In this document: positions 1-64,000 of the stretch, in pieces
Numbering within the stretch: the first letter of the stretch is position 1
Layout of the letters: each line of letters starts with the position of its first letter
Assembly (NCBI RefSeq): GCF_016411865.1
Contig: NZ_JAEKJA010000001.1
Location: 124,001-188,000, forward strand
Origin: Acuticoccus mangrovi
Lineage (GTDB): Bacteria > Pseudomonadota > Alphaproteobacteria > Rhizobiales > Amorphaceae
Length of the DNA stretch: 64,000 nt
Direction of reading: 5' to 3'
Program-made: the position numbers and the translations under genes
The notes under the pieces: model-generated
Seen by the model: only the letters and a program-made list of their open reading frames with translations
What the model was told of the DNA's origin: nothing
The model's database searches: none

Positions 1-855
1 CTGGTGGAGATAAGGCAGCTCCGGCACCTCGCGCGGCGGCAGCGGGGCGCGGAACGGCTCGAGCGCCGCCCGCGTCACCACCCACGGGCTGATGGTGGTG
101 CCGAACGCCTTGCCCTGGAAGGGGCCGAGCGGCACGTACTCCCAGGCTTGGATGTCCCGGCTCGACCAGTCGTTGAGGAGGACGTAGCCGAAGATCATCG
201 CGTCGGCCTCTTCGACGGTGATCGGCGCGCCCCAGGGCGAGGCGACGCCCACCACGGCGCCGAGCTCCAGTTCGATGTCCATCCGCAGCGACGGGCCGAA
301 GGTGGGCGCGGCCGCGTCGGGTGGCTTGCGCTGGCCGAGCGGGCGATGGATGTCGGTGCCCGACACCACCACCGAGGAGGCGCGCCCGTTGTAGCCGATC
401 GGAATGTGCAGCCAGTTGGGCGGAAGCGCGTTCTCCGGCCCGCGAAACATCGTGCCGACGTTGGAGGCGTGCATCTTGGAGGCGTAGAAGTCGGTGTATT
501 CGCTCACCGCGAAGGGGAGGTGGTGGGTGACCGCGTCGAGCGGCACCAGGGCGTCGTCGATGGGCGTCTCGGCGCCCTCGGCGAGGAGGGTGGTGAGCTG
601 CTCGCGCACCCGTGCCCAGGCCGCTGGCCCGAGCGCCATGAACGGGTTGAGGCGGTCGGCCGCGAACACCGGCGCGCCCGCGTCGAGCCGGCCGTCGGCC
701 TCGAGCGCGGCGAGGTCGAGCGCGAAATCACCGATCGCCACCGCGCAGCGCGGCGGCGATCCGGCGGTGGAGATCACCCCGAAGGGCAGGTTGTTGAGCG
801 GGAAGTCGCTGGTGGCGCTGTTGGCGCTCGCGATGCGGCTCGCGATCAAAGGCAT
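1..855 (-). CDS. fahA: Fumarylacetoacetase (3' end beyond window)
   Basis: Last enzyme of tyrosine/homogentisate breakdown: hydrolyses fumarylacetoacetate to fumarate and acetoacetate in the cytoplasm. The reverse strand reads MPLIASRIASANSATSDFPL at the start, followed by family motifs IPIGYNGRASSVVVSGTDI, LELGAVVG and LLNDWSSRDIQAWEYVPLGP, which hold metal ligands and active-site residues of the FAH fold. The reading frame is open to the left window edge, so about 285 residues of the usual ~420 are present. The ATG at 855 is chosen because the protein then begins as family members do. It lies 64 bases downstream of hmgA on the same strand, so the two are probably cotranscribed. Confidence 0.95.
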   Translation of the reverse strand, partial: MPLIASRIASANSATSDFPLNNLPFGVISTAGSPPRCAVAIGDFALDLAALEADGRLDAGAPVFAADRLNPFMALGPAAWARVREQLTTLLAEGAETPIDDALVPLDAVTHHLPFAVSEYTDFYASKMHASNVGTMFRGPENALPPNWLHIPIGYNGRASSVVVSGTDIHRPLGQRKPPDAAAPTFGPSLRMDIELELGAVVGVASPWGAPITVEEADAMIFGYVLLNDWSSRDIQAWEYVPLGPFQGKAFGTTISPWVVTRAALEPFRAPLPPREVPELPYLHQ

Positions 856-919
856 GGGCAGGCTCGATGTGCGTCGGAAGGGGCGGCGCGCCGGAGCGCG
901 CCGGGGGAGCGATCCATGC

Positions 920-2281
920 TCACTTGATGCCGGGGGTGCCGTCGAACTTCTTCTCAAGCCCTTCCCAGCAGTCGACATAGTTGTCCTGGAGCGGGGCCTC
1001 CTCCGCGGCGAAGCGGGTGAGGTGCTGGGGAAAGCGCGTCTCGAACATGAACGACATGGTGTCCTTCAGCTTCACCGGCACCATCGGCTCGTTGGACGCC
1101 TTCTCGAAGGCGTCGTGATCGGGCCCGTGGGGCAGCATCATGTTGTGCAGGCTCATGCCGCCGGGCACGAACCCTTCGGGCTTCGCGTCGTAGACGCCGT
1201 AGATGTTGCCCATGAGCTCCGACATGATGTTCTTGTGGTACCAAGGCGGGCGGAAGGTGTGCTCGGCCGGCAGCCAGCGTTCGGGGAAGATCACGAAGTC
1301 GATGTTGGCGGTGCCCTCCACGCCCGAGGGCGCCGTCAGCACGGTGAAGATCGACGGGTCGGGGTGATCGAAGAGGATCGCGCCGACGGGGGAGAAGGCG
1401 CGCAGGTCGTACTTCGCCGGCGCGTAGTTGCCGTGCCAGGCAACGACGTCGAGCGGCGAGTGGCCGATCGGTGTCTCGTGGAACTGGCCGCACCACTTGA
1501 TGATCACGCGACCCTCGCAGGCGCGGTCCTCGAAGGCGGCGACGGGGGTCTTGAAGTCGCGCGAGTTGGCGAGGCAGTTGGCGCCGATGGGGCCGCGGCC
1601 GGGCAGGGCGAACTTCGCCCCGTAGTTCTCGCACACGAAGCCGCGGGCGGGACCGCCGGCGAGCTTCACCGCGAACAGCATGCCGCGCGGCAGGATGGCG
1701 ATCTCGAGCGGCTCCACCGCCATCACGCCGAGCTCGGTCTCGATGATCAGCGCCCCGTCCTGCGGCACGATCAGGAGCTCCGAATCGGCGGAGTAGAACC
1801 ACTCGTCCTCCATGTCCGCCGTCGCGAGGTAGATGTGGGCGGCCATACCCACCTGGGTGTTCACGTCGCCGGCGGTGGTCATCGTGCGCATGCCGGTGAC
1901 GAAGGTCAGCCGCTCCGACGTCATCGGCACCGGGTCCCAGCGATACTGGCCGAGGCTGATGATGGCGTCGTCGACGTGCGGCGCCGACTTCCAGTACGGA
2001 ACGTCGATCTTGGAAAAGCGCGTGACGTGCTTCACCGAGGGGCGGATGCGGTAGCACCAGGTCCGCTCGTTCTGGCCGCGCGGGGCGGTGAAGGGGGTGC
2101 CGGACAGCTGCTCGGCATAGAGGCCGTACTCGCACTTCTGCGGCGAGTTCTGGCCCTGGGGCAGGGCGCCCGGCAGCGCCTCGGTCTCGAAATCGTTGCC
2201 GAAGCCGGGCATATAGCCGTCCACCGTGCCGGCGCCCGTCGTGGCGCGGGCGAGCTTCGTCATGTCGACGTGCTTGTTCAT
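920..2281 (-). CDS. hmgA: Homogentisate 1,2-dioxygenase
   Basis: Cytoplasmic non-haem Fe(II) ring-cleaving dioxygenase converting homogentisate to maleylacetoacetate. The 453-residue product has the normal length and carries [19 protein letters not shown] near the N-terminus and the C-terminal cupin segment with [11 protein letters not shown] and [14 protein letters not shown], which contain the His, Glu and His iron ligands. An ATG 15 bases further upstream is also in frame, but the GGAGAG ribosome site sits inside that extension, so [10 protein letters not shown] at 2281 is preferred. First gene of the hmgA-fahA operon, divergent from the MarR gene. Confidence 0.96.
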
Positions 2282-2421
2282 GGCGCTTCTCTCCAATGCG
2301 GCTCCCGGACGGTGCCGTTCGGCACCCGTGCCCGCCGTTGTTCGTTCCGCCGTCTCGCGGGCGGCGCGCTTGCGCCGCGACAGGGCAGCGGATACGCTTG
2401 AAATATATCGTTGGAAATGAA
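2282..2421. promoter_or_regulatory. hmgA / marR divergent promoter region
   Basis: A 140-base gap between divergent genes. The half next to marR is AT-rich and contains two direct TTGRAAT-type repeats (TTGAAAT at 2398-2404 and TTGGAAAT at 2411-2418), 13 bases apart. They are plausible sites for the adjacent MarR regulator; this is inference from position only. Confidence 0.35.
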
Positions 2422-2862
2422 ATGAGTCAAAGCGCGAACTTCGAGCTCGACGCCTTTTTGCCCTACCAGCTCGCCATTCTGTCGAGCCGGGTCAGTGCCG
2501 AATTCGCCGAGATCTACGGACGTCGGTTCGGCCTGAGCCTTGCCGAGTGGCGCGTGGTTGCTCACCTGTCCGCCGCCGACAAGGTGTCGACGCGGGAAGT
2601 GTTCGCACGTGTCGATCTCGACAAGGCGAAGATCAGCCGTGCGGCGCAGCGGCTTGAGGCGAACGGTCTCATCGAGAAGCGCCAGAGCGCCGTCGACCGC
2701 CGCCTGGTGGAGATGAGCCTCACCCAGAAGGGGCGCGATATGATGGCGGAGATCGCCCCCATCGCGCGCCGCTTCGAGGCCGACTTCCTCGCTCGCTTCG
2801 CCGACGGCGACGGCCGCGCGTTCCAGCGATTGGTGATGGAGGCGCTGGAGGCTTCGAAATGA
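2422..2862 (+). CDS. MarR family transcriptional regulator
   Basis: A 146-residue winged-helix regulator. The segment [23 protein letters not shown] followed by [18 protein letters not shown] and the wing [18 protein letters not shown] is the canonical MarR domain. An upstream in-frame start at 2296 would add 42 low-complexity residues; [17 protein letters not shown] at 2422 matches the normal family N-terminus. It overlaps maiA by 4 bases and is divergent from hmgA, so it most likely controls homogentisate catabolism with a pathway aromatic acid as ligand (inferred). Confidence 0.9.
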
Positions 2863-3485
2863 TTCTCTACGACTATTGGCGTTCATCGGCGGCCTACCGG
2901 GTCCGCATCGCGCTCAACCTGCTCGACATGAAGTACGAGCTCGTGCCGGTGGATCTGACCGCGGGCGAGCAGCGCTCGGCGGCGCACCTTGCCCGCAACC
3001 CGCAGGGCCTCGTGCCGGCGCTCGAGATCGACGGGGTGATGATGACCCAGTCGCTCGCCATCATCGAATATCTCGACGAGACGCGTTCCGCGGGCTTCCG
3101 TCCCGCCGAGCCGGTGGAGCGGGCGAAAGTGCGCGCCATCGCCTACGCCATCGCGATGGACCTCCACCCGATCTGCAACCTCTCGGTGGCGCAGGCGGCG
3201 GTGAAGGCGTCCAACGGGGCGATCGGGATGAAGGACTGGATGCACACCTTCATCGGCCCGCGCATGCTCGCGGTGGAAGAGATGCTCGACCGCTCGCGCA
3301 CCGGCCGCTTCGTCCACGGCGACCGGCCGGGGATCGCCGACATCTGCCTGGTGCCGCAAGTCTACAACGCCCGCCGCTGGGAGGTCGACCTTTCGGCAAT
3401 GCCCCACACCCTCGCGATCGACGCGGAGATGGCGGCGCTGCCGGCCGTCGCCGCCGCCCACCCCGACCGCGCGCGGCCGGGCTGA
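2859..3485 (+). CDS. maiA: Maleylacetoacetate isomerase (zeta-class GST)
   Basis: Glutathione-dependent cis-trans isomerase converting maleylacetoacetate to fumarylacetoacetate, the step between HmgA and FahA. The 208-residue protein starts [20 protein letters not shown], the zeta-class signature with the SSAAYRVRIALN glutathione-activating motif. NPQGLVPALE and TQSLAIIEYLDE form the rest of the thioredoxin-like domain, followed by an all-helical domain with GDRPGIADICLVPQVYNARRW. Its ATG overlaps the marR stop (ATGA). It converges on dctM with only two bases between the stop codons. Confidence 0.94.
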   Translation: MILYDYWRSSAAYRVRIALNLLDMKYELVPVDLTAGEQRSAAHLARNPQGLVPALEIDGVMMTQSLAIIEYLDETRSAGFRPAEPVERAKVRAIAYAIAMDLHPICNLSVAQAAVKASNGAIGMKDWMHTFIGPRMLAVEEMLDRSRTGRFVHGDRPGIADICLVPQVYNARRWEVDLSAMPHTLAIDAEMAALPAVAAAHPDRARPG

Positions 3486-3487
3486 GG

Positions 3488-4821
<1,334 letters not shown>

Positions 4822-4825
<4 letters not shown>

Positions 4826-5385
4826 TGGTCCTCGTCCGCGTCGCGACCGGAAATGAGGGCGGCCAGGGTGCCGACCGCCCGCGCCAGGCCGGCGATGGCG
4901 AGAAGGCCGAAGGCGAGCGGGATGCAGGCCTTGAGGAACCACCTGTCGGTGAGGCCGCCGTAGGTGGAGGCTTCGCCGCTCGTCCAGGAGGTGAGGGCGA
5001 ATTTCACGCCGAACCAGGTGATGATGATGCAGAGCGGCAGCAGGAAGATGAGGTCGCCGATCACCTCGACCACCTGCCGCACGCGCGGCGGGAAGGCGGC
5101 CGACAGGAAGTCCACGTTGACGTGCGCGTCGTCGCGCAGCGCATAGACGCCGCCGAAGAGGACGAGAAGGGCGAAGATCGTCCATTGCAGGTCGGTGAGG
5201 GTGTTCACCGTGACGGCGGAGCCGAGGAAGGGCACGTCGCCCTCCCACCCGGCGATGCGGTTGACGCCGACCTGCCCGGCCACCACCGCCGTCACCACGA
5301 AGACGATGAGGGGCAGGATGAGCCACGACACGGCCTTGCCGAGGAAGGCGGTCAGGTCGACGATGATGCGGCAGGTCTTGATCAT
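4822..5385 (-). CDS. TRAP transporter small permease (DctQ family)
   Basis: Four-helix membrane subunit that joins the large TRAP permease. The 187-residue protein has hydrophobic segments near residues 15-35, 60-75, 105-125 and 145-165. DLQWTIFALLVLFGGVYALRDDAHVNVDFL is typical of the family: the VALRDDAHVNVD-type loop after helix 2. It ends in a charged tail (GRDADEDQ). Middle gene of the dctP-dctQ-dctM operon, 80 bases below dctP and translationally coupled to dctM. Confidence 0.92.
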
Positions 5386-5465
5386 GGCGTCCGGCGAAGG
5401 GGGATCGGCGTCGCGCCGGTCCCCTGGTCAGAGTCGCTGTGGTCCGAACCTCGGACGGTGGATCG

Positions 5466-6500
5466 TCAGTGACGCGGCAGCGCCTGGAGCGTATCCCACT
5501 CGCCGACCTTGTCGATGTAGTTGACGAGGGACTCGTAGGCCTCCTTGAAGATCGCGTCCTTCTCCGCCTCTTCCTCCATCACCTCGGTGGAGGCTTCGCG
5601 CAGCGCCGCGAGCACCTCGTCGGGGAAGCGCCGCACCGTCACCCCGGCCTCGCGGATCTTGGCGATCGCCTCGCTCTGGGCGCGCAGCTGGTCGGCGAGG
5701 TTGTAGGTGATGTTCGCCTTGCAGGCCTCCACCATGATCGCCTGGGTCTCCTCGTCGAAGCCGTTCCAGACGTCCATGTTGATGATGATGGAGTCCCAGC
5801 TCGAGGGCTGATGCCAGCCGGGGAAGTAGTAGTTCTTGACGATCTTCTGGAAGCCGAAGCCGATGTCGAGCTGCGGCGCGGAGAACTCGGTGGCGTCGAT
5901 GCGGCCGGTCTCGAGCGACACGTAGATCTCGCCGGCGGGGACGAGCTGGGTGTTGGCGCCGAGGCGGGCGAGCGCTTTGCCGCCGAGGCCGGCGATGCGC
6001 ATGTTGAGGCCCTTGAAGTCCTCCGGCGTGTTGATCTCCTTGTTGAACCAGCCGCCGGCTTCGGGAACCACCAGGTGGCAGGGGATCACCTTCACATTGT
6101 GCGCGTCGTAGGCCTTCTGGATGATCTCGAGGCCGCCGCCTTCGAACATCCAGGAGAGGGCGACGTCGGGCGTCGGGCCGAACGGCATCGAGCCGATGAG
6201 GTTGGCGACGGGAATCGTCTCCGCCCAGTAGCCGATCCAGTCGAAGCCCATCGGGATCGCGCCGGAAGAGACGGCGCCGAACACCTCGAACGGCGGGACG
6301 AACTCACCGGCGCCGTGAACGTCGATCTCGATGTCGCCGTCGGTCATCAGCGCGACGCGGTCGGCCCAGAGCTGCGGGCTCGGCCCGATCGAGGGCACCT
6401 GCAGGCCGAAGACGCTCTGAAGGTCGAAGCTCTCGGCAGCGGCGGGCGACGCAGCCCCGGCCATGGCAGCGAGCATCGCCACCGTGATGGTCTTTCTCAT
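5466..6500 (-). CDS. TRAP transporter substrate-binding protein (DctP family, TakP-like)
   Basis: Secreted periplasmic receptor that hands substrate to the DctQM membrane pair. The 344-residue protein starts MRKTITVAMLAAMAGAASPAAAES, a Sec signal cut after AAA. An in-frame ATG 12 bases upstream is possible, but GGGAGGAAC lies just before the chosen start. Residues NMRIAGLGGKALARLGA contain the conserved Arg that binds the substrate carboxylate, and DATEFSAPQLDIGFGFQKIVKNYYFPGWHQPSS resembles the alpha-keto-acid/lactate-binding class (TakP). The ligand is therefore probably a monocarboxylate or keto acid; this is inferred. Confidence 0.9.
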   Translation of the reverse strand: MRKTITVAMLAAMAGAASPAAAESFDLQSVFGLQVPSIGPSPQLWADRVALMTDGDIEIDVHGAGEFVPPFEVFGAVSSGAIPMGFDWIGYWAETIPVANLIGSMPFGPTPDVALSWMFEGGGLEIIQKAYDAHNVKVIPCHLVVPEAGGWFNKEINTPEDFKGLNMRIAGLGGKALARLGANTQLVPAGEIYVSLETGRIDATEFSAPQLDIGFGFQKIVKNYYFPGWHQPSSWDSIIINMDVWNGFDEETQAIMVEACKANITYNLADQLRAQSEAIAKIREAGVTVRRFPDEVLAALREASTEVMEEEAEKDAIFKEAYESLVNYIDKVGEWDTLQALPRH

Positions 6501-6530
6501 TGTTCCTCCCACGAGCCCGGATCATTGCCG

Positions 6531-6568
6531 GTTGTTCGTTATGGCTGATCGCATTTGTCATATACAAA
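6531..6568. promoter_or_regulatory. Two-part regulatory element upstream of dctP
   Basis: The 15-base palindrome TTTGTCATATACAAA (6554-6568) is followed, toward dctP, by a 15-base gap and CGAACAAC (minus strand, 6531-6538). The same elements with identical spacing precede the SDR gene at 9964-10001. The palindrome overlaps the 3' end of the EamA gene. The two IclR genes of the locus are the obvious candidate binders (inference). Confidence 0.6.
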
Positions 6569-7489
6569 TTTAGAGGGGGGATCAACTGGAACACTCGCCC
6601 CGCGTCGACGGTTTGTTAGATCGAGCGAAACAATGAGCCCGAGGCTGGCGAGGAGGAGCGCCGCCCACTGCAGGAGGCTCGGCACGCTCCCCGACATCGG
6701 GACCGCGAGAAAGGCGGCGAGCGGCGGCACCAGGGCGGTGAAGAGCGCGGCGCGGCCGGAGCCGAGCAGCGAGATCGCCGCGGCGAAGGCGATGATGGCG
6801 AGCAGCCCGCCGAGGACGCCCTGATAGATCGCCTGCATCACCCACGCGACGACGGGTTGATGGCTCGGCGAGAAGAACGCCACGTAAATCGGGCCGAACA
6901 GCACCGTGGAGATCAGCGCGACGGTGGCGGTGGTGTCGACGGGATCGAGCCGCCAGCGGCCGAGGAGATAGGTGAAGGAGCCCCACAGGAAGCCGGAGCC
7001 CATGAAGCAGAGATCGCCGACCCAGGGCGCGTGGGTGAGGCTCTTGTGCTCGGGCTGGTCGAACCCCACCAGCGCGAGGCCGACGATGAGGATCGCCATG
7101 CCGAGGAGTCGCTGCGGCGGAATCGCGCGGCGCTCCACGACGAGGGAGAGGGTGTTCGCGACGATCATCGTCATCGCCGGTCCGATGACCACGGCGTGGG
7201 CGAGCGGGGCCATGCCGAAGCCGAGATTGATCAGGTAGGAGAAGGGCGGCCCGATGCCGATGGTGAGCACCAGCGCTCGCCCCAACCCGACGCGGACGAG
7301 CCGCCGCGACCGCGTCAGCGCGTAGGGCAGGACGAGCAGCGCCGGCACCGCGTAGCGCAGGATGACGAGGTCGGCGCCGGTGAAGCCCGACGAGCGGCCG
7401 ATGTCGACGCCGACATTGTAGATCGCCCAGGCGATGGCGGCGCCGGCTCCGCAGAGGGTGCCGCGCAGGGTGGCGCCGCCGGGTCTCAA
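6539..7489 (-). CDS. DMT superfamily transporter (EamA, two-repeat)
   Basis: Inner-membrane drug/metabolite-type transporter of about ten helices, 316 residues. It contains two EamA repeats: the first begins GTLCGAGAAIAWAIYNVGVDIGR, the second VGDLCFMGSGFLWGSFTYLLGRW. LGMAILIVGLALVGFDQPE between them is typical of a repeat end. No ATG lies near the expected N-terminus. A TTG at 7489 overlaps the stop of the upstream flavoprotein gene (TTGA) and gives the right length, so translational coupling is likely. Substrate unknown; possibly import or efflux of the compound handled by the SDR and flavoprotein. Confidence 0.85.
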   Translation of the reverse strand: MRPGGATLRGTLCGAGAAIAWAIYNVGVDIGRSSGFTGADLVILRYAVPALLVLPYALTRSRRLVRVGLGRALVLTIGIGPPFSYLINLGFGMAPLAHAVVIGPAMTMIVANTLSLVVERRAIPPQRLLGMAILIVGLALVGFDQPEHKSLTHAPWVGDLCFMGSGFLWGSFTYLLGRWRLDPVDTTATVALISTVLFGPIYVAFFSPSHQPVVAWVMQAIYQGVLGGLLAIIAFAAAISLLGSGRAALFTALVPPLAAFLAVPMSGSVPSLLQWAALLLASLGLIVSLDLTNRRRGASVPVDPPSKFVYDKCDQP

Positions 7490-9201
7490 TCGTTGGCTCG
7501 GGCCATGTGGCGGGCGGCGATGTAGCCGAACGTCACGGCGGGGCCGAGGGTGATGCCGCCGCCGGGGTAGGCGCCACCCATGATGCTCGCCGCGTCGTTG
7601 CCGGCGGCGTAGAGGCCCTCGATGGGCTGGCGGTGCTCGTCGAGCACGCGGGCGTTCTCGTCGGTGGCGAGGCCGACGAAGGTGCCGAGGTCGCCGACGA
7701 CGAGCTTCACCGCATAGAACGGGCCCTTCTCGACGGGCGCGACGCAGGGGTTGGGGGTGTGCTCCGGGTCGCCGAGGGAGCGGTTGTAGGCGGTGCTGCC
7801 CTTGTGGAACTCCGGGTCCTCGCCGCGTCGGGCGGGGCCGTTGAAGCGCTCGACGGTCCGCTGCAGCTCCGCCGGGTCGGCGCCGATCTTCTCGGCGAGC
7901 TCGGCGAGCGTCTTGCCGACGATCAGATAGCCCGTCGCCACCTCGCGGCCGTAGGGGACGGGGGCGGGCTTGGCGTAGCCGAGCCCGTATTTGCGGAAGG
8001 TGGGATGGTCGGCGATGAAATAGGCGCAAATCTCGCCCCCTTCCTCGCCGCAGCGGGCCACCATCGCCTGGCAGAAGACGTGGTAGGAATCCGCCTCGTT
8101 GACGAAGCGGCGGCCGGAGCGCGTCACGGCGATGATGCCGGGCTTGGAGCGGTCGACGAAGTGGGGGAAGGTACCGAGCGTGCCGTCGGGCCGCACGGGG
8201 CGGGAGATCGGCACCCAGGCGGCCGCATTGGGGAGCGTGTCGTCGACGTAGGCCCCGACCGCTTCACCGAGCCGCAGCCCGTCGCCGGTATTGCCCGGCG
8301 GGGCGGGGGAGGCGTGCTCGTAGCCGGAGGGCGAGTGGGGGAAGAGGGCCTTGCGCCGCACCGCGTCCTGCGGAAAGCCGCCGCAGGCGAGCACCACGCC
8401 CTTGCGCGCCGTCACCTCCACCGGCCCCTCCGGGGTGTCGACGAGAGCGCCGATCACGCGCTCCTCCAGGATGCGCAGCTTGCGCACCGGCGCGTTGGTC
8501 CAGATCGGCACGTTTCGATCGAACGCCGACTTGGCGAGCCGGGCGACGAGCGCGTTGCCGTTCATGAGGCGCATGGCGCGCCCGTAGAACAGCTTGTCAC
8601 GCATGAACTTCGCAAACAGCTTCGAGACGAACAGGGCCGAGATCGGTGAGCGGGTGACGCGGAAGAAATGGAGGAGCTCCTTGCCGGACCCGATCATCAT
8701 GCCGAGGAAGGTGATTTCCGCAAGCGGCGGGCGCAGCCGGGCGATTTCCGGTCCGAGCTCGCGCCCGTCGAACGGGCGGGCGACGATGGAGCGCCCGCCG
8801 GGCATCCCGCCCGGAGCGTCGGGGTGGTAGTCGGCGAAGATCGGGCCGAGGTCGAATTGGAGCGCGGTGTTCTCCTCGAAGAACTCCACGGCGCGGGGCG
8901 CGGTGTCGAGGTAGGCGTCGACGCGGGCGGGGTCGAAGTGGTCGCCGGTCTGGCCCTTGAGATAGGTGCGGGCGGCGGCGGCGCTGTCCTCGACGCCGGC
9001 GCGACGGGCCGGCGCGTTGCACGGCACCCAGAGCCAGCCGCCGGAGCGGGCCGTGGTGCCGCCGAAGACCGGCTCCTTCTCCACCACGAGCACGTCGAGA
9101 CCGCGGTGGGCGGCCGACACGGCCGCGGAGAGACCGCCGGCGCCGGAGCCGACGACGAGGACGTCGCATTCGTGACGACGCGGCTTGATGGGTGCGTTCA
9201 T
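7486..9201 (-). CDS. FAD-dependent dehydrogenase (3-ketosteroid dehydrogenase / fumarate-reductase flavoprotein family)
   Basis: Flavoprotein that probably introduces or reduces a C=C bond next to a carbonyl. The 571 residues begin with CDVLVVGSGAGGLSAAVSAAHRG, the GxGxxG FAD-binding fold, followed by VVEKEPVFGGTTARSGGWLWVP. VVLACGGFPQDA lies mid-protein, and the C-terminal FAD segment YAAGNDAASIMGGAYPGGGITLGPAVTFGYIAARH is near 530-565. This layout is shared by KstD, succinate dehydrogenase-like and urocanate-reductase-like enzymes; no haem or flavin-transfer domain is present. Its ATG overlaps the SDR stop by 4 bases and its stop overlaps the EamA start, so SDR-FAD-EamA form a coupled operon. 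Exact substrate not inferable. Confidence 0.88.
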   Translation of the reverse strand: MNAPIKPRRHECDVLVVGSGAGGLSAAVSAAHRGLDVLVVEKEPVFGGTTARSGGWLWVPCNAPARRAGVEDSAAAARTYLKGQTGDHFDPARVDAYLDTAPRAVEFFEENTALQFDLGPIFADYHPDAPGGMPGGRSIVARPFDGRELGPEIARLRPPLAEITFLGMMIGSGKELLHFFRVTRSPISALFVSKLFAKFMRDKLFYGRAMRLMNGNALVARLAKSAFDRNVPIWTNAPVRKLRILEERVIGALVDTPEGPVEVTARKGVVLACGGFPQDAVRRKALFPHSPSGYEHASPAPPGNTGDGLRLGEAVGAYVDDTLPNAAAWVPISRPVRPDGTLGTFPHFVDRSKPGIIAVTRSGRRFVNEADSYHVFCQAMVARCGEEGGEICAYFIADHPTFRKYGLGYAKPAPVPYGREVATGYLIVGKTLAELAEKIGADPAELQRTVERFNGPARRGEDPEFHKGSTAYNRSLGDPEHTPNPCVAPVEKGPFYAVKLVVGDLGTFVGLATDENARVLDEHRQPIEGLYAAGNDAASIMGGAYPGGGITLGPAVTFGYIAARHMARAND

Positions 9202-9950
9202 TGGACGAGGTACCCTCCATCGACGGGCAGCAGGGCGCCGGTGACGTAGCTGGACATCTTGGAAGCGAGGAAGAGGACCGGGCCGACGAGCTCCTCCGCT
9301 TCGCCGACGCGCTTCATGGGCGTGTGGTCCATGAAGCGGCCGATGGCGGTGGGGTTGGCGCGGGTGGTCTCGGTCATCGGCGTCGCGATCACGCCGGGCG
9401 CGATGGCGTTGACGCGGATGCCGACGTCGGCGAGCTCGGCGGCGAGGGCGCGGGTGAACTGCAGGATCGCCCCCTTGCTCGCCGCGTAGGCGGAGATGTT
9501 GGGGCCGGCGATCACCGACATGATCGATCCGAGATTGACGATGCGCCCCTTGGTCGCCGTGAGCTGGGGCAGGAAGGCGCGCACCATGTTGCGCGACCCG
9601 TCGACGTTGACGCGAAAGATCCGGTCCCACCCCTCGTCGAAGCCCTCCGCCACGAACGGCTCGCGGCGGATGATGCCGGCGTTGTTGACGAGGATCGCGG
9701 CCTCGCCGAGCTCCGCCTTCACCGTCTCGGCGACGGCGGCACAGGCCGCCTTGTCCGCAACGTCCACCGCCACGGCGATGGCATGTCCGCCCGCCGCGAC
9801 GATCTCGTCTGCCGTTTTCCGTGCCGTCTCGCCGTCGATGTCGGCCACGGCCACGTGTGCGCCGGCCCGTGCGAGACCGAGCGCGATGGCGCGCCCGTTG
9901 CCCTGGCCCGCGCCGGTGACGACGGCCACCGACCCCCTAACGCCTTCCAT
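9198..9950 (-). CDS. Short-chain dehydrogenase/reductase
   Basis: Classical NAD(P)-dependent SDR of 250 residues. The cofactor motif TGAGQGNG is near residue 12, VADIDGE follows beta-2 (Asp suggests NAD preference), NNAG sits in the core, and the catalytic set is Ser in LGSIMS and Tyr/Lys in YAASK near residue 155. It ends with YVTGALLPVDGGY. First gene of the SDR-flavoprotein-EamA operon, preceded by the two-part operator at 9964-10001. It probably oxidises a hydroxyl group before the flavoprotein acts (inferred). Confidence 0.92.
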   Translation of the reverse strand: MEGVRGSVAVVTGAGQGNGRAIALGLARAGAHVAVADIDGETARKTADEIVAAGGHAIAVAVDVADKAACAAVAETVKAELGEAAILVNNAGIIRREPFVAEGFDEGWDRIFRVNVDGSRNMVRAFLPQLTATKGRIVNLGSIMSVIAGPNISAYAASKGAILQFTRALAAELADVGIRVNAIAPGVIATPMTETTRANPTAIGRFMDHTPMKRVGEAEELVGPVLFLASKMSSYVTGALLPVDGGYLVQ

Positions 9951-9963
9951 CCCGACCGCTCTT

Positions 9964-10001
9964 GTTGTTCGTGACTAATGAATGCGTTTGACTATATCAA
10001 A
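9964..10001. promoter_or_regulatory. Two-part regulatory element upstream of the SDR operon
   Basis: The palindrome TTTGACTATATCAAA (9987-10001) is separated by 15 bases from CGAACAAC (minus strand, 9964-9971), 13 bases before the SDR start. Arm sequence, spacer length and the second element match the element ahead of dctP. The surrounding 75 bases are AT-rich compared with neighbours, as expected for a promoter. Confidence 0.6.
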
Positions 10002-10025
10002 TCGCAAGTCACCGCAACGGGGGCG

Positions 10026-10808
10026 TCAGTCGAGTCCCTGATCGGCGCCGAGCTCCTGGCTGACGTGGGCAGCGGCCGCCTTGAGGGGGGGCAGGAAGGG
10101 TGAGGCGGGCGTGGTGTCGAGGAGGGCGGCGGCGCCAATCATGGTGATGGCGAACTGCATGACGCCGGAGAGGTCGAAGACCGGCACCGACAGGGCGTTC
10201 ACCCCGGGGACCGGGGGCGGGGAGACGGTGGCGTAACCCTCCCGGCGGATGACGGCGATGTCCTCGGCGGTGAGGGTGGCCGTGTTGCCGACACGCCCGG
10301 GCGCGCCGGAGCGGCGTTCGGCGGCGAGCGCCTTGCCGACCATCCGGTCGGGCCCGAAGGCGGCGAACACGCGCCCGCTCGCCGTGCCGGTGATCGAATA
10401 GACCGTGCCGGCCTTGGTGTTGATGTGGATCTGGTCGGGGCCCTCGTGGACCTGGATCACGGTGGGGCCGAACGAGCCCCACACCACGATCGCGATGCTG
10501 AAGCCGGTTTGCGCCGAGAGTGCGGCGGCCGCCTCCTGGCCGACGCGGATCGGGTCGACGCTGCGCATCCGGACGATGCCGAGATCGAGCGCGGCCGGGC
10601 CGAGCCGGTAGCGGGCCGATCCCGGCTCCTGCTCCACCAGGCCGAGGGTGCGCAGGCTCGTGAGATAGGCGTGCGCCTGAGCCGGGGCCATGCCGGCGGT
10701 CGAGGCGAGATCGCGCAGCATCATCGGTGTGCAGCTCGCCGCGAGCGCCTCGAGAAGCTCCGCGCTCACCTCCACGGAGCGCACGCCGCGCCCTTCCTTT
10801 CTGTTCAT
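10026..10808 (-). CDS. IclR family transcriptional regulator (first of two)
   Basis: A 260-residue regulator with an N-terminal winged helix (VEVSAELLEALAASCTPMMLRDLASTAGMAPAQAHAYLTSLRTLGLVEQE) and a C-terminal GAF-like ligand domain (VVWGSFGPTVIQVHEGPDQIHINTKAGTVYSITGTASGRVFAAFGP). AGMAPAQAHAYL replaces the commoner P.sTv.R recognition helix and is shared with the next gene. It sits just upstream of the SDR operon on the same strand and is separated from the second iclR gene by 20 bases. It probably senses the transported acid. Confidence 0.92.
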   Translation of the reverse strand: MNRKEGRGVRSVEVSAELLEALAASCTPMMLRDLASTAGMAPAQAHAYLTSLRTLGLVEQEPGSARYRLGPAALDLGIVRMRSVDPIRVGQEAAAALSAQTGFSIAIVVWGSFGPTVIQVHEGPDQIHINTKAGTVYSITGTASGRVFAAFGPDRMVGKALAAERRSGAPGRVGNTATLTAEDIAVIRREGYATVSPPPVPGVNALSVPVFDLSGVMQFAITMIGAAALLDTTPASPFLPPLKAAAAHVSQELGADQGLD

Positions 10809-10828
10809 CTCATTCTCTCCGGGGGGGC

Positions 10829-11596
10829 TCAGGCTGCGGCCGTCGCGAGCCCGCTGGTGGTCGCGGTGAGCGTCTCTAGGACCCCGTCGGGGGCGGCGAC
10901 GTCGAGGCGGGCGGGCGAGCCCATCACGATGATCGCCGCCGTGAGGTCGCCCTCGGCGTCGATCAGGGGGGCGGCGAGGGCGTTGACCCCCGGCACCGGC
11001 GTGTTGCGCAGGATCGCGTGGCCGGCGGCGCGCACCGCGGTCGCCGCCTCGCCGATGGCGGTGTCGCGGGTGAGGAGGTCGCCCAAGGCGAGGCGCTCGC
11101 GCACGCCGCCGGCGCCGCGCACCTCCACCGTGCGCTCCGGATCGCCGAATGCGGCGAAGACGATCGCCGGCGAGGTCGCGGCGAGGGCGAACATGGTGCC
11201 GACGCGGATGTTGACGTTGAGCACCTCCTCGCCGTCGGTGCGGTGGATCACCGTGGGGCCGTGCGGTCCCCAGACGGCGAGCGTCGCCATGATGCCGGCG
11301 GTGTCGGCGACGCGCGTGGTGGCGGCGACCGCGGCGGCGAGGGCGGGCTGGGTGCGCAGCCGCGCCATCGCGAGGCGTGTCGCGAACGGGCCGAGGCGGT
11401 AGTGGCCGGTGGCGGCGTCCTGCTCCACGAGGCCGGTGCGGCGGTAGCTCGCGAGATAGCCGTGCGCCTGGGCCGGCGCCATCCCGGCCGCCGTCGACAA
11501 CTCCTTCAACGACATGTCCGCAGGCCCTGCGACGAGCGCCGCGAGGAGCCGCCCCCCCACCTCGAGCGACTGGATGCCGCGTGGCTGTCTTCCCAC
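10829..11596 (-). CDS. IclR family transcriptional regulator (second of two)
   Basis: A 255-residue paralogue of the downstream IclR protein: GIQSLEVGGRLLAALVAGPADMSLKELSTAAGMAPAQAHGYLASYRRTGLVEQD is the winged helix, with the same AGMAPAQAH recognition helix, and AVWGPHGPTVIHRTDGEEVLNVNIRVGTMFAL starts the ligand domain. The frame stays open far upstream, but a GTG at 11596 follows GGGGAG at good spacing and gives a normal N-terminus (VGRQPRGIQSLEV), so it is preferred to the ATG at 11818. Likely a tandem duplication that diverged in ligand specificity. Divergent from the CoA-transferase gene. Confidence 0.88.
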   Translation of the reverse strand: MGRQPRGIQSLEVGGRLLAALVAGPADMSLKELSTAAGMAPAQAHGYLASYRRTGLVEQDAATGHYRLGPFATRLAMARLRTQPALAAAVAATTRVADTAGIMATLAVWGPHGPTVIHRTDGEEVLNVNIRVGTMFALAATSPAIVFAAFGDPERTVEVRGAGGVRERLALGDLLTRDTAIGEAATAVRAAGHAILRNTPVPGVNALAAPLIDAEGDLTAAIIVMGSPARLDVAAPDGVLETLTATTSGLATAAA

Positions 11597-11811
11597 CGAA
11601 TCTCCCCTTGCCGCGCGGTCCGTGCGCAACCTCGCTGCCCGCGCGCGTTCTGTGTGAGCTGCACTCTTAGCGCGAGGTCGGGCCGGTGGGAAAGCGCACT
11701 CGGCGCGGCGGTCGTGCCGGTTGCGGATGGACCCGTGCCGCCGCATGCGCTTTGTTCGGAGGGGCGGGGCCCACGCGCTCCGATGCTGCCGCAAGGAATG
11801 GTCGCCCTCCC

Positions 11812-13020
11812 ATGACACAACGCAAGGGTCCGCTCGCCGGGGTTCGCATCCTCGAGATCGGCCACTTCATCGCCGCGCCCTTCGCCGCCCGCGTGCTCGC
11901 CGATCTCGGGGCCGACATCCTCAAGATCGAGCCGCCCGGTGGCGATCCGGTGCGCACCTGGGGCGCCGCCGTCGACGGCCATTCGGTGTGGTGGTCGCAG
12001 CACGGCCGCAACAAGCGCTCGATCTGTCTCAACCTCAAGGCGCCGGAGGGTGTCGCGATCGTCAAGCGGCTCGTCGCCGACTGCGACGCGCTCGTGGAGA
12101 ATCTGCGCCCCGGCCAGCTCGCCAAGCTCGGCCTCGGCGACGACGTGCTGCGCGCGGTGCGCCCCGATCTCGTCATCGCCCACGTGTCGGGCTACGGCAT
12201 GTCCGGGCCGGCGCGGGACCGGGCGGCGTTCGGCGTGATCGGCGAGGCGGTGGGGGGCCTGCGCTATCTGACCGACCATCCGCCCGGCAAGTCCGATCTG
12301 CCGCCGGTGCGCACGGGGGTCAGCATCGGCGATTCCATCGCCGGCCTCTACGCCGCGCTCGGCATCGTGTCGGCCCTCCTCGGACGCACCCGGGGCAACG
12401 ACGGCCTCACCCTCGACGTCGCCCTCGCCGATGCGGTCCTGTCGCTGATGGAAGGGATGCTGCCCGAATATGGGCGCCTCGGCACCGTGCGCCGGCCGAC
12501 GGGCTCGACGATCCCCACCGCCGCCCCCTCCAACGCCTATCCGACCAAGGAAGGCCGCTGGATCCTGATCGGCGGCAACTCCAACAATCTCTTCGCCAAG
12601 CTGTGCGCGCTGATCGGCCGGCCCGAGCTCGCCCAGGATCCCCGGTTCCTCGACAACCGGCTGCGGGTCCAGAACATGGACGAGCTCGACGAGATCATCG
12701 CCGGCTGGACGCGGCGGCACACGGCGGGCGAGGCGCTCGCCCGCCTCGAGGAGGCGGACATTCCCTCGAGCTCCGTCTACTCGGTGGAGGATTGCGTCGC
12801 CGATCCGCAGTTCCGCTACCGCGGCATGGTGCGGGACGTGGACGACCCGCTGATCGGGCCGACGCTCCACGCCGGCATCGTGCCGGAGGTGGTGGAGGCC
12901 CCGGGCGAGGTCGCCTGGACGGGCCCGGCGGTGGGCGCCCACACCGACGAGGTGCTCGCCGCCGCCGGCATCGACGCCGCCGAGCGGGAGCGGCTTCGGG
13001 CCGCCGGCGTGATCGGCTGA
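11812..13020 (+). CDS. CaiB/BaiF family CoA-transferase (class III)
   Basis: Cytoplasmic formyl-CoA-transferase-type enzyme moving CoA between carboxylic acids. The 402-residue protein begins MTQRKGPLAGVRILEIGHFIAAPFA and has LADLGADILKIEPPGGDPVRTWG, NKRSICLNLK and VSGYGMSGP. The catalytic Asp is expected in GVSIGDSIAGLYAALG near residue 177. ATG at 11812 is chosen over upstream frame extension because family members start there. Divergent from the second iclR gene and followed by the PLP enzyme after 75 bases. It probably activates the acid degraded by this locus. Confidence 0.93.
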   Translation: MTQRKGPLAGVRILEIGHFIAAPFAARVLADLGADILKIEPPGGDPVRTWGAAVDGHSVWWSQHGRNKRSICLNLKAPEGVAIVKRLVADCDALVENLRPGQLAKLGLGDDVLRAVRPDLVIAHVSGYGMSGPARDRAAFGVIGEAVGGLRYLTDHPPGKSDLPPVRTGVSIGDSIAGLYAALGIVSALLGRTRGNDGLTLDVALADAVLSLMEGMLPEYGRLGTVRRPTGSTIPTAAPSNAYPTKEGRWILIGGNSNNLFAKLCALIGRPELAQDPRFLDNRLRVQNMDELDEIIAGWTRRHTAGEALARLEEADIPSSSVYSVEDCVADPQFRYRGMVRDVDDPLIGPTLHAGIVPEVVEAPGEVAWTGPAVGAHTDEVLAAAGIDAAERERLRAAGVIG

Positions 13021-13095
13021 GGCGGCGCATCCCTTGCGCCGGCCTTGCGGGTTGGCGACAGTCCATGCTTCGCCCCGAGCCTTGAGGAGAGAGCG

Positions 13096-14172
13096 ATGGA
13101 CCTGACCTCTCACGATGCGCTGGCGCGCTTCGATCTGATGCCACCCGAAGAGATCGCCAGCCCCGCCTTCGTGGTGTGGGAGGACGGGGTGCGCCACAAT
13201 CTGGCAAGGAGCGCGGCGGCCGCCGGCGGGATGAGCCGGCTGATGCCCCACCTGAAGACCCATCGGGCTCCCTGGATCGTGCGGATGTTCCTGGAGGAGG
13301 GCGTCGAGGCGTTCAAGGCGGCCACCGTGGCGGAGGTCGAGATGGCGGTGGCGGCCGGGGCCAGGCACGTCTTGTGGGCCTACCCGTCGGCGAGCCGGGC
13401 CGCGATCGCCCGCTTCGTCGCGATCGCCCGCGCCCATCCCGACGTGCGGCTCGAAGCACTGGTGGAGGACGCCAACGTGCTCGCCGTATGGGAGGAGATG
13501 CTCGCCCCCGACGACGCGGTGACGCTGCGCGTCGATCTCGACGTCGGCATGGGGCGGACCGGGGTCGCGCTCGGCTCCATGGCTCTGAGCCTTGCCCGGC
13601 GCGTTGCCGCCGCGGGCCGCTTCGCCGGCTGGCACGCCTATGACGGGCACATCGCCGGAGAGCTCGAGGTGCGCCGCGACGAGGTGATGACGAATGCCGA
13701 GCGCGTCGCCGGGTTGACCGACGCGCTCGCGGCCGAGGGGATCGTCGCCGACACCGTGGCCGGCGGCAGCTACACCTTCGACCTGTGGCCGGAGGTCGCC
13801 GCCTACGTGTCGCCGGGCAGCTTCACCTATTCGAGCGACCAGCACGATGCCGAGCTCACCCACCTCGGCTGGGTGCCGGCCGCCTTCGTGCTGGCGACGG
13901 TGGTGTCGCGCCGCAACGGCACCTTCACCCTCGACGCCGGGGCCAAGGCGATCTCGCCCGACAAGCCCCTCGGCGAGCGCTTTCGCAGCGACGGGCGCAT
14001 CCTCCTGATGAGCGAGGAGCACACGGTGGTGGAGGGGGACGCCGCCATCGGCACCCGCCGCCTCCTGTTGCCGCGGCACGCCTGCACCACGGCCTACCTC
14101 TACGACCGCGCCGCCGTCTTCACCGCCACCGGAGAGTGGGAGGTGCGCCGCCAGCTCGGCTCGGCCCGCTAG
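13096..14172 (+). CDS. Alanine racemase-fold PLP enzyme (D-threonine aldolase / D-serine dehydratase family)
   Basis: A 358-residue fold-type III PLP enzyme. The PLP lysine is in RLMPHLKTHRAP (Lys54), the TIM-barrel strand RVDLDVGMGRTGV lies mid-protein, and the C-terminal metal site LPRHAC (His328, Cys330) is the pair that binds Zn in eukaryotic-type D-serine dehydratase and D-threonine aldolase relatives. GGSYTFDLWPE and SPGSFTYSSDQHDAE are further family segments. The start has GGAGAG upstream. It probably splits a D-3-hydroxy-amino acid; substrate unknown. Same strand as and close to the CoA-transferase gene. Confidence 0.88.
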   Translation: MDLTSHDALARFDLMPPEEIASPAFVVWEDGVRHNLARSAAAAGGMSRLMPHLKTHRAPWIVRMFLEEGVEAFKAATVAEVEMAVAAGARHVLWAYPSASRAAIARFVAIARAHPDVRLEALVEDANVLAVWEEMLAPDDAVTLRVDLDVGMGRTGVALGSMALSLARRVAAAGRFAGWHAYDGHIAGELEVRRDEVMTNAERVAGLTDALAAEGIVADTVAGGSYTFDLWPEVAAYVSPGSFTYSSDQHDAELTHLGWVPAAFVLATVVSRRNGTFTLDAGAKAISPDKPLGERFRSDGRILLMSEEHTVVEGDAAIGTRRLLLPRHACTTAYLYDRAAVFTATGEWEVRRQLGSAR

Positions 14173-14313
14173 ATCGCGGCACGCCCCTATTCCTGCGGTG
14201 GGCGAGGCGTCCGTCTGCCGCATACGCCCCCATGCAGCGGCGTGCCGACGCCGATCGGGCCGACGGCAAGCCCCTTGACGCGGTGGGGTTTCGGCGTTGA
14301 GGTATGGTGACCG

Positions 14314-14334
14314 GACCAGTTGACCAGGCTGGTC
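14314..14334. promoter_or_regulatory. Candidate FadR/GntR operator
   Basis: A perfect 13-base palindrome GACCAGGCTGGTC (14322-14334) with an additional GACCAG half-site directly before it (14314-14319), 21 bases before the start of the adjacent FadR-type regulator. TGGTC/GACCA half-sites are typical of FadR-subfamily GntR proteins, so autoregulation is likely. Confidence 0.55.
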
Positions 14335-14355
14335 TTTTTTCGACGCCAGGACGCG

Positions 14356-15111
14356 ATGACGCTCGACGCCTTCATCCTCGAAACCGTGCCGGAGCTGCGC
14401 GATGGCATCGGGCGCCGCAGCCTGCGCGAGGTGGTGGCGGGGAAGATCGCGTGGCTGATCGCCTCCGGCATTCTGAAGCCCGGCGACGACCTGCCGCCGG
14501 AGCGGGCGCTCGCGACGGCGCTGCGCGTCAGCCGCGAATCGGTGCGCGGCGGGGTGCAGATCCTCGCCACCATGGGGGTCGTCGCCGTCGCCCATGGCAC
14601 CCGCACCAAGGTGCTGTCGGACCGGGTGGACGCCGACCTCGTCGGCACCCGGCCGAGCCTCATCAACTCCTACTCGCTCGAGGACGTGCATGCCGCCCGC
14701 CTCGCCGTGGAGCGCCCGGTGGTGGCCGACGCGGCCGAGCGGATCGACGAGGGCGTTCTCGACATCCTCGAGGATCTCCTCGTCCAGCATCGCGCCGCCT
14801 TCGAGGACCCGGTGCGCTTCCTCATCGTCGACCGCGAGTTTCACCTCGCGATCTACCGGGTGTGCGCGAACCCGGTCCTGGCGGACTTCGTCTCCGATCT
14901 CTACGCCTACATGATGCCCCATCGCTTCCGTGCGATGGCCGAGCCGGACGCGATCCGTCGCTCGTTCGAGGACCACGAGGCGATCCTCGCGGCCCTCAAA
15001 GCGCGCGACCGTGCCCACACCGTCGCCGCCTTCGACGTCCACATCCGCCACATCTACGAGACCACGATGGCGATCCTCGCCCGATCGGGAGGACCGCCCG
15101 CCGTGAACTGA
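14356..15111 (+). CDS. FadR-subfamily GntR transcriptional regulator
   Basis: A 251-residue regulator. The N-terminal winged helix SLREVVAGKIAWLIASGILKPGDDLPPERALATALRVSRESVRGGVQILATMGVV is the GntR signature. The C-terminal all-helical FCD domain is visible in FLIVDREFHLAIYRVCANPVLADFV and the final RSFEDHEAILAALKARDRAHTVAAFDVHI, where Asp and His residues form the metal/ligand site. An in-frame TTG at 14320 lies inside the palindromic operator, so ATG 14356 is preferred. It leads the sugar ABC transporter genes on the same strand, 80 bases ahead, and is the obvious local regulator. Confidence 0.9.
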   Translation: MTLDAFILETVPELRDGIGRRSLREVVAGKIAWLIASGILKPGDDLPPERALATALRVSRESVRGGVQILATMGVVAVAHGTRTKVLSDRVDADLVGTRPSLINSYSLEDVHAARLAVERPVVADAAERIDEGVLDILEDLLVQHRAAFEDPVRFLIVDREFHLAIYRVCANPVLADFVSDLYAYMMPHRFRAMAEPDAIRRSFEDHEAILAALKARDRAHTVAAFDVHIRHIYETTMAILARSGGPPAVN

Positions 15112-15191
15112 CCGCGCGGAGGCCCGCAAGAAGGCCCCGCGCACAACCAATGATCGCCCCACGAAGGGCGACGACCAAGGGAGAAGACACC

Positions 15192-16163
15192 ATGAGAAGA
15201 ACCATCGCCACGACGATCGCCGGCGCGATCCTCGCTGCCGCGCTGGCCGCCCCCGCGGCGGCGCAGCAGAAGGAGATCGTCTACATGACGCCGGGCCTCG
15301 ACTTGCCCTTCTGGCGTTACCTGTCGAAGGGGGTCGAGAAGGTCGCCAAGGACAGCGGCTACGGCTTCCAGGCGCTCGATTCGCGCAACAGCGCCCAGAC
15401 GCAGCTCCAGAACGCGCAGGACGCCATCGCCCGCGACGTCGCCGGCATCGTGCTGTCGCCGACCGATTCGTCCACCGCGCCGAGCATCCTCTCCCTCGCC
15501 GCCGAGAAGGGCGTGCCGGTGGTGATCGCCGACATCGGCACCAACTCCGGCGACTACGTCTCCTTCATCATCTCCGACAACTACGAGGGGGCGAAGGGCG
15601 TCGGCGAAGCGCTCGCCAAGGCGCTGGAGGCCAAGGGCTGGGGCGGCGACAAGGTCGGCCTCGTGACGATCTCGCAGGCGCGCAAGAACGGCCAGGCCCG
15701 CACCAAAGGCTTCCGCGACGGGCTGAAGGCCGGCGGCTTCACCGGCGCCGAGGCGGGGCTTCAGCAGATGCAGGCCTACACCGCCGACGAGACCTTCCGC
15801 TACACCCAGGACATGCTGACGGCGAACCCCGACATGCGCGGCCTCTTCGTGCAGACCGATCAGCCCGCGATCGGCGCGCTGCGGGCGATCCGCGCCGCCC
15901 GCCGCCAGGGCCAGGTGCTCGTCGCTGCCTTCGACGGCATCCCGGAGTTCGTCGACCTTCTGAAGTCGGGCGACATCGTCGCCTCCGGCATGCAGCAGCC
16001 CTACCTCATGGGCGTGCGGTCCGCCGAGGCGATGATGGAGCACCTCAACGGCGGCGAGCCCGACAAGGAGATCGTCGTGCCGATCCTCGTCGTGACGTCC
16101 GAGAACATCGAGGAGGTGCTGCCGACGGTGAAGGAAACCGTGTTCGCCAACGAGGTCGAGTGA
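15192..16163 (+). CDS. Sugar ABC transporter substrate-binding protein (periplasmic-binding protein 4 type)
   Basis: A 323-residue periplasmic binding protein of the ribose/xylose class (cluster B). It begins MRRTIATTIAGAILAAALAA with a Sec signal ending AAAQQ. The mature protein shows YMTPGLDLPFWRYLSKGVEKVA, DVAGIVLSPTDSSTAPSILSLAAEKGVPVVIADIGTNSG and VLVAAFDGIPEFVDLLKSGDIVASGMQQPYLMG, which line the two-lobe sugar site. First gene of a complete SBP-ATPase-permease set. The neighbouring apionate-lactonase-like gene suggests apiose or a related branched or acidic sugar as ligand (inferred). Confidence 0.93.
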   Translation: MRRTIATTIAGAILAAALAAPAAAQQKEIVYMTPGLDLPFWRYLSKGVEKVAKDSGYGFQALDSRNSAQTQLQNAQDAIARDVAGIVLSPTDSSTAPSILSLAAEKGVPVVIADIGTNSGDYVSFIISDNYEGAKGVGEALAKALEAKGWGGDKVGLVTISQARKNGQARTKGFRDGLKAGGFTGAEAGLQQMQAYTADETFRYTQDMLTANPDMRGLFVQTDQPAIGALRAIRAARRQGQVLVAAFDGIPEFVDLLKSGDIVASGMQQPYLMGVRSAEAMMEHLNGGEPDKEIVVPILVVTSENIEEVLPTVKETVFANEVE

Positions 16164-16247
16164 GCCGGGGCGGCTAGGCCGCCTTTCCACCTCGATTGCG
16201 GCGCCGGCGATCCCGGCGCTGCTCCCTCCGCGTGCACGGGAACGCCG

Positions 16248-18110
16248 ATGAGCGAAGACGCCTCCATCCTGACGGTCGAGCGGGCCGAGAAGACCTTCGA
16301 CCGCACCCGCGCCCTCGACGGCGCGTCCTTCTCGCTGCGGGAAGGCGAGATCCACGCCCTGCTCGGCGCCAACGGCGCCGGCAAGTCGACGCTGTCGAAG
16401 GTCATCTCCGGCCACGTGCGGCTCGATGCGGGCGCCGTCACCTACAAGGGGGCGCCGCTGCAGCTACGCTCCACCCGCGAGGCACTGGAGGCCGGCATCG
16501 CCATCGTGATGCAGGAGACCTCGCTCGCGCCCGACCTCTCGGTGCTCGAAAACATCTTCCTGCCCGAGCTCGGCCGCCCCGGCCGCCTCTCCTACGGGTC
16601 GATGCGCCGGCGGGCGGGAGCGATCCTCGCCGATCTCGGGCGCGAGCACGTGCTCGACCTGTCGCGCGAGGTGGCGCGCCTGTCGGCCGCCGAGCGGCAG
16701 CTCGTGGAGATCGCCAAGGCGCTCGCCCTCGATGCCGACGTGATCATCTTCGACGAGCCGACCGCCTCGCTGAGCCCCGGCGAGGTGGAGATGCTGTTCG
16801 ACGTGATGGCGCGCCTCAAAGCCTCCGGCCGCTCGCTGATCTTCGTGTCCCATCGGCTGGAGGAGGTGTTCGCCGTCACCGACCGCGTGACGATCATGCG
16901 GGAGGGGCGCACGGTGGCCGGCCCGATCGACACCACCGAGCTGACCCAGGCCGACATCATCCGCCACATGGTGGGGCGCGAGATCGGCGCCATCTACGCC
17001 ACCCCCGGCCTCGGCGAGGCGGCGGCCGGGCCGGTGGTGTTCTCCGTCGCCGGCCTCGCCGCGCCGCCGGCGGTGCGCGACGTCTCCTTCGCCGTGCGCA
17101 AGGGCGAGATCCTCGGCCTCGGCGGCCTCGTCGGCGCCGGGCGGTCGGAGAGCGCGGAGGCGATCTTCGGCCTGCGCCCGCGCGCCGCCGGCACGCTGAC
17201 CCTCAACGGCCGGCCGGTCAACTACCGCCATCCCCGCCAATGGGTGCGGGCCAAGGTGGGCTTCGTGCCGGAGGACCGGCGGCGCCAGAACATCGTGCCC
17301 GACCTCTCGGTGAAGGAAAATCTCCTCCTCGCCCATCTCGGCGACCACCAGGGCTTCGGCCGCGGCTATGCCCGCCGCGCCGCCCGCGTCGAGGAGCTGA
17401 TGGCCCGCCTCGACCTGCCCTCCCATCGCCTCGCCGACGCCTCGATGCTGAACTTCTCCGGCGGCATGCAGCAGAAGATCGTCATCGCCCGCTGGCTGCT
17501 GCTCGACCCCGAGGTGCTGATCCTCGACGAGCCCACCAAGGGCGTCGACATCGGCACCCGCCAGGCGATCTACGCGATCCTGCGCCAGATCGCCGACGAG
17601 GGGGTCGCCGTGGTCGTCATCTCCTCCGACTTCGAGGAGCTGTTGGGCGTGTCCACCCGCATCGTGGTGATGAGCGACGGGATGACGGTGGCCGACCTGC
17701 CGAGCGCCGCGCTCGACGAGGAGAAGCTGACGCTGCTCGCCGCCCCGCGCACCTCCATGCAGAAGAACACCGAGCTTCTGGAGGACCTTGCGGCGCGCTC
17801 CGGCGGCGCCGCCTTCTGGGCGCTGATCGACGGCGACGAGCTGATCTGCCTCAACGCCGTGGTGGCGGGGGAGGCGGCCTCGCCGGGCTTTGCCCCCGGC
17901 GAGGTGAGGCGGCTAGAGAAGACGCGCATTCCGAACGGGCTCGCCGCGCGCGAGGCGAGCTTCACCGCCGACGACGGGGGCCTTGCGACCCTCCTCGTCC
18001 CGATCCGCAATCGACGCAACCACGACCTCGGCTGGGTCGGCCTCACCGTGCGCGGTGAGACGCCGCCGGCCGAGACGATCACCGCACGCATTGAGGCTTA
18101 TCATGGCTGA
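16248..18110 (+). CDS. Sugar ABC transporter ATP-binding protein with C-terminal extension
   Basis: Double-NBD ATPase driving the importer. NBD1 has Walker A GANGAGKST (residues 40-48) and Walker B VIIFDEPTASLS; its signature region reads LSAAERQLVEIAKAL, lacking the usual SGG. NBD2 lacks a standard P-loop (GGLVGAGRSE) but keeps LNFSGGMQQKIVIAR and VLILDEPTKGVD, as is usual in this class. Family members end near residue 500; this one continues for about 115 residues (from TSMQKNTELLEDL) with a mixed alpha/beta pattern and LLVPIRNRRNHDLGWVGLTV, reminiscent of a GAF-like sensor domain. Its stop overlaps the permease start by 8 bases. Confidence 0.92.
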   Translation: MSEDASILTVERAEKTFDRTRALDGASFSLREGEIHALLGANGAGKSTLSKVISGHVRLDAGAVTYKGAPLQLRSTREALEAGIAIVMQETSLAPDLSVLENIFLPELGRPGRLSYGSMRRRAGAILADLGREHVLDLSREVARLSAAERQLVEIAKALALDADVIIFDEPTASLSPGEVEMLFDVMARLKASGRSLIFVSHRLEEVFAVTDRVTIMREGRTVAGPIDTTELTQADIIRHMVGREIGAIYATPGLGEAAAGPVVFSVAGLAAPPAVRDVSFAVRKGEILGLGGLVGAGRSESAEAIFGLRPRAAGTLTLNGRPVNYRHPRQWVRAKVGFVPEDRRRQNIVPDLSVKENLLLAHLGDHQGFGRGYARRAARVEELMARLDLPSHRLADASMLNFSGGMQQKIVIARWLLLDPEVLILDEPTKGVDIGTRQAIYAILRQIADEGVAVVVISSDFEELLGVSTRIVVMSDGMTVADLPSAALDEEKLTLLAAPRTSMQKNTELLEDLAARSGGAAFWALIDGDELICLNAVVAGEAASPGFAPGEVRRLEKTRIPNGLAAREASFTADDGGLATLLVPIRNRRNHDLGWVGLTVRGETPPAETITARIEAYHG

Positions 18111-19104
18111 CCACACGATCGCCGACGCGCGGATGGAGCGACGGCCGGCGGGGCCGATCGCCGGCATGGGCGGCCGCCTCGCGCGGCGGCTCGAGGTGCG
18201 CATGCTGGTCCTGGCGCTGATCATCGCCGCGGCGCTGTCGGTGATGTCGCCCTACTTCCTCACCTGGACGAACGTCTTCAACATCCTCGACCAGTCGGTG
18301 GTGATCGGCCTCGTCGCCATCGGCATGACGTTCGTCATCCTGACCGGCGGCATCGATCTGTCGGTGGGCTCGGTGGCGGGCCTCACCGGCATCGTGCTCG
18401 GCCTCCTCCTCAAGGAGGTGCCGATCCCGCTCGCGATCCTCGGCGCCGTCGGGGTGGGCGGGCTGATCGGCCTCTTCTCCGGCATCCTCGTCGGCTATTT
18501 CGGCCTCGCCGCCTTCGTGGTGACGCTCGGCGTGATGGCGATCGGCCGGAGCCTCTCCTACATCCTGTCCGGCCAGACGGCGATCTCGAGCATCCCGTCG
18601 GACCTTTCCAACATCGTCTACACGACGGTGCTCGGGGTGCCGACGAACGTCATCTTCCTCGCCGCGATGTATCTCCTCGCCTTCCTCTACCTCACCTACA
18701 CGAAGGGCGGGCGGACGATCTACGCCGTCGGCTCCAACCGCGAGGCGGCACGGGCGGCGGGCCTCAACGTCCTCTTCTATTCGGTGCTGCCCTACGTGAT
18801 CTCGGGCGCCTTCGCGGCGGTCGCCATCACCTTCTCCATCGCCCAGCTCCTGTCGGCCGATCCGCTCGCGGGCAACCTGATGGAGCTCGACGCCATCGCC
18901 GCCGTTGTGATCGGCGGGGCGAGCCTTTATGGCGGGCGCGGCTCGATCATCGGCACGCTGATCGGCGTCCTGATCATGGTGATGATCCGCAACGGGCTGA
19001 ACCTCCTCGGCGTCTCGCCCTTCTGGCAGGGCTCGGCGATCGGCGGGATCATCATCTTCGCGTTGCTGGTGGAGCGGCTCGTCTCCACCCGCGCGGCACG
19101 CTGA
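18103..19104 (+). CDS. Sugar ABC transporter permease (RbsC/XylH family)
   Basis: A 333-residue inner-membrane permease that works as a homodimer. After a short cytoplasmic N-terminus it has about nine to ten helices. Family landmarks are GMTFVILTGGIDLSVGSVAGLTG, AFVVTLGVMAIGRSLSYILSG, YAVGSNREAARAAGLNV (the EAA-like coupling loop) and MELDAIAAVVIGGASLYGGRGSIIGTLIG. The ATG at 18103 overlaps the end of the ATPase gene. With the upstream two genes it makes a full importer. Confidence 0.94.
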   Translation: MADHTIADARMERRPAGPIAGMGGRLARRLEVRMLVLALIIAAALSVMSPYFLTWTNVFNILDQSVVIGLVAIGMTFVILTGGIDLSVGSVAGLTGIVLGLLLKEVPIPLAILGAVGVGGLIGLFSGILVGYFGLAAFVVTLGVMAIGRSLSYILSGQTAISSIPSDLSNIVYTTVLGVPTNVIFLAAMYLLAFLYLTYTKGGRTIYAVGSNREAARAAGLNVLFYSVLPYVISGAFAAVAITFSIAQLLSADPLAGNLMELDAIAAVVIGGASLYGGRGSIIGTLIGVLIMVMIRNGLNLLGVSPFWQGSAIGGIIIFALLVERLVSTRAAR

Positions 19105-19115
19105 GGGGGCCGAGA

Positions 19116-21038
19116 ATGTCCACGCCATCGACCGCCGTCATCCTCACCGGCACCGAGGAGCCCGCCGCCGCGCCGCGTCTCCTCAGGGCCGGACCGCTCA
19201 CCGCGGAGCTCGACGCCGGCAATCTGCGTCACATCCGCTATGGCGGCGTCGAGCTGATCCGCGCCGTCAGCTTCATCGTGCGCGATCCCGACTGGGGCAC
19301 CTACAACCCGGTGATCCGCGACCTCGACGTGCGGGAGAGCGCGACGGGCTTCACCGTGACCTACAGCGCCGAGGCCGGCGACGGCACCCAGACCTTCGCC
19401 TATCGCGCCCGCATCGAGGGTACGCCCGAGGCGATCCGCTTCGCGGGCGAGGGGGAGGGCGTCACCGACTTCTCCACCAACCGCACCGGCTTCGTGGTGC
19501 TCCATCCGATCGACGGGGTGGCGGGGGCGCCCGTCACCATCGAGCGCGTCGACGGCCGCGTGGAGGAGGGGCGCTTTCCCGAGCTTGTCGATCCCTATCA
19601 GCCGATGATGGAGTTGCGCGCGCTCACCCATCGCCCCGCCGCGGGTCTCCTCGTGGAGTGCCGCATGGAGGGTGACACCTACGAGATGGAGGACCAGCGC
19701 AACTGGACCGACGCGTCCTACAAGACCTACGTCAGACCGCTGGCACTCCCCTGGCCCTACACGCTGAAGCGGGGCGAGACCCTTCGCCAGCAGGTCACCG
19801 TCAGCGTCTCGGGCGAAGCGGCGGCGGACGCGGGTGGGGTGGCGGCCGACATCCTTCTCGGCGGCGTCGGCCATCCCTTCCCGGCGGTCGGGACGGGGCT
19901 CGCGAGCGAGGAGCATGCCGCGACGGCGACCCATGTCGAGCCGCTCGCGGCGCTCGGCCTCTGCCATGTCGTGTGCCACCACGATCCGCGCCGCGGCGAC
20001 GACGCGGAAAGTCTTGCCGAAGCCGCCCGCCTCGTGGCGGCGATGGGGGCGGAGGCCTGGCTCGAGGCGGTGGTGGTCGACGTCGACGACTTCGCCGCCG
20101 AGGTGAAGGCGCTCGGCGAGCGGGTGGCAGCGCTCGGCGATCCGTTCACCACGGTGCTCGTCTCGCCCGCGGCGGACATGAAAGGCACGCTCCCCGGCAG
20201 CCCATGGCCGGCCGCACCCGATGCCGCCGCCCTCTACGCTGCGACCCGTGCCGCCTTTCCCGGCGCCCGGATCGGCGGCGGCATGTTCGCCTTCTTCACC
20301 GAACTCAACCGCAAGCGGCCGCCGACGGAAGGGCTCGATCTCGTCTCCTTCACCACCTCCGCCCTCGTCCACGCCGGGGACGACGTGACGGTGATGGAAA
20401 ATCTCGAAGCCCTCTCCGCCGTCGCGGCGTCGGCGGCGGCGATCGCCAAGGGCACGCCCGTCGCCGTCGGCCCGAGCGCCATCGGCATGCGCCTCAACCC
20501 CTACGGCGCCGCGCCGATGGAGAACCCCGACAACATCCGTCAGGCGATGAACGCCGCCGACCCGCGCCAGCGCGGGCTGATGGGGGCGGCCTGGGCGATC
20601 GGCCACGCCGCCCGCCTTGCCGCCGGCGGCGCCGTGGCGCTGACTTTCGGCGGCACGACGGGCGAGCGCGGGCTCGTCCACGGCGGTGGCGACGTGCCCT
20701 TCCATAGCGCGGGCAGCCTTTATCCGATCTACCACGCGGTGCGGGCGCTCGCGGGGCTTGCCGGCCGCAACACCCACGCGCTCGCCCTCGGCGCGCCGAA
20801 CCGGATCCAGGCGGTGGCGGCGGGCGACGAAGCGGCGCGCGAGCTCCTGGTGGCGAACCTCACGCCCGAGACGGTGACGGTCGCCTTGCCCTTCTCAGGC
20901 CATGCCGCGGTGCTCGACGAGGAGAGCTTCGTCGAGGCGAGCACGGACCCCGCCTATCTCGACCGCCTCCTCCTTCTCACCGGCGGCCGCAAACTGCGCC
21001 TCGAGCCCTACGCCATCGCCCGCGTCGTCGCGGGGTAG
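19116..21038 (+). CDS. D-apionate-lactonase-like protein (candidate ApnL)
   Basis: A 640-residue cytoplasmic protein without signal peptide or membrane helices, starting 11 bases after the permease stop. The N-terminal third (about 1-230) is beta-rich (LRAGPLTAELDAGNLRHIRYGGVELIRAVSF, then WGTYNPVIRDLDV). The middle part (about 250-530) alternates strands and helices like a TIM barrel, with GGGMFAFFTELNRKRP and DLVSFTTSALVHAGDD. The C-terminal part is beta-rich again. This architecture and its place beside a cluster-B sugar importer recall ApnL, which opens apionolactone in D-apiose catabolism. I recognise it by memory of the family, not by a search. Its last codons overlap the first unit of a tandem repeat. 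Confidence 0.6.
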   Translation: MSTPSTAVILTGTEEPAAAPRLLRAGPLTAELDAGNLRHIRYGGVELIRAVSFIVRDPDWGTYNPVIRDLDVRESATGFTVTYSAEAGDGTQTFAYRARIEGTPEAIRFAGEGEGVTDFSTNRTGFVVLHPIDGVAGAPVTIERVDGRVEEGRFPELVDPYQPMMELRALTHRPAAGLLVECRMEGDTYEMEDQRNWTDASYKTYVRPLALPWPYTLKRGETLRQQVTVSVSGEAAADAGGVAADILLGGVGHPFPAVGTGLASEEHAATATHVEPLAALGLCHVVCHHDPRRGDDAESLAEAARLVAAMGAEAWLEAVVVDVDDFAAEVKALGERVAALGDPFTTVLVSPAADMKGTLPGSPWPAAPDAAALYAATRAAFPGARIGGGMFAFFTELNRKRPPTEGLDLVSFTTSALVHAGDDVTVMENLEALSAVAASAAAIAKGTPVAVGPSAIGMRLNPYGAAPMENPDNIRQAMNAADPRQRGLMGAAWAIGHAARLAAGGAVALTFGGTTGERGLVHGGGDVPFHSAGSLYPIYHAVRALAGLAGRNTHALALGAPNRIQAVAAGDEAARELLVANLTPETVTVALPFSGHAAVLDEESFVEASTDPAYLDRLLLLTGGRKLRLEPYAIARVVAG

Positions 21039-21186
21039 AGGAGAGTGCCCGCGTCGTCGCGGGGTAGAGGAGAGTGCCCGCGTCGTCGCGGGGTAGAGGA
21101 GAGTGCCCGCGTCGTCGCGGGGTAGACGAGAGCATCCGCGTCGTCGCGGAGGAGAGGAGAATCGCCGCGTCGTGGGGAGGGAAAAG
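21018..21186. repeat. 29-bp tandem repeats with hairpins
   Basis: Three identical 29-base units (21018-21046, 21047-21075, 21076-21104), a fourth with a few changes (21105-21133), a fifth more diverged (21134-21162), then a partial copy. Each good unit holds CCCGCG-TCGT-CGCGGG, a perfect 6-bp stem with a 4-base loop. The first unit includes the last codons and TAG stop of the upstream gene, so the array grew from the gene's 3' end. It lies between convergent genes and may act as a transcription or mRNA-end block. Confidence 0.9.
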
Positions 21187-21224
21187 AGGCTTCTTGGCGC
21201 GATGAGGGCGGGAGATTCCGACCT

Positions 21225-21890
21225 CTACTCCGCGGCTTCGGCGGCGGGGGTGAGGGCGGCGAGCTCGGCGAGGAGGGCGTCGGTGGTGAGCTGGCGGCAA
21301 TAGCCCTTGATGGCGCGCAGCGAGTTTTCCTGACGCTCCGGCGTGATGGTGGCGCAGGCGTCGGTCACCTGGGTCACGAGATAGCCGAGGTCGCAGGCGT
21401 CGCGTATCGCGCTCTCGACGCACTGGTCGGTGAGAAGGCCCGACAGCACCAGCTGCTTCACGCCGAGATTGCGCAGGATGTAGTCGATGTGGGTGGAGAC
21501 GAAGACCGACGAGGAGGTCTTGGGAAACACCATCTCGTCCTCGCCCGGGGCGATCTCGTCGATGGTCTGCGCGTCCCATGAGCCCTTCGGCACGTGGAAG
21601 CCGGTGATCTTGTAGTCGAGGCTGCGGTCGCGCCCGTCCTTCGTGAGGCTTTCGATGTTGGTGTACATCACCTCGATGCCGGCGGCCCGGCAGGCCGCCT
21701 GGAGGCGCTGCATATTGGGGATCGTCTCGGCATGGATGCGGTCGATGAAGGGGCGGTGCGTCGCCTCGAACTCGGCGTCCGGCAGGTGGGCGAACTCGCC
21801 GCCTTCCCGCTTGGTGGAAAAGTTCTGCACGTCGATGAAGAGGAGCGCCGACTGGTGCGGGACGAGGGGAACCTCACGGGTGAGCGTCAT
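21225..21890 (-). CDS. Isochorismatase-family cysteine hydrolase
   Basis: A 221-residue amidohydrolase-type enzyme of the nicotinamidase/isochorismatase/ureidoacrylate hydrolase fold. The catalytic triad is visible: Asp in LLFIDVQNF, Lys in VFPKTSSSVF and nucleophile Cys in GLLTDQCVESAIRDACDLGY. After the catalytic Cys, VTDACATITPERQENSLRAIKGY is a normal helix. Its start overlaps the upstream N-formylglutamate amidohydrolase-like gene by 4 bases, so both are cotranslated; an amide or ureido compound is a likely substrate. Confidence 0.92.
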   Translation of the reverse strand: MTLTREVPLVPHQSALLFIDVQNFSTKREGGEFAHLPDAEFEATHRPFIDRIHAETIPNMQRLQAACRAAGIEVMYTNIESLTKDGRDRSLDYKITGFHVPKGSWDAQTIDEIAPGEDEMVFPKTSSSVFVSTHIDYILRNLGVKQLVLSGLLTDQCVESAIRDACDLGYLVTQVTDACATITPERQENSLRAIKGYCRQLTTDALLAELAALTPAAEAAE

Positions 21891-22675
21891 CTTCGGGTCT
21901 CCAGGAAGCAGATCACGCATTCTGCCAGAAGGTCGGCCCAAAGGGCACAGCCTTCGGGCTTGCGCAGGTGGTCGTTGCGGATCTCGACGAGGGCGTGGGG
22001 CACCCCCGAGGGCTCGCCATGGCGCGGGACGAACCAGTCGGAGGCGTCGTCGATCGAATAGGGCTCGTTGAGGCCGATGGTGGCTCCCGGGGCGAGGGCG
22101 GCGAGGGTCTCGGCGAGATAGGCCGACGTCGCCGTGTCCTTGCGGAAGAGGAAGCCGACGTCCCACGGGCGGGTCCGCCGGGAGAGCACCGGGGTGAAGC
22201 TGTGGATCGACAGCGCGATGCGCACCCTCGGCCGCGCGATGCGGCATGAAATCTCCGACTGGTAGGGCACGAAGATCTCGAGCCGGCGGGCCCGGTCGCG
22301 TCCGCTGATTCCCTCGTTCGCCGGCACCGCCACGCCGTGGGAGAGGGCGGGGACGAAATCGACGGCTTCAGGCGGCCGATTGCAGTCGACCACGAGGCGG
22401 CTATAGGGCTGGAGCACCGCCGCCGCGTCGAGCCGCCGGGCCATGCGCCGGCACACCTGTGCCGCGCCGATGTCCCACCCCACGTGGTCGCGAAGGTCGG
22501 CGTCCGCGACGCCGAGATCGCCGAGGCAGGAGGGGATGGCGAGACCGGCGTGCTCGCAGGTGAGGAGAACTGTGTTCGGTGCGTCTGGCCGCACGACCTC
22601 CACCGGCAGAGGGTCGCCGGGTGAGAGGAGCGGAGCATCCTCCGCCCTCGGCAAGAGGGGAGCGCTCGCGGCCAT
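21887..22675 (-). CDS. N-formylglutamate amidohydrolase family protein
   Basis: A 262-residue member of the N-formylglutamate deformylase fold (Zn-dependent). Recognised by VLLTCEHAGLAIP (metal-binding Glu-His), HVGWDIGAAQVCRRMARRLDAAAVLQPYSRLVVDCNRP, IALSIHSFTPVL (His ligand) and HALVEIRNDHLRKPEG near the end. It hydrolyses N-acyl or N-formyl amino acids. It is divergent (66-base gap) from the RpiR regulator and cotranslated with the cysteine hydrolase, suggesting a small amide-degradation pathway rather than histidine utilisation, since no hut genes are near. Confidence 0.88.
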   Translation of the reverse strand: MAASAPLLPRAEDAPLLSPGDPLPVEVVRPDAPNTVLLTCEHAGLAIPSCLGDLGVADADLRDHVGWDIGAAQVCRRMARRLDAAAVLQPYSRLVVDCNRPPEAVDFVPALSHGVAVPANEGISGRDRARRLEIFVPYQSEISCRIARPRVRIALSIHSFTPVLSRRTRPWDVGFLFRKDTATSAYLAETLAALAPGATIGLNEPYSIDDASDWFVPRHGEPSGVPHALVEIRNDHLRKPEGCALWADLLAECVICFLETRR

Positions 22676-22741
22676 CGTCGCCTCGTCAATCTCCGCCGAG
22701 AGTGCGGTCCATTCTTTTCACTGTCAAATCCTGAAGGTTGC

Positions 22742-23641
22742 TTGACGGATATTTTTCATAAGGCGACGATCGCCCGTGTGGCCGACACACTCATCATCCG
22801 CGACCGCATCGGCGCCCTTGCCGACAGCCTCACCCAGGCGGAGCGCAAGCTCGCGGCGGCGCTGTTGCGCGACTATCCCTACGCGGGCCTCGAGACGATC
22901 CAGCGGCTCGGCGAGCGCACCGGCGTGTCGCCGGCCTCGATCAGCCGCTTCGTCCACAAGCTCGACTGCGCCGGCTACGCCGACTTCCAACGCCATCTCA
23001 TCCAGGAGCTGCGCGACGGCCGCCTCTCGCCGGCGGACCTGAGGGGCGATGTCGGACTGCGGCGGAACGGCTTCCTCGGCGCCTATCTGACGCGCGTCGC
23101 CCACGGCGTCGCGGCGGCTGCCGAGGCCGTGCCGGAAGCCGCGTTCGAGCGCGTCGCCGATCTCCTCGCCGATCGGCGGCGCACGGTCCACCTCATCGGC
23201 GGGCGCGTCACCGACACGGTGGCCGGTCTCTTCGCCCGCCATCTGGCGCGGATCCGACCGGGCGTCGTCCACATGGCGAGCGACCCGGAGACGTGGCCGC
23301 AGCATCTTCTCGACGCTCGCCCCCGCGACGTCTTCGTCATCCTCGACGTGCGGCGCTATCAGCCGCGTTTCGTGGCGCTTGCCGCCAAGGCGCGCGAGGA
23401 GGGGGCAACGGTCGTGGTGGTGACCGATCGCTGGCTCTCCCCCGCCGCACGCCACGCCAACGAGGTGATCGCCATCGGCACCGAGAGCGGCACCGCCTGG
23501 GACACCTATGCGCCCGTCGTGGCGCTGTTCGAGGCGCTGATCGCCTGGATCGGCGAGGACGATTGGACGATCACCGATACGCGCATTCGGGAGTGGGATG
23601 CGCTGAGGATCGAGGAGGACGCCGAATGCGCGAGCCGTTGA
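22742..23641 (+). CDS. MurR/RpiR family transcriptional regulator
   Basis: A 299-residue regulator. The N-terminal HTH_6 domain is IGALADSLTQAERKLAAALLRDYPYAGLETIQRLGERTGVSPASISRFVHKLDCAGYADFQ. The C-terminal SIS domain follows, with VHLIGGRVTDTVAGLFARHLA and VFVILDVRRYQPRFVALAAKAREEGATVVVVTD. No ATG fits; the TTG at 22742 has AAGG at good spacing, and an in-frame GTG at 22778 is the alternative. The gene overlaps the following ligase gene and is divergent from the amidohydrolase operon, so it probably controls both. Confidence 0.9.
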   Translation: MTDIFHKATIARVADTLIIRDRIGALADSLTQAERKLAAALLRDYPYAGLETIQRLGERTGVSPASISRFVHKLDCAGYADFQRHLIQELRDGRLSPADLRGDVGLRRNGFLGAYLTRVAHGVAAAAEAVPEAAFERVADLLADRRRTVHLIGGRVTDTVAGLFARHLARIRPGVVHMASDPETWPQHLLDARPRDVFVILDVRRYQPRFVALAAKAREEGATVVVVTDRWLSPAARHANEVIAIGTESGTAWDTYAPVVALFEALIAWIGEDDWTITDTRIREWDALRIEEDAECASR

Positions 23642-24936
23642 TGTTCGTTGCCATCCATGACATCGCCGGGCGCACCCGCGGCAAGGCCTTCCCGGCCGGT
23701 GACTTCGAGGGGGGACGTCGCGGCACGGTGGGGTGGACACCCACCAACGTGCAGATCACCTGCTTCGACGCCATCGCGCCGAGCCCGTTCGGCGCGCTCG
23801 GCGACCTCTTGCTGGTGCCTGATCCCGAGACGCGGGTGGAGCTCTGCCCCGTCGACGACCGGGCCGCCGAGCGTTTCATGATCGCCGACATCACCACTCT
23901 CGAGGGCGCGCCCTGGAGCTGCTGCACGCGCTCGATCCTGAAGGGGGCGCTGGAGCGGCTGCAGCGCGTCGCGGGGGTGACGCTGATGGGCGCCTTCGAG
24001 CACGAATTCCAGCTCACCAACGAGCCGCCGTTGCCGACGGGCGGCTACTCGCTTGCCGGCTTTCGGGCCGAGGCGGACTTCTGCGAGGAGCTGATGGCCG
24101 CGATCGGTGCCGCCAGGCTGACGCCGGACACCATCATGAAGGAGTACGGCCCCAACCAGTTCGAGGTGACGGTGGGGCCGGAGCGGGGCGTGCGGATCGC
24201 CGACGCCGCGACCATCGTGCGCGAGCTGACCCAGGCGCTCGCGGCGCGCAAGGGCGACCGCGCCACCTTCACCCCCATCCGCGACCCCGCCTCGGTGGGC
24301 AACGGCGCGCACATCCACTTCACCCTGCTCGATGCGGACGGCAAGTCGGTGAACTACGATCCCGCCGGGCGGCACGGGATGTCGGCGGTGTTCGGCGCCT
24401 TCATCGCCGGAATCCTTAAATATCTCGACCGCATCGTCGCCTTCACCGCGCCCTCGGTGATCTCCTATCAGCGCCTGACGCCGCATCGCTGGAGCGCGGC
24501 CTACAACAATCTCGGCTTTCGCGACCGGGAGGCGGCGGTGCGCATCTGTCCGGTCGCGACGACGGAGCCCGACCGGATCGCCCGCCAGTTTCACGCCGAA
24601 TTCCGCGCCGGCGACTGCGCCGCGGCTCCCCACCTCGCGCTCGCGGCGATCGTGCACGCGGGCGTGCAGGGGATCGAGGAGGGGCTCGAGGCACCGGCGG
24701 CGACCGAGGAGGACCTTGCCGCCGCCACGTCCGATTCGCTCGCCGCGCGCGGTCTGGTCCGGCTGCCGACGAGCCTTGCGGCGGCGCTCGATCGCCTCGA
24801 GGGCTGCGCCACGGTGCGCGGCTGGTTCGCGCCGGAGTTCGTGCCGATCTACCTCGCCCACAAGCGCGGTGAGATCGCCCACGTCGAGGGGCTCGACGCC
24901 GAAGCCCTCCACGCCGCCTACGATCGCGTCTACTGA
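23626..24936 (+). CDS. Glutamine-synthetase-like ligase
   Basis: A 436-residue protein of the glutamine synthetase superfamily, probably a gamma-glutamyl-amine ligase rather than GlnA. It has the metal-binding GAFEHEFQL, IMKEYGPNQFEVTVGPERGV and GNGAHIHFTL (ATP/metal His), and PSVISYQRLTPHRWSAAYNNLGFRDREAAVRICP, which replaces the usual NSYKR substrate region. It lacks the adenylylation Tyr loop of GlnA and is shorter. The start at 23626 follows GAGGAGGAC and overlaps the rpiR end by 16 bases. Its pairing with RpiR, N-formylglutamate amidohydrolase-like and cysteine hydrolase genes suggests a gamma-glutamylated catabolic route. Confidence 0.88.
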   Translation: MREPLMFVAIHDIAGRTRGKAFPAGDFEGGRRGTVGWTPTNVQITCFDAIAPSPFGALGDLLLVPDPETRVELCPVDDRAAERFMIADITTLEGAPWSCCTRSILKGALERLQRVAGVTLMGAFEHEFQLTNEPPLPTGGYSLAGFRAEADFCEELMAAIGAARLTPDTIMKEYGPNQFEVTVGPERGVRIADAATIVRELTQALAARKGDRATFTPIRDPASVGNGAHIHFTLLDADGKSVNYDPAGRHGMSAVFGAFIAGILKYLDRIVAFTAPSVISYQRLTPHRWSAAYNNLGFRDREAAVRICPVATTEPDRIARQFHAEFRAGDCAAAPHLALAAIVHAGVQGIEEGLEAPAATEEDLAAATSDSLAARGLVRLPTSLAAALDRLEGCATVRGWFAPEFVPIYLAHKRGEIAHVEGLDAEALHAAYDRVY

Positions 24937-25844
24937 GGCCCGATGCCGATCAGCCCCTCCGCGCGCAGGTGCTCGGCGAGGGCGTCGAAATCGGCGGAGC
25001 GGGCGGCGCGGGGGCGCGAGGCGAGCCCCAGGGTGCGCCAGGCGTGCGGGGAATCGAAGCGCACCGTGCGCACGTCGGACTGGCTCGCCGCCCCCGCCCG
25101 CACCGCGACCTCGGGGATCAGGGTGATGCCGATGTGCGCCTCCACCATGTGCATCAGCGTCGGGATGGTGAAGGCGCTGACCGCCGCCGCCTCCGTCACG
25201 TGGTCGGCGCCGACGGCGGTGAGCACGTGCTGGCGCAGGCAGTGGCCCTTGTCGAGCAGGAGGAGCTGCTCGCCCTCGATGTCCTCCGGTCCCGCCGCGT
25301 TGCGACCGGCGAGGGGGTGATCGGTAGGCACGACCAAGAGAAGCGGGTCGCGCCCGATCTCGGCGATGTCGAAATCCTCCGCCCCGTTGATGTCGGCGAT
25401 GAGGGCGACGTCGAGCCGGCCGGTGCGCACCTCGCTGAGGAGGGTGTGGGTCATGCCCTCGCGTACATAGAGGTCGAGCTCGGGGAAGGCGCGCTTGAGG
25501 CTCTTCAGCATGCGCGGCAGCAGGAAGGGCGCGATCGACGGGATCAGGCCGAGCCGCAGGCGCGAGGAGAGGGGGCGGGCGGAGCGGGCGGCGAGGTCCG
25601 GCAGCTCGCCGATCTGAGCCATGATGTCGCGGGCCCGCCGCAACACCGCCTCGCCGAGCGGAAGAAGCACCAATTCGCGCCCGGTGCGGTCGAGAAGCGG
25701 TCCGCCGATGGTCGCTTCGAGGCCTTGAATCGCGCCACTCAGGGTCGACTGACCGATGCCGATGTGTGCAGCCGCCTTCGAGAATGACCCCGATTCGACC
25801 AGAATGATGAAATAGTAGAGGTGGCGGATGTTCAAATTGATCAT
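24930..25844 (-). CDS. oxyR: LysR-type peroxide regulator OxyR (single cysteine)
   Basis: A 304-residue LysR regulator: HTH at residues 6-65 (IRHLYYFIILVESGSFSKAAAHIGIGQSTLSGAIQ), then a sensor domain with LLLLDKGHCLRQHVL around Cys202, the equivalent of the peroxide-reactive Cys199 of E. coli OxyR. The position of the disulfide partner (nine residues later) is Val, and no other cysteine was found in the protein. It is divergent from ahpC with a 143-base gap holding a palindrome, the expected arrangement for OxyR control of peroxiredoxin. It converges on the glutamine-synthetase-like gene with a 7-base overlap. Confidence 0.85.
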   Translation of the reverse strand: MINLNIRHLYYFIILVESGSFSKAAAHIGIGQSTLSGAIQGLEATIGGPLLDRTGRELVLLPLGEAVLRRARDIMAQIGELPDLAARSARPLSSRLRLGLIPSIAPFLLPRMLKSLKRAFPELDLYVREGMTHTLLSEVRTGRLDVALIADINGAEDFDIAEIGRDPLLLVVPTDHPLAGRNAAGPEDIEGEQLLLLDKGHCLRQHVLTAVGADHVTEAAAVSAFTIPTLMHMVEAHIGITLIPEVAVRAGAASQSDVRTVRFDSPHAWRTLGLASRPRAARSADFDALAEHLRAEGLIGIGPQ

Positions 25845-25854
25845 TTCGGGACCC

Positions 25855-25870
25855 TATCGGAAAAGCCGAT
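25855..25870. promoter_or_regulatory. Candidate OxyR/LysR operator
   Basis: The palindrome ATCGGAAAAGCCGAT at 25856-25870 (5-bp arms, 5-base spacer) lies just upstream of oxyR in the oxyR-ahpC gap. A second imperfect ATCG...CGAT pair follows at about 25886-25901. The T-N11-A-like form and place fit a LysR box controlling both genes. Confidence 0.45.
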
Positions 25871-25987
25871 CAGAGCATTTGATATTATCGGTTTGACGCG
25901 ATGCAACATCGCTCGTTAACTCGGAGCACAGCGCGGCTCCAGAGTCGCGCCCTGGTCCCTATCGCATTCAACCATCAAGAGGATTCC

Positions 25988-26539
25988 ATGCTCGGCATCG
26001 GCGATACCCTGCCTGAATTCACGGTCACCGGCGTGAAGCCCGGCTTCAACAACCATGAAGAGAATGGTGAGTCCGCCTTCCAGGAAATCACCGACAAGAG
26101 CTTCGAGGGAAAGTGGAAGATCATCTTCTTCTACCCGAAGGACTTCACCTTCGTGTGCCCGACGGAGATCGCCGAGTTTGCGCGTCTGAACGGTGAGTTC
26201 GAGGATCGTGACGCGGTCGTCATGGGCGGTTCCACCGACAACGAGTTCGTGAAGCTCGCCTGGCGCCGGTCGCACCCCGACCTCGACAAGCTGCCGATCT
26301 GGTCGTTCGCCGACACCAACGGCTCGCTCGTCGACGGCCTCGGCGTCCGCTCGCCCGACGGCGTGGCCTTCCGCTACACCTTCGTCGTCGACCCGGACAA
26401 CGTGATCCAGCACGTCTACGCCACCAACCTCAACGTGGGCCGCGCCCCGAAGGACACGCTGCGCGTTCTCGACGCGCTGCAGACCGACGAGCTCTGCCCC
26501 TGCAACCGCGAGGTCGGCGGCCTGACGCTCGCGGCCTGA
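25988..26539 (+). CDS. ahpC: Peroxiredoxin AhpC (2-Cys)
   Basis: A 183-residue typical 2-Cys peroxiredoxin that reduces hydrogen peroxide and organic hydroperoxides in the cytoplasm. The peroxidatic Cys57 is in [16 protein letters not shown] and the resolving Cys is in [12 protein letters not shown] near the C-terminus, where CPC places two cysteines. An upstream in-frame extension to 25901 is rejected because AGAGGA sits before the ATG at 25988 and the family starts there. Partnered by AhpD downstream and OxyR upstream. Confidence 0.95.
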
Positions 26540-26571
26540 TCCGCGCGAGGCTACCGGCTTCATCGAGACAG

Positions 26572-26600
26572 GGGCGGTCCGCGTGTCGCGCGGGCCGCCC
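26572..26600 (+). other. Strong hairpin between ahpC and ahpD
   Basis: GGGCGGTCCGCG (26572-26583), a 5-base loop, then CGCGGGCCGCCC (26589-26600): a 12-bp stem with one G-U pair. It has no U-tract, so it looks more like an mRNA-stabilising or attenuating element that lets ahpC be expressed above ahpD than a full terminator. Confidence 0.6.
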
Positions 26601-26639
26601 ATCTGCGTCATGACGCCCGCACATTCGAGAGAGACACCG

Positions 26640-27173
26640 ATGTCCATCGACACCTTGAAGGCGGCGATCCCCGACTTCGCCAAAGACGTCCGCCTCAACC
26701 TTTCCTCCATGGCGAGCGACGACTCGCTGTCGCCGGTGGAGAAGTACGGCCTGATGGTTGCCTGCGGCATTGCGAGCCGCAACGCCGCCGTGCGCCAGGC
26801 GATGATCGACGAAGCCAAGCCCCACATCGACGAGACGACGATGAACGCAGCCAAGGCCGCGGCCGCCATCATGGGGATGAACAACATCTACTATCGGTTC
26901 ACCCACCTGTCGGGGAACAAGGAATTCGCGAACATGCCGGCCAAGCTGCGCATGAGCGTGATCGGCAAGCCGGGCGTCGACAAGACGGTGTTCGAGCTGT
27001 GGTCGCTCGCCGTGTCGGCGATCAACGGCTGCGGCAAGTGCATCAACGCCCACGAGGACGTGCTGCGGCACGCGAACGTCTCCAACGAGACGATCCAGAC
27101 CGCGGTGCGCTACGCCGCGATCATCCAGTCCGCGGCGATCGCGCTGGAGGCCGAGGCCGAAGTCGCCGCCTGA
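26640..27173 (+). CDS. ahpD: Alkyl hydroperoxidase AhpD
   Basis: A 177-residue all-helical CxxC reductase that recycles AhpC through a lipoamide-type electron chain. The catalytic motif [13 protein letters not shown] gives Cys131, Cys134 and His138, with the proton-relay Glu in [13 protein letters not shown]. The N-terminal half ([33 protein letters not shown]) also matches. It follows ahpC after 100 bases that hold a strong hairpin. It converges on the YeiH-family gene. Confidence 0.95.
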
Positions 27174-27191
27174 TCGGCGAACGCGGGACGC

Positions 27192-28193
27192 TCAGGCGGT
27201 CGGCAGGACCGTCAGCGCGACGGCCGCCATCGTGGCGAGGGCGAGGATCGACAGCGCCCCCGCCGCGAGCACCCGCCCACCGGCGGCGAGGACCCCCTTG
27301 AGGTTCACCGTGAGCCCGAGCGCGGCCATCGCGAGGGTGGTGAGGACGCGCGAGGTGGTGTCGAGCGGCCCCACCGCCGCGTCGGGCACGAGCCCGACCG
27401 AGCGGGCGACGATCAGGCCGAGGAAGCCCAGCACGAACCACGGCACCAGGCGCGAGAGCGGCGGCCGCGGCCCGCCCCGACGCCAGCCGAGGCCGAGGGC
27501 GAGCACCACGGGCCCCAGCATCATCACCCGCATCAGCTTCACGATGGTGCCGATCTGAGTGCTGAGGACGCCCACCGGCACCGTCGCCGCGAGCACCTGC
27601 GGCACCGCATAGACGGTCATCCCCACCATGATCCCGTAGCGCCGCTCCTCCAGCCCGAGCGCGGCGAGCGCGGGCAGCAGCGTGACGACGAGGATGCCGA
27701 GCGCCGCCGTGAAGGCGATGGCGGAGGCGACGTCCTCCTCGCTCGCGTCGATGACCGGCGCCGCCGCCACGATGGCGGAGTTGCCGCAGATGGAATTGCC
27801 GCAGGCGACGAGCGCGGCAAGGCAGGGGGCGAGGCCCAGACCGCGGCTGATCGCGTAGCTCACCCCGATCGCCGCGACGACGACCACGGCGACGGTCGCC
27901 GCCATCGCGACGCCGGTCTCCCGGATCGCCGCGACGCTGATCGAGGCGCCGAGGAGCACGATGGCGATCTCGAGCAGCGTCTTCGCCGAAAAGCGCACGC
28001 CGGGATGGAAGCGGGGTCCGAGCCCCACCAGCGTGTGCACCAGCGTGCCGATGAGGATCGCGAGCACCAGCCCGTCCACCACGACGCGCCCGAAGAGCAT
28101 GGCCTGGAGATGTCCGAGAAGGAGAGCGAGGCCCGAGACGGCGCCGGTCAAGATCAGACCCGGCCCGATGGTATGGATGCGGCGGCGCAACAT
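27192..28193 (-). CDS. YeiH/UPF0324 family membrane protein (putative sulfate/sulfite exporter)
   Basis: A 333-residue inner-membrane protein with about ten helices. Family landmarks are GLGPRFHPGVRFSAKTLLEIAIVLLGASIS, ACGNSICGNSAIVAAAPVI, VGMTVYAVPQVLAATVPVG and FVLGFLGLIVARSVGLVP. It is divergent from a LysR gene exactly as yeiH is next to yeiE in enterobacteria. The usual annotation is putative sulfate exporter; the substrate is not proven. Confidence 0.9.
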   Translation of the reverse strand: MLRRRIHTIGPGLILTGAVSGLALLLGHLQAMLFGRVVVDGLVLAILIGTLVHTLVGLGPRFHPGVRFSAKTLLEIAIVLLGASISVAAIRETGVAMAATVAVVVVAAIGVSYAISRGLGLAPCLAALVACGNSICGNSAIVAAAPVIDASEEDVASAIAFTAALGILVVTLLPALAALGLEERRYGIMVGMTVYAVPQVLAATVPVGVLSTQIGTIVKLMRVMMLGPVVLALGLGWRRGGPRPPLSRLVPWFVLGFLGLIVARSVGLVPDAAVGPLDTTSRVLTTLAMAALGLTVNLKGVLAAGGRVLAAGALSILALATMAAVALTVLPTA

Positions 28194-28242
28194 AAGCCTC
28201 TCTCCAGACGATGACGGAGAGATGACGGGTTCGATCGTTCAT

Positions 28243-28289
28243 ATCCATCGAATTGTATCGTATGATCCGTTCGGTTGAATTGGATGGAT
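28243..28289. promoter_or_regulatory. Inverted repeat in the yeiH-like / lysR gap
   Basis: ATCCATCGAATT at 28243-28254 and AATTGGATGGAT at 28278-28289 are inverted copies with one mismatch, separated by 23 bases, in an AT-rich 98-base intergenic region. The right arm ends two bases before the LysR start, so binding could repress the regulator while controlling the exporter. Confidence 0.5.
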
Positions 28290-28291
28290 CG

Positions 28292-29191
28292 ATGACCCTC
28301 GAGCAGCTCACCATCTTCGTCGCCGTGGCCGAGCGCGAGCACCTCACGCGGGCTGCGAGGGCGCTGCGCCTGACGCCGTCGGCGGTGAGCGCGTCGATCA
28401 AGACGCTGGAGGCCTATTACGGGGTGCGGCTTTTCGAGAGGGTCGGGCGTCGCATCGAGCTGACGGGGGAGGGGCGCGCCTTCCTCCCCGAGGCGCGCGA
28501 GACGCTGGCGCGGGTGCGGGCGGCGGAAATGGTGCTCGGCGAGCTCGGCGGCCTGTCGCGCGGCGCCGTCGATCTCCACGCGAGCCAGACCATCGCCAAC
28601 TACTGGCTGCCGCCTCGCCTGATGGATTTTCACGAGCGCCATCCGACGATCGAGCTCCGCCTCACCATCGGCAACACGCGCACCGTGACCGATGCGGTAC
28701 TCGAGGGGCGTGCCGAGCTCGGGGTGATCGAGGGCACCATCGACGAGCCGGCGCTGTCGCAGGAGAAGGTGGGGGAGGACGTGATCGTGGTGGTCGCGCC
28801 GTCCGACCATGCGCTCGCCCGCAGGGACGAGCCGCTCGATGCGCAGATGCTGTCTACGATCCGCTGGGCGGTGCGCGAGGCGGGTTCCGGCACGCGCTCG
28901 GAGTTCGAGGCGGGGCTGCGCAATCTCGGCATCGATCCGGCGGTGCTGCCGGTGGCGATGGAGCTGCCGTCCAACGAGGCGGTGCTGACGGCGGTGCGGA
29001 TGGGCGGCTGTGCGGCGGCCCTGTCGAAGGCCGTGGTGGCGCCGTTTCTGGCGTCGGGAGCGCTCGCGGCCCTGCGCCTGCCGCTGCCGCCACGGCACTT
29101 CACGCTGCTGCGGCACCGCGAGCGCCACATGTCGCCCGCCGTCCGCCGCCTGGCGGAGATCTGCGCTGCGCCATCATGCCACTCGGTGTGA
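28292..29191 (+). CDS. LysR family regulator (YeiE-like)
   Basis: A 299-residue LysR regulator. HTH: MTLEQLTIFVAVAEREHLTRAARALRLTPSAVSASIKTLEAYYGVRLFERVGRRIELTGEG. The sensor domain has VDLHASQTIANYWLPPRLMDFHERHPTIELRLTIGNT, which is the CbbR/CysL/YeiE type (oxyanion or small-anion sensing). An upstream in-frame ATG at 28253 lies inside the inverted repeat, so 28292 is used. Its divergent placement next to the YeiH-like exporter supports a regulator of that exporter, perhaps sensing sulfite. Confidence 0.88.
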   Translation: MTLEQLTIFVAVAEREHLTRAARALRLTPSAVSASIKTLEAYYGVRLFERVGRRIELTGEGRAFLPEARETLARVRAAEMVLGELGGLSRGAVDLHASQTIANYWLPPRLMDFHERHPTIELRLTIGNTRTVTDAVLEGRAELGVIEGTIDEPALSQEKVGEDVIVVVAPSDHALARRDEPLDAQMLSTIRWAVREAGSGTRSEFEAGLRNLGIDPAVLPVAMELPSNEAVLTAVRMGGCAAALSKAVVAPFLASGALAALRLPLPPRHFTLLRHRERHMSPAVRRLAEICAAPSCHSV

Positions 29192-29302
29192 CGATATTCT
29201 CGCTGGCCTTACATCATTTCTAAAATAAGAACATATTGCTGCTGCCGCCCGTGGGGCCGCGCTTCTAGCGTCGCACTGCCGGGCACACAGTATGGGTTTG
29301 GG

Positions 29303-30478
29303 ATGGTCGCACTCGGTCTATCACTGCTTCAGAGCGTAGGCGTGATGGCGTTTGTCGCCCTCCTCTACGGGTTGACCGTCGTCCGTCTGAGTGGCTCCGC
29401 GGCGCAGGTGGCACTGGGGGTCCTGCTGGGCGGGGCGGCGGTGCTCGCCATGCTCGACCCTTCCGAAGTCGCGCCGGGCGTGCTCGTTGACGCGCGAACG
29501 ACACCCCTCCTTCTGAGCGGTCTCTTCGGCGGGCCGGTCGCCGCGGTGATCTCCTGCGGGATTTCGGCGGCGTTCCGCTTTCACCTCGGCGGCATCGGCG
29601 CGACGCCCGGCATTGCGGGCATGGTAATGGCGGCGGTCGTCGGCTCTGCGGTGCGGTTCGTCTATCTGAGGCGCGGGCGGCCGATCGGCCTCGGATGTCT
29701 CTTGCTCCTCGCAGGCCTTTCGCCGATCCTGTCTGTGACCATCTTCCTGTTGCCGATGGATATGGCGCGCGACCTCTTCAAGGAGGCCTTCCTGCCGCTC
29801 GGCGTGGTGCGGGCGGTCAGCATCGTGTTCCTCGGCTGGCTGATGCTCAACGAGCAGAAGCGGACGGCGGCCGAGACGGAAGTGCGGCGCCTGGCGTTCG
29901 TCGACGAATTGAGCGGGCTCGCCAATCGGCGCGCCTTCTATCGCCAGCTCGAGGCCGAGTGGCAGCGCTGGTGCCGCTATCATCATCCCTTCAGCATCAT
30001 GATGGTGGACATCGACAGCTTCAAAAGCATCAACGATCGCTTCGGTCATCCGGCGGGCGACGATGTGATCCGTCGCCTTGCCACGCTGATGCGCGACGTG
30101 GGGCGGGCGACCGACGTTCCGGCGCGCATCGGTGGCGAGGAGTTCGCCATTCTCGTGCCCAACACCGACCCGCGCGACGCCGCGGTGATGGCGGAGCGGC
30201 TGCGCCGCAACGTCGAGCGGGAGAGGGTGGTGGTGGACGGGACGACGATCGGCTTCACGATCAGCGTCGGCGTGAGCCTGTCGACGGCGCATCGGGAAAA
30301 CGTGCAGGAGCTGCTATCGAGCGCCGACACGGCCCTCTACGACGCCAAGCGGGGTGGCCGCAATCGCGTCATCGTCGCGAAGGAGGGGGGTGGCGAGCCG
30401 GTCGGCCGGGCGAGGGGGGCGACATCGACTTCGATCGGCATGGGCGCCGCCATCGCCATGGCGCAACCGAAGAGCTGA
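29303..30478 (+). CDS. Membrane diguanylate cyclase (5TM-GGDEF)
   Basis: A 391-residue inner-membrane enzyme making cyclic di-GMP. The N-terminal ~190 residues hold five to six helices with GLFGGPVAAVISCGISAAFRFHLGGIGATPGIAGM, the 5TMR-LYT-type sensing domain. A short linker leads to the GGDEF domain (LAFVDELSGLANRRAFYRQLE onward) with active site GGEEF at about 277-281. An RxxD inhibitory site (RATD) sits five residues before it, so product inhibition is expected. The C-terminal 30 residues are low complexity. Stand-alone gene with an AT-rich leader at about 29195-29250. Confidence 0.93.
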   Translation: MVALGLSLLQSVGVMAFVALLYGLTVVRLSGSAAQVALGVLLGGAAVLAMLDPSEVAPGVLVDARTTPLLLSGLFGGPVAAVISCGISAAFRFHLGGIGATPGIAGMVMAAVVGSAVRFVYLRRGRPIGLGCLLLLAGLSPILSVTIFLLPMDMARDLFKEAFLPLGVVRAVSIVFLGWLMLNEQKRTAAETEVRRLAFVDELSGLANRRAFYRQLEAEWQRWCRYHHPFSIMMVDIDSFKSINDRFGHPAGDDVIRRLATLMRDVGRATDVPARIGGEEFAILVPNTDPRDAAVMAERLRRNVERERVVVDGTTIGFTISVGVSLSTAHRENVQELLSSADTALYDAKRGGRNRVIVAKEGGGEPVGRARGATSTSIGMGAAIAMAQPKS

Positions 30479-30567
30479 GACGCCGCCCGACCCATGGGCG
30501 TAGCGGCCTCGCCCGAGCGGACGGGTCACAGCGGGCGGGCTGCGCTACACGATGGTCCCGGCAGGAA

Positions 30568-30644
<77 letters not shown>

Positions 30645-30995
30645 ACATTGATTCTCAAGGCGTTTCTGGCCTCGACCTGGCACGGTTCGGCAGGTCCCGT
30701 GCCGGTTTGGCACTCGATGTTCGCACCATGTCCGGTAGCATGTCGATCGAGGCGGCGGCAAGACGGCGCTCATCGGCGCCGCGCGTGCAGCGTTCGACCA
30801 TCGCCGGCGACCTGCCGTCGCGGTGATCCCGCGCGGCCTCGCGCCGGCCCGGGGAGCCGGGCGCTACGGGTCGCTGGAGGCCATGAAGAATGGCCTCATC
30901 GCGTGCGACGGGCTCTGTCTCGATGAGGCCGGCGGGAGTGTCCTCTCAGAGCCGGGGGCGGCTTGCGGGCGACGACGGGTTGGCGGCCGTCGCGC
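30645..30995. other. 351-base stretch without a recognisable gene
   Basis: Open frames here have no recognisable sequence. It contains a perfect 9-bp inverted repeat GCCTCATCG / CGATGAGGC (30893-30901 and 30921-30929), about 70 bases past the stop of the minus-strand binding-protein gene, which could end that operon, although no U-tract follows. Confidence 0.4.
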
Positions 30996-32066
30996 TCACG
31001 GTGCCCAGTTGCGGGCCTGCGCGGCGACTTCCTCGCGGTCGAAGGCGTTGATCTCCTCGAGCCACGATGGGTCGAAGGCGAAGCTGATGTCATAGTCGGC
31101 ATCGATCAGGCCCGCGCCGGCCATCTCCGAGATCACGCGCGCCCATTGTTCGGGACGAACCTCGCCATAGAGTTCGCCGTCCTGGAGCGCATAGCCGTCG
31201 AAACGGGCCATGAAGACGCGCTTTGCCGCGGCCATCTCCTCCGGAGTGCCGCCGCCCTGGGGACGCGTCTGGGGATAGACCTCCCAGTGAATGCGAATGG
31301 CCGCCTCGGGATTGGTGAGGCCGAAGTGAACCGCTTTGGCGATGCCGCGGCAGAGTTTGACATAGACCTCGGGGTTGGCGTCGATCGTCGACTCGGCGCC
31401 CGTCACGAAGTTGCCGAGCAGCATGTCGTAGTAGCTCGGATAGTGATAATCGAACTCGATCCCGAGATTTTCGACGCCGGCGACGGCCGTGTCCCACGAA
31501 ACCCAGCCGAGGATGTCGCCGCGACGCAGGGCGAGAGCGGCCGGCGCGCCGGTTCCGGTTGCGACGAGGTCGATGTCCTTGTTCAGGTCGACGCCGGCCT
31601 CGGCGAAGATTCCGGAGGCGTAGACGTTGGTCTGCAGCACCGGGCTGCCGATCGTCTTGCCCTTGAGGTCGGCGAGGTTGGTGATGTTCGCCGACTTGGG
31701 GGTGACGACGCGGCCGATCGGGTGGCGGGAGTGCATGTAGCCGGTCTTCACCGGCATGCCGTTGGTGCGGGCGTAGAGGATTTCCTCCGCGGTGATGGTG
31801 ACGAACTCCATCTGGCCGGAGGTGATCATCTGCAGCCCCGGGGCGGGGCCGGCGACACCGAAGACTTCGACGTCGAGGCCCTCGTCGGCCCAGTAGCCGA
31901 GCGCGACCGGCAGGGACGAGTGGGCGGCGTGCCCGGTGGAGATGGCGGTGGTGGTGGGGCCGAAGCGCAGCTTGGTCATGCTCTGCGCGAGAGCGGGCAT
32001 CTTGAGCCCGGTGAGCGAGGCGGCTCCGAGACTTCCCGCGACGAACGTGCGACGTGTGATCATCAT
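30996..32066 (-). CDS. NMT1/THI5-type ABC transporter substrate-binding protein
   Basis: A 356-residue periplasmic binding protein. It starts MMITRRTFVAGSLGAASLTG, a twin-arginine signal (RRTF) ending PALAQS. The mature part has TAISTGHAAHSSLPVALGYWADEGLDVEVFGVAGPAPGLQMITSGQMEFV and LKGKTIGSPVLQTNVYASGIFAEAG, typical of the NMT1/SsuA-like family that binds pyrimidine precursors, sulfonates or nitrate. Last gene of an operon headed by a nucleoside hydrolase, so a nucleobase or nucleoside-derived ligand is plausible. The longer frame to 32126 has no family match, and GGAG precedes 32066. Confidence 0.92.
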   Translation of the reverse strand: MMITRRTFVAGSLGAASLTGLKMPALAQSMTKLRFGPTTTAISTGHAAHSSLPVALGYWADEGLDVEVFGVAGPAPGLQMITSGQMEFVTITAEEILYARTNGMPVKTGYMHSRHPIGRVVTPKSANITNLADLKGKTIGSPVLQTNVYASGIFAEAGVDLNKDIDLVATGTGAPAALALRRGDILGWVSWDTAVAGVENLGIEFDYHYPSYYDMLLGNFVTGAESTIDANPEVYVKLCRGIAKAVHFGLTNPEAAIRIHWEVYPQTRPQGGGTPEEMAAAKRVFMARFDGYALQDGELYGEVRPEQWARVISEMAGAGLIDADYDISFAFDPSWLEEINAFDREEVAAQARNWAP

Positions 32067-32079
32067 GACACTCCGTGTT

Positions 32080-32880
32080 TTAGTGTTTCCAGTACAGAAC
32101 GCGATGAGACGCCGCTTGCATCGCATAGAAGAACGTCAGACCAAGTAGAGCGACGGCAATCAGGGCGGCAAAAGCTTCGGCAAGCATGATCTTCGAGTTG
32201 GCGTCGATCACGAGATGACCGAGCCCGGCGCTGGCGCCCACGAACTCGCCGACGATGGCGCCGGTAAAGGCGAACACCGAGGCGAGCGACAGGCCGGCGA
32301 AGACGTGGGGCAGAGCCGCGGGGAACTTGATCTTCCAGAGGATCTGCCAGCGGCTCGCGCCCATCGAGCAGGCGAGGTCGAGGAAGCCGGCGTTGGTGGA
32401 CTTGAGCCCGGTGATGGTGGTGACCATCACCGGGAACAGGCAGATGATCGTGGCGACCGCGATCTTCGACGAGAGGCCGAAGCCGAACCAGATGATGAGA
32501 AGCGGCGCGAGCGCGATCTTGGGCGTCGCCTGCACGGCGACCATCCACGGATAGACCGCGCTCTCCACCAGGCGGATCTCGGCGACGAATACCGCGAGGG
32601 TGAGGCCCAGCAGCGTGGCGATCGCGAAGCCCGTCAGGGCTTCGAAGGCCGTGATGCCGCCATGATAGAGCAGCACGCCACTCGCAAGCCCGTCGACGAA
32701 GGCGACGAGGACGTCCGACGGGCGCGGCACCAGATAGGCGCTGATGGCGCCGGCGCGGATCGCGATCTCGAGCACGACCGCGGCGAGGACGAGGCAGCCG
32801 ACGACGCTGAGAAGGGTCTTCGGGACGGGAATGCGCTGAGACGCCCACCGCGTGCCGCGTCGAGATGCGATGTCATTCAT
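32080..32880 (-). CDS. ABC transporter permease (SsuC/ThiX type)
   Basis: A 266-residue inner-membrane permease with about six helices and the BPD_transp_1 coupling motif [60 protein letters not shown] is the conserved central segment. A cytoplasmic N-terminal tail (MNDIASRRGTRWASQRIP) is unusually basic. One of two different permeases in the operon, so the membrane part is probably a heterodimer. Confidence 0.92.
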   Translation of the reverse strand: MNDIASRRGTRWASQRIPVPKTLLSVVGCLVLAAVVLEIAIRAGAISAYLVPRPSDVLVAFVDGLASGVLLYHGGITAFEALTGFAIATLLGLTLAVFVAEIRLVESAVYPWMVAVQATPKIALAPLLIIWFGFGLSSKIAVATIICLFPVMVTTITGLKSTNAGFLDLACSMGASRWQILWKIKFPAALPHVFAGLSLASVFAFTGAIVGEFVGASAGLGHLVIDANSKIMLAEAFAALIAVALLGLTFFYAMQAASHRVLYWKH

Positions 32881-32930
32881 CGGTGCGCGTCATCCTCCCC
32901 GAGTCCGTGTGGTGTGCCGTCGATGCGGCA

Positions 32931-33683
32931 TTAGACGTAGTTCAAGATCTTGCGAATATTTCCGGTATACTTTCCGAACTCAGCCGTGGAGGTGAGATCG
33001 ATCCCGCGCGGCCGGGGGAAGTGGACGTCGATCGTCTCGGTGATCCGGCCGGGCCGGGGCGACATGACGACGACACGATCGCTGAGGAACACCGCTTCGG
33101 TGATCGAGTGGGTGATGAGCAGCACCGTCTTTCCCGTGGCGGTGGCGATGCGGCTGAGCTCGAGATTGAGGACGTCGCGCGTCATGGCGTCGAGGGCGCC
33201 GAACGGCTCGTCGAGGAGGAGGATCTTCGGGTCCTGGATCAGCGCTCGGGCGATCGACACGCGCTGGCGCATGCCACCGGAGAGCTCGGAGGGAAGCTTC
33301 CCCTCAAAACCGGTCAGGCCGACCATCTCGATCAGCTCGGCAGCGCGGGCGCGATACTTCGCCTTGCCGAGCCGACGGATCTCGATCGGCAGCAGGATGT
33401 TGTCGAGCACCGTCCGCCAGGGCAACAGATTGGCGTCCTGGAAGGCGACCGCGACCGCGGGGCTCGGCCCTTTGACCGGGCTGTTCTCGACCTCGACGCG
33501 ACCTTCGAAGTCCGGAATGAGGCCCGCGAGAATGCGCAGGATCGTCGTCTTGCCGCAGCCCGACGGGCCGACGATGGACACGAACTCGCCGTCGCCGATG
33601 ACCATCGAGACGCGGTCGAGCGCAAGGACGCTCTCTCCGCCACGGGTCACGTAGGTCTTGGTGAGAGCGTCGGTCGTGATCAT
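32931..33683 (-). CDS. ABC transporter ATP-binding protein (SsuB/TauB type)
   Basis: A 250-residue single NBD. Walker [11 protein letters not shown]-loop [21 protein letters not shown], signature [15 protein letters not shown], Walker [13 protein letters not shown] and H-loop [18 protein letters not shown] are all intact. The PWRTVLDN segment marks the nitrate/sulfonate/taurine subgroup. The start [12 protein letters not shown] at 33683 is taken at the beginning of the NBD; the frame continues upstream without family match. Confidence 0.94.
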
Positions 33684-33732
33684 GATAAGGGCCGTTGGGA
33701 GGGTTGCGGGCGGCTGTCTCTCGCGATGGGGA

Positions 33733-34506
33733 CTAGGGCGACCACGACACGAGCTTGTGCCGGGCGAACTGGGTCGCGAAGTGCAGGGTGATGCCGACCA
33801 CCGCGAGGACGAGGAGGATCGAGAACACGCGGTCGGTCGCGAGCAGCTCGTTGGCATGGAGGATCAACGTGCCGAGGCCCGCCTTGGCGCCGGCGAACTC
33901 GCCGACGATCGAGCCGATCAGCGCGGCGATCACGGCGATGTTGACGCCGGACAGGATGTAGGGAACGGCGTAGGGAATGCGCAGCGACAGGAGCGTCTGG
34001 CGCGGGCTCGCTCCGAGGGTGGTGAAGACGTCGAGCTGACCCGCCGGCGTGGAGGCGAGCCCGGCGAGGGTGGCGATCAAGACGGGGAAGTAGGCGATCG
34101 CCGCCGCCAGCGCGACCTTGGAGCCGATCCCGTAGCCGAACCAGGTGATGAAAAGCGGCGCGAGCGCGATCTTGGGAAAGGCCTCGAACGCGATGAGGAT
34201 GGGGTTCGCCAACCGTTGCGTCGCTTCAGACTGGGCGACGAGCGCCGCGGTGGTGATGCCGGTGACGATGGCGATCGCAAGGGCGAGGAGCGTTTCGGTG
34301 AGCGTCGTCACGATGTGCGGCAGGTAGATGCCGCTGCCGAGACCGTAGGCGAGCTGGCTCGCGACGTCCCGCGGCGAGGGCAGCATCAGCGGGTCGACGA
34401 GGCCGAGCTGGGTGACGACGTCCCACGCGACGAGGACGAGGATGAAGAACACAACCGGCGGGATGACGGCTGCCAGAAGCTGCCGCATCAGGGGCGAGCG
34501 CGTCAT
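33733..34506 (-). CDS. ABC transporter permease (second, SsuC/ThiX type)
   Basis: A 257-residue six-helix permease paralogous to the one at 32080-32880: [37 protein letters not shown] corresponds to the central segment and [32 protein letters not shown] to the coupling loop. It starts [21 protein letters not shown], overlapping the nucleoside hydrolase stop by 4 bases (ATGA), so it is translated with it. Confidence 0.92.
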
Positions 34507-35468
34507 GCCGTCCTCCGGGCGGATGGCGGGGCGGGGTCGGCCGTCGGAAGCGCCGCGAGTCGGGTGATGAGCAGGGCGACGAGGCGATCCCGCTCGACCT
34601 CGGTGGCGATGGTCGCGTTCGGGGTGAACCCCTCGAGCTTGCGTGGATGAATGCGCGCGACGGTGATGCCGCGTGTCAGCACCGACCCGTGCTCGACGTC
34701 GATGTGACCTTCGACGGTGGCAAATAGGGTCGGGTCGAGCAGCCAGGCGATCGGGCAGATGTCGTGGACGCAGCGATCGCCGACCGCGTAGGCGCGGAAC
34801 ATCTCGGCAAGGATGCGGCAAGCGGGAGACCCGACCGCTTCGAGCCGCTCCACTTCCGCCTCGGTGAGGTCGCACTCCAGCGTGACGTCGATGCCGAACA
34901 TCGTCTGCGGGATACCGGCGGTGACGACGATGTGGGCGGCGTGCGGGTCGCCGTAGAAATTGAGATCGGCGATGCGCACGCGGGCGGAGCGGAAGGCGGC
35001 GCCGCCCATGAAGACGAGCTCCTTGATGCGCGGCACGATGCGCGGCTCCTGCACGATCGCGACGGCGAGGTTCGTCATCGGCCCCATGGTGCAGACGGTG
35101 ACGGAGCCGGACGGCTCGCGCATCAGCGTGTCGATGAGGAAGGTGACGGCGTGGCCGGGGGCGGCCTCGAAGGTCGGCTCGGGAAGCGAGGTGACGTCGC
35201 CGAAGCCGTCGACGCCGTGAACCTTGGTCTCCGTCGGCTCGGGAAACATGATCGGCCGAGGGCAGCCTCGGTAGACCGGAATATCGGTGCGACCGAGGAG
35301 GGTGCACAGGCGGCGAGTGTTGCGCTCGGTATGCTCGAGGCCACGGTTGCCGGCAACGCAGGTGATGCCGAGGATCTCGATGGCTTCGGGGGCCGCCATC
35401 GCGAGGGCGAGGGCGAATGCGTCATCGACACCGGGGTCGCAGTCGATGATGAGACGGGTTGGCTCCAT
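34503..35468 (-). CDS. Inosine-uridine preferring nucleoside hydrolase family protein
   Basis: A 321-residue Ca-dependent N-ribohydrolase that splits nucleosides into ribose and base. The N-terminal LIIDCDPGVDDAFALALA carries the metal-binding Asp cluster (Asp9, Asp11, Asp15, Asp16). VTVCTMGPMTNLA, ELVFMGGAAF and DLNFYGDPHAAHIV are active-site segments, and VHDICPIAWLLDPTLF holds the final His-Asp pair (HD). First gene of the ABC operon and overlapping the permease, which argues that the transporter brings in a nucleoside or releases a related base. No signal peptide. Confidence 0.93.
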   Translation of the reverse strand: MEPTRLIIDCDPGVDDAFALALAMAAPEAIEILGITCVAGNRGLEHTERNTRRLCTLLGRTDIPVYRGCPRPIMFPEPTETKVHGVDGFGDVTSLPEPTFEAAPGHAVTFLIDTLMREPSGSVTVCTMGPMTNLAVAIVQEPRIVPRIKELVFMGGAAFRSARVRIADLNFYGDPHAAHIVVTAGIPQTMFGIDVTLECDLTEAEVERLEAVGSPACRILAEMFRAYAVGDRCVHDICPIAWLLDPTLFATVEGHIDVEHGSVLTRGITVARIHPRKLEGFTPNATIATEVERDRLVALLITRLAALPTADPAPPSARRTA

Positions 35469-35907
35469 GCGTCTAGCGCCTTGCCGCTGGTGTCGAACCG
35501 AGTGGTGACGGTGTCGTGGGCTGCGGCCGGGCGTGGTGCGGATCGCGTGTCCCGGTGTCGGAGCCGGCGAGAGGCCTCAGGGGCGGCTCACCATGCCGAG
35601 ATGGGCGTGCTTGCAGGGCGCGGCGGTGGGCCAACGACGCGATGCGGCGCCGGCGCGGTCTGCCGCCAGCCGGCGGTGCGGCTTCGACATCGGGATCCGC
35701 GATCGACCCTCGCGAGCAGGTGCCGAACTCCCCGGAGGGACCACGGACAAGGCCGACGAGATCGCAGACGATGCCAACGCTTTGCATAGGTCCTGTCCGT
35801 GCCGTGCGAGACTGATTGTCCGGATCAATGTGTTGAGACGACAGGTGTCGCGCGAAAGGGAACATCGCTCTTGGCGTAAGACGCATCGCCGCCAGGCCGC
35901 CGGAGAG

Positions 35908-36040
35908 CTTTATTATCATGTTGTATCTATTGAGTAATTCCATAAAATGAGATCATATATCCAACTATTAGTCAATAATAAGAACAGATGAATTGTTAGG
36001 CAAAAGTACGAACAAATACGCGCAATGTGCTCATTTTATC
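35908..36040. repeat. AT-rich block with nested inverted repeats
   Basis: Much richer in A+T than the rest of the window. ATAAAATGAG (35942-35951) and CTCATTTTAT (36030-36039) are perfect inverted copies 78 bases apart. A second pair, TATTGAGTAAT (35928-35938) and ATTAGTCAATA (35967-35977), has one mismatch. Could be a regulatory site, a remnant of a small terminal-repeat element, or foreign DNA. Confidence 0.6.
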
Positions 36041-36371
36041 GCGTCCAAGGTCGGGTCGAGAGCGGGTTGGGTGGGGAAGCAGCTTGCCGGGCGGATGCCC
36101 GTGGGAACGGTGTGAGCGGCACGATCTCGCCCGTTCGCCCCCGAAATCCGGCCCACGCCGCGACGGCGACGCTCGAGGGGGCGCCCTTGCAGGGGCCGAG
36201 AGACGCCTGGCCCCGAACCGGACGCCGGGCCGGGCCCGGCTGCCGATGTCGGCGGCGCCGCTGAGCGTGCTCCAAATGAGCGAACTTGTCTCAACGGGGG
36301 AGGGGTGAGCGGCCCAACGCGAAGTCGGCGCCGGTCGCCGCCGTCGGGCGGTTGCCGCCACGGCGCAATGA

Positions 36372-36404
36372 CGCCCGGGCGGGGTGGCGAACCGCGCCCG
36401 GGCG
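36372..36404 (-). terminator. Hairpin after the arylsulfatase gene
   Basis: CGCCCGGGCG at 36372-36381 and again at 36395-36404 (each its own reverse complement) form a 10-bp stem with a 13-base loop, starting five bases after the minus-strand stop codon. There is no clear U-tract, so termination may need Rho. Confidence 0.5.
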
Positions 36405-36409
36405 CTTCC

Positions 36410-38782
36410 TCAGTTCGTCAAGTCGACGACGACTTCATCGAGCTTGCCCTGGAACACCAGCGGGGCGCGGTAGTCGCCGCTGACCGGCGTGCCGGTGTCC
36501 GACCCGATGTCCTGATTCTCGGAGAGCGAGTATTTGAACGGCGTCGTGCGGGCGATCGCGCCGCGACCCACCTCGGCGCCGTCGACGGAGAGAACCACGG
36601 TCCCACTCCCGCCCATCTGATCTCCGCCCTCGTAGGTGAAGTCCATCGCGAGCTCGCGCGCGCCGGCGGGAACCGTGCCCTCGCTCTCCACCAGATAGGT
36701 CTCGACGTCGATATAGTTGTGGGCCGCCTTCAGCTTGCCGTCCTTCAGGTAGAAGGCCCAGCCTCCTGTATTGCCGCCTTGCGTGAAGATCATGCCGCTC
36801 GCCGCGTCGCCGATCTCCACGGTGGCGACAACGCGAAACGACTTGTTCTTGAGGTCGGGGGCGGACGCTTCGGGCAGGCCGGCGAGCGGGCCCGGATAGG
36901 TGAACAGCGTGCGATCGCCCGCAAGGTTCGGCTTGCCGGTAAGCTCGGCACTGAACCGCTCGGCGCCGCGCCAGTCGAGCGGGAGCGCCTTGTTCTTGGA
37001 CGCCTCCGCCCACCACAGGGCCTTCAGCTCCTCCAGCTTGGCGGGATTGTCCGCCGCAACGTCGTGCGCCTGGGTGAAGTCTTCGTCGAGGTTGTAGAGC
37101 TCCCAGGCGGCCTCGAGCGGATTGAAGTCGCCGCGAACGGGGTCCCACGGCTCGAAGGCGAGGGACGCCGCCCACCAGCCGTCCTTGTACATCCCGCGGT
37201 TCACGAACATCTCGAAATATTGGCTGGTGCGGACCTCGTCCGCGGCCGGATCGGCGAGAGTGCCGAGAAAGCTGGTGCCCTGGATCGGGGTTTGCGCGGT
37301 GCCGTCGACGCTGCGCGGCTCGGCGATGCCCGCCGCGTCGAGGATCGTCGGCGCGATGTCGATCACGTGCAGAAACTGCGTGCGCGTCTCGCCGTGCGCG
37401 GCGTAGCGGGCCGGCCACTTGACGATCATCGGGTTGCGCACGCCGCCGAGATGACTGGCGACCTGCTTGGTCCACTGGAAGGGACTATCCACCCCCCAGG
37501 CCCATCCGGCAGGGAAGTGATTGAAGTGCAGCTCCGTCCCGATCTCGTCGATGCGGGAGAGCATGTCGTCGACCGTCATCAGATAGGCGTTGAAGAAGGC
37601 GTTTTCGTTCAAGGTCCCGTCGAAGCCACCCTCGGCCGACGCCCCATTGTCGCCGATGATGTAGATGATCAGCGTGTTGTCGGCATCGGGCAACGACGCG
37701 ACGTAGTCGAGCACCCGGCCGACTTCGGCATCCACCTGCTCGCCGAATGCGGCGAAGGCCTCCATCATCCGCTCGTAGAGCCGCTTTTGGTCGTCGTCGA
37801 GGCTGTCCCAAGCCGGCAAGCTGTCCGGACGCGGCGTCAGCGTGGCGTTCTGCGGAATGATCCCGCGCTCCTTCTGATGCTGAAAGGTCTCCTCGCGATA
37901 GGCGTCCCACCCCATGCTGAACCGACCCGCATACTTCTCGATCAGCGCCTTCGGGGCTTGGTGCGGGGCATGGGTCGCGGCGGGTGCCAGATAGGCGAAC
38001 CATGGCTTGTCGGGCTGGATCGCTTCGAGGGCCTTCAGCCAGTCGATCGTCTTGTCCGCCAGATCGACGCTCAGATAGTAGTCGTCCCGCTCCGGTGTCC
38101 CGAGCGCCGTTTGGTTCTCGAAGAGATAGGGTCGGAGCTGGTTCGTGTCGCCGGCCATGAAGCCGTAGAAGTAATCGAACCCCAAGCCGTTCGGCCAATG
38201 GTCGAAGGGGCCGACGACGCTGGTCTCGTAGATCGGCGTGTTGTGGTTCTTCCCGATCCAGGCGGTGACATAGCCGTTCTGCCGCAGAATCTCGGCGACG
38301 GTCGCCGTGTCCTTGGGGATGATGCCGGTGTAGCCGTCGTAGCCTGTGGCGAGCTCGGTAATGACGCCGGTGCCCGAGACGTTGTGGTTGCGGCCGGTCA
38401 GAAGCGCCGCGCGCGTCGGCGAGCAGAGCGCCGTGGTGTGGAAGCGGGTATAGAGCAGCGCGTCCTCGGCGAGCTTGTCCATCGCCGGGGAGGGGACGCC
38501 CCCGCCGGTGACGGCGAACTGGCCGAACCCGACATCGTCGAGAAGGATGAGGAGCACGTTGGGGGCACCCTCGGGTGCCGCCACCGGCGCGGGAAACTGC
38601 GGCGGATCGGAATTGAGGTAGGTTGTCCCGATGGTCCCGCGGAACTTCTGCTCCGCATAGGGCAGCACCGGCTGCCCGTCGCGCGCCGCAATCGGCGGTG
38701 CGTTCGATTGAGCGTGCACGCCGCCCGATGCGCCGACCGCCAAGAGCGCCAGCGCCGACACCAATGCAATCCGTCCAGTCAT
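36410..38782 (-). CDS. Secreted arylsulfatase (type I sulfatase) with C-terminal beta domain
   Basis: A 790-residue exported sulfatase releasing sulfate from organic sulfate esters. The signal peptide ends near GGVHAQ (about 25). NVLLILLDDVGFGQFA holds Asp ligands for Ca. The formylglycine site is CSPTRAALLTGRN with Cys120, so it needs maturation by a formylglycine-generating or anaerobic maturase enzyme, none of which is in this window. Further active-site segments are AWIGKNHN, ATHAPHQAPK and YIIGDNGASAEGG. After about residue 640 a beta-rich C-terminal part (FRVVATVEIGD to LDEVVVDLTN) looks like a LamG/concanavalin-type domain, as in long PAS-like arylsulfatases. An ATG 15 bases upstream is rejected because AAGGGGGG overlaps it. 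Confidence 0.93.
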   Translation of the reverse strand: MTGRIALVSALALLAVGASGGVHAQSNAPPIAARDGQPVLPYAEQKFRGTIGTTYLNSDPPQFPAPVAAPEGAPNVLLILLDDVGFGQFAVTGGGVPSPAMDKLAEDALLYTRFHTTALCSPTRAALLTGRNHNVSGTGVITELATGYDGYTGIIPKDTATVAEILRQNGYVTAWIGKNHNTPIYETSVVGPFDHWPNGLGFDYFYGFMAGDTNQLRPYLFENQTALGTPERDDYYLSVDLADKTIDWLKALEAIQPDKPWFAYLAPAATHAPHQAPKALIEKYAGRFSMGWDAYREETFQHQKERGIIPQNATLTPRPDSLPAWDSLDDDQKRLYERMMEAFAAFGEQVDAEVGRVLDYVASLPDADNTLIIYIIGDNGASAEGGFDGTLNENAFFNAYLMTVDDMLSRIDEIGTELHFNHFPAGWAWGVDSPFQWTKQVASHLGGVRNPMIVKWPARYAAHGETRTQFLHVIDIAPTILDAAGIAEPRSVDGTAQTPIQGTSFLGTLADPAADEVRTSQYFEMFVNRGMYKDGWWAASLAFEPWDPVRGDFNPLEAAWELYNLDEDFTQAHDVAADNPAKLEELKALWWAEASKNKALPLDWRGAERFSAELTGKPNLAGDRTLFTYPGPLAGLPEASAPDLKNKSFRVVATVEIGDAASGMIFTQGGNTGGWAFYLKDGKLKAAHNYIDVETYLVESEGTVPAGARELAMDFTYEGGDQMGGSGTVVLSVDGAEVGRGAIARTTPFKYSLSENQDIGSDTGTPVSGDYRAPLVFQGKLDEVVVDLTN

Positions 38783-39206
38783 TCTACCCCCCTTCATACG
38801 GGCCTAGCGGCCTCATTGACACGGGGCGTTCCGGCGCTTGCCAGGCACACGCGGTACGACCGTGCATGGGGAGAATACTATCTTAGATCGGCAAAACTAT
38901 GCTGTGACGCGTTGACCTGACGCCGCGGGGCGATGGTTTGGAGCACCTTTGCGTGATCGCGCCCGAACCTCCGCTTTGCCTATTTAACGGACCCGCCGGA
39001 GGCGACCGCCGATCCGCTTTGGACCGCAGCCGGCCGACGCGATTGGGGCGCACGGTGGCAGGGGCGGAACGCCTCCGAGCCGGCCTAACTCAGTGACGCA
39101 GGCCGGTCGGGCGGCTCATTTCGCCCAAGACGTTGATCTGCAACGGCTGTGGCGGGGTCGGACGTCCGTTGCTCTTATCGGGCTGAGCTACGGGGAAGGG
39201 GGATGC
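38783..39206. other. 424-base stretch without a protein gene
   Basis: Contains the arylsulfatase promoter side and, at 39164-39195, a degenerate tRNA-Arg half. No open frame in it has a recognisable domain. It ends at the complex I subunit gene on the minus strand. Confidence 0.5.
39164..39195 (-). pseudogene. Degenerate 5' half of tRNA-Arg(UCU)
   Basis: Aligned with the tRNA-Arg gene at 30568-30644, this 32-base stretch matches from the acceptor 5' strand through the D-arm to the 5' anticodon stem with one inserted base and one substitution, then similarity stops abruptly before the anticodon. Orientation is the same as the intact gene. It looks like a displaced tRNA half left by integration at the tRNA. 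Confidence 0.65.
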
Positions 39207-39512
39207 TCAGTGCGTCCAGGGGGCGGCGCGGTCGCCGCGGAAATTGTCGGCGTAGGCGATCTGCTTCTCGACCGCGGACTTTGCTTCTTCCACGCGGTAC
39301 TCGATGCCGTGGCGCTCGGCGTAGGCGATGGCGTCCTCGCGGGTGGGGAACTCGAGACGGAGCTGGCGGCGCGTGTCGGTGCCCGCGGTCCAGCCCATCA
39401 GCGGGTCGATCTCCGGCGGACGCAGGCCTTCGAAATCCAGCCGCCAGCGGCGGGTGCGCCCCTTGCCGGACTGCATCGCCGTGCGCGACGGCTTGTAGAT
39501 ACGTGCTCGCAT
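39207..39512 (-). CDS. ETC complex I subunit (NDUFS4/18-kDa-like)
   Basis: A 101-residue accessory subunit of alphaproteobacterial NADH:quinone oxidoreductase, at the membrane on the peripheral arm. It begins MRARIYKPSRTAMQSGKGRT and contains WRLDFEGLRPPEIDPLMGWTAGTDTRRQLRLEFPTREDAIAYAERHGIEY, the conserved domain. It ends with NFRGDRAAPWTH, also typical. A longer frame to 39623 adds residues unlike the family, and GGAG lies before 39512. It stands next to tRNA-Pro, a common arrangement in rhizobia. Confidence 0.93.
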   Translation of the reverse strand: MRARIYKPSRTAMQSGKGRTRRWRLDFEGLRPPEIDPLMGWTAGTDTRRQLRLEFPTREDAIAYAERHGIEYRVEEAKSAVEKQIAYADNFRGDRAAPWTH

Positions 39513-39737
39513 TCCTGTCTCCACCATCCCCGACGGCGCCACGCTCGTCCGCAGGACGGCCACACAACGTGCGGATGTCCCAGCGAACCGCCACTCCAAT
39601 GTTCCTTCCACCACCTCCGCCATTGTGTCAAACGATCCGCACGCCGGGTTGGCGTCGGCCGCATCCCCAAGGCAAGCGACGCGTCGTCGGGGGTGGGGGG
39701 AGCTGGCGAAGCGTAGGGGGAGCGAACGTTCTGCGCG

Positions 39738-39814
39738 TGGTCGGGGCAGCAGGATTCGAACCTACGACCCCCGGTTCCCAAAACCGGTGCTCTACCAGGC
39801 TGAGCTATGCCCCG
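39738..39814 (-). tRNA. tRNA-Pro(UGG)
   Basis: A 77-nt cloverleaf on the minus strand: acceptor CGGGGCA, D-arm AGCUCAGCCUGGUAGAGC, anticodon arm CCGGU-UUUGGGA-ACCGG (anticodon UGG), T-loop UUCGAAU and encoded CCA. Confidence 0.97.
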
Positions 39815-39880
39815 CAGCGTTCGCGCCCCTCTCCTACACGTTGCCGAAGGGGGCGGCAACGGGAGACGCGCGCGCGATTC

Positions 39881-40372
39881 TCACCGCTCGACGCGTTCGT
39901 GGACCAGGCGCCCGCCGGGCTCGAGGCCGATCTCGTCGGCGACGCCGGCGTTGACCTCGAAGACGAAGCGCGCCTTGCCGTGGGAGGGGATGGCGTCGGT
40001 CGAAAAGGGCGTGGTGTGGTGGGCGATAGAGACGACCGTTCCGTCCGCGCGGATGAAGATGATGTCGAGCGGCAGCGGCGTGTTCTTCATCCAGAAGGTG
40101 CGCTCGCCCTCGCCGCCGAAGTCGAACAGCATGCCGTGGTCGCGCGCCATCTCCTTGCGGAACATCAACCCGCGAGAGCGCTCGATCGGATCGTCGGCGA
40201 TCTCGATGGTGAAGCTGTGGGACCCGCTGTCGGTCAGGAGCAGGGCGGCGGTACGGGGCGGAACCTCCACGCGTGCGGCCGGCGGTGCGGCCGGCCCGGT
40301 CGCCTCAGCCGGCACGCCCGCGACGAGGGCCAGTGCGAGGACGAGGAGGACGCGACAGCGCTGGGCGGTCAC
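39881..40372 (-). CDS. DUF192 family exported protein
   Basis: A 163-residue protein with an N-terminal signal (LLVLALALVAGVPAEATG) and one DUF192 domain: FTIEIADDPIERSRGLMFRKEMARDHGMLFDFGGEGERTFWMKNTPLPLDIIFI, then VFEVNAGVADEIGLEPGGRL. Function of the family is not established. Its start is two bases after the cold-shock gene stop, so the two form an operon. The 5' signal peptide argues for a periplasmic role. Confidence 0.92.
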   Translation of the reverse strand: MTAQRCRVLLVLALALVAGVPAEATGPAAPPAARVEVPPRTAALLLTDSGSHSFTIEIADDPIERSRGLMFRKEMARDHGMLFDFGGEGERTFWMKNTPLPLDIIFIRADGTVVSIAHHTTPFSTDAIPSHGKARFVFEVNAGVADEIGLEPGGRLVHERVER

Positions 40373-40374
40373 GC

Positions 40375-40977
40375 TCAGTGCGACTGCGGCACGTTGGTGC
40401 CGGACTCGGGCAGGATCTCGGCGGCCATCAGCCCCTTCGGGCCGTTGCCGAAGCGCACCTTCACCACCTGGTTGGGGCGCAGCTCCGTGATGCCGAAGCG
40501 CCGCAGCGTCTCCATGTGCACGAAGATGTCGGCGGTGCCTTCACCGCGGGTCAGGAAGCCGTAGCCCTTGGAGCGGTTGAACCACTTCACGCGGGCGAAC
40601 TCGGCCGGTCCTTCCGGGGTGACCTGAATGTGGGCGCGGGAGGGGGGGAGCTGCGAGGGGTGGGCGGCGCTCGATTCGTCCATCGACAGGATGCGGAACG
40701 CCTGCAGCCCCTTCGGACCGCTGACGACTTCGCAAACGACGCGGGCGCCCTCGTAAGCACTCTGGTAACCATCGCGGCGTAGGCAGGTAACATGGAGGAG
40801 AATATCGGCACCTCCATCGTCGGGCACGATGAAGCCGTAGCCCTTGCCGACATCGAACCACTTGATGCTGCCGGAAAGCTCGGTCAGACCCTCCAAACCG
40901 TCGATGTTTGGCGCGGTGCCGCGATCCTCGGCAGAGTATTCTTCGTAGAACCGTACCAGCTTATCGTCGCTCACCAC
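40375..40977 (-). CDS. Double cold-shock-domain protein
   Basis: A 200-residue nucleic-acid-binding protein with two CSD folds: domain 1 SGSIKWFDVGKGYGFIVPDDGGADILLHVTCL (about 45-110) and domain 2 ARVKWFNRSKGYGFLTRGEGTADIFVHMETL (about 135-195). Both keep the KGYGF RNP1 and ILLH/IFVH RNP2 aromatic residues. It probably acts as an RNA chaperone or antiterminator. No ATG fits; GTG at 40977 (VVSDDKLVRFYEEY) is preferred, though the next GTG or a TTG at 41013 are possible. Upstream is an AT-rich leader (41000-41060), common in cold-shock genes. Confidence 0.88.
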   Translation of the reverse strand: MVSDDKLVRFYEEYSAEDRGTAPNIDGLEGLTELSGSIKWFDVGKGYGFIVPDDGGADILLHVTCLRRDGYQSAYEGARVVCEVVSGPKGLQAFRILSMDESSAAHPSQLPPSRAHIQVTPEGPAEFARVKWFNRSKGYGFLTRGEGTADIFVHMETLRRFGITELRPNQVVKVRFGNGPKGLMAAEILPESGTNVPQSH

Positions 40978-41108
40978 TATACCCGCCGCTTTACCACTGC
41001 CACTGCAACCCAACAGAAACGTGAATCAGACGTTACCATTCATTCACTCTTTCGGCGACTGGTAATTGTCCCGTTCCCCCGCCGGTGTTGCGGTTGAGAC
41101 ACAGGATT

Positions 41109-41885
41109 TTAGTCAAATTTCATGCTCTCGAGCGGCGCAAACGTTGCGGCGAGCGGCGTGCGGATCACGAGATCGGCGGTCGCGTCCTGATCGGTCGGAT
41201 CGCGGGAGGCGATGATCAGCGTGGCGCCGGCCTCCTTCGCCATCGCCGGCAGCGCGGCGGCCGGGTAGACCACCAGCGAGGTGCCTGCAGCCACGAATAG
41301 GTCTGCCTCCACGGTGGCCTCCATCGCCTGGTGCAGCGCGTCCTCCGGCATCGGCTGGCCGAACGAGATGATCGCGGCCTTGATCAGCCCGCCACATCGC
41401 GTGCAGCGCGGAGACTTCCCGGTTTTCTCAATGGTGGCTTGCGCGTAGCTGATCTCGTGACGCATGCCGCACGACAAACAGACAGCGTGGTCGCCGGAGC
41501 CGTGCAGCGTCACGAGTCGGTCCGCCGGCACGCCTGAGCGCTGGTGGAGGCCGTCGATATTCTGCGTCACCACCAGGTCGACCGGCCCGGCCCGCGTCAG
41601 GTGGGCGATCGCCCGGTGGGCACCGTTGGGCTCGGCCGCGCTGAAGCGCTCCGCCATGTCGAAGCGGCGGCGCCAGTCGGTGAGCCGGGCCTCCTCGGAG
41701 GTGAGGAAGGCGTCGTAGAGGATCGGCTCCATGCGGCTCCAGATGCCGCCGGCGCTGCGGAAGTCGGGAATGCCCGACTCGGTGGAGATGCCGGCGCCGG
41801 TGAAGACCACCGCCCGGCGTGAGGCGGCGAAGGCGTCCGCGAGGGCCGCCGTCGCCTTCTCGGTGTTCGACATGATCATGCGCAT
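41109..41885 (-). CDS. Sir2-family NAD-dependent protein deacylase
   Basis: A cytoplasmic sirtuin of about 258 residues, removing acyl groups from lysines using NAD. RAVVFTGAGISTESGIPDFRS binds NAD, TQNIDGLHQRSG holds the active site, and the catalytic His is in LVTLHGS. Four Zn cysteines are in CLSC and CTRC (about 28 residues apart). ISFGQPMPEDAL and VAAGTSLVVYPAAALP complete the fold. Three ATGs occur close together (41885, 41879, 41873) and none has a clear ribosome site, so the first is used. Located 47 bases below comM on the same strand. Confidence 0.92.
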   Translation of the reverse strand: MRMIMSNTEKATAALADAFAASRRAVVFTGAGISTESGIPDFRSAGGIWSRMEPILYDAFLTSEEARLTDWRRRFDMAERFSAAEPNGAHRAIAHLTRAGPVDLVVTQNIDGLHQRSGVPADRLVTLHGSGDHAVCLSCGMRHEISYAQATIEKTGKSPRCTRCGGLIKAAIISFGQPMPEDALHQAMEATVEADLFVAAGTSLVVYPAAALPAMAKEAGATLIIASRDPTDQDATADLVIRTPLAATFAPLESMKFD

Positions 41886-41932
41886 GATGGCAGAGTGACG
41901 CGTGCCGGGCCCTTCCGACAAGCGCCGCCACA

Positions 41933-43435
41933 TCAGAGCGCCATCCGATAGGCGAGCGCCTCCGCCACGTGGCCGCGGCGGACCGCCGCGCTGCCGCCGA
42001 GATCGGCGATGGTGCGCGCCACCTTGAGCGTGCGGTGATAGGCGCGGGCGGAAAGGCGCCGCTCCGTCGCCACGCGGTCGACGAGGGCGAGAGCGTCCTC
42101 GTCCGCCGCCACCGTCGCCTCCAGATCGTCGACGCCGCACTCGGCGTTGACGAGGCCGCCGCCGCGCCCGGCGAGGCGGTGCGCCTGAAGGTCGCGCGCC
42201 GCCGCCACGCGGTCGGCGACCGCCGCCGAGGCTTCGCCGGGCGGCGCCCGCAGGTCCTCCGGCATCACCGCGGGGACGCGGATCGACAGGTCGATGCGGT
42301 CGACGAGGGGGCCGGAGAGGCGACCGCGATAGTCGTCGGCGCACGCCTTGCCGCGCTTGCAGGAATGGCCGGGCTCGCCGGCGTGGCCGCAGCGGCACGG
42401 GTTCATCGCGGCGACGAGCTGGAACCGGGCCGGATAGCTCACCCGGTGGCTGGCGCGGGCGATCATCGCCCGGCGCGTCTCCAGCGGCTCGCGCAGCGCG
42501 TCGAGCACCTGGGGGGAGAATTCGGGCAGCTCGTCGAGAAAGAGCACGCCGCCGTGGCACAGCGAGACCTCGCCGGGTCGGGCCCGCGGCCCGCCGCCGA
42601 TCAGCGCCGCCATGGAGGCGGAGTGGTGCGGCGCGCGGTAGGGCGGGCAGGCGTCGAGCCGGCCGCCGTCGAGATGGCCGGCGACGGAGCGGATCATCGC
42701 CGACTCCAGCAGCGTCTGTGGCTCCATGGTGGGCAGGATCGAGGGCAGGCGCTCCGCGAGCATCGACTTGCCCGCTCCGGGCGGCCCGACCATCAGGAGG
42801 TTGTGGCCGCCGGCCGCCGCGATCTCGAGCGCCCGCTTGGCGCTTTCCTGGCCCTTCACGTCGCAGAGGTCGCTGCCGGGGCGCGCCGGAGGGGCGATGC
42901 GGGCGACGGGACGCGACAGCACCTGCGAGCCGGAGAAGTGGTTGACGAGGGCGGCGAGGCTCGCCGGCGCGATCAGCGGCATGTCGGCGGACGCCCAGGC
43001 CGCCTCGGCGCCGTCGGCGGCGGGGCAGATGAGGCCCTTGCCGAGCTCGTTGGCGCCGACGGCCGCCGGCAGCACGCCGGCGACGCCGACGATACGCCCG
43101 TCGAGCCCCAGCTCGCCCACCACCACCTGCTCCGCGAGCGCCTCGGCCGGCACCGCGCCGAGCGCGGCCATAAGTCCCAGCGCGATCGGCAGGTCGTAGT
43201 GGCTGCCGGCCTTCGGAAGATCCGCCGGAGCGAGATTGACGGTGATGCGTCTCGGCGGCAACGACAGGCCCGACGCCGTCAGCGCGGCGCGGACCCGCTC
43301 GCGGCTCTCCGCCACCGCCTTGTCGCCCAGCCCCACGATCAGAAAAGCCACGGCCCCCGGGGCGATCTGCACCTCGACATCCACCGGAACGGCATCGATG
43401 CCGCAAAACGCAATGGTCGTGACCCGGCTCAGCAC
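41933..43435 (-). CDS. comM: YifB/ComM family Mg-chelatase-like ATPase
   Basis: A 500-residue AAA+ helicase of the ComM type, which drives branch migration when incoming DNA is integrated during natural transformation. The N-terminal Lon-like domain (VDVEVQIAPGAVAFLIVGLGDKAVAESRERVRAAL) is followed by Walker A GPPGAGKSM, Walker B GGVLFLDELPEFS and sensor segments, with a Cys4-like cluster MNPCRCGHAGEPGHSCKRGKAC. The C-terminal domain has RLSARAYHRTLKVARTIADL. GTG at 43435 is preferred because family proteins begin here (VLSRVTTIAF); an ATG at 43492 would add 19 residues. Confidence 0.9.
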   Translation of the reverse strand: MLSRVTTIAFCGIDAVPVDVEVQIAPGAVAFLIVGLGDKAVAESRERVRAALTASGLSLPPRRITVNLAPADLPKAGSHYDLPIALGLMAALGAVPAEALAEQVVVGELGLDGRIVGVAGVLPAAVGANELGKGLICPAADGAEAAWASADMPLIAPASLAALVNHFSGSQVLSRPVARIAPPARPGSDLCDVKGQESAKRALEIAAAGGHNLLMVGPPGAGKSMLAERLPSILPTMEPQTLLESAMIRSVAGHLDGGRLDACPPYRAPHHSASMAALIGGGPRARPGEVSLCHGGVLFLDELPEFSPQVLDALREPLETRRAMIARASHRVSYPARFQLVAAMNPCRCGHAGEPGHSCKRGKACADDYRGRLSGPLVDRIDLSIRVPAVMPEDLRAPPGEASAAVADRVAAARDLQAHRLAGRGGGLVNAECGVDDLEATVAADEDALALVDRVATERRLSARAYHRTLKVARTIADLGGSAAVRRGHVAEALAYRMAL

Positions 43436-43726
43436 GGCGAGGAATTTCCCGGTTGCGAATTCAATCAAAGGTCGCATGTCTCCGGCATTCATGCAACTCT
43501 AAACATCCAGCCGGATCTCTCTTGGCCTGTGCCAATTGCGTCACCACGTTGCGAAGGGAGAGCTGCAACAATAATCTGGCGAACAACAGGCGGAGCCCGC
43601 GCACCGCGGCCTGCCATAAAGAGGGACGCAGAATACCATGGGAGCCACCGCACGGGTGGACGCTTCGGGGGCGCCGCGTTGATCATTGATCCCCCGCCGC
43701 CTCGGACCCACCGCCGCCGCACGCGC

Positions 43727-44674
43727 ATGGCGCGGCTGAGGTCCTTGTCGCCCGTCATGCGACGTTTCGTGCCGCGCAGCCGGGTGCCCCACACGGCCAC
43801 CGGCCCGTGGCTCGGCACGCAGCCCCGCGTTCAGGGCAAGCGCCACACGCCGCTCGATCGCAAGACGCCGACCTTCGGCCAGCTCGGCACCCTCGAGGTG
43901 CGCCTGGCGCGTACCGCCGGCGAGGTGAAGCGGGCCCAGCAGGTCCGCTATCAGGTCTTCTACGAGGAGATGAGCGCCACGCCGGACGCCTACACCATGG
44001 CCACCCGGCGTGATCGCGATGCCTTCGACGACGTCTGCGACCACCTCCTGGTGCTCGACCACAACGTCACCCAGCGGCGCTTTCGCAAGCCGAAGCCGCG
44101 CATCGTCGGCACCTACCGCATGCTGCGCCAGGAGATCGCCGAGCAGAATGGCGGCTTCTACTCCTTCTCCGAGTTCGACGTGGGCAGTCTCATCGAGCGC
44201 CACCCGGACCTCAACTTCCTGGAGCTCGGCCGCTCCTGCGTGCTGAAGCCCTACCGCGACAAGCGCACGGTCGAGCTGTTGTGGCACGGGGCCTGGTCCT
44301 ACGTGCTGCGCCACAATATCGAGGTGATGTTCGGCTGCGCCTCGCTCGCGGGCACCGATCCCGACGAGCTCGCGACGCAGCTCTCCTATCTCCACCACAA
44401 CCACCTCGCCCCGCTGGAGTGGCGGGTGCGGGCGATCCCCTCGCGCTACGTGCCGATGGATCGGCTGCCGGCCGACGCCGTGGATCCCAAGAAGGCGCTG
44501 CGGGCGCTGCCGCCCCTCATCAAGGGCTATCTCCGGCTCGGTGCCTTCATTGCCGACGGCGCCGTGGTCGACGAGCAGTTCGGCACCACCGACGTGATGA
44601 TCGTGCTGCCCGTCTCCGGCATCTCCCACCGCTACATCAACTATTACGGGGCGAACGCCACCCGCCACGCCTGA
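43727..44674 (+). CDS. olsB: L-ornithine N-alpha-acyltransferase OlsB
   Basis: A 315-residue GNAT-like acyltransferase that adds a 3-hydroxy-acyl chain from ACP to ornithine, making lyso-ornithine lipid, a membrane lipid of rhizobia under phosphate limitation. Recognised by LEVRLARTAGEVKRAQQVRYQVFYEEM, FDDVCDHLLVLD, GTYRMLRQE, FLELGRSCVLKPYRDKRTVELLWHG and FGCASLAGTDPD. No OlsA acyltransferase is adjacent. An N-terminal tail of about 55 basic residues precedes the domain; ATG 43727 is the plausible start. Confidence 0.92.
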   Translation: MARLRSLSPVMRRFVPRSRVPHTATGPWLGTQPRVQGKRHTPLDRKTPTFGQLGTLEVRLARTAGEVKRAQQVRYQVFYEEMSATPDAYTMATRRDRDAFDDVCDHLLVLDHNVTQRRFRKPKPRIVGTYRMLRQEIAEQNGGFYSFSEFDVGSLIERHPDLNFLELGRSCVLKPYRDKRTVELLWHGAWSYVLRHNIEVMFGCASLAGTDPDELATQLSYLHHNHLAPLEWRVRAIPSRYVPMDRLPADAVDPKKALRALPPLIKGYLRLGAFIADGAVVDEQFGTTDVMIVLPVSGISHRYINYYGANATRHA

Positions 44675-44684
44675 GGCGCGGCGG

Positions 44685-44722
44685 GACGTTGCCTCGCCGT
44701 CGTCCGCCGGCGAGGCAACGTC
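44685..44722. terminator. Bidirectional hairpin between convergent genes
   Basis: GACGTTGCCTCGCCG (44685-44699) and its exact reverse complement CGGCGAGGCAACGTC (44708-44722) make a 15-bp perfect stem with an 8-base loop, right after olsB and ahead of the convergent CBS-protein stop. It can serve both strands. Confidence 0.8.
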
Positions 44723-44731
44723 GGCGGCGGC

Positions 44732-46015
44732 TCAATCGCCGTCGGCGTCCTCGTCGGGCCGGGTGAGGCGTAGCCGGGTGATGCGGTTGCGCTCCCGCTC
44801 GGCCACCTCGAAGCGCACGCCGTGGAAGGTGAAGGCCTGATCCACCTCCGGGATCATCTGCGCCTCGTGGATGACGAGACCGGCCGCGGTGGTGGCCTCG
44901 TCGTCGGGCAGCGACCAGTCGAGCGCGCGGTTGAGGTCGCGGATCGTCACCGACCCGTCGACGAGCACCGAGCCGTCCGGCTGCGGCATGACGCCTTCGA
45001 CCTCCACATCGTACTCGTCCTCGATCTCGCCGACGATCTCCTCCAGGATGTCCTCCAGAGTGACGAGGCCCATCACCTCGCCATACTCGTCCACCACCAG
45101 CGCGAAGTGGGACTTGCGCTTCAGGAAGGCGTTGAGCTGGTCCTGCAGGCGCGTCGTGTCGGGCACGAACCAGGGCGGCTTGGCGATCGCCCGCACGTTC
45201 ACCTTGGAGACGTCGCCGCCCGCCGCCTGCACCGCGCGCAACAGATCCTTGGCATGGAGCACGCCCACCAGATTGTCGGTGGTGTCCTTCCACATCGGCA
45301 TCCGCGTGTAGGGGGAGGCGAGGGCTTCGGCGACGATGGTCTCGGGCGGGTCGTCGGCGTTCAGCATCCGCATCCGCGTGCGGTGGATCATCACGTCGGA
45401 GACCTCGAGGTCGGCGAGGTCGAGGAGGGCGCCGAGCCGGTCGCGCTCGGCCTTGTGAAGGCCGCCCTCGGCGTGCTGCAGGTCCACCGTCCCGCGGATC
45501 TCCTCGCGCGCCGACTGGACGAGCTCGGCGTCCACCTCCACCCCGAAGAGGCCCAGGATGAGGCTGACGATCTTCTGCACCGTCGCCGTCACCGGCGCGA
45601 AGACGAAGACGATGATCCGCACGAGCGGGGCGACGGCGAGGGCGAAGGGCTCGGGCCGCAGGATTGCGAGCGTCTTCGGCAGTACCTCCGAGAAGATCAG
45701 CACCAGCGCGGTCATGAGGAAGGTGGCGTAGACCACCGCCGTCTCGCCGAAGAGGCGGATCAGCGCCGACGTCGCGAGCGCGGAGGCGAGGATGTTGACG
45801 AGATTGTTGCCGACGAGGAGGGCGCCGATCAGCCGCTCGCGCGCCTGCATCAGGCGCGCGGCCGTCGCCGCCCGCTGCGAGCCCTGCTTTTCCTGCTGGT
45901 GCAGCCGGGCGCGCGAGGCCGCCGTCAGCGCCGTCTCCGATCCCGAAAAGAATGCCGACATGGCAAGGAGGAGAACGATGGAACCGACGGTCAGCCAGAG
46001 ATCCCACGCGATCAT
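44732..46015 (-). CDS. HlyC/CorC family membrane protein with DUF21 and CBS domains
   Basis: A 427-residue inner-membrane protein: DUF21 (CNNM) domain with about four helices (residues 1-190), a CBS pair (VSDVMIHRTRMRMLNADDPPETIVAEALASPYTRMPMW and the WFVPDTTRLQDQLNAFLKRKSHFALVVDEYGEVMGLVTLEDILEEIVGEIEDE segment) and a C-terminal CorC/HlyC transporter-associated domain. It may be linked to Mg or Co homeostasis; old names hemolysin or TlyC are misleading. Third gene of aroK-aroB operon, 22 bases after aroB, as in other rhizobia. Confidence 0.92.
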   Translation of the reverse strand: MIAWDLWLTVGSIVLLLAMSAFFSGSETALTAASRARLHQQEKQGSQRAATAARLMQARERLIGALLVGNNLVNILASALATSALIRLFGETAVVYATFLMTALVLIFSEVLPKTLAILRPEPFALAVAPLVRIIVFVFAPVTATVQKIVSLILGLFGVEVDAELVQSAREEIRGTVDLQHAEGGLHKAERDRLGALLDLADLEVSDVMIHRTRMRMLNADDPPETIVAEALASPYTRMPMWKDTTDNLVGVLHAKDLLRAVQAAGGDVSKVNVRAIAKPPWFVPDTTRLQDQLNAFLKRKSHFALVVDEYGEVMGLVTLEDILEEIVGEIEDEYDVEVEGVMPQPDGSVLVDGSVTIRDLNRALDWSLPDDEATTAAGLVIHEAQMIPEVDQAFTFHGVRFEVAERERNRITRLRLTRPDEDADGD

Positions 46016-46037
46016 GTGACTGTCTTTCAGCCTTGGG

Positions 46038-47168
46038 TCATGAGGGGGCGAGGCCTTCCGCGGCGAGGAAGGCGGCGAGGGCACCCGGATCGACGCCGTT
46101 CGACACGAACGCGTCGCCGATCCGATTGACCAGGATGAAGCGGATCACGCCGTCCTTCACCTTCTTGTCCTGCGCCATCGCCGCCGTGAGCGAGGTCGCG
46201 TCGAGGGGCACCGGGACGTCGGCGAAGCGGGTGGGAAGGCCGACCGCCTGAAGGTGGCGGGCGACCCGCGCCGCGTCCTCCGGCGGGCACAGCCCGAGGG
46301 CGACGGAGAGGCGGAAGGCGAGGGCGAGGCCGAGGCCGACGGCCTCGCCGTGCACCACGCGATCGTCATAGCCGGCCGAGCGCTCCACCGCGTGGCCGAA
46401 GGTGTGGCCGAGATTCAGGAGGGCGCGCCGGCCCGCCTCGCGCTCGTCCTCGGTCACCACCGCGGCTTTGGCGGCGACGGCGCGGGCGATCGCGGCGGGC
46501 AGCCCCTCGCGCAGCGCCCCGGCGCCCTGCCGTTCCAGCCGTGCGAAGAAGTCGGCGTCGCCGAGGAGGGCGATCTTGACGATCTCGGCATAGCCCGCCC
46601 GGCGATGGCGCTCGGGCAGGGTGTCGAGCACGCTGGTGTCGGCGATCACCAGCGAGGGCTGGTGGAAGGCGCCGACGAGATTCTTGCCGTGCCGCGTGTT
46701 GATGCCGGTCTTGCCGCCGACTGCGGAGTCCACCTGGGCGAGGAGGGTCGTCGGCACTTGAACGAATGGCATGCCGCGCCGGGCGACGGCGGCCGCGAAG
46801 CCGGCGAGGTCGCCGACCACCCCACCGCCGAGGGCGATCACCAGGTCGCCGCGCTCGAGCTCGGCGTCGAGGATCGCGTCGACGGTGCCGACGAGGCCGG
46901 CGATGGACTTCGAGCCCTCGCCCGCCGGCACGACGTGATGGGCGGCCCGGATGCCGGCCGCCTCGAGCGAGGCGTCGAGCGCGGCGAGGTGGAGCGCCGC
47001 CACCGTCTCGTCCGTCACCACCAGCGCGCGGCACCGCTTCAGCCGGTCGGCGATCAGCCGGCCCGCCTCCGCGATCAGCCCGTCGCCGATCAGCACGTCA
47101 TAGGCACGCTCGCCGAGCGGGACGGTGATCGTCTCGCGCGCGGTGTTCTTCTCCATCGTCTCGCTCAC
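46038..47168 (-). CDS. aroB: 3-dehydroquinate synthase
   Basis: Second step of the shikimate pathway: NAD- and Zn/Co-dependent conversion of DAHP to 3-dehydroquinate. The 376-residue protein shows VVTDETVAALH, VPAGEGSKS, ALGGGVVGDLAGFAAAVARRG, QVPTTLLAQVDSAVGGKTGIN and RALLNLGHTFGHAVE (metal His), plus VVHGEAVGLG. GTG at 47168 overlaps the aroK stop (GTGA); an in-frame ATG at 47156 is the alternative. Confidence 0.95.
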   Translation of the reverse strand: MSETMEKNTARETITVPLGERAYDVLIGDGLIAEAGRLIADRLKRCRALVVTDETVAALHLAALDASLEAAGIRAAHHVVPAGEGSKSIAGLVGTVDAILDAELERGDLVIALGGGVVGDLAGFAAAVARRGMPFVQVPTTLLAQVDSAVGGKTGINTRHGKNLVGAFHQPSLVIADTSVLDTLPERHRRAGYAEIVKIALLGDADFFARLERQGAGALREGLPAAIARAVAAKAAVVTEDEREAGRRALLNLGHTFGHAVERSAGYDDRVVHGEAVGLGLALAFRLSVALGLCPPEDAARVARHLQAVGLPTRFADVPVPLDATSLTAAMAQDKKVKDGVIRFILVNRIGDAFVSNGVDPGALAAFLAAEGLAPS

Positions 47169-47755
47169 TGGGAGGCCGCCTGCTGGGGGGTGGGCTCGGC
47201 CGCTAGGGAATATTGTCGAAGGGCGCGCAGGATCGCGCCGACCACCCGCTCCTGCGGGCCGGACGACGACACCACGCGGATCGGCGCCTCGGCGAAGACC
47301 GGATCGCGCACAGCGCGCAGCTCCTTCAGCTTCGCCCGCGCGTCCACGTTGTGGAACATCGGCCGGTGGGTCCGCTTGCTGATGCGCGCCACGAGAATGT
47401 CGGTCGCCGCATCGAGCCAGATGGCGATGCCGTGCGCGGCGATCGCCCGGCGCGTGTCGGCCGACATGAAGGCGCCGCCGCCGGTCGCAAGCACCAGCGG
47501 CCCGTCCTGCAGGATGCGGGAGATCACGCGCGTCTCGCCCTCGCGAAAGGCCGCCTCGCCGTGGGTGGCGAAGATATCGCTGATCGACATTCCGGCGGCC
47601 TTCTCGATCTCGCTGTCGGCGTCCACGAAGGGAATCGCGAGCTGCGCGGCGAGGCGGCGCCCGACGCTCGACTTCCCGGCTCCGGGCAGTCCCACGAGCA
47701 CGAGGTTGCGGCCATCGAGTGCCTGCAACAGGCCCTTTGGCCCATCGTGTCCCAA
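47165..47755 (-). CDS. aroK: Shikimate kinase
   Basis: Phosphorylates shikimate at the 3-hydroxyl. A 196-residue P-loop kinase: GLPGAGKSSVGRRLAAQL (Walker A), PFVDADSEIEKAAGMSI (shikimate-binding Asp), FREGETRVI, VLATGGGAF and the lid RTHRPMF. No ATG fits the family start; TTG at 47755 has a strong GGAAGGGAGG at ideal spacing and gives LGHDGPKGLLQALDGRNLVLVGL. It is divergent from xerD and cotranslated with aroB. Confidence 0.94.
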   Translation of the reverse strand: MGHDGPKGLLQALDGRNLVLVGLPGAGKSSVGRRLAAQLAIPFVDADSEIEKAAGMSISDIFATHGEAAFREGETRVISRILQDGPLVLATGGGAFMSADTRRAIAAHGIAIWLDAATDILVARISKRTHRPMFHNVDARAKLKELRAVRDPVFAEAPIRVVSSSGPQERVVGAILRALRQYSLAAEPTPQQAASQ

Positions 47756-48090
47756 CGAATCCTCCCTTCCGACGTGCAGAGCGCGCCGCGCCCCGCAACA
47801 GCGGACAGGATAACGCGCCCGACCGCAAGCCCCCCGAGACGGCAATACGCCTCCTGGGGATCGTGTCGCGATCCCCGGCATGCCGATCGAACGCATCCTG
47901 CTGCCGCAACGCATGGGCCCGGGTCAACCTCTGTCGGCGCCTCTTAGGCATCTCACGCGACCGGGCGATGACGGTCCGGGCGGGCTGAGCGCCGTTCGCC
48001 GGCCGGCCGTGTCAATTGTCCGCACCGCCTCCACCGCTCCGCAACCGCCGCGTCCCATGATGGCGCCGACGCGCCACGCCGGGCGCCGCG
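47756..48090. other. aroK / xerD divergent gap
   Basis: A 335-base GC-rich region between divergent genes that must hold both promoters. No protein gene, RNA gene or repeat was recognised. Confidence 0.4.
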
Positions 48091-49056
48091 ATGGAACCTG
48101 CGATGCCCGCACCGAAACCCGCCGCACCGAAACCCGCCGCACCGAAATCGACCGTGCCGCTGCCCGCCGCGGCTGAAGCGTTCCTGGAGATGATGGCGGT
48201 GGAGCACGATGCTTCGCCCAACACGCTCGAGGCCTATCGCCGCGACCTCGTCCGCTTCGGCGAGCTCTGTGCCGGCCGCGGCGTCGCGCCGACGGCGGCG
48301 GGGGAGGGCGAGCTCAACGCCTTCGTCGAGGCGATGGCGGCCGCCGGCGAGGCCCGCACGACGCAGAACCGCCGCCTCTCTGCCGTGCGGCGCTTCCTGC
48401 GCTTTCTTTATGTGGAAGGCCAGCGGGACGACGATCCGGGCGCGCTCGTCGACAGCCCCAAGAAGAGCCGCCCGCTCCCGAAGATCCTGTCGATGGACGA
48501 GGTGCGCCGTCTGCTCGCCACCGCCGAGGAGGCGGCCGCGGCGGGGGTGCCGGGCGCGGCGCGGCGGGCCGCCCTCGTGGAGCTTCTCTATGCGGGGGGG
48601 CTGCGCGTATCGGAGCTCGTCTCGCTGCCCGAGCGCGCCGTGAGCGCCGGCCGGCCGACGATGATCGTGAAGGGCAAGGGCGGGCGCGAGCGCCTCGTGC
48701 CGATCACCGACGCCGCCCACCGGGCCGTCGAGCGCCACCGGGCGAGCCGCGGCGCGGTCACGGGCATTGCCGCGCGCTACCTCTTTCCCGCCGCCTCGAA
48801 GGAAGGGCACCTCACCCGCCAGGCGTTCGCGCGCGAGCTGAAGACGCTCGCCGCCGCCGCCGGCCTTTCCGCCGCGAAGGTCTCGCCGCATGTCCTAAGG
48901 CACGCGTTCGCGACCCATCTCCTCGTCAACGGCGCCGATCTGCGGGTGGTGCAGACGCTTCTCGGCCACCAGGACCTCGCCACCACCGAGATCTATACCC
49001 ATCTCCAGAGCGACCACCTCGTCGCCGTGCTCAACGACTGCCATCCGCTCGCCTGA
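48091..49056 (+). CDS. xerD: Site-specific tyrosine recombinase XerD
   Basis: A 321-residue recombinase that, with XerC, resolves chromosome dimers at dif. The SAM-like N-terminal core DNA-binding domain (AEAFLEMMAVEHDASPNTLEAYRRDLVRF) is followed by the catalytic domain with Arg172 (GLRVSELVSLP), Lys in IVKGKGGRERLVP, His267-xx-Arg270 (HVLRHAFATH), His in LLGHQD and nucleophile Tyr302 (EIYTHL). The first ~25 residues are an Ala/Pro/Lys-rich tail with a repeated PKPAA unit; an ATG at 48103 is an alternative start. No linked dif site or mobile element was recognised, so this is the housekeeping enzyme. Confidence 0.92.
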   Translation: MEPAMPAPKPAAPKPAAPKSTVPLPAAAEAFLEMMAVEHDASPNTLEAYRRDLVRFGELCAGRGVAPTAAGEGELNAFVEAMAAAGEARTTQNRRLSAVRRFLRFLYVEGQRDDDPGALVDSPKKSRPLPKILSMDEVRRLLATAEEAAAAGVPGAARRAALVELLYAGGLRVSELVSLPERAVSAGRPTMIVKGKGGRERLVPITDAAHRAVERHRASRGAVTGIAARYLFPAASKEGHLTRQAFARELKTLAAAAGLSAAKVSPHVLRHAFATHLLVNGADLRVVQTLLGHQDLATTEIYTHLQSDHLVAVLNDCHPLA

Positions 49057-49130
49057 CCCCCACCTCGGGTTGACTTCGCTGGCGGCCGATTTAAGGGTCC
49101 GGCCTCACCCCAACATCCGCGAAGCGTTTG

Positions 49131-50087
49131 ATGCGTACCTTCCTCGATTTCGAAAAGCCCGTGGCCGACGTGATCGGCAAGATCGAGGAGCTGCGGGCCC
49201 TCGGTGACAGCTCCACCGTCGACGGCGGCGACGAGATCACCAAGCTCGAGGACAAGGCCGAGCGCGCCCTCGCCGAGCTCTATGCCAAGCTCAGCCCCTG
49301 GCAGAAGACGGCGGTTGCCCGTCACCCCGACCGGCCGCAGACCTCCAACTACGTCGCCCGCCTCCTCACCGACTTCTCGCCGCTCGCCGGCGACCGCTCC
49401 TACAAGGAGGATGCCGCCATCATCGCCGGGGTCGGCCGGCTCGGCGGGCGCTCGGTGGCGCTTCTCGGCCACGAGAGAGGGCACGACACCGAGGGCCGGC
49501 TGAAGCACAATTTCGGCATGGCGCGGCCGGAGGGCTACCGCAAGGCCAAGCGCATCATGCAGCTCGCCGAGCGCTTCCGCCTGCCCCTCGTGACGCTCGT
49601 CGACACCTCCGGCGCCTATCCGGGCGTCGGCGCGGAGCAGCGCGGCCAGGCCGAGGCCATCGCCCGCTCCACCGAGCAGGCCCTCACCCTCACCGTTCCC
49701 TCGGTCGCCGTGGTGATCGGGGAGGGTGGCTCCGGCGGGGCGCTGGCGCTCGCCGCCACCAACCGGGTGATCATGCTCGAGCACGCCGTCTACTCGGTGA
49801 TCTCCCCCGAAGGCGCCGCGAGCATCCTGTGGCGCGATGCCGCGCGCGCCCAGGAGGCGGCCGCCAACATGAAGATCACCGCCCAGGACCTCTTGCGTCT
49901 CGGCGTCATCGACGCGATCATCGACGAACCGCTCGGGGGCGCCCATCGCGACCCCCTCGCCACCATCGACCGCGTGGGCTCTGCGATCAGCGACGCCCTC
50001 GACGGTCTCGCTCCGCTCGACGGCGCCGGCCTCAAGAAGCAACGCGCCGAGCGGTTCCTCGCCATCGGCCGTACGCTCGACGCTTGA
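49131..50087 (+). CDS. accA: Acetyl-CoA carboxylase carboxyltransferase subunit alpha
   Basis: A 318-residue AccA, which with AccD transfers CO2 from biotin to acetyl-CoA in the first step of fatty acid synthesis. Shows FLDFEKPVADVIGKIEELR, HPDRPQTSNYV, HERGHDTEGRLKHNFGMARPEGYRKAKRIM, TLVDTSGAYPGVGAEQRGQAEAIA and GEGGSGGALALA, MLEHAVYSVISPEGAASILW. ATG at 49131 is preceded by an adjacent TTG in frame. Followed directly by a hairpin. accD is not in the window. Confidence 0.97.
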   Translation: MRTFLDFEKPVADVIGKIEELRALGDSSTVDGGDEITKLEDKAERALAELYAKLSPWQKTAVARHPDRPQTSNYVARLLTDFSPLAGDRSYKEDAAIIAGVGRLGGRSVALLGHERGHDTEGRLKHNFGMARPEGYRKAKRIMQLAERFRLPLVTLVDTSGAYPGVGAEQRGQAEAIARSTEQALTLTVPSVAVVIGEGGSGGALALAATNRVIMLEHAVYSVISPEGAASILWRDAARAQEAAANMKITAQDLLRLGVIDAIIDEPLGGAHRDPLATIDRVGSAISDALDGLAPLDGAGLKKQRAERFLAIGRTLDA

Positions 50088-50107
50088 GTGTGGCTTGCCA
50101 GCCACAC
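50088..50107 (+). terminator. Hairpin after accA
   Basis: GTGTGGCT-TGCC-AGCCACAC is a perfect 8-bp stem and 4-base loop that starts at the base after the accA stop codon. A weak pyrimidine run (AACTTCTCC) follows. Confidence 0.65.
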
Positions 50108-50234
50108 AACTTCTCCACAGCAAGACCAGCGGTGGGAAAGCCTCGTTGAGGATTTGTAAAGGCTCGCCCCAACAGGTTACACGCGAAAGTGGACGGCGAA
50201 TGTTCGTAACGCCCCCGACCCGCGGGATGATCGC

Positions 50235-51689
50235 ATGACCCGATATCTTCTCCGCACGCCTTCGACGACCGCCACAGCTTCCGGCTTGCCCCGCCCGCGT
50301 GGCGGCGACCGTCTGCGGCGTCTGTCCGGCACGGTGGCGGCGCTCGCCCTGGCCGGCGCCGTGCTCGCCGGCTGCCAGGTCAGCGAGCTCTCCACCGCGG
50401 CCCATCTCGCCCCGCTGCCGGCCGGCCTCGAGCGCAAGATCGATCGGATGGACATGAAGGTCCGCTCGCCGATCATGCTGCGGATCTACAAGGAAGAGTC
50501 GATCCTCGAGGTCTGGAAGGAAGACCGGACGGGCAAGTTCCAGCTCCTCAAGGAGTACCCGATCTGCGCCTGGTCCGGCGAGCTGGGCCCGAAGCTGAAG
50601 GAGGGGGACCGCCAGGCTCCCGAAGGCTTCTATCTCGTGTCCCGCGCGCAGATGAACCCCAACTCCAGCTACCACCTGTCGTTCAATCTCGGCTTTCCGA
50701 ACTCGTTCGACCGCAGCCTCAGCCGGACCGGCTCCAACCTGATGGTCCACGGCGACTGCTCCTCCCGCGGCTGCTACGCCATGGAGGACGAGCCGGTGCA
50801 GGAGATCTACGCCCTCGCCCGCGAGGCGTTCGCCGGCGGCCAGCGCGCGTTCCAGGTGCAGGCCTTCCCCTTCCGCATGACGCCGGAAAACATGGCGCGC
50901 CACGCCGATTCCGAGAATCTCCAGTTCTGGGAGATGCTGAAGGAAGGCTCCGACCACTTCGAGGTGACGCGTCAGCCGCCGCGGATCGACGTGTGCGAGC
51001 ATCGCTACGTGTTCAATGCGGCGGGCGGCAGCTTCAACGCCTCCGCGACCTGCCCGAGCTACACGGTGCCGACCCACATCGCCCGCCTGGTGGAAGAGAA
51101 GCGGGACAGGGATTTCGCCAAGCGCGAGACGGTGATCGCGCAGATGCAGAACCGCGAGAACCGCGAGGAGCGCTGGGCCGAGCGCGAGAAGGCCATCGCC
51201 TCCTTCTTCAACCAGAACCGCTCCACCGGTCCGGAAGCGGATTCGGCCGCCGCGCCCGCCGCCGACACCGCGGTGGCCTCGGTGGACGATGCCGCCGGCA
51301 CGACCGCCGCCGGCGTGCCGATGCCGCGTCGCTCGCCGCGCGCGGCTCCGGTTGAGGAGGCGTCCTCCGGCGGCTTCCGCATCCCCAACCCGTTCCGCCG
51401 CAACGAGGAGCCGCCCGTCGCGTCCGTCGCCGCGGTGGACGAGACGGAACCGGCCGCCACACCGGCGCCTGCCGCCGCGACGCCGGCCCCCGCCGCGATA
51501 CCGACCCCCGTCGTGACGCCCAGCGAGGTGCCGGTCGCCTCCACCGCCAAGCCGAACGAGCCCGATACCGAGGCCGGCGACACCCAAGTCCTCGGCTTCG
51601 CCCCGGCCGAGGAGGAAAGCGGCTTCTTCTCCTCCATCGCCAAGGGCAGCAAGGGCCTCTTCCGCCGCGCCGGCCAGCTCTTCGACTGA
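50235..51689 (+). CDS. L,D-transpeptidase family lipoprotein (YkuD domain)
   Basis: A 484-residue cell-wall enzyme. A basic N-terminus and hydrophobic stretch end in the lipobox LAGC, predicting a lipoprotein anchored from Cys47. The YkuD domain (about 80-230) has HGDCSSRGCYAM with catalytic Cys180 and His172, the YafK/murein-endopeptidase-type variant. After about residue 330 the chain is Ala/Pro-rich and low complexity (repeated TPAPAA), probably a wall-spanning tail, and ends with a GLFRRAGQLFD helix. Role: peptidoglycan cross-link or lipoprotein-peptidoglycan bond remodelling. Confidence 0.9.
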   Translation: MTRYLLRTPSTTATASGLPRPRGGDRLRRLSGTVAALALAGAVLAGCQVSELSTAAHLAPLPAGLERKIDRMDMKVRSPIMLRIYKEESILEVWKEDRTGKFQLLKEYPICAWSGELGPKLKEGDRQAPEGFYLVSRAQMNPNSSYHLSFNLGFPNSFDRSLSRTGSNLMVHGDCSSRGCYAMEDEPVQEIYALAREAFAGGQRAFQVQAFPFRMTPENMARHADSENLQFWEMLKEGSDHFEVTRQPPRIDVCEHRYVFNAAGGSFNASATCPSYTVPTHIARLVEEKRDRDFAKRETVIAQMQNRENREERWAEREKAIASFFNQNRSTGPEADSAAAPAADTAVASVDDAAGTTAAGVPMPRRSPRAAPVEEASSGGFRIPNPFRRNEEPPVASVAAVDETEPAATPAPAAATPAPAAIPTPVVTPSEVPVASTAKPNEPDTEAGDTQVLGFAPAEEESGFFSSIAKGSKGLFRRAGQLFD

Positions 51690-51928
51690 GGCGCGGCGCG
51701 CCAGCGGTCGCGCGCTTCGCCGATCGGGGATGAGACGCGCCCACCCGGTAAAAATGCGAGCGTTCGCATGGACGACGCGAGCGCCCGGCCGTCTCCCGAT
51801 GGGAGGCGGGGCCTATGCCTTCCGGATCGGGGCGGGTCCGGCGCGCCCCCGTGTTAGTTGAGGCGTGCTAGTCGAGGCGTGCCAGGCAAGGGGTGCTAGG
51901 CGAGGGGCGACCGGCGGGGAGGACAGCC

Positions 51929-52885
51929 ATGCTCGTGCGACGCATCGCACACCGCTTCACCGAGATTTCGTCATCGATCGCCATGCCGAGGGCGGTGGGC
52001 GTCGCGTGTCTCGTCGTGGGTCTCGGCACGGGCTTCCTCGGCGGCGCCCTCGCGCAGGTGCCGCCGAGGAAGCCCGTGGCGCCGAACGCGGCCACCTCCG
52101 TGGTGCGCCCGCAAGCGCCGTCGGGCGGAGGTTTCCTCGGCAGCCTCTTCGGCGGCGGTGGGGGCGGGGGCGGTGACGCGGCCGGCAACAAGCAGCGTCT
52201 CCTCGACGCCTATCCCGGCGCCTTCCGCTTCGAGGGGAACGTGCTGGTCTTCCCCTCCGGCGAGCGCGTCGTCTGGGACGACGGACGCCGCAAGTCACCC
52301 GCCGAGCTCCTCACCGACGCCGACGTCGAGGACATGTTCGCCTACCCCTATCCCTCGGCGCGCGAAGGCGAGATGGCGCCGCCGCGCGATCACGATCCGG
52401 GGCGGATCCGCAGCCAGGAATTCTTCACCGCGCTCTATGGCGGCAGCGAGGGGGCGGTGCGGCGCAACGTCCGCACCATCCGCTGGGTCCCGTCCCTCGG
52501 CAACGCGGGGCTGACGGTCACCACCCGCTTCGGCATCGACGACAAGCTCGAGAAGGTCTCCGCCGAGCTGGAGCGATTGCCCAAGCGTTTCCACAAATAT
52601 CTGACGCCGCCGGGCGGGGGCTTCCTGTGGCGCACCATCGCCGGCACGCGGCGCCTCTCGGTGCACTCCTTTGGCGCGGCCGTCGACATCAACACCCGCT
52701 TCACCAACTACTGGCGCTGGGACAAGGCAGCGGCGGGGGGCGTGATCCCCTATCGCAACCAGATTCCGCTGGAGATCGTGGAGGTGTTCGAGCGCTACTG
52801 CTTCATCTGGGGCGGCCGCTGGTACCACTACGACACGATGCATTTCGAGTATCGACCCGAGCTGCTGCCTGCTTGCCGCCGCTGA
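51929..52885 (+). CDS. M15 family D-alanyl-D-alanine carboxypeptidase-like protein
   Basis: A 318-residue exported peptidase. An N-terminal signal/anchor (VGVACLVVGLGTGFLGGALAQV) is followed by a glycine-rich linker (GGGGGGG) and the M15 domain: HSFGAAVDIN with His246 and Asp253 as Zn ligands, and HFEYRPELL with His305 as third ligand. Acts on peptidoglycan cross-bridges or stem peptides. GGGGAGGA precedes ATG 51929; earlier in-frame start adds 12 poor residues. It follows the L,D-transpeptidase gene, forming a wall-remodelling pair. Confidence 0.9.
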   Translation: MLVRRIAHRFTEISSSIAMPRAVGVACLVVGLGTGFLGGALAQVPPRKPVAPNAATSVVRPQAPSGGGFLGSLFGGGGGGGGDAAGNKQRLLDAYPGAFRFEGNVLVFPSGERVVWDDGRRKSPAELLTDADVEDMFAYPYPSAREGEMAPPRDHDPGRIRSQEFFTALYGGSEGAVRRNVRTIRWVPSLGNAGLTVTTRFGIDDKLEKVSAELERLPKRFHKYLTPPGGGFLWRTIAGTRRLSVHSFGAAVDINTRFTNYWRWDKAAAGGVIPYRNQIPLEIVEVFERYCFIWGGRWYHYDTMHFEYRPELLPACRR

Positions 52886-53254
52886 CGGCCGAAGGTGTCG
52901 GATCGCCGCGCCCAAGCATGACGCCGGCGGGCGGCGACTACCCGCACAGGCGGGACCATTTCGCACCGTGAGAGCCCGTATCCGCCGCCGCGCGGGGCGA
53001 AATCGAGGGCGGGGCGGACGCCCGACAACGCCGGAAAACGCTGGCGAAATGTACGTACTATTGTGTGCTCGATTGCTCAATTGCGCGCCATGCCGTGCAA
53101 TTCTCAGCAAAGCGTTTTAAGATCGGCGCAACGATCAGGATGCGCTGCCCTCGGCGCCGGCCGCTTCGGCCGACGCACCGCCCCACGGCGGGGCGTCGTG
53201 TCGCGCCGAGGCCGGTGTTCGAGATAGAACAATGTCAATCCATGAGGCCGGCCC
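52886..53254. promoter_or_regulatory. Leader region of the indolepyruvate oxidoreductase gene
   Basis: A 369-base gap with an AT-rich middle. At 53073-53110 there is an imperfect inverted repeat (TTGCTCAATTGC ... GCAATT ... GCAA), a shape that would fit an Lrp/AsnC-type site; no regulator gene is adjacent. No protein gene recognised. Confidence 0.35.
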
Positions 53255-56200
53255 TTGCGAACTTCCGTCTCCCTTGACGACAAGTACGATCTCGACACCC
53301 ACGACGTATATCTTTCCGGCACCCAGGCCCTCGTCCGCCTGGTTCTCGCCCAGAGAGAGCGCGACCGGGCGGCGGGCCATCGCACGGCCGGCTTCGTCAC
53401 GGGATATCGCGGCTCGCCGCTCGGCGGGCTCGACCAGCAGTTCGGTCGGGCGAAGAAGGTGCTCGGCGACGACATCCTGTTTCAGCCCGCGCTGAACGAG
53501 GACCTCGGCGCCACCGCGCTGTGGGGCACCCAGCGCACCGCCCTCAACGGCGAGAACGCCTACGACGGCGTGTTCGGCGTCTGGTACGGCAAGGGGCCGG
53601 GCGTCGACCGCTCCGGCGACGCCTTCCGCCACGCCAACCTCGCCGGCACCGCCCCACTCGGCGGCGTGCTGGCGCTGATGGGCGACGACCACACCTGCGA
53701 AAGCTCCACCACCGCCCACCAGTCCGAGTTCGGGATGGTCAACGCGCTGATCCCGGTGCTGTCGCCCTCCGGCGTGCAGGACATCGTCGACTTCGGCCTG
53801 CTCGGCTTTGCGATGAGCCGCTATGCCGGCCTCTGGGTGGGTCTCAAGTGCGTCAAGGACACGGTGGAGTCGACCGCCTCGATCGACGGGCGGATCGACC
53901 GCCTCGCCATCGCCGCGCCCGACTTTGCGATGCCCGCCGAGGGCGTCCATATCCGCGTGGGCTTCGATGCGCTCGGCGAGGAGGCGCGCCTCCACGGCGT
54001 GAAGCTACCGGCGGCCAAGGCGTTCGCCACCGCCAACCGCCTCAACCGCGTGATGGTGCGCGGCGGGCCGAACGCCAAGATCGGCATCGTCGGCACCGGC
54101 AAGAGCTGGCTCGACGTGCTCGAAGCGCTCCACGCGCTGGGCCTCGACGAGGTCGCCTGCGCCGATCTCGGCATCCGCCTCTTCAAGGTCGGCATGCCCT
54201 GGCCGATGCCGGCGGAGGACGTGCGCGCTTTCGCCGACGGTCTCGACGAGATCATCGTGGTGGAAGAGAAGCGCGGCCTCATCGAGCCGCAGATGAAGGA
54301 CATCCTTTACGGCACGGCCAACGCGCCGCGCATCATCGGCAAGAGCGACGAGAACGGCGCGCCGCTCTTCCGCGAGGCCGGGGCGCTCGATGCGAACCAC
54401 GTCGCCACCGAGATCGGCAAGCGCCTGCTGGCGCGCGGCGCCACGCGGCTCCAAGGACCGCTGCGCGAGGTGGAGGCGCTCGCCCGCCGCCTCGTCGCCA
54501 CCACCAGCATCGTGGAGCGAAAACCCTATTTCTGCGCCGGCTGCCCTCACTCCTCCTCCACCGTGGTGCCGAGCGGGGCGCGTGCGGCGGCGGGCATCGG
54601 CTGCCACTTCATGGCGCTCTGGATGGATCGCTCCACCGAGGGCTTCACTCAGATGGGCGGGGAAGGGGCTCAGTGGATCGGCGAAGCGCCGTTCTCCACC
54701 CGCAAGCACCTCTTCCAGAATATCGGCGACGGCACCTATAACCACTCCGGCTCGCTCGCGATCCGCGCCGCACACGCCGCGGGTGTGAACATCACCTACA
54801 AGATCCTCTTCAACGACGCGGTCGCGATGACTGGCGGCCAGGCCCACGACGGCGGCCTCACCGTTCCCGACATCGCCGCCCAGATGAGGGCGGAGGGCGC
54901 GCGCCAGGTGGTGGTGGTGTCGGACGAGCCGGAGAAATACGGCGTCTCCGATCTGCCGCACGGCGTCGCGGCGGAGCATCGGGACGAGGTGATCGCCGTC
55001 CAGCAGCGGCTCTCCGAAATCCCGGGCGTGACGGTGATGATCTACGATCAGACCTGCGCCTCGGAGAAACGCCGGCGCCGCAAGCGCGGCGCCTTCCCCG
55101 ATCCCGACAAGCGCATCGTCGTCAATGAGCGCGTGTGCGAGGGCTGCGGCGACTGCGGCGTGCAGTCGAACTGCGTGGCGATCCAGCCGGTGGAGACCGC
55201 CTTCGGCCGCAAGCGGCAGATCGACCAGTCGACCTGCAACAAGGACTTCTCCTGCCTCAAGGGCTTCTGTCCGAGCTTCGTGACCGTCAACGGCGCGGTG
55301 CTGAAGAAGGCCGACGTTCCGCAGGCGCCGGATGATCTGCCCGAGCCGGCGCGCGCCGCGCTGACGGAGGCGAAGGGCATCCTCGTCACCGGCGTGGGCG
55401 GGACCGGCGTCGTCACCGTCGGTGCGGTCATCGGCATGGCGGCGCATCTCGAGGGCCTCGGCGCCGGCATCATCGACATGGCGGGGCTCGCCCAGAAGGG
55501 CGGGGCGGTGCTCTCCCACATCAAGATCGCCCCGCGCCGCGAGGACGTGACCACCATCCGCGTCGGCCCCGGTGGCGCCTCGGCGGTGCTCGGCTGCGAC
55601 ATCGCGGTGGCGGGGTCGGCGAAGGTCCTCTCCGCGCTCGCCCCGGGGGCGGTGGTGATCGCCAACACCCACGAGCAGCTGCCTGGCGAGTTCACCCGCA
55701 ACATCGACTTCTCGCTGCCGACCCGCCGCATCCTGCAGGCGCTCGACGAGCGGGCCGACACCGTCGCCTTCGACGCGACGGGCGCCGCCGTCGCCCTCTT
55801 CGGCGACGCCATCGCCGCCAACATGATGGTGATGGGGGCGGCCTACCAGTCCGGCGCGCTGCCGCTCTCGTCCGCCTCGCTCGAGGAGGCGATCCGCCTC
55901 AACGGGGCGGCGGTGCCGATGAACCTCGCCGCTTTCCGCCTGGGCCGCCTGTCGATCGCCGATCCGGAGCGCTTCGGCGCGATGCTGAACGAGGCGGCGG
56001 CCGCGCCGATGCCCCACCGCGTGCTGCCCGAGACGCTCGACGAGCGCATCGCCCGCTACGCCGAGAGCCTCACGGCCTACCAGAATGCCGACTACGCCCG
56101 CCGCTTCCAGCTCCGCGTCGGCTCGGTCCGCGCCGCCGCCGAGATCGCCGGCCTCGACGGGGAGCCGCTCGTCGGCACCGTCGCCGATGCGCTCTACCGG

Positions 56201-56695
56201 CTGATGGCGGTGAAGGACGAGTACGAGGTCGCCCGCCTGTTCACCGACGGCGGCTTCGCCGATCAGCTCAAGCACCAGTTCGCGAGCTACCGGTCGCTGA
56301 CCTTCCACATGGCTCCGCCGATCGCGACGAACATCGACGCCAAGACCGGGCGGCCGGCCAAGCGCACCTTCGGGCCCTGGATGCTGCGCGTCCTGCCGAT
56401 CCTCGCTCGGATGAAGCGGCTGCGCGGCGGTCCGCTCGACATCTTCGGCAAGACGGCGGAGCGGCGCCGCGAGCGGCAGATGCTCGCCGACTACGAGGCC
56501 ACCGTCGATCACCTGGTGGCGACGCTGACGGTGGAGCGACAGGCCGCTGCCGAGGCGCTCGCCGCCTGGCCGGACGTCGTGAAGGGCTACGGCCCGGTGC
56601 GTGCCGCCAACATGGACCGCGCCGACAAGGCGCGCGAGGCGCTGACGGCGGCCTACGACGCCGTCGGCAGCACCACGCTGATCGCGGCCGAGTGA
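53255..56695 (+). CDS. Indolepyruvate ferredoxin oxidoreductase, fused alpha-beta (IorA/IorB)
   Basis: A 1146-residue single-chain 2-oxoacid:ferredoxin oxidoreductase decarboxylating aryl- or branched 2-keto acids to acyl-CoA. Order: N-terminal transketolase/PFOR-type domain (GFVTGYRGSPLGGLDQQF, ALNEDLGATALWGTQ), CAGCPHSSSTVVPSG near residue 427 (TPP domain with GEGAQWIGEAPF and GDGTYNHSGSLAIRAA), a ferredoxin-type cysteine set CEGCGDCGVQSNC (about 628) with CNKDFSCLKGFCPSF, then the IorB-like gamma domain (ILVTGVGGTGVVTVGAVIGMAAHLEG). Starts at a TTG. Unlike archaeal enzymes, both subunits are one protein, as is common in alphaproteobacteria. Confidence 0.94.
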   Translation: MRTSVSLDDKYDLDTHDVYLSGTQALVRLVLAQRERDRAAGHRTAGFVTGYRGSPLGGLDQQFGRAKKVLGDDILFQPALNEDLGATALWGTQRTALNGENAYDGVFGVWYGKGPGVDRSGDAFRHANLAGTAPLGGVLALMGDDHTCESSTTAHQSEFGMVNALIPVLSPSGVQDIVDFGLLGFAMSRYAGLWVGLKCVKDTVESTASIDGRIDRLAIAAPDFAMPAEGVHIRVGFDALGEEARLHGVKLPAAKAFATANRLNRVMVRGGPNAKIGIVGTGKSWLDVLEALHALGLDEVACADLGIRLFKVGMPWPMPAEDVRAFADGLDEIIVVEEKRGLIEPQMKDILYGTANAPRIIGKSDENGAPLFREAGALDANHVATEIGKRLLARGATRLQGPLREVEALARRLVATTSIVERKPYFCAGCPHSSSTVVPSGARAAAGIGCHFMALWMDRSTEGFTQMGGEGAQWIGEAPFSTRKHLFQNIGDGTYNHSGSLAIRAAHAAGVNITYKILFNDAVAMTGGQAHDGGLTVPDIAAQMRAEGARQVVVVSDEPEKYGVSDLPHGVAAEHRDEVIAVQQRLSEIPGVTVMIYDQTCASEKRRRRKRGAFPDPDKRIVVNERVCEGCGDCGVQSNCVAIQPVETAFGRKRQIDQSTCNKDFSCLKGFCPSFVTVNGAVLKKADVPQAPDDLPEPARAALTEAKGILVTGVGGTGVVTVGAVIGMAAHLEGLGAGIIDMAGLAQKGGAVLSHIKIAPRREDVTTIRVGPGGASAVLGCDIAVAGSAKVLSALAPGAVVIANTHEQLPGEFTRNIDFSLPTRRILQALDERADTVAFDATGAAVALFGDAIAANMMVMGAAYQSGALPLSSASLEEAIRLNGAAVPMNLAAFRLGRLSIADPERFGAMLNEAAAAPMPHRVLPETLDERIARYAESLTAYQNADYARRFQLRVGSVRAAAEIAGLDGEPLVGTVADALYRLMAVKDEYEVARLFTDGGFADQLKHQFASYRSLTFHMAPPIATNIDAKTGRPAKRTFGPWMLRVLPILARMKRLRGGPLDIFGKTAERRRERQMLADYEATVDHLVATLTVERQAAAEALAAWPDVVKGYGPVRAANMDRADKAREALTAAYDAVGSTTLIAAE

Positions 56696-56900
56696 GCCTG
56701 ATCCGCGGCGACGCGCTGCCCTCCGTCCGCCGCACCAGCGCAGCGACGTGAGGTGAGGGGGCGGCCCGCCGCTCCTGCGCAGCCGAGCCGCCGCGTCTTC
56801 CTCGACATTTGGGCAAGCGCCGTTCACCGGCGGTCGGGGCTTGCGTGCCGGGCGCCTTCGGTGTCTGTCTCGAATTCGACAAGTGACGAAGGGGGCACCC

Positions 56901-58007
<1,107 letters not shown>

Positions 58008-58014
58008 CGCGATG

Positions 58015-58039
58015 TCGGGATGGGAGCCTCCCATCCCGA
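58015..58039 (+). terminator. Hairpin after frmA
   Basis: CGGGATGGGA (58016-58025), loop GCC, TCCCATCCCG (58029-58038): a perfect 10-bp stem extended by a flanking T-A pair, seven bases after the stop codon. No long U-tract. Confidence 0.65.
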
Positions 58040-58114
58040 TGCCGCCCTTGGCAACGGCGTGGAGACGGCTCTAAGAATCCCGCGTCGCATGAGCCGAGGA
58101 GCGCAGGCACCGCT

Positions 58115-59257
58115 ATGACAGACGCGTCCTTCATCGTGGTTGGGGCCGGGATCGTCGGCCTCTCCACCGCCTATCACCTGACGCGTCGCGGCGCCGGCGT
58201 CACGGTGATCGAGCGGGGGCCGATCCCCAATCCGCTCGCCGCCTCCTGCGATCACCACCGCCTCATCCGCCTGACCTATCCGGACAAGGTCGGCTACGCC
58301 GCGCGGATGCTGGGGGTGCTCGACGCCTGGCGTGAGATGTGGGGCCATCTGCCGGGGCCGCAGCGGCGCTACTACGCCGATGTCGGCATGCTCACCGTGA
58401 GCCAGGAGGAGGGCGACTACACCGACCGCGCCCGCCGGACCATGGACATCCTGTCGATCCCCTACGAGCGGATCGACAGCACCGCCGAGCTTGCCGAGCG
58501 CTTCCCCTTCCTCGAGGTCGCGAACCTCGCCTACGGCGTGCTCTCCGAGGGCGGTGCGCTGATGGCGAACCACATCATCACCGACCTCGCCGACTGGTTG
58601 CGGGCCGAGGGCGCGACGCTTCTGGAATATTCCCCCGCCACCGCGATCGACGAGACCGCCGGCACCGTGATCCTCGCCGACGGCCGCACGCTCGGTGCCG
58701 ACCGGGTGATCGTTTCCACCGGTATCGAGACGGGTCGGCTCATTCCGGACCTTGCCGGCACGCTCACCCTCAATCGCAGCCTCGTCGTCTACGCCGATCC
58801 GCCGGAGGACCTCGTGGACGCCTGGCGGGACGCGCCGTGCTGGAATGATCTCGGTGGCGCCTCCCATCTGTGGGGCATGCCGCCGGTCGACGGGCTGCCG
58901 GCGAAGTTCGGCAACGCCGCCACCGGCACGCGTCCGCTCGACGACGCCGACCGCACCATCACGCCGGAGGAGATCGGCCTCGTCCTCAGCGATTATCGGG
59001 GGCGCCTGCGCGGCATCGAGCGCTTCCGCGTGCGCTACGGCGCGGCCAACTTCTGGACCCGCGCACCGGAGGAGCGCTTCTTCCTGGAGGAGCGGGGGCG
59101 CAGCCTCGTCGTATCGGCCTGCTCCGGCCATGGCTTCAAGTTCGGCGCCCTCTCGGGGCGCGACGTGGCCGATGCCGCGACCGCAGCGGAGACGGTCTCC
59201 GTAGTCGCCCACCGCATGGCGGGGCTGGAGCAAGAGCCCGCTGCGGGGTCAGTTTAG
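58115..59257 (+). CDS. FAD-dependent oxidoreductase (DAO; sarcosine-oxidase/N-methyl-amino-acid-oxidase-like)
   Basis: A 380-residue flavoprotein. FIVVGAGIVGLSTAYHLTRRG is the FAD-binding Rossmann motif, DHHRLIRLTYPDKVGY the following family segment, and near the C-terminus SACSGHGFKFGALSGRDVAD is the flavin-binding glycine stretch of the monomeric sarcosine-oxidase family. The covalent-flavin cysteine expected in the C-x-Y-T-x-T-P-D segment is absent (NFWTRAPEE), so FAD is probably held non-covalently. Substrate likely an N-methyl or secondary amine acid; not certain. Confidence 0.87.
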   Translation: MTDASFIVVGAGIVGLSTAYHLTRRGAGVTVIERGPIPNPLAASCDHHRLIRLTYPDKVGYAARMLGVLDAWREMWGHLPGPQRRYYADVGMLTVSQEEGDYTDRARRTMDILSIPYERIDSTAELAERFPFLEVANLAYGVLSEGGALMANHIITDLADWLRAEGATLLEYSPATAIDETAGTVILADGRTLGADRVIVSTGIETGRLIPDLAGTLTLNRSLVVYADPPEDLVDAWRDAPCWNDLGGASHLWGMPPVDGLPAKFGNAATGTRPLDDADRTITPEEIGLVLSDYRGRLRGIERFRVRYGAANFWTRAPEERFFLEERGRSLVVSACSGHGFKFGALSGRDVADAATAAETVSVVAHRMAGLEQEPAAGSV

Positions 59258-59308
59258 GCGCGATGGCGTGGCCGGGGAATGGTAGTCCACTAAAATACCA
59301 CAATTTCA

Positions 59309-59334
59309 CGCACAGATCGTTTCACGATTGTGCG
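59309..59334. promoter_or_regulatory. Hairpin/operator-like repeat upstream of the receiver gene
   Basis: CGCACA(G)ATCGT-TTC-ACGATTGTGCG is an 11-bp inverted repeat with one bulged base, in an AT-rich leader between a flavoprotein gene and the response-regulator gene. It may be a terminator for the former or an operator for the latter. Confidence 0.45.
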
Positions 59335-59423
59335 GTTGGTGAAACTAGGATAATGCATTTAGGTGAATAATCTCCTCTAATGCCGCCTCGCTAACGCACA
59401 CCTTGAACCGGAACACGGAAAGT

Positions 59424-59924
59424 ATGAATTTGTTCTCAGGTCGGGAGATCGGGGGTGAGATGGCCGCAGGCTCCGGGGCGACTCCGGTCGACAGCGCTGC
59501 GGGCGACGACGCACGCCCGGTACCGGTGGACGAGAGCCCCGTGTCCCGCCGCGCGCTCGATCCCGCGCACCTCACCGTGCTGTTGGTGGAAGACAGCCTG
59601 ATGATCGCGATGGATGCGGAGACGATGCTCGCCGCGTCCGGCTTCCGTGAGGTGCGTCTCGCCAACAGCACCAGCGCGGCCCTCAAGGAGATCGACGCCG
59701 GCGGCATCGGCTGCGCCGTCCTCGACATCAATCTCGGCAACGAGACGAGCTTCGCGGTCGCCGAGCGTCTGCTCGCCGACGGCATCCCCTTCATCTTCGC
59801 GAGCGGCTACGACGACGAGGATCTGCCGGAGCCGTTCCGCCACATCGCCGTGGTGACGAAGCCCTACGTCGACGTACGTCTCGTCGACGCCCTCGAAGGA
59901 CGCTTCAAGGCCGAAGCCGCCTAG
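59424..59924 (+). CDS. Orphan single-domain response regulator
   Basis: A 166-residue protein with one receiver domain (about 50-160) after an Ala/Gly-rich, probably disordered N-terminus. LTVLLVEDSLMIAMDAETML gives the acidic pair, CAVLDINLGNETSF the phospho-acceptor Asp, FIFASGYDDE the Ser/Thr switch position and VVTKPY the conserved Lys. The start ATG 59424 has GGAAAG upstream; TTG 59403 is a longer alternative. No histidine kinase or output domain is linked, so it probably acts in a phosphorelay or by protein contact. Confidence 0.88.
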   Translation: MNLFSGREIGGEMAAGSGATPVDSAAGDDARPVPVDESPVSRRALDPAHLTVLLVEDSLMIAMDAETMLAASGFREVRLANSTSAALKEIDAGGIGCAVLDINLGNETSFAVAERLLADGIPFIFASGYDDEDLPEPFRHIAVVTKPYVDVRLVDALEGRFKAEAA

Positions 59925-60110
59925 GATCGCCCGCGCCGGATCGGGCCGCTTCGGCTCTTCGCGAGCGAGCGGCGTCCTCCGAGGAACCGCTTCCGATCGG
60001 GTGGGAGCGGCTCGAGCCGGTCGCGACGGTGCGCGTCCGAGGCTCCGACACGAAACTGCCATTCGCGTTCTTGCTCCGTTGCCCCTATATCGGCCGCAAC
60101 GGAGACGTCC

Positions 60111-61961
60111 ATGCTGAGATTTTTCGAACGGCTCGTCGACCCATTTCCGAGCCGTCAGATCGTCACGCCGCCGTCCGGCTTCCTGGCCTTCATCCTCCAC
60201 TACTCGCGCGACGTGTGGCCGTGGGTCGGGATGACGGCGCTGCTCTCCATCGCCATCGGTCTCGGCGAGGCCTTCCTCTACGGCTTCCTCGGCACCCTGG
60301 TGGACTGGCTCACCGTGCGCGACCGGGCCGATTTCCTCGCTGCCGAATGGCCGACGCTCGCCTTCATCGGCACCGTGATCCTCGTTGGCCTGCCGGGGCT
60401 CGTGGCGCTGCAGACGGCGATCGTGCACCAGACGCTCGCCGGTAACTATCCGATGGTGGTACGCTGGCTCGCCCACCGCCATCTCCTGCGCCAGTCGATG
60501 AGCTTCTACGCCGACGAGTTCGCCGGCCGCATCGCCACCAAGGTGATGCAGACCGCCGTCGCCGTGCGCGACGTGGTGATGCGCATCTTCGACATGTTCG
60601 CCTACGTGCTCGCCTACTTCGTCGGCATGGTGATGGTGGCGGCGCAGGCTGACTGGCGGCTGATGCTGCCGCTTCTCGTCTGGGCCGCGGCCTATGCGGT
60701 GATGCTCGTCTATTTCGTGCCTCGGCTCGGACACGCCTCCGCCCTGCAGGCCGATGCCCGCTCCACGATGACCGGCCGCGTCGTCGACAGCTACACCAAC
60801 ATCCAGACGGTGAAGCTGTTCTCCCACGCAAGCCGCGAGCGCGACTATGCGCGTGGCGCGATGGACGAGTTCCTCGGCACCGTCCATGGCCAGATGCGGC
60901 TGATCGCGGCCTTCAACGTCACCAACTATGTGCTGAACGCGCTGCTCCTCTTTGCGGTGGGCTTTCTCGGTATCCGCTTCTGGCTCGCCGACACCGTGTC
61001 GCTCGGCGCGCTCGCGGTGTCGGTGACGCTGGTGCTGCGCCTCAACGGTCTCTCCCATTGGATCATGTGGGAGATGACCATGCTGTTCGAGGCCGTCGGC
61101 ACCATCGCCGACGGTCTCACCATGCTGACGCGCGAGCCGACGGTGGTGGACACGCCCGCCGCGAAGGAGCTCAGCGTGCCGCGCGGCGAGATCCGGTTCG
61201 ACGGCATCCGCTTCCACTACGGCAAGGCGAGCGGGGTGATCGACCATCTCGATCTCACCGTGGCGCCGGGCGAGAAGATCGGCCTCGTCGGCCCGTCGGG
61301 GGCGGGCAAGACCACGCTGATGAGCCTCCTCCTGCGCCTCCACGATCTGGAGGCGGGGCGCATCCTGATCGACGATCAGGACATTGCCCACGTGACGCAG
61401 GATTCGCTGCGGGCGGCGATCGGCGTGGTGACGCAGGAACCCGCTCTGCTGCATCGCTCGATCCGCGAGAACATCGCCTACGGCCGTCCGGATGCGACCG
61501 AGGCGGAGATCTGCGACGCCGCCCGCCGCGCCAACGCGCTCGGCTTCATCGAGGGCCTCAGCGACCTCGGCGGCCGCAGGGGCTTCGACGCCCATGTCGG
61601 CGAGCGGGGCGTGAAGCTCTCGGGTGGACAGCGTCAGCGCATCGCCATTGCCCGCGTCTTCCTGAAGAACGCCCCCATCCTGGTGCTCGACGAGGCGACG
61701 TCGGCGCTCGATTCGGAGATCGAGGCGGCGATCCAGGAGAGTCTCTTCGACCTGATGGAGGGGAAGACGGTGATCGCCATCGCCCACCGCCTCTCCACCA
61801 TCGCCTCGCTCGATCGGCTGGTCGTGCTCGACAAGGGCCGCATCGTGGAGGAGGGGCGGCACGCCGACCTCGCAGAGGCGGGCGGCCTCTACGCCCGCCT
61901 CTGGAAGCGCCAGTCGGGCGGCTTCATCGACGTCTCCGCCGTGGCGGACGCGGCCGAGTAG
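60111..61961 (+). CDS. ABC exporter, fused permease-ATPase (MsbA/HlyB type)
   Basis: A 616-residue type IV ABC half-transporter, working as a homodimer. The N-terminal domain has six helices in residues 20-330 (ending LNGLSHWIMWEMTMLFEAVGTIADG). The NBD: Walker A GPSGAGKTT, ABC signature LSGGQRQRIAIARVF, Walker B ILVLDEATSALD, H-loop IAHRLSTIA. The segment before the NBD is not split from it. Substrate unknown; lipid, peptide or drug export is possible. No partner membrane-fusion protein is adjacent. Confidence 0.93.
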   Translation: MLRFFERLVDPFPSRQIVTPPSGFLAFILHYSRDVWPWVGMTALLSIAIGLGEAFLYGFLGTLVDWLTVRDRADFLAAEWPTLAFIGTVILVGLPGLVALQTAIVHQTLAGNYPMVVRWLAHRHLLRQSMSFYADEFAGRIATKVMQTAVAVRDVVMRIFDMFAYVLAYFVGMVMVAAQADWRLMLPLLVWAAAYAVMLVYFVPRLGHASALQADARSTMTGRVVDSYTNIQTVKLFSHASRERDYARGAMDEFLGTVHGQMRLIAAFNVTNYVLNALLLFAVGFLGIRFWLADTVSLGALAVSVTLVLRLNGLSHWIMWEMTMLFEAVGTIADGLTMLTREPTVVDTPAAKELSVPRGEIRFDGIRFHYGKASGVIDHLDLTVAPGEKIGLVGPSGAGKTTLMSLLLRLHDLEAGRILIDDQDIAHVTQDSLRAAIGVVTQEPALLHRSIRENIAYGRPDATEAEICDAARRANALGFIEGLSDLGGRRGFDAHVGERGVKLSGGQRQRIAIARVFLKNAPILVLDEATSALDSEIEAAIQESLFDLMEGKTVIAIAHRLSTIASLDRLVVLDKGRIVEEGRHADLAEAGGLYARLWKRQSGGFIDVSAVADAAE

Positions 61962-61964
61962 GGC

Positions 61965-62606
61965 TCAGTAGAGCCGTTCCACGTAGGCCGCTTCGAGACG
62001 CTCGTCGGCTTCGGCGATGCGCGCCTCGTCGGGCTTCTGGCCCTCGGTCTGCTCCATGATGATGGCGGTGAGGCTCGGCAGCTCCGAGCGATCCTGCCGG
62101 CTCGCCGGGTCCCACAGCTTGGAGCGGCGGAAGGCCTTGGCGCAATGGAGGAAGATTTCGTCGATCGCCACCACGATGGCGAGGGTCGGGGTGCGCCCGC
62201 GCATCGCCATCGTGGCGAGCAGCGAGGGCGCGGTGGTGAGCCTCGCCCGCCCGTTGATGCGCAGCGTGTCGTCGAACCCCGGCACCATGAAGAGAAGCCC
62301 CACCGCGGGGTTCGCGAGGATGTTGGTCATGGTGTCGAGCCGGTTGTTGCCCGGCCGGTCGGGGATCGCGATGGTCGCGTCGTCGAGCACCTTGACGAAG
62401 CCTGGCGGATCACCGCGCGGGCTGACGTCGGCCCGCCCATCGGCGCCTTGGGTGCCGATGGTGAGGAAGGGGGTGCGGGCGATGAAGGCGCGGTCGTTGC
62501 GGTCGAGCCGCGTATGGGCCTTGGCGACCGCGAGCGGGCTCGTCGCGCCGAAATGGCCGCGCAGGCTCGCTTCGTCGTGGATGGCATGGGCGGTGATCTC
62601 GTCCAC
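61965..62606 (-). CDS. Pyridoxamine 5'-phosphate oxidase-fold protein
   Basis: A 213-residue FMN/PPOX-fold protein: FIARTPFLTIGTQGADGRADVSPRGDPPGFVKVLDDATIAIPDRPGNNRLDTMTNILANPAVGLLFMVPGFDDTLRINGRARL is the split-barrel core with flavin-binding residues, followed by IFLHCAKAFRRSKLWDP. It resembles the MSMEG_1061-type group more than PdxH, so it is probably a flavin- or F420-linked redox protein. The start is one of two adjacent GTG codons with AAGGAG before them; the second (62606) has better spacing. Its stop faces the ABC exporter stop three bases away. Confidence 0.87.
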   Translation of the reverse strand: MDEITAHAIHDEASLRGHFGATSPLAVAKAHTRLDRNDRAFIARTPFLTIGTQGADGRADVSPRGDPPGFVKVLDDATIAIPDRPGNNRLDTMTNILANPAVGLLFMVPGFDDTLRINGRARLTTAPSLLATMAMRGRTPTLAIVVAIDEIFLHCAKAFRRSKLWDPASRQDRSELPSLTAIIMEQTEGQKPDEARIAEADERLEAAYVERLY

Positions 62607-62678
62607 CACTGTCTCCTTCCGGGGTTGGCCGCCGGCGTCTGGACGGGCCGGTCGCGACAGAGTATCTGGTGGGGCCGC

Positions 62679-62752
62679 GCGGGTGTAGCTCAATGGTAGA
62701 GCAGCAGCCTTCCAAGCTGACGACGAGGGTTCGATTCCCTTCACCCGCTCCA
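62679..62752 (+). tRNA. tRNA-Gly(UCC)
   Basis: A 74-nt cloverleaf: acceptor GCGGGUG with CACCCGC, D-arm GCUCAAUGGUAGAGC, anticodon arm CAGCC-UUCCAAG-CUG region (anticodon UCC), T-arm GAGGG-UUCGAUU-CCCUU and encoded CCA. Confidence 0.96.
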
Positions 62753-62799
62753 TCCCGCGCACCGCATCCCTCGACCATCCCGCCCTGCGCGGCGCCTGA

Positions 62800-64000
62800 T
62801 CATCGGGCCGGCGTGACGCGGACGAGGGCGCCGTTGTCGGCGTCGGTCAGGATCATCACCGCACCGTCGGAGGCGACGGCGACGTCGCGGACCCGGCCGA
62901 TCCCTTCAAGGTAGCGCGCTTCGCCCGTGACGCGGCCGCCGTCGAGGACGAGCCGCACCAGCGACCCGGACAGCCCGCCGACGAGAAGGCTGCCCCGCCA
63001 GTCGGCAAAAAGCGGCCCGTCGTAGAAGACCATGCCGCTCGGCGCGATCACCGGGTCCCAATAGTAGACCGGCTGCTCCATCCCCGGGTGGGCGGTGATC
63101 CCCGCGCCGATCGGCCGCCCGCTATAGTCCTCGCCGTAGGTGATCACCGGCCAGCCGTAGTTGCGGCCGGGCTCTGGACGATTGAGCTCGTCGCCGCCGC
63201 GCGGGCCGTGCTCCACGGTCCACAGCGCTCCGTCGGGGCCGAGGGTGGCGGCCTGGAGGTTGCGGTGACCGTAGGACCAGATCTCGGGGAGCCCGCCGGG
63301 GATGGTGGGGTTGCCCTCGGCGGGGCCGCCGTCCGGGGCGATGCGCAGCACCTTGCCGAGGTGGGTGGCAACGTCCTGGGCGAGCTGGCGCGGCTCGGGG
63401 AGGGAGCGCTCACCCGTCGTGACGAAGAGCGCGCCGGCGTCGTCGAACACCAGGCGCGAGCCGAAGTGGCGGGTCGAGGCCCAGGCGGGCTGCTGGCGGA
63501 AGATCACCGCGACGTCCTCCATGGTGCGGCCGTCGGGGGAGAGGAGTCCGGTCGCGACGGCGGTGCCGTTGCGACCCCCGCCGCGAGGCTCCGCATAGCT
63601 CCACCAGACGCGGCGCGTGGCGGAGAAGTCGTCCTTCACCGCGACGTCGAGCAGGCCACCCTGGCCGCGGGCGTCGACCTCCGGAAGGCCATCGATCGGC
63701 GCCGACAAAGTGCCGCCGGGGCCGACGAGCCGCATCCGCCCCGGTCGCTCGGTCACGAGGATGCCCCCGCCGGGAAGCTCGGCCATCCCCCAGGGATGCT
63801 CCAGCCCGTCGACCACCACCTCGGTGGCGAGGGCGACGGAGTCGGCGATGATCGGGGCGCGCGTCTGGCCGGCGAAGGCGGGGCGCTGATCGGGGCTGTT
63901 GGGCGGGGCGGCGTTGAAGTCCTGCGCCGAGGCGGCGGTGGCGCAGGCGGCGAAGAGGCCGGCGAGGGCGAGGCGCGGCGGCCTCGGATGGGCTGTTCGT
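62800..64000 (-). CDS. PQQ-dependent sugar dehydrogenase (Glucose/sorbosone dehydrogenase family, 5' end beyond window)
   Basis: An exported beta-propeller quinoprotein. The internal part shows HPWGMAELPGGGILVTERPGRMRLV, GQGGLLDVAVKDDF, GSRLVFDDAGALFVTTGE, PEIWSYGHRNLQAATLGPDGALWTVEHGPRGGDELN and YYWDPVIAPSGMVFYDG, all typical of the soluble glucose dehydrogenase / sorbosone dehydrogenase (GSDH) family with PQQ- and Ca-binding residues. The frame continues to the right window edge, where RLALAGLFAACATAASAQDF looks like a signal peptide end, so the true start codon lies just outside the window. Confidence 0.92.
   Translation of the reverse strand, partial: RTAHPRPPRLALAGLFAACATAASAQDFNAAPPNSPDQRPAFAGQTRAPIIADSVALATEVVVDGLEHPWGMAELPGGGILVTERPGRMRLVGPGGTLSAPIDGLPEVDARGQGGLLDVAVKDDFSATRRVWWSYAEPRGGGRNGTAVATGLLSPDGRTMEDVAVIFRQQPAWASTRHFGSRLVFDDAGALFVTTGERSLPEPRQLAQDVATHLGKVLRIAPDGGPAEGNPTIPGGLPEIWSYGHRNLQAATLGPDGALWTVEHGPRGGDELNRPEPGRNYGWPVITYGEDYSGRPIGAGITAHPGMEQPVYYWDPVIAPSGMVFYDGPLFADWRGSLLVGGLSGSLVRLVLDGGRVTGEARYLEGIGRVRDVAVASDGAVMILTDADNGALVRVTPAR

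Follow-up and report, generated by a model that had tools for sequence, protein, structure and literature searches.

The DNA analysed here, a 64-kb window of the Acuticoccus mangrovi genome, carries a dctPQM uptake operon and an operon for an SDR dehydrogenase and an FAD-binding dehydrogenase, the latter followed by an EamA-type transporter gene, and beside them two adjacent genes for IclR-family regulators (Table 1). The first palindrome of the element that precedes dctP overlaps the transporter ORF, falling within its 3' end (the stop codon ends at 6539), which the sequence-only reading of this DNA had left out.

Table 1. Genes and predicted operator parts in the window (Pfam or domain matches under Remarks)
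Feature	Position	Strand	Remarks
DctM	3488..4825	-	PF06808
DctQ	4822..5385	-	PF04290
DctP, TRAP solute-binding protein	5466..6500	-	PF03480; unit centres 42 and 61 bases before ATG
GTTG flank of dctP site	6531..6534		common to both sites (= CAAC of the octamer)
dctP operator (predicted), weaker unit TTCGTTATGGCTGAT	6535..6549		pseudo-palindrome; holds minus-strand CGAA of the octamer; 2.0 bits alone; within a 20.7-bit tandem site
dctP operator spacer, cgca	6550..6553		4 bp
dctP operator (predicted), strong unit TTTGTCATATACAAA	6554..6568		18.7 bits; within 3' end of EamA ORF
EamA-type transporter	6539..7492	-	PF00892; start uncertain
FAD-binding dehydrogenase	7486..9201	-	PF00890; next gene after SDR
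SDR dehydrogenase	9198..9950	-	PF13561; unit centres 25 and 44 bases before ATG
GTTG flank of SDR site	9964..9967		
SDR operator (predicted), weaker unit TTCGTGACTAATGAA	9968..9982		8.9 bits
SDR operator spacer, tgcg	9983..9986		4 bp
SDR operator (predicted), strong unit TTTGACTATATCAAA	9987..10001		17.7 bits; in IclR1-SDR gap
IclR1, candidate binder	10026..10808	-	HTH_IclR and IclR_C
IclR2, paralogue	10829..11605	-	HTH_IclR and IclR_C; start uncertain
GntR/FCD regulator	14320-15111		~4 kb from SDR site

Two 38-base elements, at 6531–6568 and 9964–10001, had been described as TTTG-N7-CAAA followed by 15 bases and then the octamer CGAACAAC, and both are present exactly so, on the minus strand. 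The window has two occurrences of the combined pattern, against an expectation of 0.00 (the largest count in 100 shuffles was 0), and in the whole genome (5,457,789 bases in 65 contigs, with a gap of 10–30 bases allowed) it occurs only at these two places. The palindrome TTTGWN5WCAAA alone is found at three places in the genome, the two elements and C45:178787, where a second unit is absent from the 60 bases checked on each side; the octamer alone is unremarkable, with 4 occurrences in the window against 1.14 expected. The pattern is thus as it was stated, but its division into a palindrome plus an octamer has to be corrected: each element consists of two 15-bp pseudo-palindromes of the type TTNG-N7-CNAA in tandem, 4 bp apart and with centres 19 bp apart, in which the CGAA of the octamer closes the second unit and CAAC is flank. 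The sequence between the parts, which had been called not conserved, proves to be shared to a considerable degree, as the two 34-mers are identical at 20 of 34 positions and the GTTG beside them at 4 of 4, whereas the flanks agree at only 8 of 56 and 17 of 60. Likeness confined in this way fits a tandem site within unrelated surroundings better than a recent duplication.

With a symmetric unit matrix derived from 21 sites of relatives (Bradyrhizobium sites included) and from none in the window, exactly these two sites are found in the 64 kb, at 26.6 and 20.7 bits, the latter being that of dctP; the next place in the window scores -2.2 bits and the resampled maximum was 4.3. So clear a result is obtained only when the matrix is symmetric and includes Bradyrhizobium sites, since an earlier, oriented 34-base matrix from nine loci with tandem IclR pairs ranked the window badly: two places near 35.9 kb received 12.4 and 10.4 bits, the SDR site 7.2 bits, and the dctP site did not rise above 3. 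That nine-locus matrix did recover Bradyrhizobium sites by itself. An Infernal profile, which finds relatives' sites, several of them among those used to build it, is too weak for a genome-wide search: it gave no match in the genome at E≤10 and none in the window with filters, and when run unfiltered on the window it placed the two sites at the top, but with E values of only 0.45 and 0.8.

The same tandem site recurs beside relatives of IclR1 in other alphaproteobacterial families, including loci with a conserved IclR pair, where it precedes dctP, SDR, FAD-dehydrogenase, GMC-oxidoreductase and transporter genes. Among 42 non-Bradyrhizobium loci, unit pairs at a distance of 19 bases number 29, as against 0–1 in five resamplings and at most 9 at any other distance; in a second set of 40 loci, all Bradyrhizobium/Bradyrhizobiaceae except L096 (Microvirga), such pairs are present in 37, with at most 2 at other distances, and the three without are L096, L108 and L111, of which the last two have less than 2 kb of DNA ahead of IclR. 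At a threshold of 17 bits the matrix agrees: at 19 bases it gives 49 matches in 22 of the 42 loci, with 0–6 at any other distance between 15 and 45, and matches in 37 of the 40, with 0–2 elsewhere. Enrichment in the relatives is therefore seen for the 19-bp period only. As the main set of relatives was fetched entirely through IclR, the co-occurrence of regulator and site is partly a matter of design; a control anchored on DctP was weak, comprising 30 loci of 212 matching genomes, in which 26 of the 28 usable loci have a DctP only 36–42% identical.

Homologous promoters with a tandem site are those of dctP at L047, L048, L051, L053 and L055, of SDR genes at L061, L064 and L081, and of FAD-dehydrogenase genes at L056, L057, L061 and L064. 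In the G350 family, whose DctP and SDR proteins are 71–75% and 64–66% identical to those of the window, the site (15.9–17.5 bits) lies in the divergent SDR/dctP gap at three loci and in the SDR promoter of a fourth. TTGCGAA is kept in all ten aligned SDR promoters, from the Roseomonas group and two others, and is followed four bases later by TTCG in eight of them. The exact TTTG-N7-CAAA proved too narrow as a search motif, with no match in L036–L040, although L038–L040 carry a tandem site of the TTCG/TTAG type. Homogentisate genes are present in 21 of 47 relatives' loci inspected. Checked against the outcomes that the sequence-only reading had named as refuting it (an element missing from orthologous operons, or one placed at random in the genome), the reading was not refuted, but the picture is not clean, as 20 of the 42 non-Bradyrhizobium loci lack a 17-bit site in the locus DNA examined. 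Four Phreatobacter-type loci (L058, L060, L068 and L069) have no match of at least 13 bits, and yet two of them, L058 and L060, keep the order IclR-SDR-FAD-DctPQM.

Both regulators match PF09339 and PF01614 above gathering scores, which places them in the IclR family. In a 49-row tree, built without L018 (an out-of-frame outgroup row), L015 (a distant row) and ten near-duplicate rows, IclR1 falls among the second genes of tandem pairs (96/92) and IclR2 among the first genes (87/74), the latter on a long branch and, for the window protein, in a grouping that is not strongly supported. Their recognition helices are nearly the same, PAQAHAYL and PAQAHGYL. That these proteins are the binders, as was proposed from the outset, appears likely given that the same tandem site stands beside IclR1 relatives and before homologous dctP, SDR and FAD genes, and its recurrence at such promoters in other families bears out the idea of a regulatory element shared by the two operons. 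The further suggestion that the paralogues recognise the two elements separately fares poorly, as the elements have the same architecture, the helices are nearly the same, and lineages in which one IclR gene was found at the locus (Microvirga, Bradyrhizobium and the G350 family) also carry tandem sites.

Each element is very probably a tandem operator for the IclR-family regulator or regulators encoded at 10026–11605, bound by two dimers as a tetramer, and the two elements would bring both operons under joint control. With 4 bp between them, the two TTNG-N7-CNAA units would each seat an IclR dimer, at a distance of about two helical turns and on almost the same side of the DNA; the two dimers on one site may act as one tetramer, and occupancy of the sites would govern the dctPQM uptake operon jointly with the SDR-FAD(-EamA) operon. 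As to the sign of control, repression that is lifted by a substrate-derived effector would be the likeliest, because the sites stop 34 and 17 bases short of the start codons and bound protein would there obstruct transcription. As a scan found no consensus sigma-70 promoter near the sites, repression by occlusion is something that we infer.

It is tempting to ask whether the paralogues might form a mixed complex, either a heterodimer or one homodimer per palindrome, so that a heteromeric regulator would integrate two signals. The tandem gene pair looks old and its order is kept in both tree groups, the recognition helix is near-identical in the two proteins, and most divergent GMC/IclR gaps of the Rhodobacterales have different, ordered units, TTTGYCAT..CAAA and then TTRGTCAAT. 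Weighing against it are the single-IclR lineages, whose tandem sites also have two different units, the long branch and modest support of IclR2, and the titles and abstracts of the literature searched, among which no published example of a mixed IclR complex was found; on balance we consider a mixed complex rather unlikely. The stricter form, in which the conserved, ordered pair is one obligate heteromeric regulator, with the unequal palindromes divided between an IclR1 unit and an IclR2 unit and two effectors integrated at each promoter, is unlikely.

Were the sites those of a different regulator, such as the GntR/FadR-type protein encoded about 4 kb from the SDR site, and the IclR genes bystanders, this would accord with the odd-length AT-rich palindromes that also occur in that family. 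No relative of the window GntR protein (E 1e-10) is present in the 47 + 7 relatives' loci, however, which have IclR in common, as the design of the fetch ensured, and a 19-bp tandem period has been described for IclR (PMC8222616); another regulator is very unlikely. Hardly any weight can be given to CGAACAAC as an independent mRNA-leader element, such as an RNA-binding or small-RNA site: it does sit between palindrome and start codon at both sites and recurs at 2337–2344, 55 bases before the hmgA start, but its CGAA is the end of the second 15-bp unit, with a position that is fixed in relatives' sites lacking the octamer, and alone it is near chance frequency. The elements are only 3.4 kb apart and on the same strand, as copies might be, but the unrelated flanks lead us to reject recent duplication, and chance, with an expectation of nil, is refuted by the window and genome counts, the symmetric-matrix scan and the 19-base enrichment in relatives; since other species, too, have such sites at homologous promoters, either origin of the likeness can practically be dismissed.

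If the tandem-operator reading is correct, operator, regulator and regulon can be predicted for a catabolic cluster of TRAP transporter, SDR and FAD dehydrogenase, to which the predicted regulon in relatives adds a GMC oxidoreductase, an old-yellow-enzyme-type flavoprotein and periplasmic binding proteins. The unusual recognition-helix residues and the shifted half-site would offer a direct way to test how IclR proteins select their DNA targets, and the conserved paralogue pair makes the heteromeric question testable; an obligate heteromer, if true, would be a mixed IclR complex with a half-site geometry of its own (TTNG-N7-CNAA).

The closest known systems are the tandem operators surveyed by Suvorova and Gelfand (2021; PMC8222616), where tandem palindromes 18–22 nt apart are the predicted binding sites of 94 of 181 IclR orthologous groups and site centres lie mostly at -20 to -80. 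Both window sites resemble these in their centres about two DNA turns apart (19 bases in each, the weaker dctP unit being poor at 2.0 bits), in their position relative to the start codon (-42/-61 for dctP and -25/-44 for SDR) and in their genes, DctPQM being among the co-regulated genes named there. The half-site differs: in group 1 of that survey (subgroup WTT-11-AAW) the 15-bp frame is TTYCRYWWWRYGRAA, whereas the window type has G as its fourth base, or, viewed alternatively, keeps the usual TTCG half-site but separates the halves by two more bases. Neither view of TTNG-N7-CNAA appears in Table 1 of the survey, and the group 1 motif GKTYCRYW3-4RYGRAMC, with C at position 4 or TTCG halves 5–6 apart, does not describe the relatives' unit consensus, which has G at position 4, C at 12 and halves 7 apart. 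The operators of PcaR, PcaU and PobR (group 1, aromatic catabolism) share half-sites of the TTCG/CGAA type, and those of PcaU and PobR have an extra half-site beyond one palindrome (PMC8222616), but the spacing there is GTNCG-N5-6-CGNAC where N7 separates the TTNG and CNAA halves here, and the window sites are tandem full palindromes in place of three boxes. The tetramer proposed here has a counterpart in the TtgV-operator complex (PDB 2XRO, cited in PMC8222616), an IclR-family tetramer on one operator; TtgV contacts DNA through Ser48, Thr49, Gln51 and Arg52, and the window helices differ at the positions of Ser, Lys/Thr and Arg, as judged from an alignment to KdgR (5y6i) matched to TtgV numbering by eye. 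From sequence comparison, the window sites most likely belong to the known class of tandem IclR operators, distinguished by a half-site geometry outside those of Table 1 of the survey and by a conserved pair of IclR paralogues.

The two elements before dctP and the SDR gene lie exactly where the sequence-only reading placed them, and its full pattern (a palindrome, 15 bases and the octamer CGAACAAC) occurs twice in the window, on the minus strand, against 0 expected; with the gap allowed to vary from 10 to 30 bases, there is no further copy across the 5.46 Mb genome. By itself, the palindrome TTTGWN5WCAAA is found at three places genome-wide, the third of which (contig 45) has no second unit in the flanks inspected. 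The octamer by itself is close to chance (4 in the window vs 1.14 expected), and, while the elements are real, it does not stand as a part of its own: it consists of the outer end, CGAA, of a weaker unit and a common CAAC flank. We describe both elements as tandem sites, in which two 15-bp pseudo-palindromic units, TTNG-N7-CNAA, have centres 19 bp apart. A third copy of the octamer, without the palindrome, lies 55 bases upstream of the homogentisate dioxygenase start.

Features of the window (window coordinates)
Feature	Position	Strand	Sequence or basis
Presumed homogentisate genes (HmgA / maleylacetoacetate isomerase relatives)	920-2281 and 2859-3485		recognised from sequence and the annotation of locus L127
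Third octamer copy	2337-2344		CGAACAAC
Site 1 (dctP)	6535-6568	minus	TTCGTTATGGCTGAT cgca TTTGTCATATACAAA
Overlap of predicted dctP operator and EamA coding end	6539-6568
Site 2 (SDR)	9968-10001	minus	TTCGTGACTAATGAA tgcg TTTGACTATATCAAA
IclR1	10026-10808	minus
IclR2	10829-11605	minus
AT-rich intergenic island	35900-36010
Lone unit-like sequence	35968-35982		TTAGTCAATAATAAG

The minus-strand order is IclR2 - IclR1 - site 2 - SDR - FAD dehydrogenase - EamA transporter - site 1 - DctP - DctQ - DctM. The SDR and dctP operons are co-directional with one site apiece: site 2 falls between IclR1 and SDR, where the gap measures 75 bases, and site 1 is upstream of dctP, its strong palindrome inside the EamA ORF at its 3' end. 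Where the predicted dctP operator overlaps the EamA coding end, the DNA is under two constraints simultaneously. No close IclR1 orthologue was found in seven genus mates (G001-G007; best E 2.3e-21), so the cluster is patchy within the genus, and horizontal gain is possible.

IclR1 relatives were sought in the genomes of 84,980 species, with the best 80 out of 264 retained, and a plasmid search added two regions. Two tandem IclR genes are present in 14 of the 47 loci listed of the 82 (L046-L056, L059, L077 and L126), and in all of these except L056 the gap preceding the pair contains two 15-bp pseudo-palindromes four bases apart, as in TTTGCCATGATCAAA tcaa TTAGTCAATGATGAA. When TTNG-N7-CNAA pairs were counted by distance, with one unit exact and the partner allowed at most one mismatch, the 42 non-Bradyrhizobium loci gave 29 pairs at 19 bases and no more than nine at each of the other distances between 10 and 44; five first-order resamplings gave 0-1 at 19 bases. 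The second set, 40 loci from Bradyrhizobium and Bradyrhizobiaceae plus one Microvirga (L096), gave 37 at 19 bases and at most two at other distances, the loci lacking a pair being L096, L108 and L111, the last two with DNA that starts under 2 kb upstream of IclR.

A symmetric matrix trained on 21 sites of relatives, none from the window, scored the two window sites at 26.6 and 20.7 bits; the next best place reached -2.2, and the maximum in 640 kb of resampled window was 4.3. At 17 bits or more and distance 19, this matrix, applied to loci that include some of those giving training sites, made 49 hits in 22 of the 42 non-Bradyrhizobium loci (0-6 hits at other distances from 15 to 45) and hit 37 of the 40 loci in the second set (0-2 at other distances from 15 to 45). 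More independent support comes from an oriented matrix built from nine tandem-pair loci alone, which found Bradyrhizobium sites at 22-35 bits. On the window it gave the SDR site only 7.2 bits and the dctP site no more than 3; both were outscored by a pair of places near 35.9 kb, at 12.4 and 10.4. An AT-rich island within the GC-rich window is found there, with a lone unit-like sequence close to identical with the Rhodobacterales second unit and lacking a good partner at 19 bases; ORFs nearby include, by eye, what we take to be nucleoside-hydrolase-like and arylsulfatase-like proteins.

Among 43 of the matrix sites, hand-picked and not the full set, 41 have at least one adjacent ORF directed away from the site (the exceptions are the site at 4066 in L046, without an outward gene, and that at 222 in L052, near the locus end). 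An outward ORF starts 30-120 bases away in 24 of the 43, and the remainder include an over-long called ORF start or a wider gap. The site, sought in relatives' operons beside IclR, does precede dctP (L047, L048, L051, L053, L055), SDR (L061, L064, L081) and FAD dehydrogenase (L056, L057, L061, L064), but the retrieved DNA of 20 of the 42 non-Bradyrhizobium loci has no 17-bit tandem site. Other targets include the GMC oxidoreductase that is divergent to the IclR pair; in L052, an old-yellow-enzyme-type flavoprotein; and in L084 (Bradyrhizobium), a periplasmic binding protein with an MFS transporter on its divergent side. Domain searches supplied the names for examples of the targets. In genome G350 and its relatives, SDR-FAD-IclR is divergent from dctPQM, DctP is 71-75% identical to that of the window, and three loci have one tandem site (15.9-17.5 bits across the family) in the common SDR/dctP gap, while a fourth, cut by a contig end, has it upstream of SDR. 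Ten aligned SDR promoters (eight from the Roseomonas group, L078 and L080) have a weaker form, mostly far under the matrix threshold, in which TTGCGAA is kept in all ten; beyond a four-base gap, eight have TTCG and the other two CTCG or ATCG. In four from the Roseomonas group (L063, L070, L071, L072) two kept blocks, GCAATGAACAAA and TTTG..TTGCGAA-N4-TTCG, are 33 bases apart, perhaps representing a run of three or four IclR units.

Two Phreatobacter loci (L058, L060) retain the IclR-SDR-FAD-DctPQM order yet have no 13-bit match; L068 and L069 have no such match either. As the site is absent and the IclR-SDR gap in L036, apparently L058's contig, is merely ~30-60 bases, control in Phreatobacter may have moved or been lost. 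When loci were instead anchored on DctP (28 loci, L154-L181, with the window's own and G350's excluded), two had a 13-bit match, one within the DctP gene and the other ~1.5 kb off. This supports a link between site and IclR, the control being a weak one because 26 of the 28 DctPs are just 36-42% identical; L186, whose DctP is 55% identical and where no IclR relative was found, has no 12-bit match. Relatives of the window's GntR protein are absent from the listed IclR1-relative loci (47 of 82) and the G350-family loci.

It had been suggested that the two IclR paralogues might read the two elements separately, which is disfavoured because single-IclR lineages share the tandem site and both window sites are alike in architecture; a mixed IclR1/IclR2 complex on the tandem site is a possible but less likely reading. 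Most likely, one IclR tetramer would occupy each 34-bp site, and the tetramers would most likely coordinate TRAP uptake with SDR and FAD dehydrogenase oxidation for one substrate class, repression being the favoured sign of control on position alone. Homogentisate genes (HmgA or maleylacetoacetate isomerase relatives) are found in 21 of the 47 loci listed (of 82), as in the window, so an aromatic or related substrate is plausible. Both IclR proteins have complete IclR domains. In a 49-row tree, IclR1 and the second genes of tandem pairs form one group (96/92), and IclR2, on a long branch, groups with the first genes without strong support (87/74; 83% of bootstrap trees); since first and second genes group separately, the pair is probably old, with its gene order kept.

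The tandem architecture is of a known kind: for 94 of 181 IclR groups, the main text of PMC8222616 predicts palindromes in tandem, spaced 18-22 nt apart, and ties them to tetramers. The half-site differs from that of IclR group 1 in that main text, which has C at the fourth base of the 15-bp frame where the sites here have G or, equivalently, the TTCG halves here are separated by two more bases; the supplementary tables may contain an identical motif. The recognition helix is almost identical in the paralogues (PAQAHAYL and PAQAHGYL), whereas KdgR (5y6i), the best-matching solved relative, has PASKVHRYL, and TtgV is described in PMC8222616 as making Ser, Thr, Gln and Arg contacts from this helix. 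From these comparisons we infer that an unusual helix is paired with an unusual half-site.
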